In this document: piece by piece, positions 1 to 64,000 of the stretch
Numbering within the stretch: the stretch's first letter is position 1
Layout of the letters: each line of letters begins with the position of its first letter
From: Aldrovandia affinis
Lineage: Eukaryota; Chordata; Actinopteri; Notacanthiformes; Halosauridae
Assembly (NCBI GenBank): GCA_029706075.1
Contig: JAINUG010000173.1
Span: forward strand, 496,001 to 560,000
DNA: 64,000 nt
Direction of reading: 5' to 3'
Translations under genes and position numbers: made by a program
Notes under the pieces: model-generated
The model's input: the letters and a program-made list of their open reading frames with translations, nothing else
What the model was told of the DNA's origin: nothing
The model's database searches: none

Positions 1-560
1 CTGCAAGAATCACAGAATTGCAGTAGTTGCTTGCATCTTGGAGTCACCAAGTCTCCAAAACTACAATTATACACCACCTCCATGTCAACAAGCTATTTGG
101 AAGGCTTGCCAGAAGAAAGAGAGATTTTAGATCAAAAAGAGGCTAAAACTGGGTCGTGGTTGGATCTTCCAGCAGAACAATGATCCAAAGCATACCTCCA
201 AATCTACACAAAAATGGTTCACTGACCACACAAGCTTTTGCAATGGCCATGCCAGTTCCCTGACCTAAACCACATTAAAAACCTGTGGGATGAGCTGAAG
301 AGGAGAGTCCACAAGCGAGGACCAAGGACTGAAGGATCTGGAGAGATTATGTACGGAGGAATGGTCTCAGATCCCTTGCTATGTATTCTCCCACCTCATA
401 AAATATTATAGGAGAAGATTCAGTGCTGTTATCTTGGCAAGGGGAAGGTTCATAATGTACTAAATGCAGGACTGCCAATAATTGTAAACGTTTTTGAGAT
501 TGGATTTTTTTTTTTTCTTTGAATAATTTGACTTCAATTAAAGTTTCCATTTCTTTCATA
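1..560 (+). mobile_element. Tc1/mariner remnant (transposase C-terminal part), cut by the window edge
   Basis: The plus strand holds the late part of a Tc1-type transposase in broken frame: the stretch around 165-215 resembles the [11 protein letters not shown] catalytic-Asp region and 285-350 resembles [18 protein letters not shown]. Frame changes and stops interrupt it. It is a dead copy in the last visible intron of hspg2. The stretch 561-2172 shows AT-rich intron with nothing else I recognise. Confidence 0.75.
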
Positions 561-2172
561 TTTTGAGTGTACGATCATGCTGATGAACAACAGTGGAGGG
601 CACTGTATAAGGCAATTCTCACATTGAAATATAGGAAAAATAGAGTGAAATATTGTGAAAATTCCTTTTAATATATTTTTTAATTATAACCATATTTTAT
701 CATAATTTTAATAATCTCATAAAATATGGTAAATTCTTATTAATTTCCCATCAACCTGACCTTTGTTAGCTGGAAATAGGAGGGGTGGAAATTTGGCCTT
801 CAACCCAATAATTGCTCTCAACTTGTTTCTGTTTATTTGATTAACAATTAAGCAATGAATTAGCCAAATAATCAATACCAATTAGGCATACCTAATTCTT
901 CTCAGTTAGACTATTTAGGCTAGTTATGGCATTATTTTTACATCACAACATTGTGTGCCTTTGCCTACATCCACATACTATTTGAACTTGTATATAAATC
1001 TGCACTCACAACTTGTGATAGACAAGTGTTTCTGTGTACAGTATTATATAGCTATACTGTCTGTACATAATGCATGCAAATTATGTTTCCTTCGGCTCTG
1101 TTTCTATATGCAAGACAGGCAATATAATACACTGTCAAACTATCAAAGTAAGAGCTATTTTCTTAGAGTTATAATTAATTTCACTACCAATCCAAGCTTC
1201 CAGTGTTGTTGAAGCAACACTGGCAACAGTTACATGAGGCAGCTTTCTCTCACATTGTAAATCACAACAGAAATGAGAATGGGACAGTTTGCTAAAGATG
1301 TATATTATGGTCTACATTTACATATATTTCCTCATTAGGAGTGCAAAGAAAAAAACCTTGGGGGCAGGGTTTGGGAATCACTGGGTGTGAGTACCTTTTT
1401 ACTAGCATGCAGCTTGTGGAAAGCACCATTGGGCTCCTGAGGGAGATGGAAGGTGAGTTAGTGTGACAAAGCAAACCGGATGACATGCAATCTTATCAAT
1501 CGCCAAGGGCAACATGCTTTGAATAAGGGCCTGGCAGCCAACATGCGCAAATCACGCTCTGAGGACATTCATTTTGACTGAATAAAAAAAAAAAATATTA
1601 TACTGAGACACTGATGATTAATCACAGAGTTAACAGAGTGATTGCTGGGAAATGGAGTATCTTTTCATTCTCTGCGCTGCAAAAATGATATATTTTTAAA
1701 TAATACATTTGTTACCGACTTACTGATGTAAGCATATTAAGGGAACATTCTTGTACATAAGAACATGGGTTTTTCTGCAGTTTTCTTTTTGCATGAAAGT
1801 ATACTATACTAGTATAAGTCCACATTCCACTGGTTATAACAGCAGCTTTAACCCCTCCCCCCACCAATGAAACTGGGACACTTTTATCTATTATTTATTT
1901 CTGTCTGGGGGGGCATAAGAAATAACAAAATACCATTTTCAGTTTTCAATGGGTCAGGCTGAGGATTTTGCACAGCAGGTAGCAAAACATTCTGATCGTG
2001 TTTAATCTTATTTTTTTCTGAATGAACAGCACATCTTTGAAGGGTTGTGGCATTGCATTATGTGTTTCAATCTCGGGGCAGGGTACCAGAGTGGCACAGT
2101 AATCTGCAAAGCAAATAAATGCATAAATGCTATCAGTGTTCTGTCTGATCTGGCCCAGTCCCTGAGACCTAC

Positions 2173-3247
2173 CACTCCTTGCCACAATATCAGGCCCTCT
2201 GAAGTGGTGGTGTGGATCTCCAACTCAATAGTCTCTGGGGCATCGGGGTTGCTGAAAGAAAATTAGACAGTTACTAGTGATGATATCCATCACTAATATG
2301 CCACTAATATAATTAAAATGCTCTCTTTCCTGAGAGATACAATGGGTGTCGCCATGACACTCAACACATTTCTGCCAAAGGCAAGTTGCTTGCTAAATGT
2401 AGCTTACGTTTAGAATTCTCACCGGATAGATAATGTCTTCATGCTCAACATGTGCCGTTCGCGGGTGCACAAACAACTCCCGAAAACTTCAAAGATTTAA
2501 TGAATAGAGCCTGTTTTCAACACAATCAGACTCGCAAAACATGTACTTGTCCAGCACCATGTGTTGTCCTGGTTTGGATGGAATGATCCATGCATATTCC
2601 TGCAGCTCTCTCCGAGAGCTCTATTGCAGCTAGGTGCTAATGACGCTTTTGATGGTTAATACAATCGCGCTACTCTAACACATGAACATCGAACAAAAAG
2701 TTTGGAAATTTGTGTTTGGTAGATTATTTCTCTGTTTTAACAATGCTTCTTGGCAATAAATTGTATACCGTTGGAAAGCCTGTTTATTTCCCTTTGAAAT
2801 GGCCCCAATTGTAAAGAACATGCATTTGTGGGATGAGCAGCACAGCTGAGTATGTGGGCTGCGTCTTCATTTACACCAGGCTACACACGTAAACACAGTG
2901 GAGCGGATATCTGTAACCGGCTTCTGATGACCCCGCTATGAATCATGGGAAAGAGAGTTCGTGAAAGTGGTCAATAGCAGTCTCACAGTCCCCGCCTATT
3001 GCTATAGACCAAAAATAACATGCTAAGACTGGATAGGTTGGCCAAATGCTTGGCATCATTTTTCCCAAAGGGGACCTAAAAGGCTATGTGCAATAGAGGC
3101 AGCTTCACACTAGTTATGTAGAATTGGTGAGAGGTAGAAATTTGGTATGATCTTTTATGAGGGTGCCTCACCTTCTTGGGAAGATTGGCTTGGGAAGAGC
3201 CAGGTATCCATCGTCATGGAAATAGGCTGCATACTGAATAGGAGAAT
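2173..3247 (-). CDS. hspg2: hspg2 LG3 domain, first part (two exons); remainder beyond left edge
   Basis: Exon 3172-3247 encodes [20 protein letters not shown] and IFPR; exon 2173-2251 encodes [20 protein letters not shown] and ILWQGV. Human perlecan has GQYGAYFHDDGFLAFP, PETIELEVRTSTASGLLLWQ and GV here. The first enters in phase 1 and leaves in phase 2; the second leaves in phase 0 with donor gtaggt. No exon for the rest of LG3 (KDFISLGLQDG and after) is visible between 1 and 2172, so the gene must end outside the window. Confidence 0.92.
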
Positions 3248-6200
3248 CTAGAAATAGAGCATAGAGATTGTTCATTCAGAACATGTGTTATCACTGCTGA
3301 GCCTCTGTGTGATATCGTGGTTTCTGGGTCACACTGCATTTTGAAGAAAGGACCTTGAATTTTATACTATAGACAGACTGTAAAAAAAGAGAATGTTTAT
3401 CTTTTGATCCTTTGAGAAATAAACAAATTGCAACATTCCATTTTCTTGTTAAAACATGATGTTAGGAGTTAGTTACAGTACATAGTTTGTAGAGCCATCT
3501 AGTTATTATACTGTAAAATTTACATTTTGACAAGTCTTCCCAAACAATTCCAAAAACACATTCCAAAATTATTACACTGTAAAAATAGGACACCACATCC
3601 ATCAGAAACAACTACTGCATACTACACATTATTATACTTTCATTAACTTTCAGTACCAGTACATTCATTGTCTTAATTGCAAGTCTTCAAGAATATATCA
3701 GTCCATAACATTATCTATACAGTAAATTATATATCATATGTCATATTTCGTGTGCTTCATGCATGGTCATTCTCAAAATACTGATGAGACTTTAAACTTA
3801 CGCAGAAGGCTATTAAAGGAAATGTTTTAGTCAGACACAACATTTACTCATTTGAAACATGTATCTGTATTTTCCAACGAGTGAAACAGGAATATAGGAG
3901 AGTGAGTTGTCTTTCTTATTAATTTTTTTTTAATGACAGGCAGTTTTGAGGATGACAAAAACGAGGTTCACGTTGCAGTGAGTAGTTATGTCACAGACTG
4001 GACAGGGCGTTCCGGGAGATGGGAAAGGGGAATTCTACTTTTGTAAAAGTTCTCTAAGCAGACCCTAAAAGGTATTCTGTCAGTCCACAAGAGGACATGC
4101 CAACCTACCTCTGACACAGTATTGCATGCTACATTTCACCTGGAACGTAGAATTCCCATTTCTCAAGTGGTATTTTAGCATTTCTCTGATAAAAGGAGTC
4201 CCTGTGGTTATGAGTACAGGCGCATACAGTGCTGTTTCAGGGTGTTAGGTAGGCTGTGGGGCCCTGGGTTGGACGTTCCCGTTAGTCATGGGTTTCAGGC
4301 AGGCCAATAGGATACTGTACCATTCCCCCCGCTACCCTCCATGTTCCACAGGGCGTCAAGGATGCTGGGGGCCTGCCCTGCGTGTGCTGAACATAGCCAT
4401 TTAATCGCAGGAAAGAGACAGAGAGAAAGGAGAGAGACGAACTTCATAAACTCCGACAGACGGGGGTGGGGAAAATGTACAGCTCAGGCCAATGGCTTGA
4501 TACATGTGAATGGGGTGTGGGCATGTTTTCTTCAGTTTCACATCACCGGCTATCCTTTGCCCATCGTCCTTGTAGGTGGGGTTTATGGTGTGGAGCGTTT
4601 TAGATTTGAGGCAGTGTTTTGTATGTGATAGACCGAGGTTTAAATTAACATGCCATTTCCTAATGCAAGAGGAAAATTCAACAAACAGTTATTGGACTGT
4701 GTTGTGGACAATATTGAGACATGCAGCTCCTAAGAGGGATATACGATGGCTAATGAACACTAGCCAGAAATAATGAATTAAATTATCAGGTATTATGGAA
4801 CTATACAGTTGGTTGCTGTCTATATAACTGTCAGTAAAATAGTTATCAATAAACCAGAATCTGAAAACTGGTAGTGCTTTGATACTGATATTGTAAAAAT
4901 AGTGATTGCCAAATCTATAATTGTAACAATTAGCTCTCTAGTCCTCAAATGAGCTCTCTACGCTGAGCATGATTTTACTCGGTTATGCTCTGTTCTATGG
5001 CACTCGTTCCTTGTGATTTTCTGATAAATCAATGTGCTGGTGCTGTCAATTATGACGCCTGTCATCTAATAAGATGTTAGGCTCTGTGTGTGTGCAGGAT
5101 GTTGCTCACCGTCCTCGCAGTGTAGCCCGCTATAACCGGCGGAGCACGCACACTGGCCGTTGGTGCACCTGCCCCCATTGTGGCACTGGGCATCCACCTG
5201 GCAGGTGTCCTTCACCACCTCGCACCTTTCACCTGCCGTAAGGGGGTAGTGTGTGGGGAGGGGGGGGTGGGGGGGGCGTGGGTAAATGTGAGGACACCAT
5301 AGCACTGTGACAGCAACACACTTACATTAGGTATTGATTCGCACTTATGTTAGGTAATGTTTTTTGATAGTTTACTAGGTTACTCTGTCTAGTTGAGAAT
5401 GTAAACAGTAGTACAAAATCTACCCAACTGTTATTTATTACCATGTTGTATGTACATCCACTTGAATCAATAGTCCAATGCATAACACAGTATGTGAGAT
5501 CTAGATTGGAATTTTTATATATACAAAGCTTAAACCTAACCAAAGTAACACAGCTAGTTTGCTACCTTTACAGTTAACTTACTTCCTTTACATTACAACA
5601 GATGTAGTTAATAGTATTTATAATACAGTATTGTATTATATTTGTAACAGTATTGTCAAAAGCTGCTGACAAAGTACAAGACTTCTAAACCCGATCTGGA
5701 TAGATATCTGATTGCAGTCATGCAGGACTCAGATCAGCAGAGTGGTTGCAGTTGACTCACCCTCAAAGCCATCCTGGCACAGACACTGGTACTCGTATTC
5801 AGCATTGGACATGCAGTTGCCCCCATTGAGGCAGGGACGGCGGTCACAGGGGCTGCTGTCAATGCACTGTGCAATTGCCCTGCTCTCCATGAAGCTGTAG
5901 GACAGGTCAACCTTCTTCCCATTGATAGACACCTGGACAATGGACCCAACTATCAGTGATTCTGTTCTTCTCCAGTTAGGCAAGACAAGTTCAAAACTAT
6001 TATCTGATCTCATATAACACAGGTTCAGATCTGCTTGGTTACATGACAGGATTGTACAATGAACTTGAAATGTGTATCTAGCTGCTGATATTCAGCAGGA
6101 TATGCCAATTATCAATTTATAATTGGCATATCCCCTGATTCCTTGGAGGTGGTAACTGTGGAAAGATATGCAGTAGGTATTATTATGTATTAGGGCTTGT

Positions 6201-8806
6201 ACCTGGAACATACCATGCATCAGTATCTGTCTTTCATGTGATTGCTGCTCTTGCTGTTATGCCTGTGTGTCAGTGCTGTATTTGGATGTCTGCTGTTGGC
6301 GACAGTGTGAATTTCCCTTTGGGGTTTAATAATCTATTCAATCTATTTAGGGCAGTGGTGGCCAATCCTGGACAACCAGAGGGTATGGTGTTTTTGATTT
6401 CACTCTGACATCAGCAAAACAAACTATACATTTTAAATATTGTTTCTCATTTTCTCCCAATTTGGTGGCCAATTGTACCCTCTTCTAATCCAACTACACT
6501 TTCCCTCATACTGTGAGCTCACTGCTACAACCCTGGACCCTGCAGTGAAAAAGACACTGAACTGCCTCCTCAGAGACGGAACTCGCCAAGTCGTTGACTG
6601 TAACTGCGACACACAGAGCTGTGTTTGCACACAGAAAACTCATGCCGACTTCCCTCCCTCCTCCCTCTGGGGCAGACAGCCAATCACTGCCCCTGAACGG
6701 GACTCCTGGCCAGGGCAGGGCTGGCTCAGCCTGAGCTCGAACCCAGGCTGCAGTTGGCAACCTGCCTTAGAAAAAGTGTCTTTACTGGCTGTGCCACCCA
6801 TTGGCCAAATCAGCAACCAATTTAGACCCCAGGAACCTGACTAAGTAACTTAACTGTGTAATTACCTGCTTTAATTGATCAATTAACTTCTGGAGTAACA
6901 TGAAAACCAGCAGACTATCGCTCACCAGAACTAAGGCTGATCCATTTGGTGCGCCTTACCTCTCCTATACAGCCCTCAAATAGCACACTGACATTAGCAG
7001 GTTTGGGCAGGATGTCCATGCTGGGGACTCCACCCAGGTACATGGGGGTGTGGATGTTCAGGCCCTGTGCTTTCCCCGGTGACGACCTCCTGACCTCCCG
7101 GGCCAGGTCCACCTTCAGGGTCCCGTCCTTGTTGAGGCGCTCGGCGGCTACACGGTGCCACTGGCCCAGGGCGATGGGCTCCCGGCTGCGCAGAATGGCC
7201 ATGCCTGCGCAGACACACAGTGCATCACCATAGGGGTTATTGAAGCCTCTCTGCTGCACAGAACTCACCCATTAATGCCCAATTTTTTCCCAGAGATTTC
7301 TAATATATGATCATTTGAACAACCTTCCATATAAACATGTTGTGCAGTTTTTTCCCAATTTTTTTGTTTTGTTTTGTTCCCAAGCAATGATGATTCGAAT
7401 GTACGGCCACTTTAGTGGCCGGTGGGCACATACCTTGTAAGAACCCCTATGCAATGTTATAGTGTATTTTGTTGAAAAATGAGAGCAAAAATTTGAGTCT
7501 TAGGCACATTGTGTCATCTTTTATCATTAAAACTTGATCAAATACATGATATGAAGTCATTTAAGAGCCCAACTGTTCTCGAGAAAACCTAAAATATGTC
7601 CAAATAACATGGATAAACTGAATACTAGTCATAAAATGTCAAATTTTATGGAACACAACCCATATCAGGGGTAATCCTGTTCAAAATTAAAGAACAATAT
7701 TCTTAAACATTAGAAAACCATTTAAAAAATATAAAACACCTATGAATTCATCTTCTTTCAGGTAAAAATAATTCAAATATATTAAACAATTTTGTCCTGA
7801 AAACAGACAGAACATTACCATTTTAATTAAACGGATCATGTTTTTCATGTACTGTGTACTGTGATAAAAGAAACTCAGAAATTCATAAACTGTTAGAACA
7901 AGTCAACAACTGGGTCATTAGATCATCCATTTGAACATGTATTGTGCAGTCTTTAGACTTTAGAAATAGTGTTTTAATTTATATTTATTACATAGGATTA
8001 CACCCGCTAAGGTAAAAATGCCTTTAGATATGTATATGCCCAAACCTTAAAAGGGATTTGCCCACTGGCCACTTTAGTTGCCGGGCGCATTTCCGAGTAA
8101 ATATACAAAAAAATATTGAACTTACATAAGATGTCTTTAGATTGGCTGTTACTAGAGACGTTGCTTAATAGGAAACTACAAAAACATCACCAAAAAATAC
8201 TTGTTAAATACTTCAATTTTACCTTTTATTTGGAAGCTTCGCCTCTGCCATAACGCCCAGAAATCGTAGCAGGAAGTAAACGCCTCAACATGAAGTGCAT
8301 TTTTCCTAAAGTTGTTTCAGGCCCTTCCCAAGAGCGGCAGTGTAGTGTAATGGTTAGGGAGCTGGGCTTGTAACTCAGAGGTTGCTGGTTCGATTCCCAG
8401 GTGGGGGCACTGCCGTTGTACCCTTGAGCAAGGTACTTAACCTGAAATGCTTCAGTAAAATATCCAGCTGTATAAATGGATTGAATATAAAGAAATTTAA
8501 AACTGTGTAAGTTGCTCTGGATAAGAGCGTCTGCTAAATGCATTTAAAAAAAAAAAAAAAAAAAAAAAAGTAAGGTTGACTACTTGCATGCCTGTTGTTT
8601 TTAAAACATCTATAGTCCTCCAAAAAATATTCACAGACGGAAAAAGAGAGGTAGAGACTTCGGCAACTTTAGCTGCCGGTGGGATAAAACAGGTAAGACA
8701 GTCACTGGCCAATCACATTTTTGTGAAGTAAATTTTTTTTAATTTGTTTTACTTCCAACAGGGGCTCACGGCCATAAAACATTGGGCAATGGTTTTAAAG
8801 CCCCGG

Positions 8807-8845
<39 letters not shown>

Positions 8846-11800
8846 TATTTTTTTGTAAGATTCTGGGCTTAAGCCCTTTAAGCCACCGACTCGTGCCGCC
8901 CCTGATATAGACATATATAACTTTGATATATGTCTGAATCCTAAGCAACCTGCCCATACCCAGTGGTGAGTAGCCTACATATTGTTTGAATTAGACCAAC
9001 ATAGCTACAGTACTGTATCAGGTGTCAAAGCTGCGTGCAGGAAAACCTTGTTAGTGCATATGTGAAATTAAAGGTTTTGATGCTCAATTGAATTTTCAAT
9101 TTTAACTTCTCACTTAAAACATAGTTTTTGGGAAGTAATTTCCGGAAGGTGACATTATATTAAAAGATTAAAAGATTAAAGATGCATTATGCAACATTTC
9201 CACATACTAAAAACCTGTAAGGTCGAAATTTGGATTAAAATTGAAAGACAAGTTGTTTTTTATAAATGGAGGGACTGAAGTTGGGATGGAACACTAAACA
9301 TCGATTAGCAGGTGCGTTCTTGGAAAGCAAAATAACATTAGTAGCTAGCTATCACTTTGAAAGGTGAGCGCTGTGTGTAGTGGAGAAATTATATATATAT
9401 GTTATATATATTTTATTGTTCTAGGTTTGCACATAATGTTAGTAGGACAGTACTTTGAGCTATACCGTGACAGCTGAAACCTTATTTACCAACCAGTCAA
9501 GAAATAGCTGAGTTAGCTAACTCGCATGCTGTGGTTAGCTAGCTAGCTAGCTGTTTTTGCTGAAGTTACAGCGTTGCAGAACATGCTTTTTCTTTGTTTA
9601 TGTTTAGTGACCATGGTAGGTTGAACTGAGAGAGTTGTGGACGGTTTGCTGACAGGCAATAGCCGGGTGCTACATTGGCTAGCTATGGACCTGTGACAAC
9701 TGTCAGCTGACTGCATGCAATTCCCAACCAGTCACCAGCTTGTATAGGTAGCTAGCTCGCTAGTTTTCTAATCAGCCAGATGTGATCCCCATCTAGGGGA
9801 TGCTACATTTCACTCTAGCGCAACTTAGCTAGTGAGCACAAAGGACTGTTTCAGCTATGAAATTAATAGCTACCTACCTAGATAGCGAAGTACAAACATA
9901 CATGGAAATGTCAGACATTAGTTAGCTATTAGAAACAACTGGTGCAGTACCTAGCCAGCTAAGTCAGTACAACAGCAGGTAGCTAGCATTCAGCAGGTAA
10001 TGTTATGCACGATAATGCCTGACAGAGGTAGCTAATAGCTAGCCAACTATTAAAATAATTAGCCTCGACCAATTCAAGACATGTTCAAGAGCAGCATAAC
10101 TGCGTCGACTAGCACCTTCGTTACATTTTTTCATTCAATGATGACATTTTGTCCTGGCCAGCATATGTGTGGTTCATAATATATATTTGCGCAGCTAATT
10201 CTAGCTTGTTGTTTGTCCGTCCCATAGTAGTTGCCAGTTGCCCTGCAACAACTGCTCTTTTTATTTATTTAGAACGTTGGACGTGGGTGCCAAAGTTTGC
10301 TAGCATTGTCAAAATGCTAACATTTGGTAGCTCACCATTCAAGTCAATAGGTGCATGTATTAATTAAATTATTTTTATAAAAAGTAAAACACCTATGAAG
10401 TTGAGTCACCCTAAAGTTGATGTAGGACATCTGTACCAACATTTGTATGCAGCATATTTTTTGCCAGTGCTGTTGGCATATTTAGGTAGCCATGACAAAA
10501 TAATAGCTTGACAAAAAAAAGTTAAGTTTTGCTAATTTACCAAGAGTTTGGTTCAAGAAAATGGATCAGATTGAGAATCAAGCAATATATTGTACAGGGC
10601 TATCCAAAATGTTCCAAATTTCAGCCAAATAAGCAATGAAACAGCTAAGATAATGATAGGAGAATTTTGTGGTTTTGATTGGGAGCTGTTCTCAATACAT
10701 ACCGGCAAAACCCTAATAATGATGTGTGAGATGCCAAATATCAGCCAACCAAGAAATATGTGTATGATGAATGAATACATATGAATAATGTAAATGGATA
10801 TTACCAAAAGAAAACACTCATTCTGTAGCTCAATAATAAAACCTGAGTGCTGCTTCTTTCCTGTCACATTCCAAAACTTACCCCACTTAGTGGAATTCAA
10901 TTGTTATATGTCTATATATATATCAACTAAATGACATAAATGTAATTGTAAAAACACCTCCAGTATCTAGATCCCTGGACTCATCCCCAACTAACGTTCC
11001 TGCATTGCTACTGTGCTGTCACTGCCATCTTATTTCACTGAATGAGGTTTGGGAGACTGTGGCACATTTACCCCCATGGAGAGCTTACCTGTCCCCAACT
11101 CATAGCGGAACTCCACATGTCCGTCCACCATGGACAGGGCAACAAAGTCCTCCACCTTCATCTTCTTTCCCCCACTGAAGAACATCAGGCCATCCTGGTT
11201 CAGGGGCTTGAACTCCAGCTCCACTCGCAGGTCATTATGGATGTTGGTGAGGGGCGGGTAGGCGATGAAGGAGTCCTCACCATCAAAATGGGGCGTGGTC
11301 ACCAAGGTGCCTGTCGCAAAAATAGCCAGGTGCCCATGACATAAACCTTCAGGAGCAGCATCGTGGGATATGTAACATATGTAGGCATGTGTAACAGGGT
11401 TGGGGTCAATTCCACAAATGTAATTCAATTCCCTCTCCCTTTAAATTCCATCAATTCAATTCCCTTTCAGGATCAATTCTCTAAATTCACAATTTCACAT
11501 TTTAAGGTCAGGGTTGGGGTCAATTACACTAAATCAACTATAATTCAAACTGTCTCAATAAATTAGAATTGTCCCATGGATTTCAATTTAAATTTGAATT
11601 GACACTAACCCTGATATGTAATAACATGAGGTTTCACAAGTGATACTTCCTGGTCCAGGACAAACCTAGGGCTCCTCAATTCTGGGCCTTGAACACCATG
11701 ATCAAAAACATTTTCCTCTTAAAAGAAACATTCCTATTTTTCTCTTAAAACAGTAACAAGATCAAAATTGGGCAGGATAACTAAATGGGTCAAGAAGGTA

Positions 11801-14800
11801 TGAAGAGAGGCCTCCCGCGTGGTCTAGTGGGTTCAAAGTCCGACGCTGGCCACAGCAACCGGAGTTCAATTCCCTGGCCCGTGCCAGAGTGCCACTGGGG
11901 GCGGCAATTGGCTGTCCACCCCAGGGAGTGGGGAGGGAAGCCGACACTGTTCGCTGCACACAGTAGTGGCTCTGGGGTGCCGGAGTTACAGTCGACAGCA
12001 TGGCGAGTGCCGTCTTGGAGGAGACGATGCTTCGCCTTTGTCACTGCCGGTCACAGGGCTACCGCAGCAAACTACAAGGGAGGGGATTGACCTAAGAATA
12101 GCGGGAGTAATTGGCTACCAAATTGGGAGAAAAACTGGATAAAGTCATAAAACAAATTTAAAAAAATAAAAAATAAAAGAAGGTATGAGGAGAAAAGAAA
12201 TTTGCCCATTTGTGGACTCAATCAGTGGATAAGGAGACCGCAAAACAAATAATCAGAACCTCCAGGACCAGAGCTGCAAAGTAAACATCTAAACCAATGC
12301 AGAACATTTCAAAGCCAGTCTGGGTACCTGGATGGTTAACAATTGTTTTAAATTACACTAAACAGAGCGTGAATGTCATCAATCAACAATCATGTGACAG
12401 AAAATCACCAAAAGAGACACATCCAAAAGAGAGCTCACCCTCCATGCACTTGTCCCCAGACTTGCCCAGGTGGCAACGACAGTCGTAGCCCAGGCCGCTC
12501 GGGCGGTTGATACAGGTGGCATCTGGCCCGCAGGCCTCTGAAAGGGTGCAAAAGGAGCACAGTTTTAGTGGACTGCACTCAGATGATGTGAAAATATGGA
12601 AGGGCAAAAAACATGATCTGTCGTGGGTTAAATCTGCAAGACCCTCATATTATGCATAGCAAAATGCAGCATACTCAAAGTTACACAAACAAACTAAATA
12701 AAGATTGTGAATATAGATTTGTAGTGCGCAGCAGATAACGAAATACTGTAATAGATACTGTAAAATACTGTAATACTCCTGAGGCCCCTTAATACGTGTG
12801 TGAAATGATGCATATTGCAAAATGGAGCTATTTTGCATTAATATTGTAAATATACTAGAAAATATTTTCTCATTTTAATATTATTATAATGTTATGGCAA
12901 TTCATAAAGTGATTTCTAGTGTTTGGTTGAATTGTATATCTGACAGTAGCACCTGGGTGACAGTGTAGGGAGGAGTGGTGCTCGCAGTTGCTCCCGGTGT
13001 ATCCTCTGGCACAGCTGCATTTGTAGATGCTGGAATCCGAGTCTTGGCACACGCCTCCATTCTACAGCAGAGGGCAAAACTAGAACTCATTAACATGGTA
13101 AAGCACAGAAAGTGAAATTAATTATTCTTTTTTTCTCTATGGTTTGTCAGGGAGTACAGGTAGTGACCAAAAATGTGAATACATCTGGGTAAATGAGGGA
13201 CAGTATATTCAATGCAGGTGCTTCCACACAGATGTTACTGAGTTAATTAAGCAATTAACATCCCAAAATGTCTAAAAATGCTGGACAGGCCTATAATTAT
13301 GGCTAGCATGGCCTCAGTGACTTTGAAACAGGGATGATTGTTGGGGCATGTTTGGCAGGAGCTTCAGTGATGAAGACAGCTCAACTTGCTGGTGTTTGAC
13401 AAGGAGCAGTGTCTAAGGTGATGTCGGCATGAAACTCTGAGGGAAAGACATCATCAACAAAGGGCAACTGTGGTTGGAAGTGCATACCCTGTATTGTGAT
13501 GTGTGTGCATTAGTTTGAGGTGCAAGGCTATACAGGTGAGCAGCTCTGAACCGAATGACTGCCAATTTCAGTGCATGAGTAGGCAGTTTCATCAAAAACT
13601 GTCCTTCAAGAACTCCACAGAGCAGGATACCATAGATCTATCATATTAATGTCCGTATTTTTGGCAACTACCGGTACATGATGGGAAATGTGTTAATTTG
13701 AGAACTTTGCCAGTAGATCACAGAAATCCCGTTCATTAAGAACAATTTTGTGAAATTACTTTTACAAGTGCATGATGGGTTACATGGCCACCTGACAAAC
13801 ATACAGAGCACAAACACTGTTAAAAACATGAATATAAGAACAGGGCAAATGCAATAAAGATTTTGTTTGTATGGTTATAAAATGTCGGTTTACAATTGTA
13901 TGATGCGTAATGCGGTCACCTGACATGGGCGATCTTTGCAGGAAGGACAGTTTGAGACCCCCGTGGAGCTCCGGTCCAGATCCTTGAAGATTACCTCCTC
14001 TCCCTGGATGATCAGCTGACGGATGCACCCTGGTAAGGAGAACAGTTTATGAGCACATAACATCCATGATTAATTAATATTATCCTACTGCATAAATCCC
14101 ATATAATTATAAAAATACATCTAATTAGTATACACCAGGATTTGCCAACTAGGCTGGTAGATTTACATTAACATTAAATTCATCAGGGGTTCAAACCAAA
14201 TTAAAATAATTTTGCTTACCAACAAAGCCGCTCTTGAGGCCTGTTGTTTTGGCAATGACACTGTAGTTGGGGTAACCGCCTACAAACAGCTCCTCATTCA
14301 GATCCAGCCCTTGGAATTTACCCTGCATGTGGTGAAAGAGGGAAAGTCAGTATGAGCAGCTCCCAGTTAGCATGACAGGTCAGCTTTAGATTACAAAACT
14401 GTTTCACACAAACAGAGTTTTATTGACATCTCAATCTCCAAAATGCTAGTCGCTAGGCAACAATGCTAAAACATTACAACACCATTGCAGGAATGTTCTG
14501 GGTGTGCTGGGGAGAATGCGGGAAGGGGCATAGACCCCGCTGGTCATTGAGCTCACCTGAGAGCTACCGTTAATGGGGGCATCTCCATCCACCACGATGG
14601 ACCCCAGGGTCTGATTGCGGTATAGCTCCACCGTGTGGAACTCACCCAGCTTGATGGGGGTTGGGTAGCGAATGGTGGCCATGCCCGAACCCACATCGAA
14701 CCTGCAGCCGATAAGAAGAGTATGTGCATTACTTCACAGTCATTTTGGTCAAAAGTGTATTGTGATATCGTAGGTCAAATGCGAGTATCATAGGTCTTAA

Positions 14801-17800
14801 CTAGGCTTGGAGAATTTGACATTTATTTTTGAAATGAGCTATACCTTTTACCTTCTGCTTTGAAGAGGATAAGTAGCTAGTAAACTAAGCAGGACGTAAG
14901 ACATTACTGTTTTAAAAGGTCAACTATTGTGAGTTTACAATGATTGCAGTTAGCTAATGTAGTCAGGGAGCTAGCTAGCCAGTAATGGAGCTATTTACAC
15001 AACCGTCAGGTTTGCTAGCTGGCTTGGATGAGAAAAGTGAGTTCATGAATTTGCATATACAATAAGGTATTTTCATAAGCTAACAATCTATTTGCAGCTT
15101 GATAGCTAGCTAACATAGTCAGCCAGGTAGATAACCAGTGTTTAAGGCTTTAAAATGCAATTAGTTATTATGGTTGGTTAAGGTTGTCTTCTTTGAAATC
15201 TAACTATCTAAAGTTAGCTGGTTAGGTTAGTAGGGTGAGCTGTTAGGAGTGGAGTTTGCACATTATGACATCAGCCAGCAGCAACTTGGTTATCATTGCT
15301 ATGCTATGCTAGTTAGCAAGGAACTAGCAGGCTAATTGCTAAAAACATAGAATATTTCAGAAAGTATTTATCACAAATGTATAAAAAGCATGAGATGGAT
15401 GCACAAGCATAAACTGAAGGTAAGTGTGAAGTCTGGTGGCTATACATGAAATATTTTGTTTAAAGTAGTTTCTTTTTTTTTTAAAGGGGAGGAATGTTCT
15501 ATTTCCAAGGTTCCAACCATACGTTTTCAATAAGTTGGGCCTTCGACAGCAAATTGAATAAATCAATTAAGAAACTGTGGTTTCAAAATGGTTTGAGAAT
15601 TGTTGCTGTGTGCTATAGATATCAATATCACAGCAACAAAGACACAAAGTGACAAATAAAATGTATGCATGACCCCAGAGGAGACTTATATTGCTGGTTA
15701 CACCTGACTCCATACCTGAACTCAGGTCGGCCGCCCACCAGACCCAGGGAGATGAAGTCTGCCCCTGTGGTCCTCTTCTGCCCGTTATAGATGATCATGC
15801 CTGGTGGACCAATGGGAAGAGAGTTAGTGTGGTGCTGACTCTGACCCCCGTGAACACTCCACACTGATTGGTCCACAGGGGGAAGGTGTCCTCTTTGCTC
15901 AATGGGAGAAGCAGCATGCTGTGGGATCAAAGGCCAAGCTGGGGAGATCCAAGCCAGGTTAACAGCTAGTTTCCGAGGCCCGCCAACTCAAACTGCCAGT
16001 CCTTTACATGGGCAGCATGCCCAGGGCACATGCTCTGTAGAGGATTACACACCATTCACTCTGTCTCTGAAGCCAAAGGGGTTTCACCTCATGGTCAAAG
16101 CTAGGGGAAAACCATGCCATCTAATTTATCTGCATCTGTAAATCTGCAATCGATTAGTTCTTCTTGTCATAAAAAACAGATTGCCTAATAAAGCGGGGCA
16201 TTTCTTTTTTTGCCTTCAAAAGAAAACACAGACTGTGGGTACATTTCAGCAACCTTGCTCCCCACCACTACCCCCACACTAACTCAAGGGCACATTCTTG
16301 GAAAAGCAGGACAAAATGGAGGTGGAGCAAACAGCCGCTTCCAATATGTCACCCAAAGCTTTATTAGGAAACTATTTGCAATGCATTGACAAGCAGGGGC
16401 ACCATCACATCCATTCAGGCCTGGATCAGGAGATGGAACATTTGTTCAGGGATAGCCTTCATAGACCTGGCCTGTACGCACAATCAGGATGCATTATTGA
16501 GCATTAACCATGCTCGGCTCAACCAGAAGCCCAACTATCTGGGAAAGCAACACCTGATTCAGTCTTTAAAGTGAGCTCACACACTCTGACTCACCGGCGT
16601 ACAATATAACACCTTCGTACCGCAAAGGTAAGGGGAGGGGGAGAGGAGAAGAAAAAGGTGAGAAGCAACTGTCAATAAACAAAATGGTGAGAAACACTGA
16701 AAACAGGCTACATAAATTGAAATATTTAAATTGATCTATTTCAAATTTTTTCCCGTTTTTCTCCCAATTTGGGAGAATTCCCCTCCCCCACGAGTCCGCT
16801 GCCCATCCTCCGGGTCGAGACACTCTTTCCGGGCCGATTGATCCGCCTCTTCCGAGACGGAATTCTACCACGGACGCCTTTACCTGCTCCTCGACGGACT
16901 CGTGCCGGCTCACCCTCCCCCCTCCCCCAGAGGCGGACAGCCAAATGCCGCCTCCGATCGTGGGCTGACGACCAGGGCCGGTTTGGTAGAGACGCGGGTT
17001 TCGAACCGCGTCCCTGACAGGCAGCGCACACCACACCGGACCAGCCAAAGTGTGGTGCGTTAGACCGCTACGCCATCCGCCGCCCCAAATTGAAATATTT
17101 GATAACAAAATTACCACCAAAAGCCAATCATACAGTACCACCAATACAGCATTTATGGTTGGTCTTGGTACTCTGCAAGGAATTCACTGTGATCCTATCA
17201 CTGCATTCTAAGGATATTCAGATAGAAAAGGTGAAAGAAGAAAGTTGACCCAATCTTACCATCGGCATTGTCTGGCCGGAAGGTAATCTTGATTGTGAAG
17301 GCCTTGTATGAATTCTTGATGGTGGGCAGTGTAAGGTAGGAGAATGGGGTCTGGGTGAAATGGGGCATCACTCTCTCTGCAGGGAAAAAAAAGTCAGAGG
17401 ATGAAGCAATGTAACGACTAGCTGACCCTCCCGGGAGCGCTCAGTGTATGTGTGGTTCTTACCGTGAACTTTCAGTGTGGTAAAGGCCTGAACCATGCCC
17501 TGCTTGTTGGAGGCGGTGCAAACGTACGTGCCACTGTCCTCCAGTGTCACAGAGGAGATGGTCAGGGTGTTGCCCTCCTCCACGGCCCTGGGGCCTAACT
17601 CACTGTCCAGCTACAAGAGGGCACAGTTATACCAGATTTAACCGGATCTGGCTGGGGATTGTGCGAGCTACTGTGATGTAACTCTACTGAAATCTTAGAC
17701 CTTATACGCCTTAAAGAGAGCAATATCATAGACAAGAGATGTGTCATGCTTACCTTTGTAAAAATATGTATATTCAAAGGCAATGCAATGTCTTTATTTT

Positions 17801-19638
17801 CAATCTTTTGAGCTCTTTCATATTCCTTACTAACAGCAATGGCTGAAAAGCCCCATCATATCATGAACCTGCACCAACCTGCATGTTTTAAGCAGTTGTG
17901 ACCAGTAGTTACCTTTGACCATTTGATCTGTGGGACTGGATATCCTGTGGCCAGACAGGGGAAGACAGCAGGAGACCCTAGTGTCACCTCCTTCACCTCT
18001 GAAGGGGCTGCGATCTGAGGCAGGGCTTCAGAGAGATACACACACAAATCATGGATCAAAGAGGAATATAGGAAACAAGTGCCTGTTCCCTAAGAAGCTC
18101 TAGTAATATATCAATTCTGCTGAACATTTATGCTGAGTTGTTTCTGGGGAGCCTTTTTTAAAATGCTTTTTCCCCTTTTTTGGGGAATTTTGAAATGTCC
18201 AATCATATTCATTCTAAGCTATGCTCAATGCAACCCCTGCTGTAAATTTGGGAGGGCGTAGACAACCATGTGCTCTCCTCCAAAACACATGATGTCAGTT
18301 ACAGCTTCTTTTCACACCAGTGTACAAGTTAAGCTTACAGACAGAAGTCGAGAAAGACACTTCATGTTCAGCTTTATATGTGTAGACTGTGGGCGCTTGA
18401 TTGACTAGTGGGGGTCCTGGTGTGACATGAGACATGTACATTTAAAATGCACTCACACTGGACGTTGAGGACCACCTCGGACTGCACGGAGCCAACGTTG
18501 TTAGTGGCAGTGCAGCGGTACTGCCCAGCATCGGCCTCTGTCACCTGCTGGATCTTCAGCATGCCCCCCCGCACCATCACATGGGCAGGCAGTTCAGCCC
18601 CAACCTTGCTCCATCTCACTGTAGGCTGAGGGTCCCCAATGGCCTGGCACTCAAACTCTACTGAGTTGCCAATCATCACGGTCTGCACCGATGTGCGCAC
18701 ATTGATCATCACTTTAGGCAAGGCTGTCAGAATAAAAGGGCGGTCAGTACCAATCAAAAGTCAGAATGCTGGGGTTTGTAATTTGTGATTAGCTGTGGGT
18801 TTGATACCACTGGCTTAAAGGTCAAATTCAAAATGTGAAAATTCCTGTTTGTGTTATTTCACACACAAAAGGGATTGCTTTAAATGCTCCAAGGTAATAT
18901 GCTGATTTAAAAGATTTGATATGAAACGTAGCTAATGACATCAGGGAAGAAGACATGGCTCTTTGCTGGGTGATGAACACACCTTGTATGGTGAGCTTGG
19001 CAGTATCCTGTGCCTGCCCATGCACACCAGTGGCCCTGCAGATGTAGATGCCCTCGTTGCTCTGCTCCAGGTTTTCAATCCTGAGGAGGTGTCCATACAG
19101 ATCAGAACCAGGATGCAAAATCAAATGACCAGAAGAAGAACATGCAGGCCTCCCGGGTGGTCTAGTGGTTACAACGTTCGACACTGGCCACTGCAACCGG
19201 GGTTCGATTCCACCAGCCGCGCCTGAGTTGGCTCTGGCCGGGAGTGCCACCGGGGGCGGCAATGAAGAACATGCAGACCTGGCTGATCTCACCTCAGCAC
19301 TCCGTCCTTGATGTGGTGGTTGGCGGGCATGAGGCCACCCTCCTTCAGCCACTCAATGCTGGTGTGGATGCCACCATAGGCCGAGCAGGTGAACTCCACT
19401 GCGCTGCCCAGTGCCTTGATTTCCACCTGGGGGGACACACGCACCGACAGCGGTGCTGCAGGAGGAGCAGGGAAAGAGTGTGTCACTGCATGCATAGGCC
19501 ACTCAAGAAAAGTGTCTAAAAACTATAGTGTCTAAGCTCTAGTATAGAGCACCTTTACTGACTGGGAAACTCCTTCTAGGTAGGGCCCTTTTTCCACCCT
19601 CTCCTCTCTCTCTCTCTCTCTCTCTCTTTCACTTATAC

Positions 19639-19689
<51 letters not shown>

Positions 19690-22600
19690 CTGGTTGAATA
19701 GAAATGAGCAATCGATCCAGAGCACAGTCACATGTGTATTAACTCACATCGTACAGTGACTTTGGCCAGTGCTTCACTGGAGCCCACTTTGTTGGAGGCC
19801 ACACACTTGTAGGTGCCAGCATCTGCCACCGTGGCTAGGTTAATCTGCAGATTGCCAGCGTTCAGTTCCGCCTTGGTGGGCATGGTGCCATTGACCTTGG
19901 TCCACTCGTACCGCAGTGGGGGTGTCCCGTGAGACAGGCACTGCAATCGGATCACCTCTCCCACCCTCACTGCAAGGCTGTCGGGCAGGCAGGTGGCGTA
20001 AGGGCGTGCTGGTGGCAGAGATGACACAGGGGTTACACACAGGAACAATGGCTCATAAAGATATCAAAGAGAGGGGGTGCTTAGGAAAATGATTATGAGT
20101 TTTGATTATGAAGAACACAAAGTAACAGCAAAGATCAGAGGGCAAGCAGTGAAATGTGGCATTTTTAAATGTGACATTTTTAAGATCTCTTTTTTTAATG
20201 AAGCTGACTCAATGCTGAAATTTGTAGGAAAAAAATGAAGCAATAACTAAACAAGGGGATGTTCATTGATTGTGAAAATGTAGTGACCATTTGTGTGGCT
20301 CTGTGGCTCAGTTGGTAGAGCACAGCGTTGGCAATGCTTAGGTTGTGGGTTCAATCCCCACTGGGGCCACATATACTGAAAATGTATGCATTCACTACTG
20401 TAAGTCGCTTTGGATAAAAGCGTCTGCTAAATGGCGTATATTATTATTATTATTATTATTTGTCCTCTAGTGAAATAACATGGATACTGCACTTCAGCAG
20501 CCAAGAAGCTGCTCACTGGGAGTGAGTGAGGGGTCATTTCAAAAGCTGCTTCATCCAGTTGCAGCCAACTGGGACAGAGAACAGAGTGACTCTAGGAGAG
20601 GTTTTTTATTATATTTTTTTACTTTGAATTCTGGGATGGTTTCAAGAAGAGGATTATCCCTAGTACAGGTCTATTTCCCCTCATTTAGAAAGCCAAGAAT
20701 CTAGTTCTGTAAAATCTCTGAAAACATGTATTTCTGTGTTTTATGAGAATTAATAAGACAAGCTGGGCCATACAGGCAGAGATAGATGAAACTCACACTC
20801 CACATCCAACATGATGGTGACCTCAGAGGTTCCCATGCTGTTGGTGGCATTGCAGATGTACTGCCCAGAGTCCTGGCGCCCAACATTGGGCAAGATCAGG
20901 CTGTTATTCACCACTCTGTTTTTCCAGGGAAGAGGGGCACGAAGCTTGGACCACGTGATGGTTGGAGTGGGGAAGCCTAGAATGGAGAGAGTGACAGGGC
21001 AACCCAGAAGGCACTGTATTTTAGAAAAGAAAAAGATATGTCTTCACACAATGTCTACCTAATATAGGGCTTTCCTGTCATTTGTGACCTTGTTTACACT
21101 CATATCTGATACAGCTGACAAATCAGATTTATGTATATCTGATACATCAGATGCATCTGTTCAGACATGATTTGTAATGTGTTACCTAGATCACATGCCG
21201 CCCCAGATTATCACGCACATGACCTTACGTTCTATCCGACATGACAACTGAATGGTCACTTTAAAAATAAAAATTGTCGCTGATTTTATCCTGTTTTTCT
21301 CCCAATTTGGTAGCCAATTTCACCCGCTATTTTCAGGTCAATCCCTCTCTCGTAGTTCCCTGCCATAGCCCTGTGACCAGTAGTGACAAAGGCGAAGTAT
21401 CGTCTCCTCCGAGGCGGCACTCGTCATGCTGTCAACCGTCATGCTGTCAACCGTAACTCTGGCACCCCAGAGCCACTCTTGTGTGTCAGCTTCCCTCCCC
21501 CCTCCCTGGGGCGGACAACCAATTGCCACGCCCGGTGGCACTCGCGGCCAGAGCCGGCCAGGGAATCGAACCCCGGTCACCATGGCCAGCATCGGACGTT
21601 GAAACCACTAGACCAGGCGGGAGGCCTCAACTGGTCACTTTTATCCAACAGCAACAACCCGTTGTCATAAATGTGCCAAAATGTAATTATATCATTGAGA
21701 TAGTGTTGTCACTTTTTCCCTGTTGTGGATGGGAAAATCTTAGACAAAATATAAGAAGAAATCAATTGTATCCCGGGTTTTGATGGCAGCTGTCCACGAC
21801 CACACCATTGAGCGAACAGTTTGGTCATGGCAGAGAAGCCAGGACTGGCAGGAGAGACTTGTTCTCCAAACTTTCGTTAACATCGCGTGACTCCCGCCTG
21901 CAGTAGTTTCACATGTCCGAGACTTATTATGGATTTTATTTGTAAGTAAAACATTAACAACCAGACAAGACACATGCAGAATGTTTACACCCATATCCGA
22001 TACTGGACCAGATCAAATGTGGACATATCCGACACACATGCGGTTTCTTGTGTTTCGACCACAATCAGATTTGGAAAAAATAGGATATATGTCGCATAAA
22101 AAGACAAATGCACACTACCGGTCAAAAGTTTTAGAACACCCCCATTTTCCAGTTTTTACTGAAGTTTAAGCAGTTCAAGTCCAGTGAATAACCTGAAATG
22201 GTATAAAGGTAAGTGGTAAACTGCCAGAGGTAAAAAATAAAAAAATAAAAATAAATTAAAAAAATTAAAAAAAGGTTTAGGTTACCAAAAACTGAAAAAT
22301 AATGTACGTTTTTTGCCAGTGAGTAGTTTCAGGACAACAGCTTCAAGCACAGGTTGACACTGGTCGAAGTAAGGAAGTCTCAGTTTCAACTGTGAAGAGA
22401 AGACTTTGAGCTACAGGTTTGACAGGTCGAGTGGCAGTAAGAAAGCCATTGCTAAGATGGCAAAATAAGAAAAAGAGGCTTGCCTGGGCCATGAAGCACT
22501 GCCAGTGGACTACTGAAGACTGGAAGAAGGCCTTATGGACCGATGAAACAAAATTTGAAATCTTGAAATTTTGAAAGGTTTTTCTAGGCCGTTGAGTAGG

Positions 22601-25600
22601 TGAAAGGATGGTTCCTCAGTGTGTGACAACAACTGTCAAACATGGAGGAGGAAGCGTGATGGTCTGGGGCTCTTTTGCTGGATCCAGAGTCGGCGACTTC
22701 CACATAGTGACTGTTAACCCACGTTAACCCATTCCTTGAAAAGGGCCTTTTTTTACAACTCTGAAATTTACATTATTTTTCCGTTTTTGGTAACCTAAAC
22801 TTTTTTTTTTTTAAACCTCTGGCAGTTTACCACTTACCTTTGTACCATTGCAGGTTATTCACTGGACTGGAACTGCTTAACTTTTGACCGGTAGTGTACA
22901 TGGGGACTTTGTGGTCTGATTTCCACACAGAAAGGTAGGGTAAGTACTGATGCTCGGAACCAGTCCTTATTATTACTGTAATTATTCATATTTTTGTGGT
23001 CCGCATGCTTTTTTATACTAATACTAATTGTTCTTGTTGCTATTGTTATTATTATAACAAGGAACTACCTCTGGACTGTACTAGTGAAAGTTCCACATAA
23101 TAAAGAGGTAATGTGTAAGTGTATAATGTGCACTGTGAATCACTTGGGATAAATGCATGTGTTGATCAGTAAACATACAGGGAGTAAAAGTGGGTGGTTC
23201 GTCTAAAGGGAGCCCTTAAACACATACAGTGCATATTTCTTTATCAAAGTGGAGAAACTTTAGAACACAACTAACACATTTTGTTTTCCATAGCCTCTCT
23301 GTAACATTCTGTAACAAGGTTTGGTGTTTCACACCTGACATTGAAAAACATAGAAAAATATGAGAGGATTACATTTTTTCCCCTCTGGAGAAATGTGGAA
23401 ATCTAATCATATTTCAGTATAGTTCAGAAACTTGACTAAAATTATTTTTGGTATTATTGGTCACAGATACATAAAGTACAGAGCCCAGGTAAATACTTAA
23501 CAAGGGGAACGCTCCAGCAATGTGGGGGGGTTCGCTGGGTAACAGGTGTGACCAGTGTGTGAAGGAACAGTGTTGAATGTGAGGCCACGGCGCAGTGATT
23601 ACCCTGGGCATCGCAGCGCAGCGTGGTGGTCTGCCCCTCCTCCACTACCAGCAGGGGTTCGGACACAGAGGCACGGGGCGCAGTGGGCACCTGTTGCCAT
23701 CCCTCCACCATCACCTCCACCCTCACCTCCGTGGTGCCCTCACTGTTTCGCACTGTGCAACTGTAGGTCCCACTGTCCTCTGGCCGTGCTGCCAGGACCT
23801 GGGATGGGGGTGGGGGGGAAGGGTGGGGTTCACTGCTACTTCATCTTACAGTACTCTTTCAATAACTTGTGGCTGTTTAGGATCTTTATTTCAAGGTCTA
23901 GTGGAACAGATCTGGATCTTCTTTTATTCTTAATGTGTTATGTGTAATTTATTTTCAATCAATATCAAGGCTACCAAGTTGTTGCATAGGGTTTATTGTC
24001 TATAAAGACAGAGGCTGTTCCTCTACCTATAGGTGTCCGTGAACTTCTGATTGAAAGGCATTGCTACAGCCTCACATGATCACATGACCTACTCTGGGTT
24101 TTAGAGTTGCTCCAGTGTGAATGGAACCAAGATAATTGGTCAGTTATGTACGTTTGTGTCTAAACAGCTTATATGCGTAAGTGTCTAAACAGCTTTTAGG
24201 GAATGAGGTGTCAGGGTTTCAGTGAGCATGAGCCTAATTAGGTCAAATGCGTTTTTAATTTGATTCAGTTCAGCCTACAGTTCAGTTACACCATATTAAT
24301 ATATTCTAATCTAATACAGGGATGTGCTAGACCACTATGTCCATCCATGTCCAGAGTTAAAGGAGGACCATCTAAGATCTGTGCAGAAATATATGGACAT
24401 GGACAGTTAACTGACCTGCATCACAGCATTGGAATCCATGGGCACAGGGCTGGTCAAGACTGTCCTACGACCACTGTCCAGCCTGTGCCAGCTGACGGAT
24501 GGGCGTGGCTCTCCAGCTCCCTGGCACTCTAGGGTGATGGGCTCACCCACTCTTACCCGCACTGGACCCTGAGGAGTCACCACTGCTTTTGGGGATTCTG
24601 GGAGTAGAGAGGCAAAATTAAAGCATGAAGCTTCTTATGACTCCAACCTGTCAGTTTCCGATTTCAGAAACCAACATTCTATTGCCCCCAATAAGTTCTC
24701 AGCTCAATAAATGGCTTTAATGATATACCAGACATTTTCAACCTTTATAACTGATTATATGAGATTATAACTGAAATAGTTTTAGCCCAAAGCTGAAAAT
24801 CATGTACTGATTTATAATGTTTCATCAGATTTATCCGTTTTTCCATTATCTGGGACTATTTACCTTGATCCTAAGGAACCCCTAAACACCATGCAGAAGT
24901 CGTGGGGGTGCTTGGCCACCAGGTTGAAGAACTCAACTCAGTGGCCCTGAAGCACATTCAACCTCATCCAAAATCAAAATATACCCACTGGGCACATACA
25001 AATCAAAGCAACCATTTCAATTTCCAGTCCTAGGCAAGTGTAACTCTGACCCTACCTCTCACGATCAAAGATACGATGCTCTGTGTTATTCCAAACAGAT
25101 TGCTGGCGATACAGCGATAGGTTCCCTGGTTTCTAGAGTGAGCGTTGGTGATGGTAACCACGGAGCCATTGGAACCAACCTTCACATTATCTGCCACACA
25201 AAAATAAAAGAGAGCCCATTTCAAATAAATCCACACGAGGAACTGAACACATTAGAGTTCAGCATAGTGTTATTCAAGTGGGGAAGAAATTCAAAAACAT
25301 ACTTTGTGTAGACTTTATGCTGTTTGACATGAAATTTAACACAATGAGCATTTGCAAAGTAAATTCATTAATGCCAACTTTTCACATAAAAGGGTCACCC
25401 TAAGAAATAAACAGATATAAAAGATAGAGTTAAAAAGATATCACCACTGATATAGTTAACAGACTTTATAGTGTCAGGTGGCCAGGCAGCGGTGAGATTC
25501 TGTTATTAAATATCCATGACTTATGAATAGGTTTCTTTAAAAAAGGAAGATAAGGGAACACGTTAACAGGACGTAACCTGGCAGGGGCTGGTTGTTAGAC

Positions 25601-26837
25601 AACTTCCACTCCAGGCGCACGGGCTGAGCCCCGCTGTAGACACGGCATCGGAAGCTGGCGGACTCGCCCTCCCGTACCGCAGCACTGTGGGGCTCGATGG
25701 AGATGATGGGTGTCTGCAGGCCTGCTCCACGGAATAAAGACACCACCTCAGTGGTCATATCCCACCTCCTAATGCGAATGATAACACTACAGGCAGAGCA
25801 GGAGAAGCTAACCACACTGTTGCACCATGGGGACTGTCCCTTCCTTCCTACTGCCGCAGCTCATGTAAACCAGCAGTCCTCAAAATAATTTATCCAGGAG
25901 TACAAAGTAATTGAAACCTAAAAGTGGTGGGCAGAGTCATGAATTACTGGCTGAGAGGAGACATCCCCATGCATTTACATTGATCATATAAATAATAATT
26001 ACAGCAGTTCTAGTTAGGTGTTTATATGTATTCTGATAGCATTAAGCTCAAGATGTGTGCTAGACTGACAATCCAATGTAGCATATGAATGAAGGCAATT
26101 ACAGGCTGTTGTCACAACAGATGCCCCTTACAGGCATTCATGTCTTTGAGCACCACTGACATACCTACCAGCAAGCTATATGGTTCTACCCAGAGATGTT
26201 GGGTCGGACAAACTGTCAATGCTAGGGGCATCACTGTGGAACACAGGTTTTCTCACTGGAATCTTTATACAGAAGGCCATGGGGTTGGTTCCCGAATGGG
26301 ACATTGCAGCTGTGCCCTCAGGCAAGGTCAGTGGACCTAACCTCCCCTCATGTGAATAAGTGGGCAACATATGAAATGCGAGCACCCATAGGACAGTCTG
26401 AGAAAGGGCGTCCACTGTGCAAACACGCGGTGTAAAAATAACATGGTGACTAACCACGGAGACGGATCATGTGAAAGGGCGAGCCTGCGACTGCTAAAAT
26501 AACAAACCCCCCTACTTACGGGAGGAGGTGGCGGTCACCGAGACGGACACGGACGCCTGCCGAACCGTCGGCCCACCGTCCACCCTGCAGATGTACTCTC
26601 CAGAGTCATCCTGAGAGGCCTGGAGGATCCGAAGCTGGGTTCCCAAAACCTGGTAGCATGCACACACACACACACACACATATATACACACACACAGACA
26701 CACACAGACACACACAGACACACACACACAGACAGACACACGGAAGAACACACAGAGACACACACAGACAGACACACATACAGACACACACAGAAGAACA
26801 CACAGACACACACACAGGCAGAAACACACACACACAG

Positions 26838-26885
<48 letters not shown>

Positions 26886-27068
26886 AAAGCACAGAGGCAC
26901 ACACAGACAGACACACATACACACACAGATACGCACGCACAGAAAAACACACAAATGCGCGCATATACGTACACACAAACACACACACACACACACAGAC
27001 AAAAAGACACACAAATGCATGCATGTATAGAAACACAGAAACATATACATATACACATGCAGATATAT

Positions 27069-27123
<55 letters not shown>

Positions 27124-27708
27124 TTTGTAAGAAGAATTGCAAGATCTAAATAGCCTTTATGAAATGTTCCCCTGAAAGACACTAGTGTAACAGACAGAGA
27201 TATTATATCTCACGTTTCCCTTAGAAAAAACTTGCTTCCTAAAAGGCTGTCAAAGGCAATTACAACACTGTCCTGGAAGTTACCCTACAGGGTAATAATT
27301 CAGTACAATAACAAATGCTTACAGTCATTCAGTGTGGGAACAGGAAGTGGCTTATTTTTCAGGCTGCATGTAACATGCAAAGTATCCCACTCACTGAAAT
27401 CCATAAGGGCACATTCTGTGCGAGGCACTAACCTTTGAGTCTTAAATCAATTTTACTGCCAGCCAACTGCGATTAACTTAGCTGGCTGGCTTGGAAAGCT
27501 GGCTTGGGAAAGGAGTGCGGCTATCACAACAACAAATAATAATATGGAACATGAACATGTATGCATGTGTGCATGCGTGTGTGTGTGTATACGAATGCTT
27601 GTTTGTGTGTGTGTCTGTGTGTGCATTTGTACGTGTGTGTGTGTGTATGTGTGTGAGTGTGTGTGTGTGTGTGTGTCTGCGTGTGCATTTCTGTGTGTGT
27701 GTATGTGT

Positions 27709-27741
<33 letters not shown>

Positions 27742-30700
27742 TCTGCGTGTGCATTTCTGTGTGTGTGTTTGTGTGTGTGCGCATGCGTAGACGCACCTGG
27801 TGATTGGAGGAAAGGAGTCCGCCCACCCTTATCCAGGTGACGGAGAGCGGAGGGTTTCCAGGGACAACGCAGTTAAGGTCTAGTGACTGTCCTTCTTGCA
27901 CAGAGGCAATGGAGGGCTGGATGGTGATTGCCGACGAGATTGTTTGCGCTAGATAATGAGGAGGATGCAAGTTTATGAATGTATATTGATATAATCCTAA
28001 CATTTGCATGTAATTAACCTGAAAAGCAATGTCCAATGATGGTTTGCTGTTACACAAACCACTCATTGGCCCCTACAACACAGGCTCATTTCTTTTCTGG
28101 ATGACCTGCATAAATGACTTGTGCCAGTGGAGGAGAGAGGGGCAGGAAACTCCCCTACCTCCATTGTTGTGTGGGATAATGTGGCATTCCACCACTCTGC
28201 TGCAGTCACAGACTGGTTTGCTGCACATCCCAGGATGTTAGTACTATTCCTGCCTCCATACTCCCCCTTCCTAAACCCCATAGAATAGTTTTTCTCTGCG
28301 TGGAGGTGGAAGGTGTATGACCACCGTCCACATGACCAGATATCCTTACTGGATGCCATGAATGTGGGGTGTGGAGACATTTATCCTAAAGACTGCCAGG
28401 GTTGGATTAGACATTCTAAAAGATACTTTCCAAGATGCATCGCCAGAGAAGACATAAGATGTGATGTTGATGAGAACTTGTGGCCAAATGCAGGAGAGAG
28501 GGAGAACTAGAACCCTCACAGTACTGTACAGTATGAGTGATTATACTATACATGTTGTTTTTTTGTGATTATTATTGCAGCCCTGGAATTTCAGGAAATT
28601 GCTATTTTTGTTTCAACTTTTTATTTTTCACAAGTAAATTACTATATGCAGAGATATAGAAAAAATAAATGATATTGAAGCAAATTTCTGCATTTCTAAT
28701 TCATTCTTGTTACATATACTTTAGTACAGTCAATAAAGTGAAAATGTGTTATTCTTATTCTATAATGAAATACTGATTTATGTGAAAAATCATTCAAACT
28801 TCAAAGATAAAAGTTCATAATTTATGTAATGCTCCCTGTTGTTAGTGTTTTTTAGGTCAGTGTGTTATGAGTGACAATGTATGCTTTCTGAGTGAGAATT
28901 GTTGCCTTATTTTGAGACATGTATGAAGTGTTTTGGTGGTTTGAGTGAGTTTTGGAAGTGAGATGAACTGTTTGGCCAAGATGCATGTTGGCAATGCAGA
29001 CTGTATGAAGAGTTTTGAAAAAGTGTCTTCAGTATTGACCAATGCTTGTTAGCAATTGAAAAAAACTGTAATTGCCCTCATAATAGCTCCACGGATATGC
29101 AACTGTTTGGCCTGAAAATACAACAGGTAGCCTACGGGGTAGGGGCAGGGGCTAAAAACACAGCATACACAAGGGTAAAAAAGAACCATATGGTTCAGCT
29201 GTATCTCTGCCAGGTTTGTGCCTGGCCTCGCCTCTCACCTCTGGCGACAGATACTTCAATGCGTGCCTCCGAGGAGCCAATGGAGTTTGTTCCCACACAC
29301 AAGTAGGTTCCCGCATCAGTGGACTGGATGTTGGGGATGAGGAGGGTTCCGATGTCGGTGCGCTCCATGCGGGCCTGGGGAGGGAGAGGGGTACGCAGGG
29401 GTGGGATGAGACTCTCAGTGCAGGCCCTGAGGAGCTGTGGGTTTCCCTTCAGCTACAACCGTTTCCCATCTGAATCAACTTAGCACCTAACTTTCGGAAC
29501 ACAATTCTGAGAGTTTGAAAGGGAGATGGGACAACCTCCTTGGCTGTCTCACAAGACCTGTTTTGATGTGTAATGAATTGACTTACCCGTCACACATGGT
29601 GAGAAAGGTGAATTTGTTTAACAAAAACTGTGTAAACTGCAAATATGCATTGTGCAGTGCTGTATGTTAAAATTACAGACCACAACTTCAAAGGCTCACT
29701 CATATCTAACTATAACCAATAACAATCTACAAGTTTCATGAATAATATTTGTGAGAGAAAGAAAGTACTGAACATACAGTACGTACTTTCTTCAATCTAA
29801 ATGTGGACTTTCTGGCTTTCATGGTGAACTGTATGATTTAGAAATAAACAGATTTTATGATAATTAAATAAAAGCATTCTCAGGTATTACTTTAAAATAT
29901 TAATTTTTTTTTTTGAATTTTGAATTTTTGTTTTAAATGTAAATTTTCTCCCAATTTGGTTGCCAATTATACCCTCTATTTATCTCAATTCACCCTCCCC
30001 CATGAGTCTGCCGCCCGTCCTTCGGGTAAGGAGCCAATTTCCCAAGCCAGCAGATCTGCCTCCTCCGAGACGGAACCCGACCATGGACACTCTTCCGCTC
30101 CTCGCCAAACTCATGCCGGCTCACCCCCCCTCCCGGGGCGGACAGCCAAATGCCACCCCCGATCAGAGTAATGGCCAGGGCCGGTCTGGCAGAGACGGGT
30201 TTCGAACCATTAATTTAAATTAATTGTGACATGACAATTAATTAATTAATTAATAGGATAACAATTAGTATGATTGACATACAAATGTATTTTCAATTAA
30301 TACTGCCATTAATAATACAGTCATTTATATTATTATTAATATAATGAACACCATGAGGATTAATATTTGTGATTCATTAAGTGGTAAGGACTGCTGGGGA
30401 GTGGTTAGAAAAACAAACAAACCAAAAAATGTAATGTTTCAGCTTCATAACATAATTACAATTAAAATGTAAATTATAAAATCCAAACACTAGTACATAT
30501 ATCATCCATTTAACCAATATATAGTACGGTGCAAAAGTCTTAGGCCACCCAAGAAAATGTTTTAAGCTATGTTTAAAGCTATTTATCTGGGCAGTGTTTA
30601 TATGCTTGGAAAAACACTATATAACATTAGAATAAATACAAATAAACATTTAATACAATAAAAAATATGATTTTATTGCATTTTCCAAAAACGTATTGAG

Positions 30701-33599
30701 ATCTTGTGATATCCTCCTTGAGGAACACACAGTATTACATTGGACACCTCAGAGCCCCGACCTCAACATAATTGAAGCTGTATGGGATTACTTGGACAGG
30801 GAAAATAACAAAAAGCAGCCAAAAGTCAAAAGAAGACTTATGGCAAATCCTGTAAGAAGCTTGGAAGAATTTACCACAGGACTATTTAACAAAAATTACA
30901 CAACAGCCTACCAAAGCGAATTTCTTCAGTTATGCATTCTAAGAGAGGCCTTGTTTTAAAAACACAATTAGTTTTTGTTACTGTTCATCAATGTTATATT
31001 GTGTTTTTTCAACAAAATAAACACTTACACTGCTCAGATAAATGGCCTAAGACTTTTGCACAATACTGTATATATATATATATCATCCATCCATCCAACA
31101 ATAGCATTATAAACCTACTCTGCAAATAACAATCAGCAGAAAATATTCTTAAAAGATAAGTCGTTATTTCGTAAAATATATGTAATGCATTTATAATAGG
31201 TTGAACTGACTAATTTCCCTAGCAGCAATGCAACAGAAAGGATGCTGGCCTTGCATGAGCTTGGCTGCATCGGAAATGGCATGAATGAACGCTCTTGTTT
31301 GCATATCACTAAACATAAATATTACAAGAGTAATAGTTAAATGATGTACACCTACAGAAAGAATTTAAGGGGGTGTTACAGTATCCGGGGGCATGGACAG
31401 GTTTGTTTAGCTCACACGCCTCCAGTCGAGTGCGGGGGAAACTCTATGAACTGCTGATAATGCAGGGGCTGAACCCATTCACATGTTTTCAAAGCCGACT
31501 GTTTGCTACAGCATGCCGAATTTCTGCTAGGCCTGAGTTCTCCCTGAGAGAAGCAGACTAAATGCTGCAGGACTACGATGTGGAAGGAAATGGTGTAACA
31601 AAATTCACCTTGGTACAATGAACACAGGGATGAATACCTGTTAATGTAAATTAACTTAATATAATAATATATCTTATTCAATAATAGACATGTAAAAAAA
31701 AGTGAAATATTCATATAAATATTTAAATATGTAACTGGCCAAAAATGACCCATTCTATAAATGATTGATCAGAAAATTAAATAAATGTATTCGAGGGCGT
31801 GATGCATAAAAATACACCTTAACTAAACGACAAACAATCTATAACTTATTTTAAACTTTATAGTACCATTTCTGCAAAAAAATATAATCCAGACACCCAC
31901 ACCCTGTCGACAAGTAAAAAGGAAAAAGATGGTTATGTTATTTTTCATTGGTAAATTCACAAAAAACACCGCAGTTTGCTTGTAGTACACATTAAGAGGC
32001 ATTACATGGATTTAGGACAGATTTAAATCATGCACTTAGTTCAGAACATATGGTGGCTACAGAGGACAGCAAGCAGGGAGATGAAATAAATAGACAGACA
32101 GACAGACAGACAGACAGACCTGCAGCTCCTCAATGCGTCTCTGTAATACATCGAGACTGTTGGTTTTAAACTGATGGAAACCGTGAGAAGGAATGGCCTG
32201 AACCAAAGAAGACAAGAAGACATGGAGGAAAGAAAGGAAGAAATGAAGAACAGGAGTCAAAAATTCAGCAAAAATACATTCAATCAGAAATCTCTAAAAC
32301 AGCGTCATCACCTAATAGAATCAGCACCAGTGGAAAGATTACAAAGAACATCTCTTCAAACTAATTGATTGGAGTTTGAGGTGGAGCCATTGTCCACCTG
32401 TGTTGGAGTATGACAAAAAACAGAGACTCACCTGTAGGGGGAGTTCGCCTCCCTTCTTCTTCCAGGTGAGGCCAGGGCTGGGTGTCCCCCCGGCCCGGCA
32501 GTAGAGCCTGAGTGTCTCCCCCTCCTGGATCTCCACACGCTGGGGGCTAACCTGGACGTGGGGTAAACTGGCACCTATTCCACACAGAACAGCACAGGAG
32601 TGAACCTCAGAGGTAAACTCTTAGAGAGAACAACCACAGGCTCCTCGCGGGACCCATTTTTGAGGAACGTACTGTGGACGTAGAGGACGGCCCGGGCGGT
32701 GTGCTCCCCGTTCGTGTTCAGAGCCTTACAGATGTACTCAGCCTCATCTGAGCGCTCCACTGCCGGGATTGTGAGAACACCTCCGCGGATGATGGCGTTT
32801 GGGGTGATCTGGTTGCCCTGCCCTCCTGCACAAAGTTCCGAGGTAAAAATTATTGCAAGAGGTCCCCAGTCATGTAACATAACCTAAGAAAAGCCGTAAC
32901 AATAAAAGTATCCGATTCAGAAATTCTCTTAAGGTGAATAATATGAATAAAATGAAATAAAAATAAAGTCTCTTGATCATTATGATGGTCCCCTGACCAT
33001 ATGTGGTGCCCTCTGCCAGTATATTTTTTACCTATCCACTCAATAGCTGGAGTAGGGGTTCCTGTGACGGTGCAGCGGAACTCCGCCCGCTGGCCTTGCT
33101 GGATGGTCAGTACGGGGGGGTGGACGGTGGCCACTGGCTGAGACCCCTCAGCAGCTACAACGAGGCAGAGCTCAAGTCAGCAATGTTTACAGGGAGGGGG
33201 GATAGCTAAAAAAAAAAGCCAACATCTTCAGGGGCATCGTATAGACCAAACGAACACACTTCCCAAATCAAATGGATGCATGTTGCGACATAGGATTCAT
33301 TCACACTGACCATTCTATTGCCTAGCACTGAGAAAGGAGGGAATATTTCAATGAATATGGCATTTCTGCATATTTTCCAAGACCTGATTAAATGGGTGAG
33401 ACCTAAACTGAATCAGGTTTTAATTCCACCAGAAATCAGTGGGATCAAAATTGAAGTGAGCATGATAGTCCAATTGAAATGGCTTGGGTGTCCATGGAAG
33501 CACTAGCTTTGTAACAATGACACAATAAATCTATGTACTGTAACTCATATTGAGAACATTTGCAATCCATCTGTGAAAAGTACAATTCCTAATATATAC

Positions 33600-33637
<38 letters not shown>

Positions 33638-36600
33638 CAGCACAAGCATAAATATAGAATTTGAATTTGAATAATTCCTCTGTCACAAAATGCAAAATGA
33701 ATGAAACAGAATGGATGCGTTATAGATTGAAGATTTCATGTCTTGACCCTTGATTTCAATTGATGAATAGAGTACCTATTTTCTTTCTCCTGAAAGACAC
33801 CACCACTAAAAAGATACCAGTACTTGTGCATGATGCATTCAAACACTTACCCAATGAGCATCCATCCATCGGCTCTGCATACTACGACATACTGAATTCT
33901 CTACCAGTGTGTGATGGGAACCCATGCACTTAACTTACATTAATGGCTATATCGTAGGCAGCACATTCACATCTTATTGAATACAGACACGTGGCAAATG
34001 TCACAGATTTTAATTGTCTTTCATATTTGTCGATTCTTAAAAAACACTGTTGGTTTCCCAGGAGGACATGCCTTGCAACAACCTACAAATTTCTTTGTGT
34101 TCCATAAAATGTGCTTGCATTATCAACTCTGAGCCCAGACAGTGAGTTGTGAGGAGCTGGGGGGGGGGGGGTCTTAAACTCTACACTAAGCTGTGGGCTA
34201 AGCGGTCTTAAACTCTACACTAAGCTGTGGGCTAAGTGGTCTTAAACTCTACACTAGGTTGTGGGCTAAGATTCAGTTCCTAAGTGAAGCCATTTAAATA
34301 TATGCATACCCAGCTTCCCCTGCCGTTTTAATAAAAATTCCCCACATTGATGTCTAGGCTACAGAGCTTGTTTATTTCCCCCTTTGGAAGATTATTAAAA
34401 ATGTTTGAATCTGTTGATGGTGGTGGTGATACATGGTGCAAAATGATCAGGTGGCAGGAGGTACCATATTATTATTAGGTTTTACAATAAGAGTCAGGAC
34501 TTTTGAGCAGTTTTGAGCTTGCATGATGCTCATATGACTGTCGAACCTAACTGCTGTAAGCCATAGGGAGGAATGGAAACCTTTAAAAAAAATCTAAATA
34601 CATGAATGACAGGTAAGTAGACCACGATGATTATAATATGATTGTACTTGGGCTGTACTTGTAATGATTATACTGGGTCTGCCTGCTCCTATTTCCAGCA
34701 ACATATGTGCTGCTGATGGTTTTAAATCCCATTCGCCCAGGGCTACTAGCATTGCACCCCAAAGGCTTGTCAGTGCTAATGGGGCCTAGCCAAGTTCTGG
34801 TGACATCTACTGTACCTTAGAGGAAAACATTTCATTCAACACATTCAACAACCTCTACAATGGCATTCAGTGTTTCTACAGTCCCAGTTTCATCTGTTAA
34901 TGGTTAGTTCCAATACCATGACGTGAATGACGGGATCTCCCACAGCAGAACACCAGGCCAAGCGTTGTGTGCCAGGCCAAGTTCACGACCTCACGTGGAG
35001 ACATGATGCATTAGGTGCTCATAAAATGGCAGTGTGATGTTCGAGGCACAATGGGCGACCTGAAGCAGAAGCGCTGTTTCGGCCCTTCCACGTCCTAACT
35101 GTAACATTGTGCTGATGGAGCGTGGGGAGGTGTGGGGCTCTCCTCTAGCTATGCGATTGACAAGTGTGGCAGCTCTCACTTCTGTGACAAAGAACAGGCA
35201 CGCACTAAACATCCCAACATTTGTTGCTTTAGTGCACCTTCCATTGCACATTGGCCATTTTTACACAAAGTAAAGTACCATGACTATGCTCCTTTGGAGT
35301 GGCGGGTTGCGCTGTCCATTCTGTGTTCAGGTGCTGTTCAGAAGTGCACTACACAAGTGTACAGACTTGCCAAGAACTTCAATCGCACAACGAGGAGTTC
35401 CCCCACGTGAAAGAGCATGCAGCCTTCCAGCACTGATGAACAAATGGACCCAATGAGACAGTCTGGTCCCACATAATGCTCACGCACAGACTGGAGTGAA
35501 GAAGAATCAGAACCAGTGCAGAACTCTGATAAAGTGAGTATGATGGAATGGAAGTGAATGAGGAGTAAATTTACTTCATGTACTAAAAGATCTGTAAACA
35601 ATTTATGAGTGGCTTTCCAGGTCATGTAGTTGCTTGTAGTTTTGTTCCTTGTTGAAAGAAAAGAAAAAAAGTATTCAGATCCATCAGAAATTGTGCCCAT
35701 TTACTTGTCTGCATCAGCACAGTATGCAAGAAGATTACTACTTTGTTTACACACCTGCACAATAAATCTTAGTCATACAATGTTTTATAAATAGTACATG
35801 GAAAATGGTTGGCCCGTATGCACCATAATCAAAAAGAATTTGGCCCAAGGAAGACGTAGTTGAAAAACCCTTCTCTCGACAGCAGTGAAAATGACACCTA
35901 GGACAAAATGACCTGTTCTTGTCATCATATATTATGGTCCTTTGGAAAGTTGGTGCTTCTAGGGAGCTTTGCATTTGTTTACATGGCTCCGCAATCAAAA
36001 GATGAGTCATCAGACACTTGCTTATGTTCTGTCATGTCATTTTTCCCCTCAGTACACTGAGGTTGTTTGTGACCGTTTTATTGTGCTTGTATTTTATTAA
36101 GCTGAATTTTACTTCTCATTTTTAATTTTGGTTGTATGGTAGCCTACTGATAACTTGTATGTGTACTGTGCCTTGTTATGTATTGTATATGTATGTATGT
36201 ATTCTTTGACGTAATTCGTGCTTGCCTTCTTGGCCAGATCACCCTTGAAAAAGAGACCTCGGTCTCAATGGGTTTTTATTTCTGGTTAAATAAAGGTTTG
36301 ATGATGTTCCACTCGGGTTTACTGTGCGTGAGCATTACCTCCCCCTGGAGTACATGCTGAAGTCTCCACCTGCGTGATAGAGGGCGGAGGTGGAGGTAGA
36401 GAGGAGGCGGCAATGAATGCATGCGTGACCAGAGGTGCGGGTCTCTGTGGAGAACGCCATGCAGACTTACGCGCTCTATGTCCTTCAAACATTTCATAGG
36501 CAGTGTAAAACATCTGAGTCTGTGAGGCCTCTGTGAACGAGGGACAGGCAGAGACTGACAGGTGAGACTCCACAAAACTCAGAACAACAGCTGTGTGGTG

Positions 36601-39600
36601 AGAGATAGCACTGGCATCCTCTAGTGGCCCAACCACGTGGTGTGCTTTACTGGACTCTGCATTTGAAATCCCAGTAACTAGTAATGGGAGAGTGATGCTT
36701 CATGAAGCATTACAGTGTGCTGTCAATCACTGTTTGCACGAGTCAAAGAGGTTTGCTATTCACAGCAAACATTAGGATTGGTTCATGAGTGAGAGACCAA
36801 AACATACAATAACCTCACTCTCACATCACTGCCAGTAAGGCTAATCACCAAGGGCTAGAACAGCTCTTGCTTCCATTCAACCTTAAGTCTAAATTCAACC
36901 TTAGCTGCTTGATTCAAGTCCTGTTTAAGGTCTGATTTAAGACCTGTTAGTCACATTTTCTGAGATTCTAGGATTTCGGGTGCTTTTTTAAAAGGGACCA
37001 ATAAGACAAGAACTGTTATAGCCATTGAAGACTAGAACTACTGTGAGGTGCTTTATAGGTTCTCCTCGTGGGTTGCGTTCCATGAAATGCAAAGTTTTCT
37101 CTGTCTGACCTGTTTCGTCATCCTTGAAGTAGTTTGTGTGGTTTGGGGAACAGTACTCTTTTGTTTTGTATATGGGTCAGCAAAACAAATACATATACAT
37201 GTGGGCTTATCTCCTGAGTTATTACTATAAATTACAATCAAGTATTTGCCAACAATTTCTAAACATAGTATCATATACATACATAATTTAATCAATTTCT
37301 TATTCCATTAACATTTAGCATCTTATTTGGGATTTTATCATCTTCTATTATATTGTTTGTATAACATATATGCAATTAATTGCACCTCCAGATAATTGTC
37401 ATACAGTTATCTAGAGGTAACTACCAAAATAAAGGAAACACCAACATAAAGTGTCTTAATAGGGCATGGGCCACCACAAGCTGCCAGAACAGCTTCAATG
37501 CACCTTGGCATAGAGTCTTCAAGTGTCTGTAACTTTAATGGAGGGATGCAACACCATTCTTCCACAAAAAATTCCACCATTTGGTGTTTTGTTTTGTTGA
37601 TTCACACCCATCAGGATAGAAATGCTTCACCATAGGATGAAGGTGTTCACTCAGAATGGCTTTGTATTTTTTAGTGTTTACTCTGAAGGGGTTGCGTGGA
37701 TCTAACCTATGCCAGGAAAATGCACCCCACACCATAACAGAGCCACAAGGACCCTTCACTTACTTAAGTGTTTCCTTTATTTTGACAGTTACCTGTATGT
37801 TGCCATATTGGCTAGGTCGCTCTTTTGAAAGAGAATCTTATCTTAATGGGACTATATAAGTAAATTAATAATAATAAAAGGAAAAATATTTTACAATAAC
37901 TCAGCAGATACACCACTCACGTGTAAACATAACTTTTAAGAATGGCCAATTATAATTATAATATTTTCCATGTATATTTAAATGCAAACATTTCAGGACT
38001 AAAACAAAAACAATTCTGCATTTACCATTCAAAATGGATGTACGAGTCAGTGAGGGGACTTTTGTTATGGATGCCAGGCATATTACTAGATTTGAAAATT
38101 TGTGTTATCATGTCAAAAGTAGAACATGGTGCTGTAAGGTGACATATATGTGACATATGTAGCTTACAACATAGTCTGAGATTGCATGATAACTTAGTGC
38201 TAGTTAGTTAGTGCAACATTGTAAAACCAAAACTTTTACCAAACCATACCAGCAAAAATATAACACCAACGTATTGCTCAATGCAATTCATGTGTTATAG
38301 GATTTCTGCTGCCATTAACAATGCTTACCATTGTTTACTTTTCATCAGCAGTTTTTTTTATCCCATGTTTCTCCTTTCCTTATGTATTTTTTATCTTGAT
38401 TGGCATGTAATTGTAATAAGGTCAATTATCTATCAATTGCCTCCGCACCACAGCATGTGCAATTTGTTGTTAATGCACAAAATAATACATTAAAAAAAAA
38501 CCTTACTTACCATGTTGTACTGAGGAACAAAAATTCCTATTAGGTTATTCATTTCTAAAAACAGTTTGATAATTGATGTCTTGTAAAATTCATGAAAATA
38601 CATTATTTTACACATACCTGTAAGATGGGAACACAGGAATTAAAAGGCCATGACAATGGCACATGATGAAATGACAGCCGTACAAAATAAGCATGCAGGT
38701 TAGTAGTGCAATGTTACAAACCACATGTAAAATCTTTACTTCTGTTGAGCATGCAATGTTTCTCAATATTTTCTACTGTAGTTCCCCTCACTCAAAGAGT
38801 TGTGTTGATTTCAGTTTTGTATAATTTCATTTACAATATTTGAAGAAGCAAACTACACCTTCCCCTCCATAACTTGGGTTCCATAGAAAATAAAGTGTTT
38901 GAGGGGAGCAAGTTTCCGAAGGAACGGTGTCATGTAATAGTGGCACCTACCCACGTTGTTTGACACATGAGCCAACTGCTGCTCAATTTAAATATCCCCT
39001 CACTGATGTTGATGATATCATTTCTGACATGACAAGAACCATCCCTACCCTTCTAGCTACCATTTTACAATATCTTTCAGTGTCTCTGAAATGGACATAA
39101 ATACATTCTTTCTTTTGGAATGTCAATTTACAGTTTGCAATGTTTCGCTTCTGGGAGCACAAGACAGATCATATTTTTTTCTGACAGTTGTACAAGTAAT
39201 TCCTAAGCCTAATTTATACTCTCAATATACGCACAACAGCTGCCTAACAGACGCTGAGGTCTGCATAGGTTCAACAACAAACATGGCCACAGACAGAGCA
39301 ACTAGTTTGCTTGCTGCTTCTCTGAAGACAAAAACAGAGAAAAAGAGCAAGAAGGTTGTTATAGATTAGCCTCTCCTCAAAATGTGTCATTTTCCTTTCA
39401 ATTAGGGGGCAGAGCAGGGTGTAGGTCCGTAGTGACACCTGTTCAGGGATGTGCATGGTTTTCCATGCAGACCCTTGAGCAGACCGCCACGTTTTGCGTC
39501 ATATGGTCTGTGTAGTCACTCGCGACTATGTAGAGGCATAAAGTATAAATGCACTCTTGGAACATCACAGTACATTTTTAGCCAACACCATGAGTGCGAG

Positions 39601-42600
39601 TTCTCTGTATAAGCTAGTTACTAGGGAGCAAGTTATCAAGAGGGAGACATATAACTGGGAATGCCAATTCTCAGATAAGGCCATCTTTGACTGGGATAAT
39701 AGTACTGGAAGTCTTGATGTAGCCAATTGTACTATTGAAATCTTGATGTAGCCAACTTAAGATTTACACCTGACATGTAGAAAAGCAATTTTACTCTTAC
39801 GCCAGTGGTATTGTGTCCCTTTTTATTGTTCAAACCAATCCAGAGACAAGCTTAATATTTTGATTCTTCACAATTCAGATTCAGATAAATAAAATACATG
39901 GGAATGTGAATATGTACAGCAGGAGTCTTTTTCGCGGGGACTCAACATCTGTGTATGACTAAATATGACAAAACAGCACCATAGCAAACTTTTGTGAGAA
40001 AAACAACCATTATTGGATGATGGGAGTGCACAATATAGCAATTATTTAAAAGTAAACATAAAAGCAATACTGAGAAAATACAATGCTGATTAAGTGGTGT
40101 GGGTAAGAAGAATGTAAGAGGGTGACATCGACTATGGAATAAACAATGGACCAATGAGCACACAATTCGAAAAGCATAAAGATCAAAATAGCTTTCTATG
40201 AATAGTTTTTTGAACGTAATCATATGCCATGAAGATTTTTATGCAGTATGAATTTTTGTAGATTTATTTATTGATTGATTCTAAAACGATATATATCCAT
40301 TTGCCTGTGTTAAAACAATGGTGTGGCAAAAAACTGTCATATATTCACATATTGAGCAACTGCATGCTTTCATGTCTGTAGTATGTATACCTTCTGGACA
40401 ATTTTAAAGACCTGAGGACAAGAATACAGGTAATCTTGGGTGTTATAGCCTATTGTTCAATTTCAATTAATTATACAAACATTGCTCATTTTATTCACAT
40501 CATATATATATATATATGACACTGTTGCACATTACAGAAATATGAATAAAACCAATGTACAATTTTGAATAATTCTTAAAAGACTGCTATTAGGAGAAAG
40601 CAATAAAGCAACATCAATAAAGCTACATGTAGTTATATTGAATGTCTATATGGGTGTGTGAGAAAGAGATGCAATTTTCATATGGTCCAATGTTCATAAT
40701 CCTTCAATATTGTAATCTAAAGCACAACATGCTATCATCAAATTAAATTGTGACTGAAGAAAATCAAGAATATACTTTTGATGTCAATGCACGGAATTAC
40801 TCTACCCAGGGAATGGATGGTGAAGCAGCACAAACCATGGTAAACCACGTTCACAAAGAGGCAGTACATCTGTTTTAACCTTTGAGTTCAACAAGTTCTA
40901 CAAACTGATCCCATGATTAAGAGGTTGTACCTGTTGTATAGTCAAAAGCACCATTTTAAACATTAACATTCATAATATCAATCAAGGAATAATAAAGTTT
41001 TTGTTTGTTTTAATTATTACTTGTACAGTTTTATTCCAGAGTTCGATTTCATCCACAAGTGATGGAGCGATGGGCACTTGAAGTTGTGAGAGGGACTTCG
41101 ACATCCCTCTGGCAAGCAGGGAAAGAAATGGCAGTCCTCTTTCTCATTTAGTCCCTGGGGCAATTAGCTCCATGTCGTTCTCACAGCTTTACCACCATTT
41201 CTCACCATTACACCCCGAGGGTCAGGGGAAGGGAACAGTGACTGCCAGTCATTAAAATAACTGGACAACGTCCCAAAAGGGGATGGGAATCTCCTTCACA
41301 CAGTGTAAAAAGAAAGAATGCCGAAAACCAACACCCTGCTAGTAAGGAAATTGGAAGTGCAGAAACTAGGAAAATATTGGCCCAAAAGCCTACCGAAACC
41401 CACCACCAAACTGACCAAGATAATCCAGGGATGCAGACAGCACACAAAAGCATCAATTTACACTCAGAGAAATTTTGAACAATCAGGAAATTGGACATAA
41501 GATGTGCCGTTACGTGAGCAGCCCTTTTACATCTGTATCTCAGAACATCATTCAATGACTAAAACATTGAGCCTATTTGAACCACAGTCAAGGAACCCTG
41601 CACCACTTTGGCTCTGTAAACTAATAGTAGCAACTAAGCAAGTACGTGAAATAATCTATAATGTTGAAAATGTTATAGGAACAGCAAAAACTACAGGTAA
41701 CTGCCAAAATAAAGGAAGCACTTGAGTAAATTAAGTGTCCTGGTGGATCTGTATTGGTGTGGGGTGCCACTTCCTGTGGTGCATTTTCATGGTTTAAGTC
41801 CACTCAACCCCTTAGAGGGCAAGGTAAATGGCAATAAATATAAAGCCATTCTTATTCAGTGAGTGATCACCTTCATCCTATGAGTGGTCTCTTTCAGGAT
41901 GATAATTCCCCATCCACAGGTCAGGAGTGGTCACTGAATGGTTTGATGAGTATGAAAACGATGTAAACCATATGCCATGGCCATCTCAGTCACCAGATCT
42001 CAACCCAAGTGAACACTTATGGGAGATTCTGGAGTGACGCCTGAGACAGCGTTTTCCACCACCATCAACAAAACATCAAATGATGGAATTTCTCATGGAA
42101 GAATGGTGTTGCATCCCTCCAAAAGAGTTCCAGACACTTTAAGAATCTCTGCCAAGGGGCATCAAAGCTGTTCTGGTGGCTCATGGTGGCTCAACAGCCT
42201 ATTAAGACACTTTTGATGTTTCCTTTATTGTAGAAAAAGCTAAGGTCAAAGATTTATGTCCAGGCTATGCCAAAATTGTGTGGTGTGGACAGGAAGGTTG
42301 GAGGAAGGCTTCTAGGTAATCAGTTATGTGTTATGCAGCACTAGGCAGGAAGAGCAATTAATTAAGAACTGAGGCCTTGAAATAATTCACATGGAGGTGA
42401 ATTTAGAGCCAGTAATGACCCTGATCTCACTCCAGAAACTCCTGAATTAGCAAGATTAAGCATGACACATTTCAGGTTCTTGGAGTTTTCTTGGGGTAAA
42501 GACTAACCACATACACCATGCAACTATTTTAAAAATTGAAAAGTTAAATAAACTTTTGTTTTTGGCAACTTTGTCAAGGAGCGCACATCATTTGAATAAA

Positions 42601-45600
42601 AAAAGAGCACAAAAATAGTTTGCTGAAACACAGGACTGCCACAGTTCAATAAACAGAATATACCAAAGGGCCTTCTATTCTAGAATTCAATGTGAATATA
42701 TCTATGAAGATATTCACAACATTTACAGTACAGTCCAAAAATGAACATTTCCCGGTTAAGCTCCTTACATTAATCTGGCAACAATTAAGCAAAATAAGAG
42801 CTGACTATTCTAATGCTATATTCTAATAGTAATTATTAAGTAATTATATTACTACATTTCAAATGTGTATCAGTAAAGCATACTTGTACTTGCAAATAGT
42901 TATGCATGTACCAAAGAACATGTCAACATGAGCATTTAAACCCATTAATTTACAACTTATTCAGATAATTTTGCCCAGTTATGACTGCATTACCAGACAC
43001 ACCCTGTCCCTACAAAGGTTTACTTCACTGAGCTGTGCATTCCTGGGTAGCGCTGGATATATTCAGATACGTTTCAGAATGCAATCCAAGAAGAACAATA
43101 TGCCGTGTCATTTTATAATATCGAAACTGTGTGTCCCTGTCCATTTAACACTGTATCCTGCCTTTTTTCTGGACATGTAAAAGTAAAGGTTTTACAAAGA
43201 TAGCCAAGCAGTTAAAGAGAAAATTAAAAGAGAAAATTAAGACCAACAGACAAGATTACACAGATTGAGGCAAATAAGTGGTGGTGATTTTTGTGAAGGG
43301 GGTTAGTTTAATCAAAACATGGAGTGTGCAGGGCTCATGCCAAATGCAGCGGTGTTACAGTCGGACAGCGAGGTGCGCTGTGTGGGGACAAGGATGGAAG
43401 CAGGGCATGAGTGGGGACTGAGCAGACCTGGGTCATGCACTGTATGAGGCGGGGTTCGGAGGGGGTGGAGCTGGTGGCGGGGGTAGGGGATGATGGGTAC
43501 CAGATGGTAGGATCACGAACCTGGGACATATAGTATTGCAGTGCCCTCGTCCATGGCAAACATGTTTGAGCCCGTACAGATGTAGATCCCGGCGTCCTCC
43601 GGTTGAACGTTCTGGATGGTGAGGATTCCATTGAAATCCATGGCCCGGTTTGGCAGCTTGCCGTTGCCCTGACGGGTCCAGACTAGGGTGTATGCAGGCG
43701 ACTGGGAGGAAAACAAAACAGGATGCATCCAAACTTTCATTCAAACCAATTGTGCTGTCCAAGCAAAGGCAGTAAGATGAGTGGATACACATCAGTTATT
43801 TGTCCAGTGAATCAGAAAACAGAAAACAAGATAAACAGATGTCCATCTAGATCAGGGGTGTCTGACTCCAGTCCTGGAGGGCTTCATTGTCCACTGGGTT
43901 TGTGTTGTGTTCCAGTTAAGAGACCACACACCTTGATACTAAGACCTAAATTAGCTAATGGTTGAAAGGAAACGACAAAAACCTGTAGGCACTGCAGCCC
44001 TCCATTTCTTGAGTTTGACACCCCTGATATAGATGGATCAGCAGGGTGAGGAGGTATCTCAGAGCGCAAATCTCAGGTTAGCCCCTGCTGTGGTAACTCT
44101 GCACATGTTACTTAGCCTTAGGAGATATCCGTCTGTTTGAAACGATAATTGTTAAATACTGTATTTAAGCAGGCTCAGACAAGCTTGCATGGTTCTAATA
44201 TGAAAGAAAGTAATTCATCTCAGTAGTCAAGATTACATTCTTGTTGCTGTTTTCCTGGGTCCTGGCACAGTGACTGTCAAATGCAGGCTGTGTCCCCTGA
44301 GCCCTTACCTGGCTCTTGGCGGTGCAGATGAAGCTGACCGTGGATCCCACAGTCACGCTCTGTGCTTTTGGCTCCTCGATGGTGACCTCAATGGGTTTGG
44401 AAATCGCTGGAGAAATGCAGAGCACAGGAGCTCAAATATATTGTTGGGGAACTTTCTAAGTTCTATAAAGGCTTGGTTATGTAACTTGTGCCTTGAGAAA
44501 ATGGCAGATGTTTTAACCACTAGCAACTGTTGTTTATTAATGTTAACATCTTTTTGGTCACACTTCACAAGAAGTATATTGTCCTAAAGCCTTCATGAAT
44601 TATGTCCAACCAGTGTTATGACATCATCGTAAATCAAATGCAATGCTTTACTAAAGGATGACATAGCACATGTTATGTAAAATTCTATTCTCAAATGTGA
44701 CATAACACATGAAGGTCAACCCTTCAACCAAAATTCTTCCACAAACACTTATGAGAGATTTATAAGAATGTTATGCTGTGGTAATGAAGACATGATATAT
44801 GCCTCATGAAGCCCTTAGGAATATGTACTTTCTGTACAGTGTCCCATCTTTCTTACCAGTACATTTTTTACAATGAACCATTCAATGAAATGAACAAGGT
44901 GTTCAATGGAAACACTTTCTTACCTTCATATAGTCGGAGTATGTTTTCATGATTTCTGCATATTGTAGACATCATTTTCTTACATACATTGCTTAGAGTA
45001 GAAATTATCTGTGATCTTTGATGTTCTTACAGTGGAGGTCACATTTTTATAGTTACAGTTCTATTTATTTATAGTTTGGTTACAAAAAGTTTCATTTTGT
45101 CTATTTTTGTCAGAATATCAAAGATCAGTAGGAAGCACATTTTATAAGAATTTGTCAAATTGGACGCATCAGATCAAAACTGTGTGTATTTATGGAACTG
45201 TTTGTCAGCTTATACATTTGTTTGTCAACTTTGTTAACTATAACAACTGGGGAGGCAATGGGCCTCATGCAAGAACATTTTCGTATTTTTGTCGTATCTT
45301 TGTTGTATTTTTTTTCGTGAGGTGACTTCTACGAATGTTCCACGTCAGATTCAGCAAACGCTCGTAACTTCAGAAAACTGAATAAACATGCTGAATGCCA
45401 CATCTTCTTAAATGAGTGCGCGTTCATATGATTTGTGAATTAGCATAATTAACGCCCCAATAATGCTATATATGGTTAGGCGTCCTGCCCCATTTTCATA
45501 GAAAAGTCATTCATAATAATGGCACCGAACAAAACCAAGAAGGAAAACTTGAAGTTCTAATAATCTGAAATAAGCACATACTATTTAAGAGCGTCAACAG

Positions 45601-48600
45601 TGGAATTAAGGGACCTGTTAAAAACCAAGGAGTGGGAACAAATTACTTGTGCAGTTAACGCAGTATCATCTGTTGCCCATAGCATCACAGAAATAAATGT
45701 AAAAAAATTGTGTGATATGAAATTGGAGTCAAAGAAACGACTCGCAAAAGCAAGGCAATCCATGACTGCAACAGGAGGGGGTCAGGAGGAAGTCTCCGTT
45801 GCGCACACCGACGAGCGAATACGTGCCATAACTGGCGAGGTTGCCTTGTCCGGTGTTGCAACGGATGCCATTCGTCTGTTTCTGCAAATAGATCAGCGCG
45901 TTCTCTAAAGACGCGCTCTCTTCCAAGATATTGTACTATTATACCATAGCCTCAATAGCCACAATTGAAACGAATGATAATGATATAATTATATTTATGA
46001 ATTATGAATGATATTATCCTACAATTTGAAAAGAAAACAGTCAAATATAGGCCTACAATTGTCAAACAGGATACTCAAAATGATTACACATTATGAATTC
46101 TATCATTTATCATGTAATTTATATATTCAAACTCAACAGTTCTTCTAAGTAACGAAATAGACACAATCCATTAGTCAAAAACAAAGTTGTTTTGCTTTGG
46201 AGAACGGCAGGCAAATTGTATGTATGACTTGTACGACAGCTCTGGACCACTACTAAATCTTGTTCGTACCTAAGAGAAAATTCTAAATACGAGAAAATTT
46301 GTGCGTAAAAGTGGTTCTTGCATCTGGCCCAATGTCTATTGTGTTGTTTTTCGATTATTAGAGATTTTTTAACAACAGTACATCAATGTTTGATTTGATC
46401 TTCCTATATCAACCATTTTAGCCATGCTGGAATCAATATAATCTTATTTTTATTTTAAGAAATTGTTTCCTGTACAATCATCTGGGATTACCATGCTATA
46501 AGAGCAAGAAAGAAAGCCAAATATCTTTCATTTTTTCCCCAACAAAACAAATTTGTTCAGCCACAGATCAAATTTTGGTAGCCATAGAAATGTTCGTCCT
46601 ACCTATATTTTCATGAATCATTCGACAATACCGAGTAGAGTTTCCTGAAATGCAAGTCAATTTGGCCGTTTTGTTATTTCTCACTAAACCATTTCCCCCC
46701 CCAAAATGTATAAATTGTTTCAGATTTTTTCACTTTTTTTCTCCTAATTTGGTAGCCACTTATACCCTCTATTTCTTTCGATTCGCCGTCCATCACTACT
46801 GGGCAAAATAATTCCCTAAGGTTGTGATTATTTGCATCATCCGAGATGGAACTCGCCCACCTACTTCCTACAGACACCCTTTGCGCTTCTCGGCAAGCCC
46901 GGCTCACCCTCCCCCCTTCCCCTGGGGCAGACAGCCAATCGCCGCCCCCAATCGGGGCTCCCCGGCCAGGGCTGGTCTGGTGCAGTCAGTTTTGAATCGC
47001 GGCTGCAGCACGCAACTTGCATTCCCAAGGGAATGCTTAGACAGTTACGTTACCCAAGGCCCTTCTCCCAGCCGCTTCGAGACATAGTGGAGGTACTAAA
47101 TAAGCCAGGATACAGGCAAATAAATAAACGTATCCTGAGTGCCAGTAGCACACTTCTCTCTCAACACATGAGACAATAAACATTCTACCTACTTGTGACG
47201 ACGATCTCGGCACGGCTCGTGTTGGAGCTGCGCAGGTCCCGGCACGTGCAGACATAGACGCCCGCATCGCTAGGCCCAATGCTGGAGAAATACAACTCCT
47301 CACCTGAAAGAGAGAGGAACGAGAGCCAGGTCAGTGTGAAGCAGTGTGTCGGCTGGTGAGCTGAGAACAGAGGAGGATGAAATCTCTGGGTACAGAGATT
47401 TATAATCAAGGAATGTAGATGGAAACAGGTTGAGTAAAAATTGGTTTAAATGTTGAAACATTTACAAATAAATCTATGAATTGCTCCAGTGAGCACCCAG
47501 CAAATGGGCAATTTGCAATGTTGTATGCCCAGGAAACAGTCCTTGATTAAGGGTGTAAGCCAAGTGAGTATGCTTATGTGGTGTGTAATAACAAACATAC
47601 TGTATGCAGTAACTTCACACAATTCACACCTACTCCTCCCAGCTTAGAGCCGTGCTGGGAGCAGCTGTGTACCTTGTCTGCGTCTCTCCGCGTTGCTGGA
47701 AACTGGCTGTCTGTCCTCTCGGGACCAGTAGTAATAGTGGGGAGGCGAGCCGGTCCCGTAGCACCTGAGGGTCACAGGGCTGCCCTGAGCCACCAGGACC
47801 CTCTCAGGGTGCACCCTCACCACCAGAGAGGCAGCATCTGTAACAGGACACACATGTAAACATCACAATAATCTAAGATGTAGGGCTCTAGTTTATTTGT
47901 CTATTCTGGTAGTTTCGTGAAAGGAGATGGTAGTGCAACTATGCCACTGTTGTAAATAAGGTTGGTTTAAGACGAATAAATTACCTGTGGGTATGGTGAG
48001 GGTTTGGTTCATTATGGCCATTCAGATCAGCTTTTTTCCCCTTTACTACCTTTGCTATAGTGAAATGGCAATTTTGTCATGCCTAATGAAGACTAAGTGC
48101 CATGGCTTGTGAAGAGCACATTATGAGACTTGCCTTCACTACAATAAAATGGAGTATGTAATTGGAAGATATCATGTGGCAATACTAAACTAAACAGAAC
48201 TAACATGCATGTGTATCCATTCCCTACTGAGAAAGGTGCTTTTCTCAGTAGGAAACTGATATAGGTGTCTGGGAGGAGGAATAGGAAAGCCACATAGATT
48301 AAAACGTGTTTATTAACAGTATTAGTCGTTCATTCAGAGCCAGTGAGTGAGGCCTGCTTCTTCCACTTATAGTCAAAAATCTCTTAAAATTTGAAAACTG
48401 TTTGAGCAACTCCACCTTGCCTGCATCCCTCTGTTGATGAACACAAGTACAGTACTTACTATTGTAGGGGTGGCACTTGACCCTCTCCTGAGGGTTACCC
48501 ACGTATCCCGGAGCGCAGCTGCAGAGGAGGGAAGCAAGTGCATCAGGAGTAGGCACTGGGTGATGCTCAGCCCGCCATCTTAACCAGCCGCGTGTGTAGA

Positions 48601-51600
48601 AGGTGGTCTTACCGTTCACAATACTGGCCGGTGTAGCCAGGCTGACAGGCGGTGCACTGGTATCCTCCATTACCCGTGCTCTCACAGGTAGGAGAGAACC
48701 TGTAAAATGGCAAGATGAGGGCACACTCATTTCAGCTCTGCTGATTGAAACATGCAGTTTCGACTTTTAGGTGAGCCACTATTTTTGTACCCTTGAGGGA
48801 GGTCCTCAACCTGATTTGATTCTGTAAATATTCAGCCGTATGAATGGATATGTACAAATGTAAGGTGTCTTCGTTATCCATGGTAAGGGTGTCCGAAAAT
48901 CAAGGGAATAATGTAAAATCAAATGGGTCGAAAGACTTCCAAAGAAATACAAAGTCAATATTCTCCTTTCCCTGTCTGGTGGGTTAGGGTTGGGTTATGT
49001 CAGGGTTTGGATGGGGTGTGACGCCTGTTGCTCACTGGGTGTCGGGGTCAGTGTGTGGGCAGGCGCAGGGCTGGCAGTCCTCAGGGGTCCCAGCGGTGGG
49101 GTCGCCGAAAAACCCGGGAGCACACTGCTCACATAGCTCTCCCATGGTGTTGTGGAGGCAGCTCTAAAGACAGGAGAGGAGAACAAGTTTACTAAAACAG
49201 TTTTTGTGAGAAATTAAACTAACTGTTGCATTTAATTGTAAGTCAGGAAAAATGGAGATTGAATCTAGTGAGCAAAAGACTACTTCTTTTTTTAACTTTA
49301 TGCTACAAATCCATAAAAGGGGAATTCATTCATTTGTTTTTGTTTGTCAGGGATATAGCAATAGTATTGTTACAATGTGAGAAAACAAGCATCAGATTCA
49401 TTGCATTAAGTTTTTATGGCCAATGGCTAATTTACAACACCTGTCCCCAATAAACTACAGAAAAAAGTATCAAGAAATAAAAACAAACAACAAAATACAA
49501 CAAACACATTAGAAAAAATGCATCCACTCAATTCAGAAAAATAGCAAATAATTACACAGAACAAAACACAAGCAACTGTAAATTACATGATGAGAGCAAC
49601 TATAGTTATAAAAAAGTTTTAAAGTTCTTAACCATTGCCAAAAACATTTTGTCTGAAAGCTCTGTTGAATGTATTAATAAGGGGTTTAATTTGCCGCTCA
49701 TGCAAACATGTGCCCTCTCCCACAGGCGACAGGTAGAAGATGGGGCGCATACCGTGCAGATGCCAGTCTCGGGGTGGCAGGAGTCCGAGTGCCCGTTGCA
49801 CTCACACAGCTCACAGTGACCAAGGTAGAGACCCCCTCCGGTGCGGCTGTACCCTGGGGCGCAGTCCTACCAGCACAGACAGAACGGGTCACAGGTCAGA
49901 AGGCAATAATGCAGACTTCCAGTATTTTAAAAGATTAAGTCAATTCAATGTGATTTTAATTGGCTTAGGGTTGGATATCTGGGCATGGCAGAGTGCAGGC
50001 TTCACCTGACAGGACAGCCCCTGGTAACCGGGTGGGCAGCGGCACTGCTCCACCTCCAGGGCCTGCACCAGGCCACTGTAGTTGGGCACGGCCACCTCCA
50101 TGCTGATATGGGAGATGCTGGCTGACAGCATGTCGGTGTAGTAGGAGGCGCGGATCAGTATGTCATCCAGGTCTGCCAGGACCATCATCAGGTGCTCCCG
50201 GGTGGCGGGCATCCCATCTGGACGACGCCAGTGTTCCTACGGCAACAAAGAACCGTCATTTCAGGCACCACTGACCAGTGCATCGCAATCTACAGAGTGG
50301 GCAATGTCTAAATTGGGAGCATCAGCCAAGTGGCAATAATATAATGCAATGTCATGTCACATTTGATGTTCAAGAACTACACAGACTTATACAGGTAGAG
50401 GCATTTCTACGATGATGAAAATAGCAACCCTTATACTTAATACACACTAAAATACTATACATTTAAAACAAATATAAAACTAGAAATAGTAAACACACCG
50501 TGCACACAAGTGCTGACAAGAAATTCAATTCAATAACAAAAAGGCATTCTGGCTAACCTATTAGTCAAAAAGATTGTTTGGTGGGTCATATCCAGATCTT
50601 AAGATGGAAGGTGCACTCACCTCTTTGAAAATGACCTCAAATTGACGGGACTCTCTTGTGCCCTGTCCCCTCTGCCACGTCTGGCGAGCAACAAGGGTAA
50701 TGTCATTACCCTGAAAGACAAAGAAAATGAGGAAGAAATAAAAACAGTGTTACAGAACATAATGACACCATTCTTAAGGACTGTCACCTCAACATTTCCT
50801 GCAATATTCTGACTGTATCCATTAATTAAACAGCATTAGGGGAAAAAGAGTAACCCTTGCCTTCAACCCATACTCACAATGAGCTGGACATCGGCGTCTT
50901 CAATGGGTGTTCCCCTTTGACCCGCCACATAGGAGACGGTGTATTTCAGACGTCCGCCATAGGACCCCACCTACGAGAAGAGACAAGGAAAAGTCACAAA
51001 GAAGCACAGCCCTGCACTAATCATGCTGCCCTTCCAAGACCTATAGAGAACCAAGATAGACGGGGTCCTCAAGTTCAACACTTAAATGGAATGCTCTTGT
51101 CAGCAAATGACCGAGAAACTTAGTTAGAGGCTAGAAAGCCCAGGTGAGACTTGTTTCAGCAGAACTGGATTAAATGACATTTTGGCAGGTCATTTGGGGC
51201 CTACAAGTAAGATGATGACCTTGACTGCAATCAGTGACATTCCAACTTTATCAGCTGCGAAACGTGATTCAAACATAAACACTTAATTCTTCTGGAAAAA
51301 AAAAAAAACGTACACACTGCATTCTCAAAATCTGGGCCATTTGCAATTTGTGTTCTAGTACCTGCACAAAACAGTTAATCCTGCACAGGACCCCATTACT
51401 GCCCAGAATAAACTAAGACCAAATGGGCTTAGAACCATACTAATTGTTCATACTCACTCCACCTAGAGAGATGACCAAATGAACAAGATGAACCAGATGA
51501 ACCAATGTGGGTTCTTCCATGTTAACAGCAAGCAGCATTTGGTACCGCCCGCACCCACTGCTATCAGCTCAGGTGGAAGAGCGATAACGTCTCTGGTACT

Positions 51601-54600
51601 CAAGTGGCCAGAGGAAGGCCTGGCTTGGTGTGTCTGGTTACCTTATCCCCTTTGAACTGAAGCGGGAGCTGCCAGAAGAGGACGTCGTCTGGATGCAAAC
51701 TGAAACCTTTGTAGACCAAAGCGTACTGCGGCAGAGGGAAGGAGAGGTGTGAGAGAGAGAGAAGGAGGGAAGGAGAGAAGGAAAAACTGCAAGGCGGGGA
51801 TGCAAAGCAGAGAGCGGGCAGGGCAACAGCAGAGCAACTCACTAGAGAAAGGGTTCGTTTTTAATGCTCGTTTTTCATTTTGGTCTTTAAGTTAAAAACA
51901 GAGGTGCGTAGAACAAAAAATGACTGAACTACATTCATAAAATCTTTTCCTTCATCATGGAAATTGTGTTAAATTGTATTCTGTTGGCAAACTTATATAC
52001 CTAAATATAACACAAAGTTCTCTGATGAAGGCAGCATGCCAAAATGTTTGAACTGTAGCCTGATCTGTAGAAATAGTTCACACCTAACCTTTCACTGGCC
52101 TACAAAAAAAAAAAATATTTCTTGCATGGACTTTGGAAACTGGTTTTGGTTCACTTTGGGCTGCTGAGTCCCAATCTGAGCTCAGATCTGCTCTATCACA
52201 TCAAGTTTTGTGCTATCTGTGCTCCATATTCATGGATTTTACAAAAGTTGACCATCCAGTCTGGCAATCTTGGTGGGGATAAAAAAGCAAAAGCTTGATT
52301 ATTCTCACCAAAACTAATTCATTTAGGGCCTTGTCCTAAAACATAGTCATAAAAACATGTTTTACATATGTTTTTTGTGATTTGCAGCTGTGAAGACTCT
52401 ACCTAATCTGCTGTTAATCTAAGTTGTACAATGAAATATTGTCATTGAAGTAGGTACCTTTCATTGTAAACATTTTTGCATCTATCGATCTTCTAATGCA
52501 ACAATTTATTTCAACTTCGAGTGTAAAAGTGAGTGTTTTCTCAAAAATAATGATTTTTCATAGTTCAAAAACCTGATGTGATAGGCAAAAACTAATGCCA
52601 GATTTGGATTCAAAAGTTACCTAGAATCTATTCTGCAAAAAAATCGTGTTGACCAGTGATCTGCTACGATGAGATAGGGAGACCGCGCACCAGGTGCAGA
52701 ATCAAAATAAAATCACCACTATGAATATAAAAATAAAGACCAGGTTTGGCACATAGCACAGACCAAACATTACTGTCTGTTACCCAGACCCCTTGAACAC
52801 TTGATTTATAAAGACTGTAGAACACAGCTTGTACAGTCACTCTGATCACTGCATGCAATCCATAGGAAAATGCCCCCCAGGCCAAACCAAAAATGTGACT
52901 TTTTCTCAATGGATCAATGCCTCGAGAATATTTCAGATCCTGAATTGAAGCATTATTTATGACGGGCTGGACAGGTTTGACGAACGGTAACAGCATATTC
53001 TAAAAAATTCTGCCAAGACTGTTATATCATTTGAGCCAGCGGGTGGCATTTTCCTGCTGTTGTCGTGGGCAGGGCTGGGCAGTAGCTGGGGACTACCTTG
53101 CTGGTGGAGCCAGGTCTGGCACCATGCAGACCCACAACATTGCCGCCCTGTTGAGCCTGTGGCAGGGCCTGTCAACACCCACACCAGCCCAAACAGAAGC
53201 AAAAACCTGTCAGTTGCACAACTCCTCATATTAAGTGCCATAAGCTTCAGTGCAGGAATGTTGTAAACCTAGAACTTCTGTGAAATAATATTCAGTACCT
53301 GGGGGCTTGGGTGCCGGGAAGAGTAGCCGGGGGCCGTGTAGTATGGCCCGACGGCCCTACTGGAGAAGGAGAGGCCAGACGGAGCTGGCAGAGGGGCGGG
53401 GACACGGGTACCAGAAGTGGAGGGGGAGCCAGGAGGACCGAAGGAGGAAGAGGACGAGGATACAGAGGAGGGAAGTGGGAGGGGACCAGGAGGGGAAGGC
53501 TCTTTGGAGAAGTTGGAAATAAGCGCCCAGATTTCATCGTCGAGCTTCTGAACTTCATCAACAGAGGACTGGAAGGGGAGGGGCGGAGAAGACATATTGA
53601 CCAAAAAGCTCACCAAAAATGACAGGATTCAAAAGCACAACATGCAAGGTATGGGTATGGGATGCAGGGGTGCATGCTGGGTAATTTCTTGACTAAGGGC
53701 CTTTCGTTAAGATACCACAATCTTCACAGAACCGACTGGAAGATTTGTGATGAGAAAAATACTAAAATGGGAGTATAATTGCAATATAAAATCAACTACA
53801 GGTGCACAGGAGCGGTCTGCTGAGGTACTGACCTCTAATCCTAAATCTAGACTGATGTAAACTGGTCCAGATGGTAGAGAACACTGCACACACAATCCAT
53901 TCCTACTAACTACATTACATATGCCTGCAGAGGACATGTAACCAGTTTGTTATCTTCTGAAAATGTAAAATTCACATGCTGTGGTTACTCCATGCCATCA
54001 CACGGTTGCATTCTAAATGAAATGGGTTGTTTCCATGGATCTAACAAATTGTATCCTATAATGCTGTACCCTATCATTTCAGCTTATTTACTATAAACAT
54101 ACTGAATGGCATGAAGAGATAATTGTTTGATGTGAATAAAAACTACAATACACAACTAAACTTGTGTGTTGCTCACATTTACAATGTTGTGTAAAGGCAC
54201 ACCCATTTTCAGTCATGTCAGATGATGAAAGCAGCCAATAACCTTAACAAATACCACTTTCTTTCTTTAAATCTATTGTTTCTGGTATTTTTCCACCATT
54301 TTTCTCCCAATTTAGTAGCCAATTACACCCTCTCTTTTTCATGTCAATCACCCCCCCTCGTATTGTGAGTTTGCTGCCATAGCCCCGAGACCGGCCGTGA
54401 CCAAGCAATGTGCCGCCTCCTCCGAGCTGGCACTCACAGAGCTGCTGACTGTTTTTGTGGTACATCGGAACCACTCCTATATGCAGCAAAGTCATATCAG
54501 CTTTCCTCCCCCCTCCCTGGGGCAGACAGCCAATCGCCGCCCCACAGTGGCACTCCCGGCCAGAGCCGAAACTGGCGCGGCCGGTGGAATCGAACCCACA

Positions 54601-57600
54601 AATACCACTTTCTACACTTAGTTTTTAAATGTACTTTTTCTCTACATACAACCCAGTCAAATGGAGTGCAAAAAAAAGGCCACCACACAACAACACGATA
54701 CCACAAAAAAACAATGCATTCATTGTGAGATGGGATCCACAATATATCAATATATTAGTGGACTGCTGGAGGCTTGTCAATGAATAGTGGGGCCACCCAG
54801 AGCCTATGGATACCTTGATGGCTCGTTTTGACCTTGAGTTTCCTTTCCCCATGGTATCCACTAATTTCCATATGGAGGCATCCTTCCTCAGTTGCTCCTC
54901 TGTCCATGAGTCTTTCTAGTTTTGTGAACAAAGCAAAGCCCCTGTAACCCTTTGCCATGTCGTACCTGTCTTTTCCTCAAATTGCATAAAATATCCAGGC
55001 TAAGCATTAACAAAAAACATCACATTACAAAAGGGCAAAGGATGGGCACATGCTCAAAACAGTGAACTGATAGTCAGCAGCACAAAGGCCACACACAAAA
55101 TAATGCCTAACTGGTAACGCTGAATGAACTGCTGATCTGGTCTTTCTCTAATAAAAATGGGTTGTTCTGCATGTGTTGTCCAGAGTCATTTTCATTCTGG
55201 CTTTTTACATTCTTTTAGGTACACAAATAAATATAGTACACTATACGCAAAGGCAAGTGTGTCAATGCTGTAACGGACTACAATGACAGAGGAAGCATGG
55301 CTGAATCCGTTGGTGTTCCACCCCATTATGCTGTCAAACTCTCACCAAACATATATTTAAACTACCAGTGCTGCATGTAAAATACACAGCAGACTGAGAG
55401 AGCCTTAGATGTGAGGAGGTGGTGGAATGCAACCTTTGCTCGGCCCAGCCTCCAGTCAGTATGTGGGCTCTACAATGTCTTCGACAAAATGCCTTAATGC
55501 ATAATTATGTCTTTGATACTGCTACATTAATTGTTAAAATAATGATTTGTTAATACTGAAGAATTGTTAAAATACTAATCTCAGTCGCTTACTGGGCTAA
55601 GACTTCATACTCAGATATAATGCCAAAGTAAGAGAACAGTCCCCACATTACCTTTTATTTAACATGCAATAACATTCATTTAAATTCAGTCTATTAAATT
55701 ACCTGTTTTCAGCTGTAAACTTGAATACATTTAACTGAAGTATTTGAAAAGGAATTTATTTTGCCTGTATCATTCAGACCTCAACATAAATACTAGGCAT
55801 TAAACACTAAATAACAGTGATATATTTCATATAAAATCATGCAATTCAATGCAACCATGCATTCAATGCAAATATGTTAATTATATCACTTCAGTTATTA
55901 TTATAACTTCACAATATATACCCTAATTAGAATTAGACTTAATCTCCAAGACAAAAGAAGAAAAACAATCATGCTTCTCAGCTTTTCAATGCTACATTGT
56001 TAGCAGTCACATGAAGTTCATGCTTTTTTAATTTTTTACTTTTGTTTTCAAACAATGTATTGACATGTTGGGAACTCCTAAAATGTTATGTTGATACCCA
56101 GAAATGTCTGGAAGATACTGTAATAATGAATTTCCATATTCACACAGTTCTTAATGTGAAATCCAATTAGATTGTAAATCTCCAATAAACTTAAGTCCAG
56201 CAACACAAATCACATCCTGGCACTTTCTGCAGGAATTGCTGACTTCTGTTACACAGAGTGTAGAGTCTACTTATTCTGTGTGTATGAAAATAAAGTGTTC
56301 ACAGTCTTGTAATTAGTATAGATAATTAGTGCTGTCATATTACTGCCATGCCAAAAAAATATATATACACAGTCTCTACACACTAACAGCCATAGCAATA
56401 AGCAGGCACAATCAGTTTTTCTTTTCAATAACCACTAGAACAATATGATCTTTGGCAATCATCATCCAAAGTCAGAAGTCTAAGTCAGCTGCAGTGACAC
56501 TGACTAAATAAATCAAAGTGGCAGGCAGCTGTGCTTTACCTTGTGCTCTCGTCTCATACGAGCATAGAAAGCTTCCCTCTAAAAGTAGACAGAGGACAGA
56601 AAATAATGCATTTAATAGGACACGAGTGGCAGAACGCATATCCTTCCTCTGACAAAAGCCAAAATCTGGAATGACTGAGGTGCCGAGTACCTGATGCCAG
56701 AAACAAATCCAAATCTAGTAGCACTCTTGCTGCTGCATACTTTATTATAGGTGTGCTTTACAATGGCTGCCCATTTCACAAAAAAATGTTAACAGCACAG
56801 GAAATAGCACAGGATATCTTTAACACAGACTGTACAAAGTAAACCCTTTCTTGTCATGAGAAGCATTGCGGAGACAAAAGCTCTTTTTAAGCAGCAGGAG
56901 CAAAAACAGAAGGGGGTAGGCTTTGGCACTTTGTGCATGAAAGGTGAAAACCTTACGCAAGAGCACTGGAAGAAGAAGTTGAATTGGAACAGACAATCAC
57001 ATGATGTAAATATCCCATGGGTGGGCCATTGGGGGCACACAATATGCACTCTACCTTGTCTCCCTTGAAGGCCTCAGGCAGTTGCCAGTAGTGGGCTTCC
57101 TGTTCCAGGTTTCCAAAGTTGCTGAAGGAGAGCTGGGTGCTGTCGGTGGAAACCTCCACTGTGAAGCCTGTGGTGATACGGTTGGTGCGCTGTCGGTTCA
57201 CCAGTGCGAGGTTCTGGAAGTTTCCTGGTGTGAAAACGGAGGACACCTGCCACACAGAGAGGAACGTTTTCAACAGTACCATCTGGGACAATACATTTAG
57301 ACAGCTGACTAAGTCACTTTCTAAAGAAGGCTTTAAATCATGATTAAATCCAAGTGTTTATTTTTTTCTTCACAAACGCAGTTTGAGCAATCGCCAAAAT
57401 GAAATGATCAACATGTGCTTGTCAAAAAAAAGAATGCACATTTGCAATTCAAAGAGGAGAACAAATGTTGATTGAATCTTGTCTGATATTTTCATACTTG
57501 TTTTTCCTCTACTTAATTTCAACAAGTCAACAAAAACATCTATCTTACAATGAGTAACTGCAAGAGTGGGCTAAACATGCTTATATCAGGCAGGCAGTGT

Positions 57601-60600
57601 GGTATAATGGTTAGGGAACTGGGCTTGTAACATTAAGGTTGCAGGTTCAATCCCCAGGTGGGACACTGCCGTTGTACCCTTAAGCAAGGTACTTAACCTG
57701 AATTGCTTCAGTTAATATCCAGCTGTATAAATGGATTGTAAAGAAATGTAAACTGTAAGTCGCTCTGGATAAGAGCGTCTGCTAAATGCCTGTAATGTAA
57801 TATCAGATGCTTCCATTTCTCATTTAAACCACGTCCCAAGTGGCAACGCTATGGCAACACCATAACATGTTTCTAAGTTCTGAACCCACTATTAAGCACC
57901 ATTCCATTCACAATAAAAATGGCTGAGAGCACGGTATGCCAGGGGTGTTATTCTTGATGCACAGAGAAGGTTCCCAGCATCCAAGATCCCGCAGCCTCAC
58001 CACATCTCTGTAGTAGTTGGAGCTGGTGCATTGCTGCGTGACGCCCATGCAGAAGCAGGAGAGGCAGCCGTCTTTGTGATCCGAGCTCAGATGGAAGTGG
58101 CCCACCCTGCAGCTGCTGCAGCCAGATCCCTCCACGTGTGTCTGCCAGAGGACAACAAGGAAGAACAATGGCCAAACAAGACCTAAGCTCGTCAAATCAT
58201 CACAAACAATGCACACAAAGCCCCATTCAAACCGTTTGCCATTCACTTACAGGCCCAGGCATGGCAGACCAAGAAGCTCATGTCATAAATATAAAGCATC
58301 AGATACTGATATAAGAATACATAATGATGAGAACTAAGATAATCTAAGCTCTAAAGAATATCCAGTACGGCATCATGCCTGGACTTGAATACCCCAAATG
58401 TTTCTGCCTCAACTATCTGACCTAGCAAGCTGTTCCAGATATTGACAACTTTCTGTGCAAAAACTCAATTCCTGATATCCGTGTGGAATTTGCCTTTAAC
58501 TATTTTCCACCTGTGTCCTCTTGTTCTGCTAACCAAACTTATCTAAAAAAACTATTTGGTAGTTGACTTTGTTAATCTCATTTAAGAATTTAAAAACCTC
58601 AATCAAATCCCCCTTAGTTTATGTTTGCTAAACTTGAATAGATTGAGCATCTTAAGTCTATCCTCGTACCTTTTACCTTTCATACAAGTGGTTCTCTGTG
58701 GCTCAGTTGGTAGAGCACAGCGTTGGCAATGCTTAGGTTGTGGGTTCAATTCCCACTGGGGCCACATATACTGATGAAGAATGTATGCATTCACTACTGT
58801 AAGTCGCTTTGGATAAAAGCGTCTGCTAAATGGCATATATTATATATATACCAGGTACCAATTTAGTTGCCCTTCTTTGTACTTTTTCAAGAGCTTCTAT
58901 ATCTTTTATGTGCTGTGGTGCCCAGAGCTGCACACAGTACTCTAAAGTGAGGTCTGACAAAGGCATTATATAACAGCAATATTTATACTGATTTATACTC
59001 AATACCCTTTGTTATATATCCCAGCATCCTGTTTGCCTTTTCACTGTTGCAGCACACTGCTTAAATTCAGACTTTGATCAACTACAACTTCCAAGTCTTG
59101 AACAAATTGATCACATTCAAATTTTTCTCCTCCAATAAAATACTTCAGTGATATAATGTTATTTCCCACATGCATAACTATACATTTAGCAATATTGAAT
59201 GTCATCTGCCATGTTTCTGCCCATTTCTGGATTTTATTTCAATCATTTTGGATTAAATTATCCTCAATTCCAAACTGTTTGCTAAGTTTTGCTTCATTGC
59301 TAATTTAAATAAGGAAGAGCAGAAGTCCTAACACCAAATATATAATATCATAAGCCTGGTTCAAGTCACTTTGTAGCTTCCTCAAAGAAGGAATAATTCC
59401 AACTTGACCCTAATGATACATTCCAGGATTTTACATGAGATACAGGTTAAAGTGAAAGGCTTATAGTTCCCTGGGTCAGTACGGTTCCCCTTTCACCAGT
59501 GTTTAGAGATTGCATAAAAATATCTGTCAATGGTTTATATATAATCTCCCCAATTCCATGAGAATATATGCTATCAGGGTCTGCTGTTTATTTGTCTTCA
59601 GTTTTTCCTAGTACTTCTCCATCCCTTATCTCTAAAATCTGTATATTGACTTTTAGGCATATTTATATAAAATAAATATATATGGTAAAGCTCTCAACAA
59701 AGTAACTGTTTGTTTATTATTATAAACCATAGCCTCTTCCTTATTCTTAATGCACATAACCTCTTCATTAACTTTCCTTTTTCTACTGCAATATTGAAAA
59801 AACTGCATAGAATGACTTTTTACATCATGGGATATGTTAATTTCAAAGTGCCTTTTAGCTGCCCTTATTTCCTTTTTAGCCTTAGCCTGCATATTGCAAT
59901 AATCTATATTAATCTTGTTTCTCTCCGAATTGCTCTGTTCATATCACAGTCTCTTCTTTTGACTTAAAGTCTCCCGTAGAGATGTATTCATCCACTGTGG
60001 AGAATTTTTCCAATCTTATTTTTACTTACTTTGGGATGAATTTACACTGTGCATCAACAATAACCCTTTTAAATGTAGTCATTTTTTTTGTTCACAGTTT
60101 TGCAATCTAGTTTTACCCAATCTATATTACTTAACTTCTCTCTCATTTTATTAAAGTCAGCACATCTGAAGTTCTAGACTGCACTATGATCAATTGTCCT
60201 TAGTGGTTCCACTACCTCTGAGCTGCAAATTCTGTCTGGATTATTACACAAAACCAGATCCAGTACTGTTTTACATCTTGTAAACTGAGTAACAAACTGC
60301 ACCAATAATAATCATTAACCACATCTAAAAACTCCTCTTCACATTTACCCTGACCTGACCCTACTTCCCAATTAAGAGAGGGGTAATTGAAATCACCCAT
60401 TATTAATGTCTCTCCTTCCTGACTGGTTTGTTTTATGTTTCCATAGAGCATAATATTTATGTTGCTGTCTGAAGCTGGAGGTCTATAGCATACTCCTATA
60501 TTAAGGCCCTTCTCATATTCTCCCAGTAGTCTAATCCAGATGTCCTCACAAGGAATGAGAAATTGAATTCCTGCAATTTCCTGCACATTCAGATTCTTTC

Positions 60601-62795
60601 ACGTAAAGGGCCACACCCCAACCTCTTATTTGTTCTATCCTTCCTGAACAATTTGCACCCCTCCACATTATATTCATCCCCATCCACTGCACCAAGCCAT
60701 GTCTCTGTAATCCCAACAATGTCACATCCCCCATTGAACATGACAACCTCCAGTTCCCAAAATGTATTTGTTTATGGTTCAAGCATTTAAACAAAGGAAC
60801 TTCAAAGTATTGCTCATACCTTAATTCTCTTCCACTCCCATACCCAACTGTGCCAAATCACCTCTATTCACATTATGCTCTAAATTATATTTATGAATTA
60901 TATCCTTACAGGTATTATTATACTTTGCTCTTTTATCTTCCATCTGGGCAGTCTGTGCCGCCCTATCATTAATACTAATACTAATTTCCCTCTGTGCCAC
61001 TCAGTCCATAGTTTAAATATTGCTCTGCTACCCTAAGCATACGCTGGCCCAATTTAGCTGTACCCCCAGTTCACCCCTGTTCCGAGTCCCAGTGCCCCAT
61101 AAGCCTATAGCCCTCGAATTGCTCCACAAGCTGACATTCACAGACAAAAAGCCTCGTGGAAGTCTCCCTCCAGAAATGCAATCATTCTGCAACAGTCGCA
61201 TTGCATTGGCCTCATTTTAGCTAGTTAAAGGAAAGCTAACTAATATTTCCCTGCTCCTGGATTTGCTCCTGAAAGGGAAAAAAACGCAGAAAATGCCCTA
61301 ACGGCAACAAAAGTGAACCTTAGGAGAAAATCTGCTTACCTTTTTTAAAGTTAAAACACCATTTTGAACATTTTGCAAGGACGAACAGAGCAACCGGACT
61401 GTATCTCATCCCAGATATGAATTATAAGCAGTCGTAATTTCAGTGGTAAATGCCTGTAGACATATCCTTTTTCAGCAATTCAGATTTTATGGTGATCTGT
61501 GATCAGTGGTGGTAGATATATCACTGTTTGCATACCTTGCAGCGGCAGATGCCACCACTGTCACAACGCTCAGTTCCTCTCCTGTCACAGTTGTAGCAGT
61601 TCCCTGCAAACACAAACAGACTCAACTGAGCACTCTCAAACTCCACGCCATCCATAATTTTGGAGGAAACCACAACTTCTGTGTATGTATGCAATTTAAC
61701 AGAATCCCTCATTCACTACGGTTTTATGAAAAGATGTGGACCAATGACAGCCTGTCAATTTAGAACAATTGTAAACTGGAAACCATATTATGTATCTGTG
61801 ATGCTAGGAGGGGTGGAGGAAGTAGAGAGGACTGCTCCTCCTCTTTGGCTGTTGGGTGCTATTCCCTCCCACATACTGGGAGCCTACAGGACCTTGGATG
61901 GCAGCAACCCTCACACACAGGCATGCTCACCTGAGGCTGATCAGTCAGTTGCCTATTGCCTCCCTTAGGCATTTTATAAAAACACAGCCTGCCGTGCCTG
62001 GGGACAACTTTTGGGACATGGGTTTCCCCCATTCTTCCCCTCTGATTTGCAACATTTAGTTTGATTTTGTTTTCATGTTTAGTTTGTTTGTTTTTTGAGT
62101 GCCCCAAGAAAGGGGAATTAAAATGGCCATTGGCCTATTTTGTAACTCTTTCGATACTTTTGTTACTTTTGTAACTCTTTCGATACTTTAACTCACCACC
62201 TGACATGGTGCCCACCCCTGCTACCCTGCCACAGAACCTTTGGAAGGGATGATGTCAGATCATTTTCAGATAAAATACAGATGTCAGATGTATCAAAGCT
62301 GTACTTTTCCCCAAACTGTAACTATAAACTGTTACAGTTTGGGGAAAAGTACAGCTTTGATACATCTGAGACAACTGAAGCCATACATGAATGCGAAGAA
62401 AGTAGAAATGACCAAAAAAAATGAAGGATTTGAAAATCTGCATCAGCATTATTGACAAGAAATTAACCCTGTCCTTTTATTCTCCACCAGAGTGGCATGA
62501 TGCAATGTGATGCTGTACTAACAAAAAATAAATGGCAGGTCAAAGCCAGATCAAAGCTAGTATCACTCTCACTTCAACATGCTGTTATGTTTATTGCCTT
62601 TTAGTGTGTGAGTGATGGTGTGAGTGACAAATTAATTGCCTATGGGATTAAAAACAGGAGAAGAGACAAGGTTTAGTTATTCTGGATAATCTTTGAAGTG
62701 CAGCCAGCGCTAAACAAGTCTTACCGTTGAGGTCATTGTTACCAATCGTACATCTTTGTCCAAGCTGTGGATTGCCAGTGTATCCGGTGGCACAT
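2173..62795 (-). CDS. hspg2: Perlecan (basement membrane heparan sulfate proteoglycan core protein), partial gene, 45 constitutive exons plus 3 alternative exons
   Basis: Perlecan is a secreted multidomain proteoglycan of basement membranes and cartilage that binds laminin, nidogen, growth factors and, through its C-terminal endorepellin part, integrin and dystroglycan. The identity rests on a collinear match to vertebrate perlecan: laminin EGF modules, the third laminin IV-A domain, laminin EGF modules, 12 Ig modules, then LG1-EGF-EGF-LG2-EGF-EGF-LG3. Each exon has AG/GT borders and each junction keeps the frame; the constitutive exons total about 6,240 nt. The signal peptide, SEA, LDLa and earlier laminin IV domains are beyond the right edge, and the end of LG3 is beyond the left edge. 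Introns range from under 100 nt to 10.4 kb. Exons are given below by module. Confidence 0.97.
3248..5109. other. hspg2 intron between EGF4 and LG3, no feature recognised
   Basis: About 1.86 kb with a GC-richer part near 4200-4600 but no element I can name. I looked for the linker exon that would precede LG3. A 31-nt block near 4109-4139 with AG/GT borders was rejected because its phase is wrong and it contains a stop. Confidence 0.5.
5110..5932 (-). CDS. hspg2: hspg2 end of LG2 and EGF-like modules 3 and 4 of domain V (two exons)
   Basis: Exon 5761-5932 reads [40 protein letters not shown] and [15 protein letters not shown]. Exon 5110-5232 reads [41 protein letters not shown]. Both match human perlecan (VNGKRLDLTYSFLGSQGIGQ, EYEFQCLCRDGFKGD). 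The second exon ends in phase 1 and joins directly to the LG3 exon at 3172-3247 as far as I can see. Confidence 0.94.
6427..6810 (-). mobile_element. tRNA-derived SINE, family A (copy 1)
   Basis: The copy has the family landmarks: CTCCCAATTTGGTGGCCAAT near 6455, a CCTCCTCAGAGACGGAACTC block, and GGGGCAGACAGCCAATCACT near 6670. It lies in the intron between LG2 exons 6960-7204 and 5761-5932, reversed relative to its tRNA-like head. Its target-site duplication is not clear. Confidence 0.7.
6960..11310 (-). CDS. hspg2: hspg2 LG2 (laminin G-like) domain (two exons; its end is in exon 5761-5932)
   Basis: Exons 11089-11310 and 6960-7204. They encode [60 protein letters not shown], then [60 protein letters not shown] and CIGE. 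Human perlecan has [20 protein letters not shown] and RSSPGKSQGLNLHT. The two exons are separated by a 3.9-kb intron with an HE1-like SINE. Confidence 0.96.
7205..11088. other. hspg2 intron inside LG2, mostly unrecognised
   Basis: The 3.9-kb intron holds an HE1-like SINE (8333-8546), two long A-tracts (8547-8568 and about 8812-8840), three copies of a palindrome-like motif (see findings), and a stretch at about 9510-10060 very rich in TAGC/GCTA words, a common style of dispersed fish intron sequence. The rest shows no gene or named repeat. Confidence 0.6.
8333..8546 (+). mobile_element. HE1/V-SINE-like tRNA-derived SINE
   Basis: The tRNA-like head has an A box-like TGTAATGGTTAGGGAGC and B box GGTTCGATTCC; the body has CACTGCCGTTGTACCCTTGA; the tail ends GCTCTGGATAAGAGCGTCTG followed by CTAAATGC and a long A run. 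This is the tail shared by fish HE1/V-SINE elements. A second close copy is at 57590-57800. Confidence 0.88.
11808..12176 (+). mobile_element. tRNA-derived SINE, family A (copy 2), with target-site duplication
   Basis: It starts AGGCCTCCCGCGTGGTCTAG, has a B box-like GTTCAATTCC, passes through GGGGGCGGCAATTGGCTGTC and ends CCAAATTGGGAGAAAA plus an A-rich tail. It is flanked by AAGAAGGTATGAAGAG (11792-11807) and AAGAAGGTATGAGGAG (12177-12192), a 16-bp duplication with one mismatch. It is the best full-length copy for defining the family. Confidence 0.88.
12439..13061 (-). CDS. hspg2: hspg2 EGF-like modules 1 and 2 of domain V (two exons)
   Basis: Exons 12953-13061 and 12439-12537. They encode [36 protein letters not shown], then [20 protein letters not shown] and [14 protein letters not shown]. 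Human perlecan has [20 protein letters not shown] and GYTCRCHLGRSGLRCEEG. The modules link LG1 to LG2. Confidence 0.95.
13150..13620 (+). mobile_element. Tc1/mariner remnant (transposase N-terminal part)
   Basis: The stretch around 13315-13470 resembles a Tc1 transposase start: [21 protein letters not shown], then GNCGWK in a broken frame. The leading part (CTGGGTAAATGAGGGACAGT onward) matches the 5' noncoding region of the same family seen at 37412-37797 and 41692-42240. Stops and frame shifts are present and the C-terminal catalytic part is missing. Confidence 0.75.
13920..17376 (-). CDS. hspg2: hspg2 LG1 (laminin G-like) domain, start of endorepellin (five exons)
   Basis: Exons 17260-17376, 15716-15800, 14557-14701, 14220-14322 and 13920-14029. 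They encode [121 protein letters not shown] and [19 protein letters not shown], ending [12 protein letters not shown], which opens the first EGF. Compared with human perlecan the loop after NGQKR is shorter: the insertion around SPTNLANRQP is absent. Sequons NQT and NGS are seen. Phases run 1, 1, 2, 0, 1 and 0 at the successive borders, all in agreement. Confidence 0.96.
16728..17086 (-). mobile_element. tRNA-derived SINE, family A-like with distinct tRNA head, with target-site duplication
   Basis: On the minus strand the head reads GGCGGATGGCGTAGCGGTCT and GGTTCGAAACCCGCG (A and B boxes), the body has GGCGGCATTTGGCTGTCCGC and the tail ends CAAATTGGGAGAAAAACGGG. It is flanked by an exact 14-bp duplication AAATTGAAATATTT at 16714-16727 and 17087-17100. 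Its head differs from copies 11808 and 21264, so the family exists with at least two tRNA-like heads. It lies 173 nt from the LG1 exon 17260-17376. Confidence 0.87.
17463..18025 (-). CDS. hspg2: hspg2 Ig module 12, last of domain IV (two exons)
   Basis: Exons 17913-18025 and 17463-17610. They encode [37 protein letters not shown], then [20 protein letters not shown] and [20 protein letters not shown]. Human perlecan has LPQISMPQEVRVPAGSAAVF, PCIASGYPTPDISWSKLDGS and DAGTYVCTATNRQGKVKAFA. It passes into the LG1 domain in the next exon. Confidence 0.95.
18150..18330. mobile_element. Possible SINE-like dispersed repeat
   Basis: The stretch with TTTTCCCCTTTTTTGGGGAA, GGGAGGGCGTAGACAACCAT and ACACATGATGTCAGTTACAG resembles a dispersed fish repeat that I have a loose memory of. 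No terminal duplication is visible, so this is tentative. Confidence 0.35.
18457..18723 (-). CDS. hspg2: hspg2 Ig module 11 of domain IV (single exon)
   Basis: A 267-nt phase 1-1 exon encodes [60 protein letters not shown] and [17 protein letters not shown]. Human perlecan has VLINIRTSVQTVVVGHAVEF and [14 protein letters not shown]. Like module 9 it is a complete module in one symmetric exon. The donor is gtgagt at 18456. Confidence 0.96.
18983..19455 (-). CDS. hspg2: hspg2 Ig module 10 of domain IV (two exons)
   Basis: Exons 19293-19455 and 18983-19080. They encode [45 protein letters not shown], then [20 protein letters not shown]. Human perlecan has VQVTPQLETKSIGASVEFHC and QDGVLRIQNLDQSCQGTYIC. 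The intron between them is only 212 nt and more than half of it is a truncated SINE. Confidence 0.95.
19148..19263 (+). mobile_element. tRNA-derived SINE, family A, 3'-shortened copy with exact target-site duplication
   Basis: Only the tRNA-like head and first part of the body are present: GCCTCCCGGGTGGTCTAGTG, B box GGTTCGATTCC, up to GCCACCGGGGGCGGCAAT. It is flanked by an exact 13-bp duplication GAAGAACATGCAG at 19135-19147 and 19264-19276. It fills over half of the 212-nt intron 19081-19292 and sits 29 nt after the donor of exon 19293-19455. Confidence 0.88.
19599..19687 (+). repeat. Microsatellite (TC)n then (TG)n
   Basis: A TC run (about 19599-19629) is followed by a TG run (about 19645-19687) in the intron between Ig modules 9 and 10. 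Confidence 0.95.
19748..20008 (-). CDS. hspg2: hspg2 Ig module 9 of domain IV (single exon)
   Basis: A single 261-nt exon, phase 1 at both ends, encodes a full Ig module: [60 protein letters not shown]. It matches human PPYATTVPEHASVQAGE and CLAHGTPPLTFQWSRV. As a symmetric phase 1-1 exon it could be skipped without a frame change. It has one NGT sequon. A (TG)n/(TC)n tract lies in the next intron. Confidence 0.95.
20290..20440 (+). mobile_element. tRNA-Ala-like SINE (copy 1)
   Basis: It begins GGCTCTGTGGCTCAGTTGGT and GGGTTCAATCCCCACTGGGG, a near-complete tRNA-Ala-like head, then ATGTATGCATTCACTACTGT and the fish SINE tail GTCGCTTTGGATAAAAGCGT CTGCTAAATGG, ending in a TTA/ATT repeat. A close copy with the same tail is at 58685-58850, which marks it as a SINE rather than a tRNA gene. 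Confidence 0.87.
20797..24597 (-). CDS. hspg2: hspg2 Ig modules 7 and 8 of domain IV (three exons)
   Basis: Exons 24416-24597, 23603-23798 and 20797-20976. Module 7 holds [20 protein letters not shown] and [14 protein letters not shown]; module 8 holds [12 protein letters not shown] and [20 protein letters not shown] with [14 protein letters not shown]. The middle exon carries the end of module 7 and the start of module 8, as expected if an ancestral intron between them was lost. Two N-glycosylation sequons (NNS, NAT) lie in module 8. The donor of the last exon must be gtgagt at 20796, not the gtgtga two bases earlier, to match phase 1 of the next exon. Confidence 0.93.
21264..21631 (-). mobile_element. 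tRNA-derived SINE, family A (copy), with target-site duplication
   Basis: On the minus strand the head reads GGCCTCCCGCCTGGTCTAGT and GGGGTTCGATTCCCTGGCC, the tail ends CCAAATTGGGAGAAAAACAG then an A-rich run. It is flanked by TGGTCACTTT at 21254-21263 or thereabouts and 21632-21641, read on the plus strand. A short internal duplication CATGCTGTCAACCGT occurs near 21425-21450. Confidence 0.85.
22112..22897 (+). mobile_element. Tc1/mariner element with long terminal inverted repeats, internally deleted
   Basis: The ends are ACACTACCGGTCAAAAGTTT and its inverse CTTTTGACCGGTAGTGT; the inverted repeats extend about 150 bp (GGTAAACTGCCAGAGG at 22216 against CCTCTGGCAGTTTACC near 22816). Inside, TGGACCGATGAAACAAAATT and GGTCTGGGGCTCTTTTGCTG are transposase-derived. 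The copy is about 0.8 kb against about 1.5 kb or more for a whole element, so it is dead. Confidence 0.88.
23799..24415. other. hspg2 intron within Ig module 7, no feature recognised
   Basis: About 0.6 kb of unique-looking intron with a short near-repeat (GTGTCTAAACAGCTT twice, near 24157 and 24181). No gene or named element is seen. Confidence 0.5.
25056..25721 (-). CDS. hspg2: hspg2 Ig module 6 of domain IV (two exons)
   Basis: Exons 25578-25721 and 25056-25190. They encode [40 protein letters not shown], then [20 protein letters not shown] and [20 protein letters not shown]. It matches human PVISIDPPSSTVQQGQDASF and NHGTYRCVASNAYGVAQSVV. The acceptor at 25722 must be the first of two AGs (cag before GCCTGCAG) to keep the frame; the downstream AG would break it. 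The donor is gttacg, a weak one. Confidence 0.94.
26520..27948 (-). CDS. hspg2: hspg2 Ig module 5 of domain IV (two exons), the only EGQxLDLNC-type module
   Basis: Exons 27797-27948 and 26520-26649. They encode [38 protein letters not shown], then [20 protein letters not shown] and [20 protein letters not shown]. This is the IRIE..S..VAEGQTLDLNCVV type that human perlecan carries in about ten tandem copies; here I find just one. The intron between the two exons is dominated by AC and GT repeats at its opposite ends (see findings). Confidence 0.94.
26658..27120 (+). repeat. Long (CA)n-rich tract, adjacent to a 3' splice site on the minus strand
   Basis: CA repeats with interspersed CAGA, TATA and CGGAAGAA units run for about 460 bp. 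On the transcribed minus strand this is a GT-rich tract ending about 8 nt before the acceptor of exon 26520-26649. Several long open frames here are pure repeat products with Cys-Val or His-Thr runs and are not genes. Confidence 0.97.
27560..27780 (+). repeat. Long (GT)n-rich tract, adjacent to a 5' splice site on the minus strand
   Basis: GT repeats with GTCTGCGTGTGCATTTCTGT units repeated (near 27675 and 27741). On the minus strand this is an AC-rich tract starting about 16 nt after the donor of exon 27797-27948, complementary to the tract at the other end of the same intron. Confidence 0.97.
28027..29070 (+). mobile_element. IS630/Tc1-superfamily DDE transposon remnant
   Basis: The plus strand resembles the C-terminal part of a fish IS630-type transposase: [33 protein letters not shown] (broken at the end by a stop), [32 protein letters not shown] long AT-rich 3' part follows, with GAACTGTTTGGCCAAGATGC near 28966. 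The N-terminal part and the 5' end are missing or unrecognised. It fills most of the intron between Ig modules 4 and 5. Confidence 0.8.
29239..32574 (-). CDS. hspg2: hspg2 Ig module 4 of domain IV (two exons)
   Basis: Exons 32432-32574 and 29239-29374, separated by a 3.06-kb intron with a SINE and a Tc1 remnant. They encode [40 protein letters not shown], then [20 protein letters not shown] and [20 protein letters not shown]. Human perlecan has VRLYCRAAGVPSATITWRKEGG and TDIATLLIPAI at this module. Confidence 0.94.
29907..30208 (-). mobile_element. tRNA-derived SINE, family A, head-truncated copy
   Basis: On the plus strand it shows CTCCCAATTTGGTTGCCAAT, CCTCCTCCGAGACGGAACCC, CGGGGCGGACAGCCAAATGC and GAGACGGGTTTCGAACC, ending at the B box. 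ATTAATTT flanks it on both sides (29899-29906 and 30209-30216), a plausible short duplication. The part before the B box is missing. Confidence 0.8.
30531..31070 (+). mobile_element. Tc1/mariner element, internally deleted
   Basis: The ends are TACGGTGCAAAAGTCTTAGG and the inverse CCTAAGACTTTTGCACAATA. A 3' transposase segment remains: [18 protein letters not shown] near 30750-30805. The copy is about 540 bp, so most of the transposase is gone. TATA words flank both ends. Confidence 0.87.
31071..32431. other. Rest of the intron within Ig module 4, no gene recognised
   Basis: It contains a short (ATCC)n run after 31083, an (AGAC)n microsatellite at about 32091-32119, and otherwise AT-rich sequence without a recognised element. 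Confidence 0.55.
32673..33154 (-). CDS. hspg2: hspg2 Ig module 3 of domain IV (two exons)
   Basis: Exons 33032-33154 and 32673-32825. They encode [34 protein letters not shown], then [20 protein letters not shown] and [20 protein letters not shown]. It corresponds to human VVSIHPPQLTVQPGQLAEFRC. Phase 1 at both outer ends. Confidence 0.95.
34171..34270 (+). repeat. 34-bp tandem repeat, about 2.9 copies
   Basis: The unit begins CTTAAACTCTACACTAAGCT and ends GTGGGCTAAGCGGT; the second copy differs by one base and the third by about two. A run of about 12 G precedes it. Confidence 0.93.
36030..36300 (+). mobile_element. LINE-type 3' end
   Basis: The terminal block TTGGCCAGATCACCCTTGAA, CTCGGTCTCAATGGG and GGTTAAATAAAGG is a recurrent 3' end of fish non-LTR elements. 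A diverged relative of the same block is at about 37800-37870 (TTGGCTAGGTCGCTCTTTTG, TCTTAATGGGAC). The 5' limit is uncertain. Confidence 0.55.
37412..37797 (-). mobile_element. Short Tc1-type derivative with matched terminal repeats
   Basis: The ends are GGTAACTACCAAAATAAAGG and the inverse CCTTTATTTTGACAGTTACC. On the minus strand a transposase fragment [16 protein letters not shown] with [19 protein letters not shown] remains. At 386 bp it is a MITE-like deletion product of the family also seen at 13150 and 41692. Confidence 0.87.
41692..42240 (+). mobile_element. Tc1-type derivative, internally deleted
   Basis: It begins TACAGGTAACTGCCAAAATA and AAGGAAGC and ends near GATGTTTCCTTTATTG, with the outermost part of the right repeat altered. 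Between them are transposase-like pieces: [12 protein letters not shown] and CATCTCAGTCACCAGATCTC (the SPDLNP region) in broken frame. Confidence 0.82.
43521..44406 (-). CDS. hspg2: hspg2 Ig module 2 of domain IV (two exons)
   Basis: Exons 44309-44406 and 43521-43701. They encode [20 protein letters not shown] with SFICTAKSQ, then [31 protein letters not shown] and [20 protein letters not shown]. Human perlecan is almost the same here ([23 protein letters not shown]). The donor of the second exon is gttcgt, weaker than usual, and is followed by a 10.4-kb intron, the longest in the window. Confidence 0.95.
43853..44026. mobile_element. hAT-type MITE with 8-bp target-site duplication
   Basis: The 174-bp element has ends CAGGGGTGTCTGACTCCAGT and the inverse of the right end TTGAGTTTGACACCCCTG. 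It is flanked by ATCTAGAT (43845-43852) and ATATAGAT (44027-44034), an 8-bp duplication with one change, as hAT elements make. It lies in the 607-nt intron inside Ig module 2. Confidence 0.85.
45260..46330 (+). mobile_element. Harbinger-like DNA transposon carrying a Myb/SANT-type ORF, no transposase
   Basis: The ends match as inverted repeats: GGGCCTCATGCAAGAAC and the inverse of GTTCTTGCATCTGGCCC (15 of 17). AAT flanks both ends, a 3-bp duplication of the size Harbinger elements make. The open frame at about 45600-45908 contains [40 protein letters not shown] and [10 protein letters not shown], the pattern of the Myb-like second protein of Harbinger elements. Upstream, an ATG at 45520 ([13 protein letters not shown]) would start it but a stop intervenes. 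I see no DDE transposase, so it is non-autonomous. Confidence 0.75.
46720..47050 (-). mobile_element. tRNA-derived SINE, family A (copy)
   Basis: On the plus strand it shows CTCCTAATTTGGTAGCCACT, ATCATCCGAGATGGAACTCG and CTGGGGCAGACAGCCAATCG, in the same order as the other copies. The tRNA-like head near 46985-47045 is diverged. It ends about 143 nt from the Ig exon 47193-47303. Confidence 0.78.
47193..47837 (-). CDS. hspg2: hspg2 Ig module 1 of domain IV (two exons)
   Basis: Exons 47673-47837 and 47193-47303. The module holds [20 protein letters not shown] with the first Cys and the Trp, and [10 protein letters not shown] with the second Cys. It matches human HYFYWSREDGRPV and SDAGVYICTC. 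The split falls in the middle of the module at RRRQ-GEEL. It is the first Ig after domain III and has the unusual CTC pair of this position in the family. Confidence 0.95.
48460..49866 (-). CDS. hspg2: hspg2 exons: laminin-type EGF modules closing domain III (four exons)
   Basis: Exons 49753-49866, 49036-49163, 48613-48699 and 48460-48518 read in order [57 protein letters not shown] and [19 protein letters not shown]. They form the EGF modules between the third laminin IV domain and the Ig array, with the usual eight-Cys spacing. Phases run 0, 2, 2, 1 and agree at each join. The order and sequence match human perlecan module for module, down to [13 protein letters not shown] and [14 protein letters not shown]. 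Confidence 0.95.
48785..48870 (+). mobile_element. Fragment of an HE1-like SINE body
   Basis: The stretch TTGTACCCTTGAGGGAGGTC, CTCAACCTGATTTGATTCTG and CAGCCGTATGAATGGAT matches the middle of the HE1-like copies at 8333 and 57590. Head and tail are missing. Confidence 0.65.
50006..50236 (-). CDS. hspg2: hspg2 exon: end of laminin IV-A domain and next laminin EGF start
   Basis: This 77-codon exon encodes [35 protein letters not shown] and ends with [16 protein letters not shown]. The WRRPDG.PATREHL..ALADLD..LIRA block is nearly identical to vertebrate perlecan. The last part opens the laminin EGF module that follows. Acceptor gccgtag, donor gtgaag, phase 0-0. Confidence 0.96.
50621..50970 (-). 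CDS. hspg2: hspg2 exons: laminin IV-A domain, middle (two exons)
   Basis: Exon 50878-50970 (31 codons) encodes [20 protein letters not shown] and continues to DADVQLI. Exon 50621-50710 (30 codons) encodes [20 protein letters not shown] and ends FEVIFKE. Both are phase 0-0. SYGG.L.YT.SY is the hallmark of the laminin IV domain, and these match the third such domain of human perlecan (GNNIMLVA..., YEIMFRE). They are shared by both alternative upstream routes. Confidence 0.95.
51642..51725 (-). CDS. hspg2: hspg2 candidate alternative exon: second copy of the laminin IV core (28 codons)
   Basis: The exon reads [10 protein letters not shown] followed by [18 protein letters not shown], then gtaacc; the acceptor is ctctgccgcag. 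The DDVLFW-x-LP-x-x-F-x-GDK block is the laminin IV motif and parallels [13 protein letters not shown] at the end of exon 57055-57246. Both exons stop at the same residue and in the same phase, directly before the shared exon starting VGSYGG. That makes it a functional substitute rather than an additional segment. It differs in sequence from the canonical copy outside the core, so it is not a recent duplication. Confidence 0.88.
51726..53298. other. Intron within the alternative laminin IV cassette
   Basis: About 1.57 kb with no element or gene recognised; moderately AT-rich. Open frames on both strands here are short and lack any protein pattern. Confidence 0.5.
53299..53568 (-). CDS. hspg2: hspg2 candidate alternative exon: Pro/Ser-rich mucin-like segment (90 codons)
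   Basis: This exactly 90-codon open block has acceptor ccccttccag and donor gtactg, phase 0 at both ends. Residues 1-20 ([20 protein letters not shown]) look helical and acidic. Residues 21-90 are rich in Pro, Ser, Gly and Thr, with a run of six Ser and several Pro-x-Pro and Ser-Pro pairs, which suggests an extended, O-glycosylated stalk. I see no acidic-SGD type glycosaminoglycan site. The plus strand is also open here only because the segment is compositionally biased (purine-rich). Its place inside a laminin IV domain is unusual. Confidence 0.8.
53569..56539. other. Intron within the alternative laminin IV cassette
   Basis: About 2.97 kb. It contains one SINE (54263-54597). The stretch 54600-56539 is AT-rich, with no element or exon recognised. 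Confidence 0.5.
54263..54597 (-). mobile_element. tRNA-derived SINE, family A, head-truncated at the B box, exact 16-bp duplication
   Basis: On the plus strand it shows CTCCCAATTTAGTAGCCAAT, CCTCCTCCGAGCTGGCACTC, CTGGGGCAGACAGCCAATCG and ends GGTGGAATCGAACCC, the inverse of the B box. It is flanked by an exact 16-bp duplication ACAAATACCACTTTCT at 54247-54262 and 54598-54613. It lies inside the intron between the two larger alternative laminin IV blocks. Confidence 0.9.
56540..56578 (-). CDS. hspg2: hspg2 candidate alternative microexon (13 codons)
   Basis: The block AGGGAAGC...CACAAG encodes [13 protein letters not shown]. It is 39 nt long, phase 0 at both ends, and is preceded by a pyrimidine-containing acceptor (gtctacttttag) and followed by gtaaag. 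It has no counterpart that I recognise in mammalian perlecan. It is supported mainly by its splice borders, phase, and position with the next two blocks, which carry stronger protein evidence. It would encode a basic, probably helical stretch following NYYRDV of exon 58001-58141. Confidence 0.7.
57055..57246 (-). CDS. hspg2: hspg2 exon: first half of laminin IV-A domain, canonical version
   Basis: This 64-codon phase 0-0 exon begins [20 protein letters not shown] and ends [13 protein letters not shown], then gtagag. It matches the third laminin IV domain of human perlecan closely (FALVN.QRNSRLT, FYWQLPE.YQGDKV). Joined to exon 50878-50970 it gives the family core GDK-V-x-SYGG. It is the orthologous version of this segment, and the cassette at 51642-56578 appears to be an alternative to it. 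Confidence 0.95.
57590..57800 (+). mobile_element. HE1/V-SINE-like tRNA-derived SINE (second copy)
   Basis: It has the same head (GGTATAATGGTTAGGGAACT, GGTTCAATCCCCAGGTGGG), body (CACTGCCGTTGTACCCTTAA) and tail (GTCGCTCTGGATAAGAGCGT CTGCTAAATGCC) as the copy at 8333-8546. It lies in the intron between exons 58001-58141 and 57055-57246. Confidence 0.9.
58001..58141 (-). CDS. hspg2: hspg2 exon: end of laminin EGF module and entry into laminin IV-A domain
   Basis: The 47-codon exon starts [12 protein letters not shown] and ends with [23 protein letters not shown]. The CFCMG(V/I)T.QC block is the signature just before each perlecan laminin IV domain. It is phase 0 at both ends, and its donor (gtgagg) is the branching point for the two alternative routes described below: to the acceptor at 57246 or to that at 56578. 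Confidence 0.95.
58250..61400 (-). mobile_element. CR1-clade LINE, degenerate, with a SINE inserted
   Basis: Reading on the minus strand from about 61400: a Cys-containing start ([19 protein letters not shown]), the endonuclease domain at about 60790-60212 ([14 protein letters not shown] and [16 protein letters not shown]), the linker ([14 protein letters not shown]), and the end of the reverse transcriptase at about 59160-58350 ([20 protein letters not shown] and [20 protein letters not shown]). The RT core with its catalytic Asp pair is not seen, so there is an internal deletion near 59.3-59.7 kb. Several stops occur. It fills the intron 58142-61535. Confidence 0.82.
58685..58850 (+). mobile_element. 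tRNA-Ala-like SINE (copy 2), inserted in the CR1 LINE
   Basis: It has the same head (CTCTGTGGCTCAGTTGGTAG) and tail (GTCGCTTTGGATAAAAGCGT CTGCTAAATGG) as the copy at 20290-20440, ending in AT repeats. The CR1 sequence continues on both sides (CTATCCTCGTACC before, CCAGGTACCAATTTAGTTGC after), so the SINE is the younger insertion. Confidence 0.88.
61536..61603 (-). CDS. hspg2: hspg2 exon: laminin-type EGF module (domain III)
   Basis: This 68-nt exon encodes [22 protein letters not shown], with the CxC spacing of a laminin EGF module; human perlecan has CNCDPQGSVSSQCDAAGQCQCK at this place. The acceptor is tttgcag and the donor gtatgc. It enters in phase 1 and leaves in phase 0. Confidence 0.9.
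61604..62724. other. hspg2 intron between laminin EGF exons
   Basis: About 1.1 kb. The part 61790-62130 (AGGAGGGGTGGAGGAAGTAG to GCCCCAAGAAAGGGG) looks like a dispersed repeat but I cannot name it. A perfect 38-bp inverted repeat is at 62285-62368. Confidence 0.45.
62285..62368. repeat. Perfect 38-bp inverted repeat with 8-nt loop
   Basis: The left arm is 62285-62322 (begins CAGATGTATCAAAGCTGTAC) and the right arm 62331-62368; they are exact complements, with loop TATAAACT. No known element could be matched. Confidence 0.97.
62725..62795 (-). CDS. hspg2: hspg2 exon: laminin-type EGF module (domain III)
   Basis: This 71-nt exon is the first one (5'-most) in the window. It reads [16 protein letters not shown], the last loop of a laminin-type EGF module, matching the perlecan segment before the third laminin IV domain. 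The acceptor is ttgttacag and the donor gtaaga. It begins with one base that completes a split codon and ends in phase 1, which joins to the next exon to read NDLNG-NCYNC. Nothing further upstream in the window is recognisable as an exon. Confidence 0.9.
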
Positions 62796-62974
62796 CTGTA
62801 ACAAAAAAAAACTGCCATTTTAGGACTAGGGAAAAACATTCACATTACTTTGAGCTGAAACAAAATATGATTGATTCATCAGGACTACAGCATTTACTAG
62901 TGTGCAACTGCTTCTTGGATTTCACCAGTGAACATCTGAAGCCATCATCCCCTTTTATATACCAAACTCTAAAC

Positions 62975-63193
62975 CAGGGGTGTCCAAACTACGGCCCATT
63001 TTTAATTGGCCCGCGGCCGCATTCCAATATAATGGAATATGGCCCGCGCATGAAACTGCACTTGACTGAGTTGTAATTCTTAGTTTCACCACTAGTGGAG
63101 CCACATCTCGACAGAAAATGGAGCGCCTAATAGTCAGCCTTTCGTATATTTTTATGTATTTGGCCCTCAGTGGAAAAAGTTTGGACACCCCTG
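62975..63193. mobile_element. hAT-type MITE with exact 8-bp target-site duplication
   Basis: The 219-bp element starts CAGGGGTGTCCAAACTACGG and ends AAAAGTTTGGACACCCCTG, inverse-related. It is flanked by exact CTCTAAAC at 62967-62974 and 63194-63201. It contains GGCCCGCGGCCGC and GAATATGGCCCGCGC, typical of hAT-derived dispersed elements with TGGCCCGC words. Confidence 0.92.
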
Positions 63194-63494
63194 CTCTAAA
63201 CTAAAGTAAATCACTGGATTGGCTTAACAAGACTGGTGTTAATGTGTGGAGTGATATACTGTAGTATCTAATACCACTTATAACTTTGTAGCAAACTTGA
63301 GAGTATGAAAGCACAAATCATGCCCCCTATTAAAAACTGCATAATCGTTCCATAAATGGATTGTGTTTGCAACTGAAACACCTTAAAAGGTGTTCAAGGT
63401 TATTGTTCAGTGTAAGTAAAATAATCCTAAAGTGAAATATGTATGGTATAAACATATGATTAAAATCTTTAATTTGAAAATCAAAAATGGAATC

Positions 63495-63640
63495 AGCTGC
63501 GATGGATTGGCGACCTGTCCAGGGTGTATTCCTGCCTCTCGCCCTAATGCATGCTGGGATAGGCTCCAGCCCCCCCGTGACCCTAACTAGGAATAAGCGG
63601 CTGAAGATGAGATGAGATGAGATGAAAATGGAATCAGAAT
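63495..63640 (+). mobile_element. L2-type LINE 3' end
   Basis: The block GATGGATTGGCGACCTGTCC, AGGGTGTATTCCTGCCTCTC, TGGGATAGGCTCCAGCCCCC and ATAAGCGGCTGAAGATGAGA TGA is the well-known 3' end of fish L2 elements, ending in a (GATGA)n run. Only the 3' end is present. Confidence 0.9.
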
Positions 63641-64000
63641 ACACTGCAACACATACTTCGATACATAGTTCAGAGCATGTTACAGTTCATGGACATATTC
63701 TGCAATGTGACCATTAGTCATTTCTCTCATCTACATTGAATATGACAATACAATGTTCACTGGCTAGACAAAGATGTCTACCAGCATGCATCAAGCTTAC
63801 GGCTTAAGTGGAGGCCGTATTGAAATTCTAAATGAAATTGTCCACATGCTCAATTATAGGTATTCTAATGCCTCTTGTAAAAGCTCCTCAATCATTGTTG
63901 TATGTATTATCCATTACACATAATACGTCAAATTACAGATAGATGTTTTGTGGAAATATATAAATGGTGACATCCTATTTGTTTGGCAGAATTAAGTTTT

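Follow-up and report, generated by a model that had tools for sequence, protein, structure and literature searches.

Exon Organization of the Third L4 Region

Perlecan is a large basement-membrane protein, and the perlecan gene of Aldrovandia affinis raises the question of whether part of its third L4 (laminin IV) domain can be encoded by either of two sets of exons. The gene lies on the minus strand of the window, the 64,000-nucleotide stretch of contig JAINUG010000173.1 under study, and its third L4 region contains four extra exons of 13, 34, 90, and 28 codons, referred to here as the cassette, all of phase 0-0 with AG before and GT after. A second perlecan gene in the same genome (contig C1113; exon coordinates in L007) has homologs of all four in the same order, again of phase 0-0 with AG/GT borders. 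The exons, each with its paralogue in the second gene, are as follows.

58001..58141, minus strand: upstream exon of 47 codons, encoding the laminin-EGF first half and the beginning of the third L4, from translation, phase 0 at its 3' end; paralogue L007:2253-2393, 74% amino acid identity
57055..57246, minus strand: usual L4 exon, 64 codons, phase 0-0, from translation and Laminin_B with the neighboring exons; paralogue L007:2695-2886, 77% identity
56540..56578, minus strand: cassette exon 1, 13 codons, phase 0-0, from translation and blastn (E 1.3e-9); paralogue L007:4165-4203, reading NEAFFARMRQAHK
54814..54915, minus strand: cassette exon 2, 34 codons, phase 0-0, from blastn (E 3e-11); paralogue L007:5173-5277, 35 codons, 56% amino acid identity, the lowest of the four
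53299..53568, minus strand: cassette exon 3, 90 codons, from translation and blastn (E 1.9e-7); paralogue L007:6151-6669, 173 codons, head conserved
51642..51725, minus strand: cassette exon 4, 28 codons, phase 0-0, from translation, blastn (E 3.7e-29), and Pfam; paralogue L007:7813-7896, 82% identity
50878..50970, minus strand: shared downstream L4 exon, 31 codons, starting VGSYGG, from translation; paralogue L007:9649-9741, 68% identity

For the six of these stretches named in an earlier sequence-only reading, the translations are right and AG precedes and GT follows each on the minus strand. That reading had counted three extra phase 0-0 blocks, all of which are present with homologs in the second gene, but it overlooked the exon at 54814-54915, owing to which its proposed junction 56540/53568 may represent two junctions, 56540/54915 and 54814/53568. 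The likeness to human perlecan that it had noted was checked against the PDB perlecan chain 9i5a only. The 90-codon exon has a conserved head with an N-glycosylation sequon (NFS/NIS) followed by a fast-changing Ser/Pro-rich stretch.

Conservation between the Two Perlecan Genes

Over 96 aligned codons of the cassette, dN/dS between the two genes is 0.22 by NG86 (dN 0.193, dS 0.868) and 0.32 by YN00 (dN 0.206, dS 0.647), and over 142 codons of the flanking exons it is 0.21 by NG86 (dN 0.166, dS 0.781) and 0.09 by YN00 (dN 0.157, dS 1.72). By the NG86 estimate the cassette exons are under purifying selection, and by YN00 the constraint on them is weaker than that on the neighboring exons. Read from the genomic DNA, four exons are kept with their splice dinucleotides and frames in two diverged perlecan genes, and the view that they are genuine coding exons, conserved and lying within the third L4 domain, is supported. 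A history as decayed remnants, old exons with no present splicing, would suit the 34-codon exon, the least conserved of the four, with an acceptor that by eye is weak and shows no clear polypyrimidine tract; it is nevertheless highly improbable for the cassette, given that reading frames and splice dinucleotides are retained in two diverged genes and that dN/dS is far below 1.

The dS between the two genes is 0.8-0.9 (NG86). To look for neighbor genes common to both perlecan loci, ten 10-kb stretches from each contig, 20 in all, were compared. Of the resulting 194 match rows, those with at most three matches per query and more than 50% identity, inspected by eye, correspond to the 3' end of perlecan itself and to repeats, with no common neighbor gene among them.

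From exon 58001-58141 to exon 50878-50970, the sole collinear match between the two genes beyond the exons and their edges is one stretch of ~40 nt (blastn, E up to 0.01). Its position in the intron that follows the usual exon, ahead of cassette exon 1, might indicate an alternative promoter there, with the cassette as the 5' portion of a shorter transcript continuing into the rest of perlecan, and the 13-codon exon contains a methionine conserved in both genes. Of the seven residues before this methionine, however, five are identical and one is similar, and the acceptor of the exon is conserved (ttttag), so that the exon is probably translated from further upstream. A search of both strands in the interval separating the usual exon from the 13-codon exon, with translated pieces of at least 10 residues, also gave no further conserved coding block, and the promoter reading is very unlikely.

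The 28-codon Exon as a Second L4 Core

The 28-codon exon resembles the end of exon 57055-57246 over 26 ungapped residues, a similarity equaled by none of 100,000 shuffles, with W, L, P, G, D, and K kept in both core versions in both genes, and it joins the VGSYGG of the shared exon in frame. It is no nearer to exon 57055-57246 than to another L4 domain, and the copy therefore looks old. In the window gene, Laminin_B (PF00052, Pfam cut-off 22.4 bits) scores 43.8 bits with the usual exon, 41.3 bits with the 28-codon exon in its place, and 39.4 bits with the whole cassette, so that both core versions with the shared exon exceed the cut-off. The controls give 22.8 bits with neither exon, which is just over the cut-off, and 19.8 bits for the cassette without the 28-codon exon; what separates the versions from the controls is a gain of about 19-21 bits and not the cut-off. 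The corresponding scores in the second gene are 38.7 (usual), 36.4 (28-codon), and 17.4 bits (neither). The sequence-only reading had taken this block for a second version of the L4 core ending at the same residue and phase, with which the shuffles and the Laminin_B scores agree, and the conclusion that the exon encodes an alternative version of the core is supported.

The First Three Cassette Exons

Cassette exons 1 to 3 give only sub-threshold matches to Pfam and NCBIfam and no match to the PDB up to an E value of 10. The head of the 90-codon exon was compared with four L4 first halves, and the idea that the 90-codon exon duplicates the first half of the usual one was rejected (8 comparisons, p 0.11-0.85). 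For the 34-codon exon, low values in 8 comparisons (p 0.009 and 0.0002) occur with the same single half, that of the upstream L4 of the second gene, as against p 0.28 and 0.88 with its counterpart in the window gene and p 0.41-0.98 with the third L4; involving only one half of four, this resemblance was taken as chance. The cassette version is thus without a recognizable N-terminal half of the L4 sandwich, as tested with the 34- and 90-codon exons. In the absence of consistent first-half homology in these two exons, a swap would remove predicted L4 sandwich strands.

Several smaller observations concern the same exons. The motif SSV occurs near the start of both the 90-codon exon and the usual exon in the window gene, and the 34- and 90-codon exons show a weak mutual resemblance (p 0.004-0.03, 4 comparisons). 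A furin-like RSKR in the 34-codon exon of the window gene is not conserved, the second gene reading RAER. A scan for consensus forms of splicing-factor motifs found two copies of GCATG in the 300 nt preceding the 90-codon exon in each gene; given the 8 motifs, 7 exons, and 2 sides scanned, no conclusion is drawn from them.

Possible Mutual Exclusion or Joint Inclusion

Mutual exclusion of the usual exon and the cassette is plausible. The two alternatives are interchangeable at their ends, being of phase 0-0 with AG/GT borders in two genes; the L4 core residues are retained by either version in each gene, and when exon 57055-57246 is absent the 28-codon exon brings the Laminin_B score back. The lengths are unlike, since the usual exon has 64 codons and the cassette totals 165, or 249 in its second-gene counterpart, and no clear resemblance to the half that would be replaced was detected in the 34- and 90-codon exons. 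At 476 and 1278 nt, the introns that separate the competing exons are too long for steric blocking, which is thereby excluded. As a basis for exclusion there is neither a steric nor a frame mechanism, and at the RNA level there is one conserved 10-bp pairing without a competing set.

As the sequence-only reading had held, joint inclusion preserves the frame, since every junction, in both genes, is of phase 0. Either the whole cassette or just the 28-codon exon would then be inserted after the usual exon, between ...FKGDK and VGSYGG, always or by tissue. The third L4 would gain 165 residues in the first case (249 for the second gene) and 28 in the other, and it would contain two copies of the core strand, one of which pairs with VGSYGG. 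Such a protein would retain the first half of L4 that is lost in the swap, and it scores 50.0 bits for Laminin_B in two stretches, more than either version alone. Against this, one core copy would then be superfluous, although in each gene neither copy has lost the core residues, and a shared end residue and phase is needless for a simple insert. We regard joint inclusion as possible, if somewhat unlikely.

The conserved pairing would be formed by two intronic elements.

56842..56851, minus strand: intronic 10-mer AGAAAGGGTT, candidate stem arm 1, in the ~40-nt stretch alike in both genes, which starts 204 nt downstream of the usual L4 exon
51846..51855, minus strand: intronic 10-mer AACCCTTTCT, candidate stem arm 2, reverse-complementary to 56842-56851 at every base; its end lies 121 nt before the 28-codon exon

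This exactly complementary pair is common to both genes and may represent a regulatory long-range RNA stem, for which the controls are mixed. Any such pair arises in 49 of 4000 shuffles and a pair in different introns in none of 4000, and ten control introns contain no such complementary pair at k=10. Shuffled flanks pair as well as those of the stem (p 0.25 and 0.24), the same introns hold stronger duplexes, and one window-gene arm pairs better with the arm of the other gene (-43.2) than with its own partner (-34.7). Covariation is lacking because the arms are identical in the two genes. The candidate stem would bring the usual exon near the 28-codon exon, as suits joint inclusion.

DISCUSSION

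On balance, the region is probably best explained as a cassette of four alternatively spliced coding exons, old and functional, in the third L4 region of perlecan. Some transcripts would substitute the cassette for the usual 64-codon exon, in which case the first ~36 residues of the L4 would be replaced by 137 residues (221 in the second gene) and the lobe would keep its WQLPxxFxGDK-VGSYGG core. The new residues would comprise a basic piece, two short helical-looking IWxL pieces, one bearing the conserved N-glycan site, and a Ser/Pro-rich linker. In laminins the L4 is described as a β-sandwich at the side of the laminin-EGF array (PMC6744579), and by analogy the perlecan L4 is presumed to be a side domain on the laminin-EGF rod. 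The likely effect of the swap would be an altered binding or projection distance of the lobe, leaving the rod intact. The stem 56842-56851/51846-51855 may aid the switch by looping out the first three cassette exons. A more specific proposal is tentative and rather unlikely as a whole: a block switch between the usual exon and the four-exon block, in which the last exon would be a second core dating roughly from the L4 domain duplications, the stem would loop out the first three exons, and the exchangeable side lobe would have been lost or overlooked in mammals.

The nematode perlecan unc-52 has splice isoforms and so resembles the fish gene in being a perlecan with alternative coding exons, which in unc-52 lie in the Ig region and not in an L4 domain. 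Variants of human HSPG2 ("miniperl" and others) are described as splice or start-site variants of perlecan, and in that description they lie in domain I or yield domain V fragments and do not concern the third L4 (PMC6266596). Homologous mutually exclusive exons share with the fish perlecan two neighboring, long-kept versions of one domain core ending at the same residue and phase, and changes of this type reportedly preserve the fold while altering specificity (PMC7954323). Unlike these, perlecan would alternate one exon with a four-exon block, in which homology is confined to the last exon and to the C-terminal 26 residues. The RNA-structure class of mutually exclusive exons is described as having one docking site and several competing selectors (PMC6071210), in contrast to the single complementary pair of the fish gene. 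Both fish core versions with the shared exon fit Laminin B/L4 (Pfam PF00052; PDB codes 4yep and 9i5a), the cassette version differing in having no recognizable first half. No function is known for the internal L4 domains of laminins according to a published description (PMC6744579), and a natural second L4 core in two genes would offer a direct handle on the role of the lobe in perlecan by comparison of isoforms. If the cassette is used as proposed, a vertebrate perlecan would diversify its rod region by splicing, and if the block switch holds, perlecan would have a regulated, exchangeable side lobe.

Exon Organization of the Cassette

The name perlecan is based on PDB chain 9i5a together with the order of laminin-EGF, laminin IV (L4) and Ig domains, followed by eye in the reading frames. 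In the third L4 domain a cassette of extra exons lies between the usual 64-codon exon and a shared 31-codon exon. The six stretches of the sequence-only reading are found at the minus-strand coordinates listed below with the claimed translations and AG/GT borders. Its three extra blocks are all present, but its list was incomplete, as a DNA match between two perlecan genes (window 54926-54856, E 3e-11), where it had listed no exon, reveals a fourth at 54814-54915.

Exons of the window gene
58001-58141, minus strand: 47-codon exon, from translation, AG before and GT after
57055-57246, minus strand: 64-codon exon, from translation, AG before and GT after
56540-56578, minus strand: 13-codon exon, from translation, AG before and GT after
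54814-54915, AG/GT borders, phase 0-0: 34-codon exon, from DNA comparison of both genes
53299-53568, minus strand: 90-codon exon, from translation, AG before and GT after
51642-51725, minus strand: 28-codon exon, from translation, AG before and GT after
50878-50970, minus strand: 31-codon exon, from translation, AG before and GT after

Elsewhere in the window, a frame piece in an intron (60215-60598) resembles a fragment of a non-LTR retrotransposon endonuclease, and a long (TG)n/(GT)n-like stretch at 26515-27156, one frame of which reads VCVCVC, adjoins an Ig exon.

The 28-Codon Exon as a Second L4 Core

The earlier proposal that the 28-codon exon is a second version of the L4 core holds, with 26 ungapped residues resembling the end of the 64-codon exon (11 identities, a score equalled in 0 of 100,000 shuffles) and a gain in the Pfam Laminin_B score. 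Between the 47- and 31-codon exons, insertion of the 64-codon exon scores 43.8 bits and that of the 28-codon exon 41.3 bits, compared with 22.8 bits when both are left out; this last value comes mainly from the 31-codon exon and is already just above the Pfam cut-off, so that the evidence is the gain in bits and not the passing of the cut-off. The full cassette scores 39.4 bits, 39.7 without the 34-codon exon and 19.8 without the 28-codon exon, and all exons together score 50.0. The corresponding values in the second gene are 38.7 (usual exon), 36.4 (28-codon exon) and 17.4 bits (neither). By these scores the 28-codon exon is about as good a source of the L4 core as the usual one. Nothing recognizable marks the 90-codon head as a duplicate of the 64-codon exon's first half.

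Conservation in a Second Perlecan Gene

With the 28 residues as query, the genome containing the window (G000, 1.22 Gb) yields a single match besides the window, at C1113:1972813-1972896 (82% identity). The 64-codon exon has a full-length second match on the same contig (77%) and also matches another L4 domain of each gene more weakly (36%). Homologues of the 47-, 64-, 13-, 90-, 28- and 31-codon exons lie within C1113:1965001-1975000 (L007) in the same order as in the window, with DNA E values of 1.3e-9 (13-codon), 1.9e-7 (90-codon), 3.7e-29 (28-codon) and 5.5e-46 (64-codon); the homologue of the 34-codon exon (L007 5173-5277, 35 codons) is one whole codon longer.

Over 96 alignable cassette codons (the 13- and 28-codon exons whole, 34 codons of the 34-codon exon and 21 of the 90-codon exon) NG86 gives dN 0.193 and dS 0.868, compared with 0.166 and 0.781 for 142 flanking codons of the 47-, 64- and 31-codon exons. 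YN00, applied to the same codon sets, gives 0.206 and 0.647 for the cassette and 0.157 and 1.72 for the flanking exons; for most single exons it gave no estimate. By YN00 the cassette is under less constraint than its neighbors, yet its ratio is well below 1; that the extra exons are remnants is very improbable. Amino acid identity between the genes is lowest in the 34-codon exon (56%), followed by the 13-codon exon (69%), the 90-codon head (71%) and the 28-codon exon (82%). The other 69 codons of the 90-codon exon were excluded from dN/dS, its homologue having 173 codons and not being reliably alignable after the head; Ser/Pro/Thr make up 48-49% of both exons as wholes, the rich part lying beyond the head. 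Conserved stretches of the cassette include one opening with EAF[YF], with [IM] later and [FI]S at its close, and with an N-glycosylation sequon. The 34-codon exon (54814-54915; L007:5173-5277) and the 90-codon head (53500-53568; L007:6151-6213) have an IWxL[VIL] motif in common (shuffle p 0.004 to 0.03) and could be divergent duplicates.

Over 26 positions the 28-codon exons have 9-11 identities to both 64-codon exons and 10-12 to the upstream L4 exons, the latter two groups have 11 between them, and the two 28-codon exons have 21 in common. Summed BLOSUM62 values make the 28-codon exons the outliers (48-62 and 64-71 versus 75-77 between the other two groups), a placement that fits either great age or faster early change. 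The 28-codon copy arose before the two perlecan genes diverged; its origin may go back to the duplications of the L4 domain, a point that 26 sites are too few to settle.

Replacement or Addition

All junctions are phase 0-0, so that the frame is kept by a swap of the cassette for the 64-codon exon, by joint inclusion of both or by partial inclusion, and exclusion by frame or NMD is ruled out. The 64-codon exon is followed by an intron of 476 nt in the window gene and of 1278 nt in its counterpart, lengths that rule out steric exclusion. Joint inclusion is a credible though rather unlikely alternative, and use of an internal promoter is improbable. A structural argument, itself inferred, inclines us to the swap as somewhat more likely than not. 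The L4 domain of laminins is described in PMC6744579 as a β-sandwich placed laterally on the laminin-EGF rod. A core running through GDK/VGSYGG would be buildable by just one of the two copies at once. The core residues are kept in both copies in both genes, and this retention of two copies usable only one at a time argues for the swap, against which stands the loss of the first half of the L4 domain.

A Candidate RNA Stem

Between the 47- and 31-codon exons, the sole collinear match of the two genes beyond exons and exon edges is one ~40-nt intronic stretch (window 56822-56861, 82.5%, E 0.004), of which a candidate stem accounts for only 10 nt. The 10-mer AGAAAGGGTT occurs once per gene between the 47- and 31-codon exons. 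It begins 204 and 239 nt 3' of the 64-codon exon, and its exact reverse complement, also once per gene, ends 121 and 142 nt upstream of the 28-codon exon; with low-complexity words excluded, no other pair at k=10 is shared. When the introns are shuffled by dinucleotides, any shared complementary 10-mer pair arises in 49 of 4000 cases and a pair in different introns, a criterion picked only after this pair was seen, in 0 of 4000. Ten other homologous introns give no pairs at k=10; four appear when k is lowered to 9. Extra pairing in the flanks of the arms is no better than in shuffled flanks (p 0.25 and 0.24, 2000 shuffles each), and there is no covariation, the arms being identical in both genes. 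Stronger duplexes exist between the same introns (-46.3 versus -34.7 for the stem in the window gene, -44.0 versus -39.6 in the second gene), and for the window gene's first arm the other gene's second arm is a better partner (-43.2) than the one in its own gene. The stem would loop out the 13-, 34- and 90-codon exons and place the 64-codon exon near the 28-codon exon, and is thus by itself no argument for their mutual exclusion.

A Long Open Frame Upstream of the Window

A long open frame (C813:564063-562366, minus strand; L034) lies upstream of the window, with a counterpart in the second gene (C1113; L035). The frames, 566 and 605 codons on the same strand, are in the intron after a laminin-EGF exon ending GFTGRRCER. 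A coiled-coil-like stretch of 90 residues is 62% identical between them, and their end, IPI[QR][MI][FI]P[ND]Y before the stop, is conserved as well. Pfam returns only sub-threshold matches, mostly coiled-coil, for 169 residues; the frame could represent a nested gene, or else an alternative terminal exon. Upstream of it, an 85-nt stretch (C813:565642-565558, minus strand), 86% identical in both genes, is perhaps its promoter or 5' exon; GMG[GE]A..NQC.PFHI is readable in both genes, with a frame break on the 5' side in the window gene.

Relation to Known Splicing

Among the open-access papers listed on perlecan and its splicing, on mutually exclusive exons, zebrafish, teleost paralogues and domain III, no title or abstract opening was recognized as describing such L4 alternative exons. 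The portions of two perlecan reviews covered do not mention them: PMC6266596 describes human variants affecting domains I and V, as well as unc-52 isoforms, and PMC9010944 treats splicing in general. Fish gene predictions may already contain these exons. The cassette resembles mutually exclusive exons (MXE), here in a form where four exons together would alternate with one.
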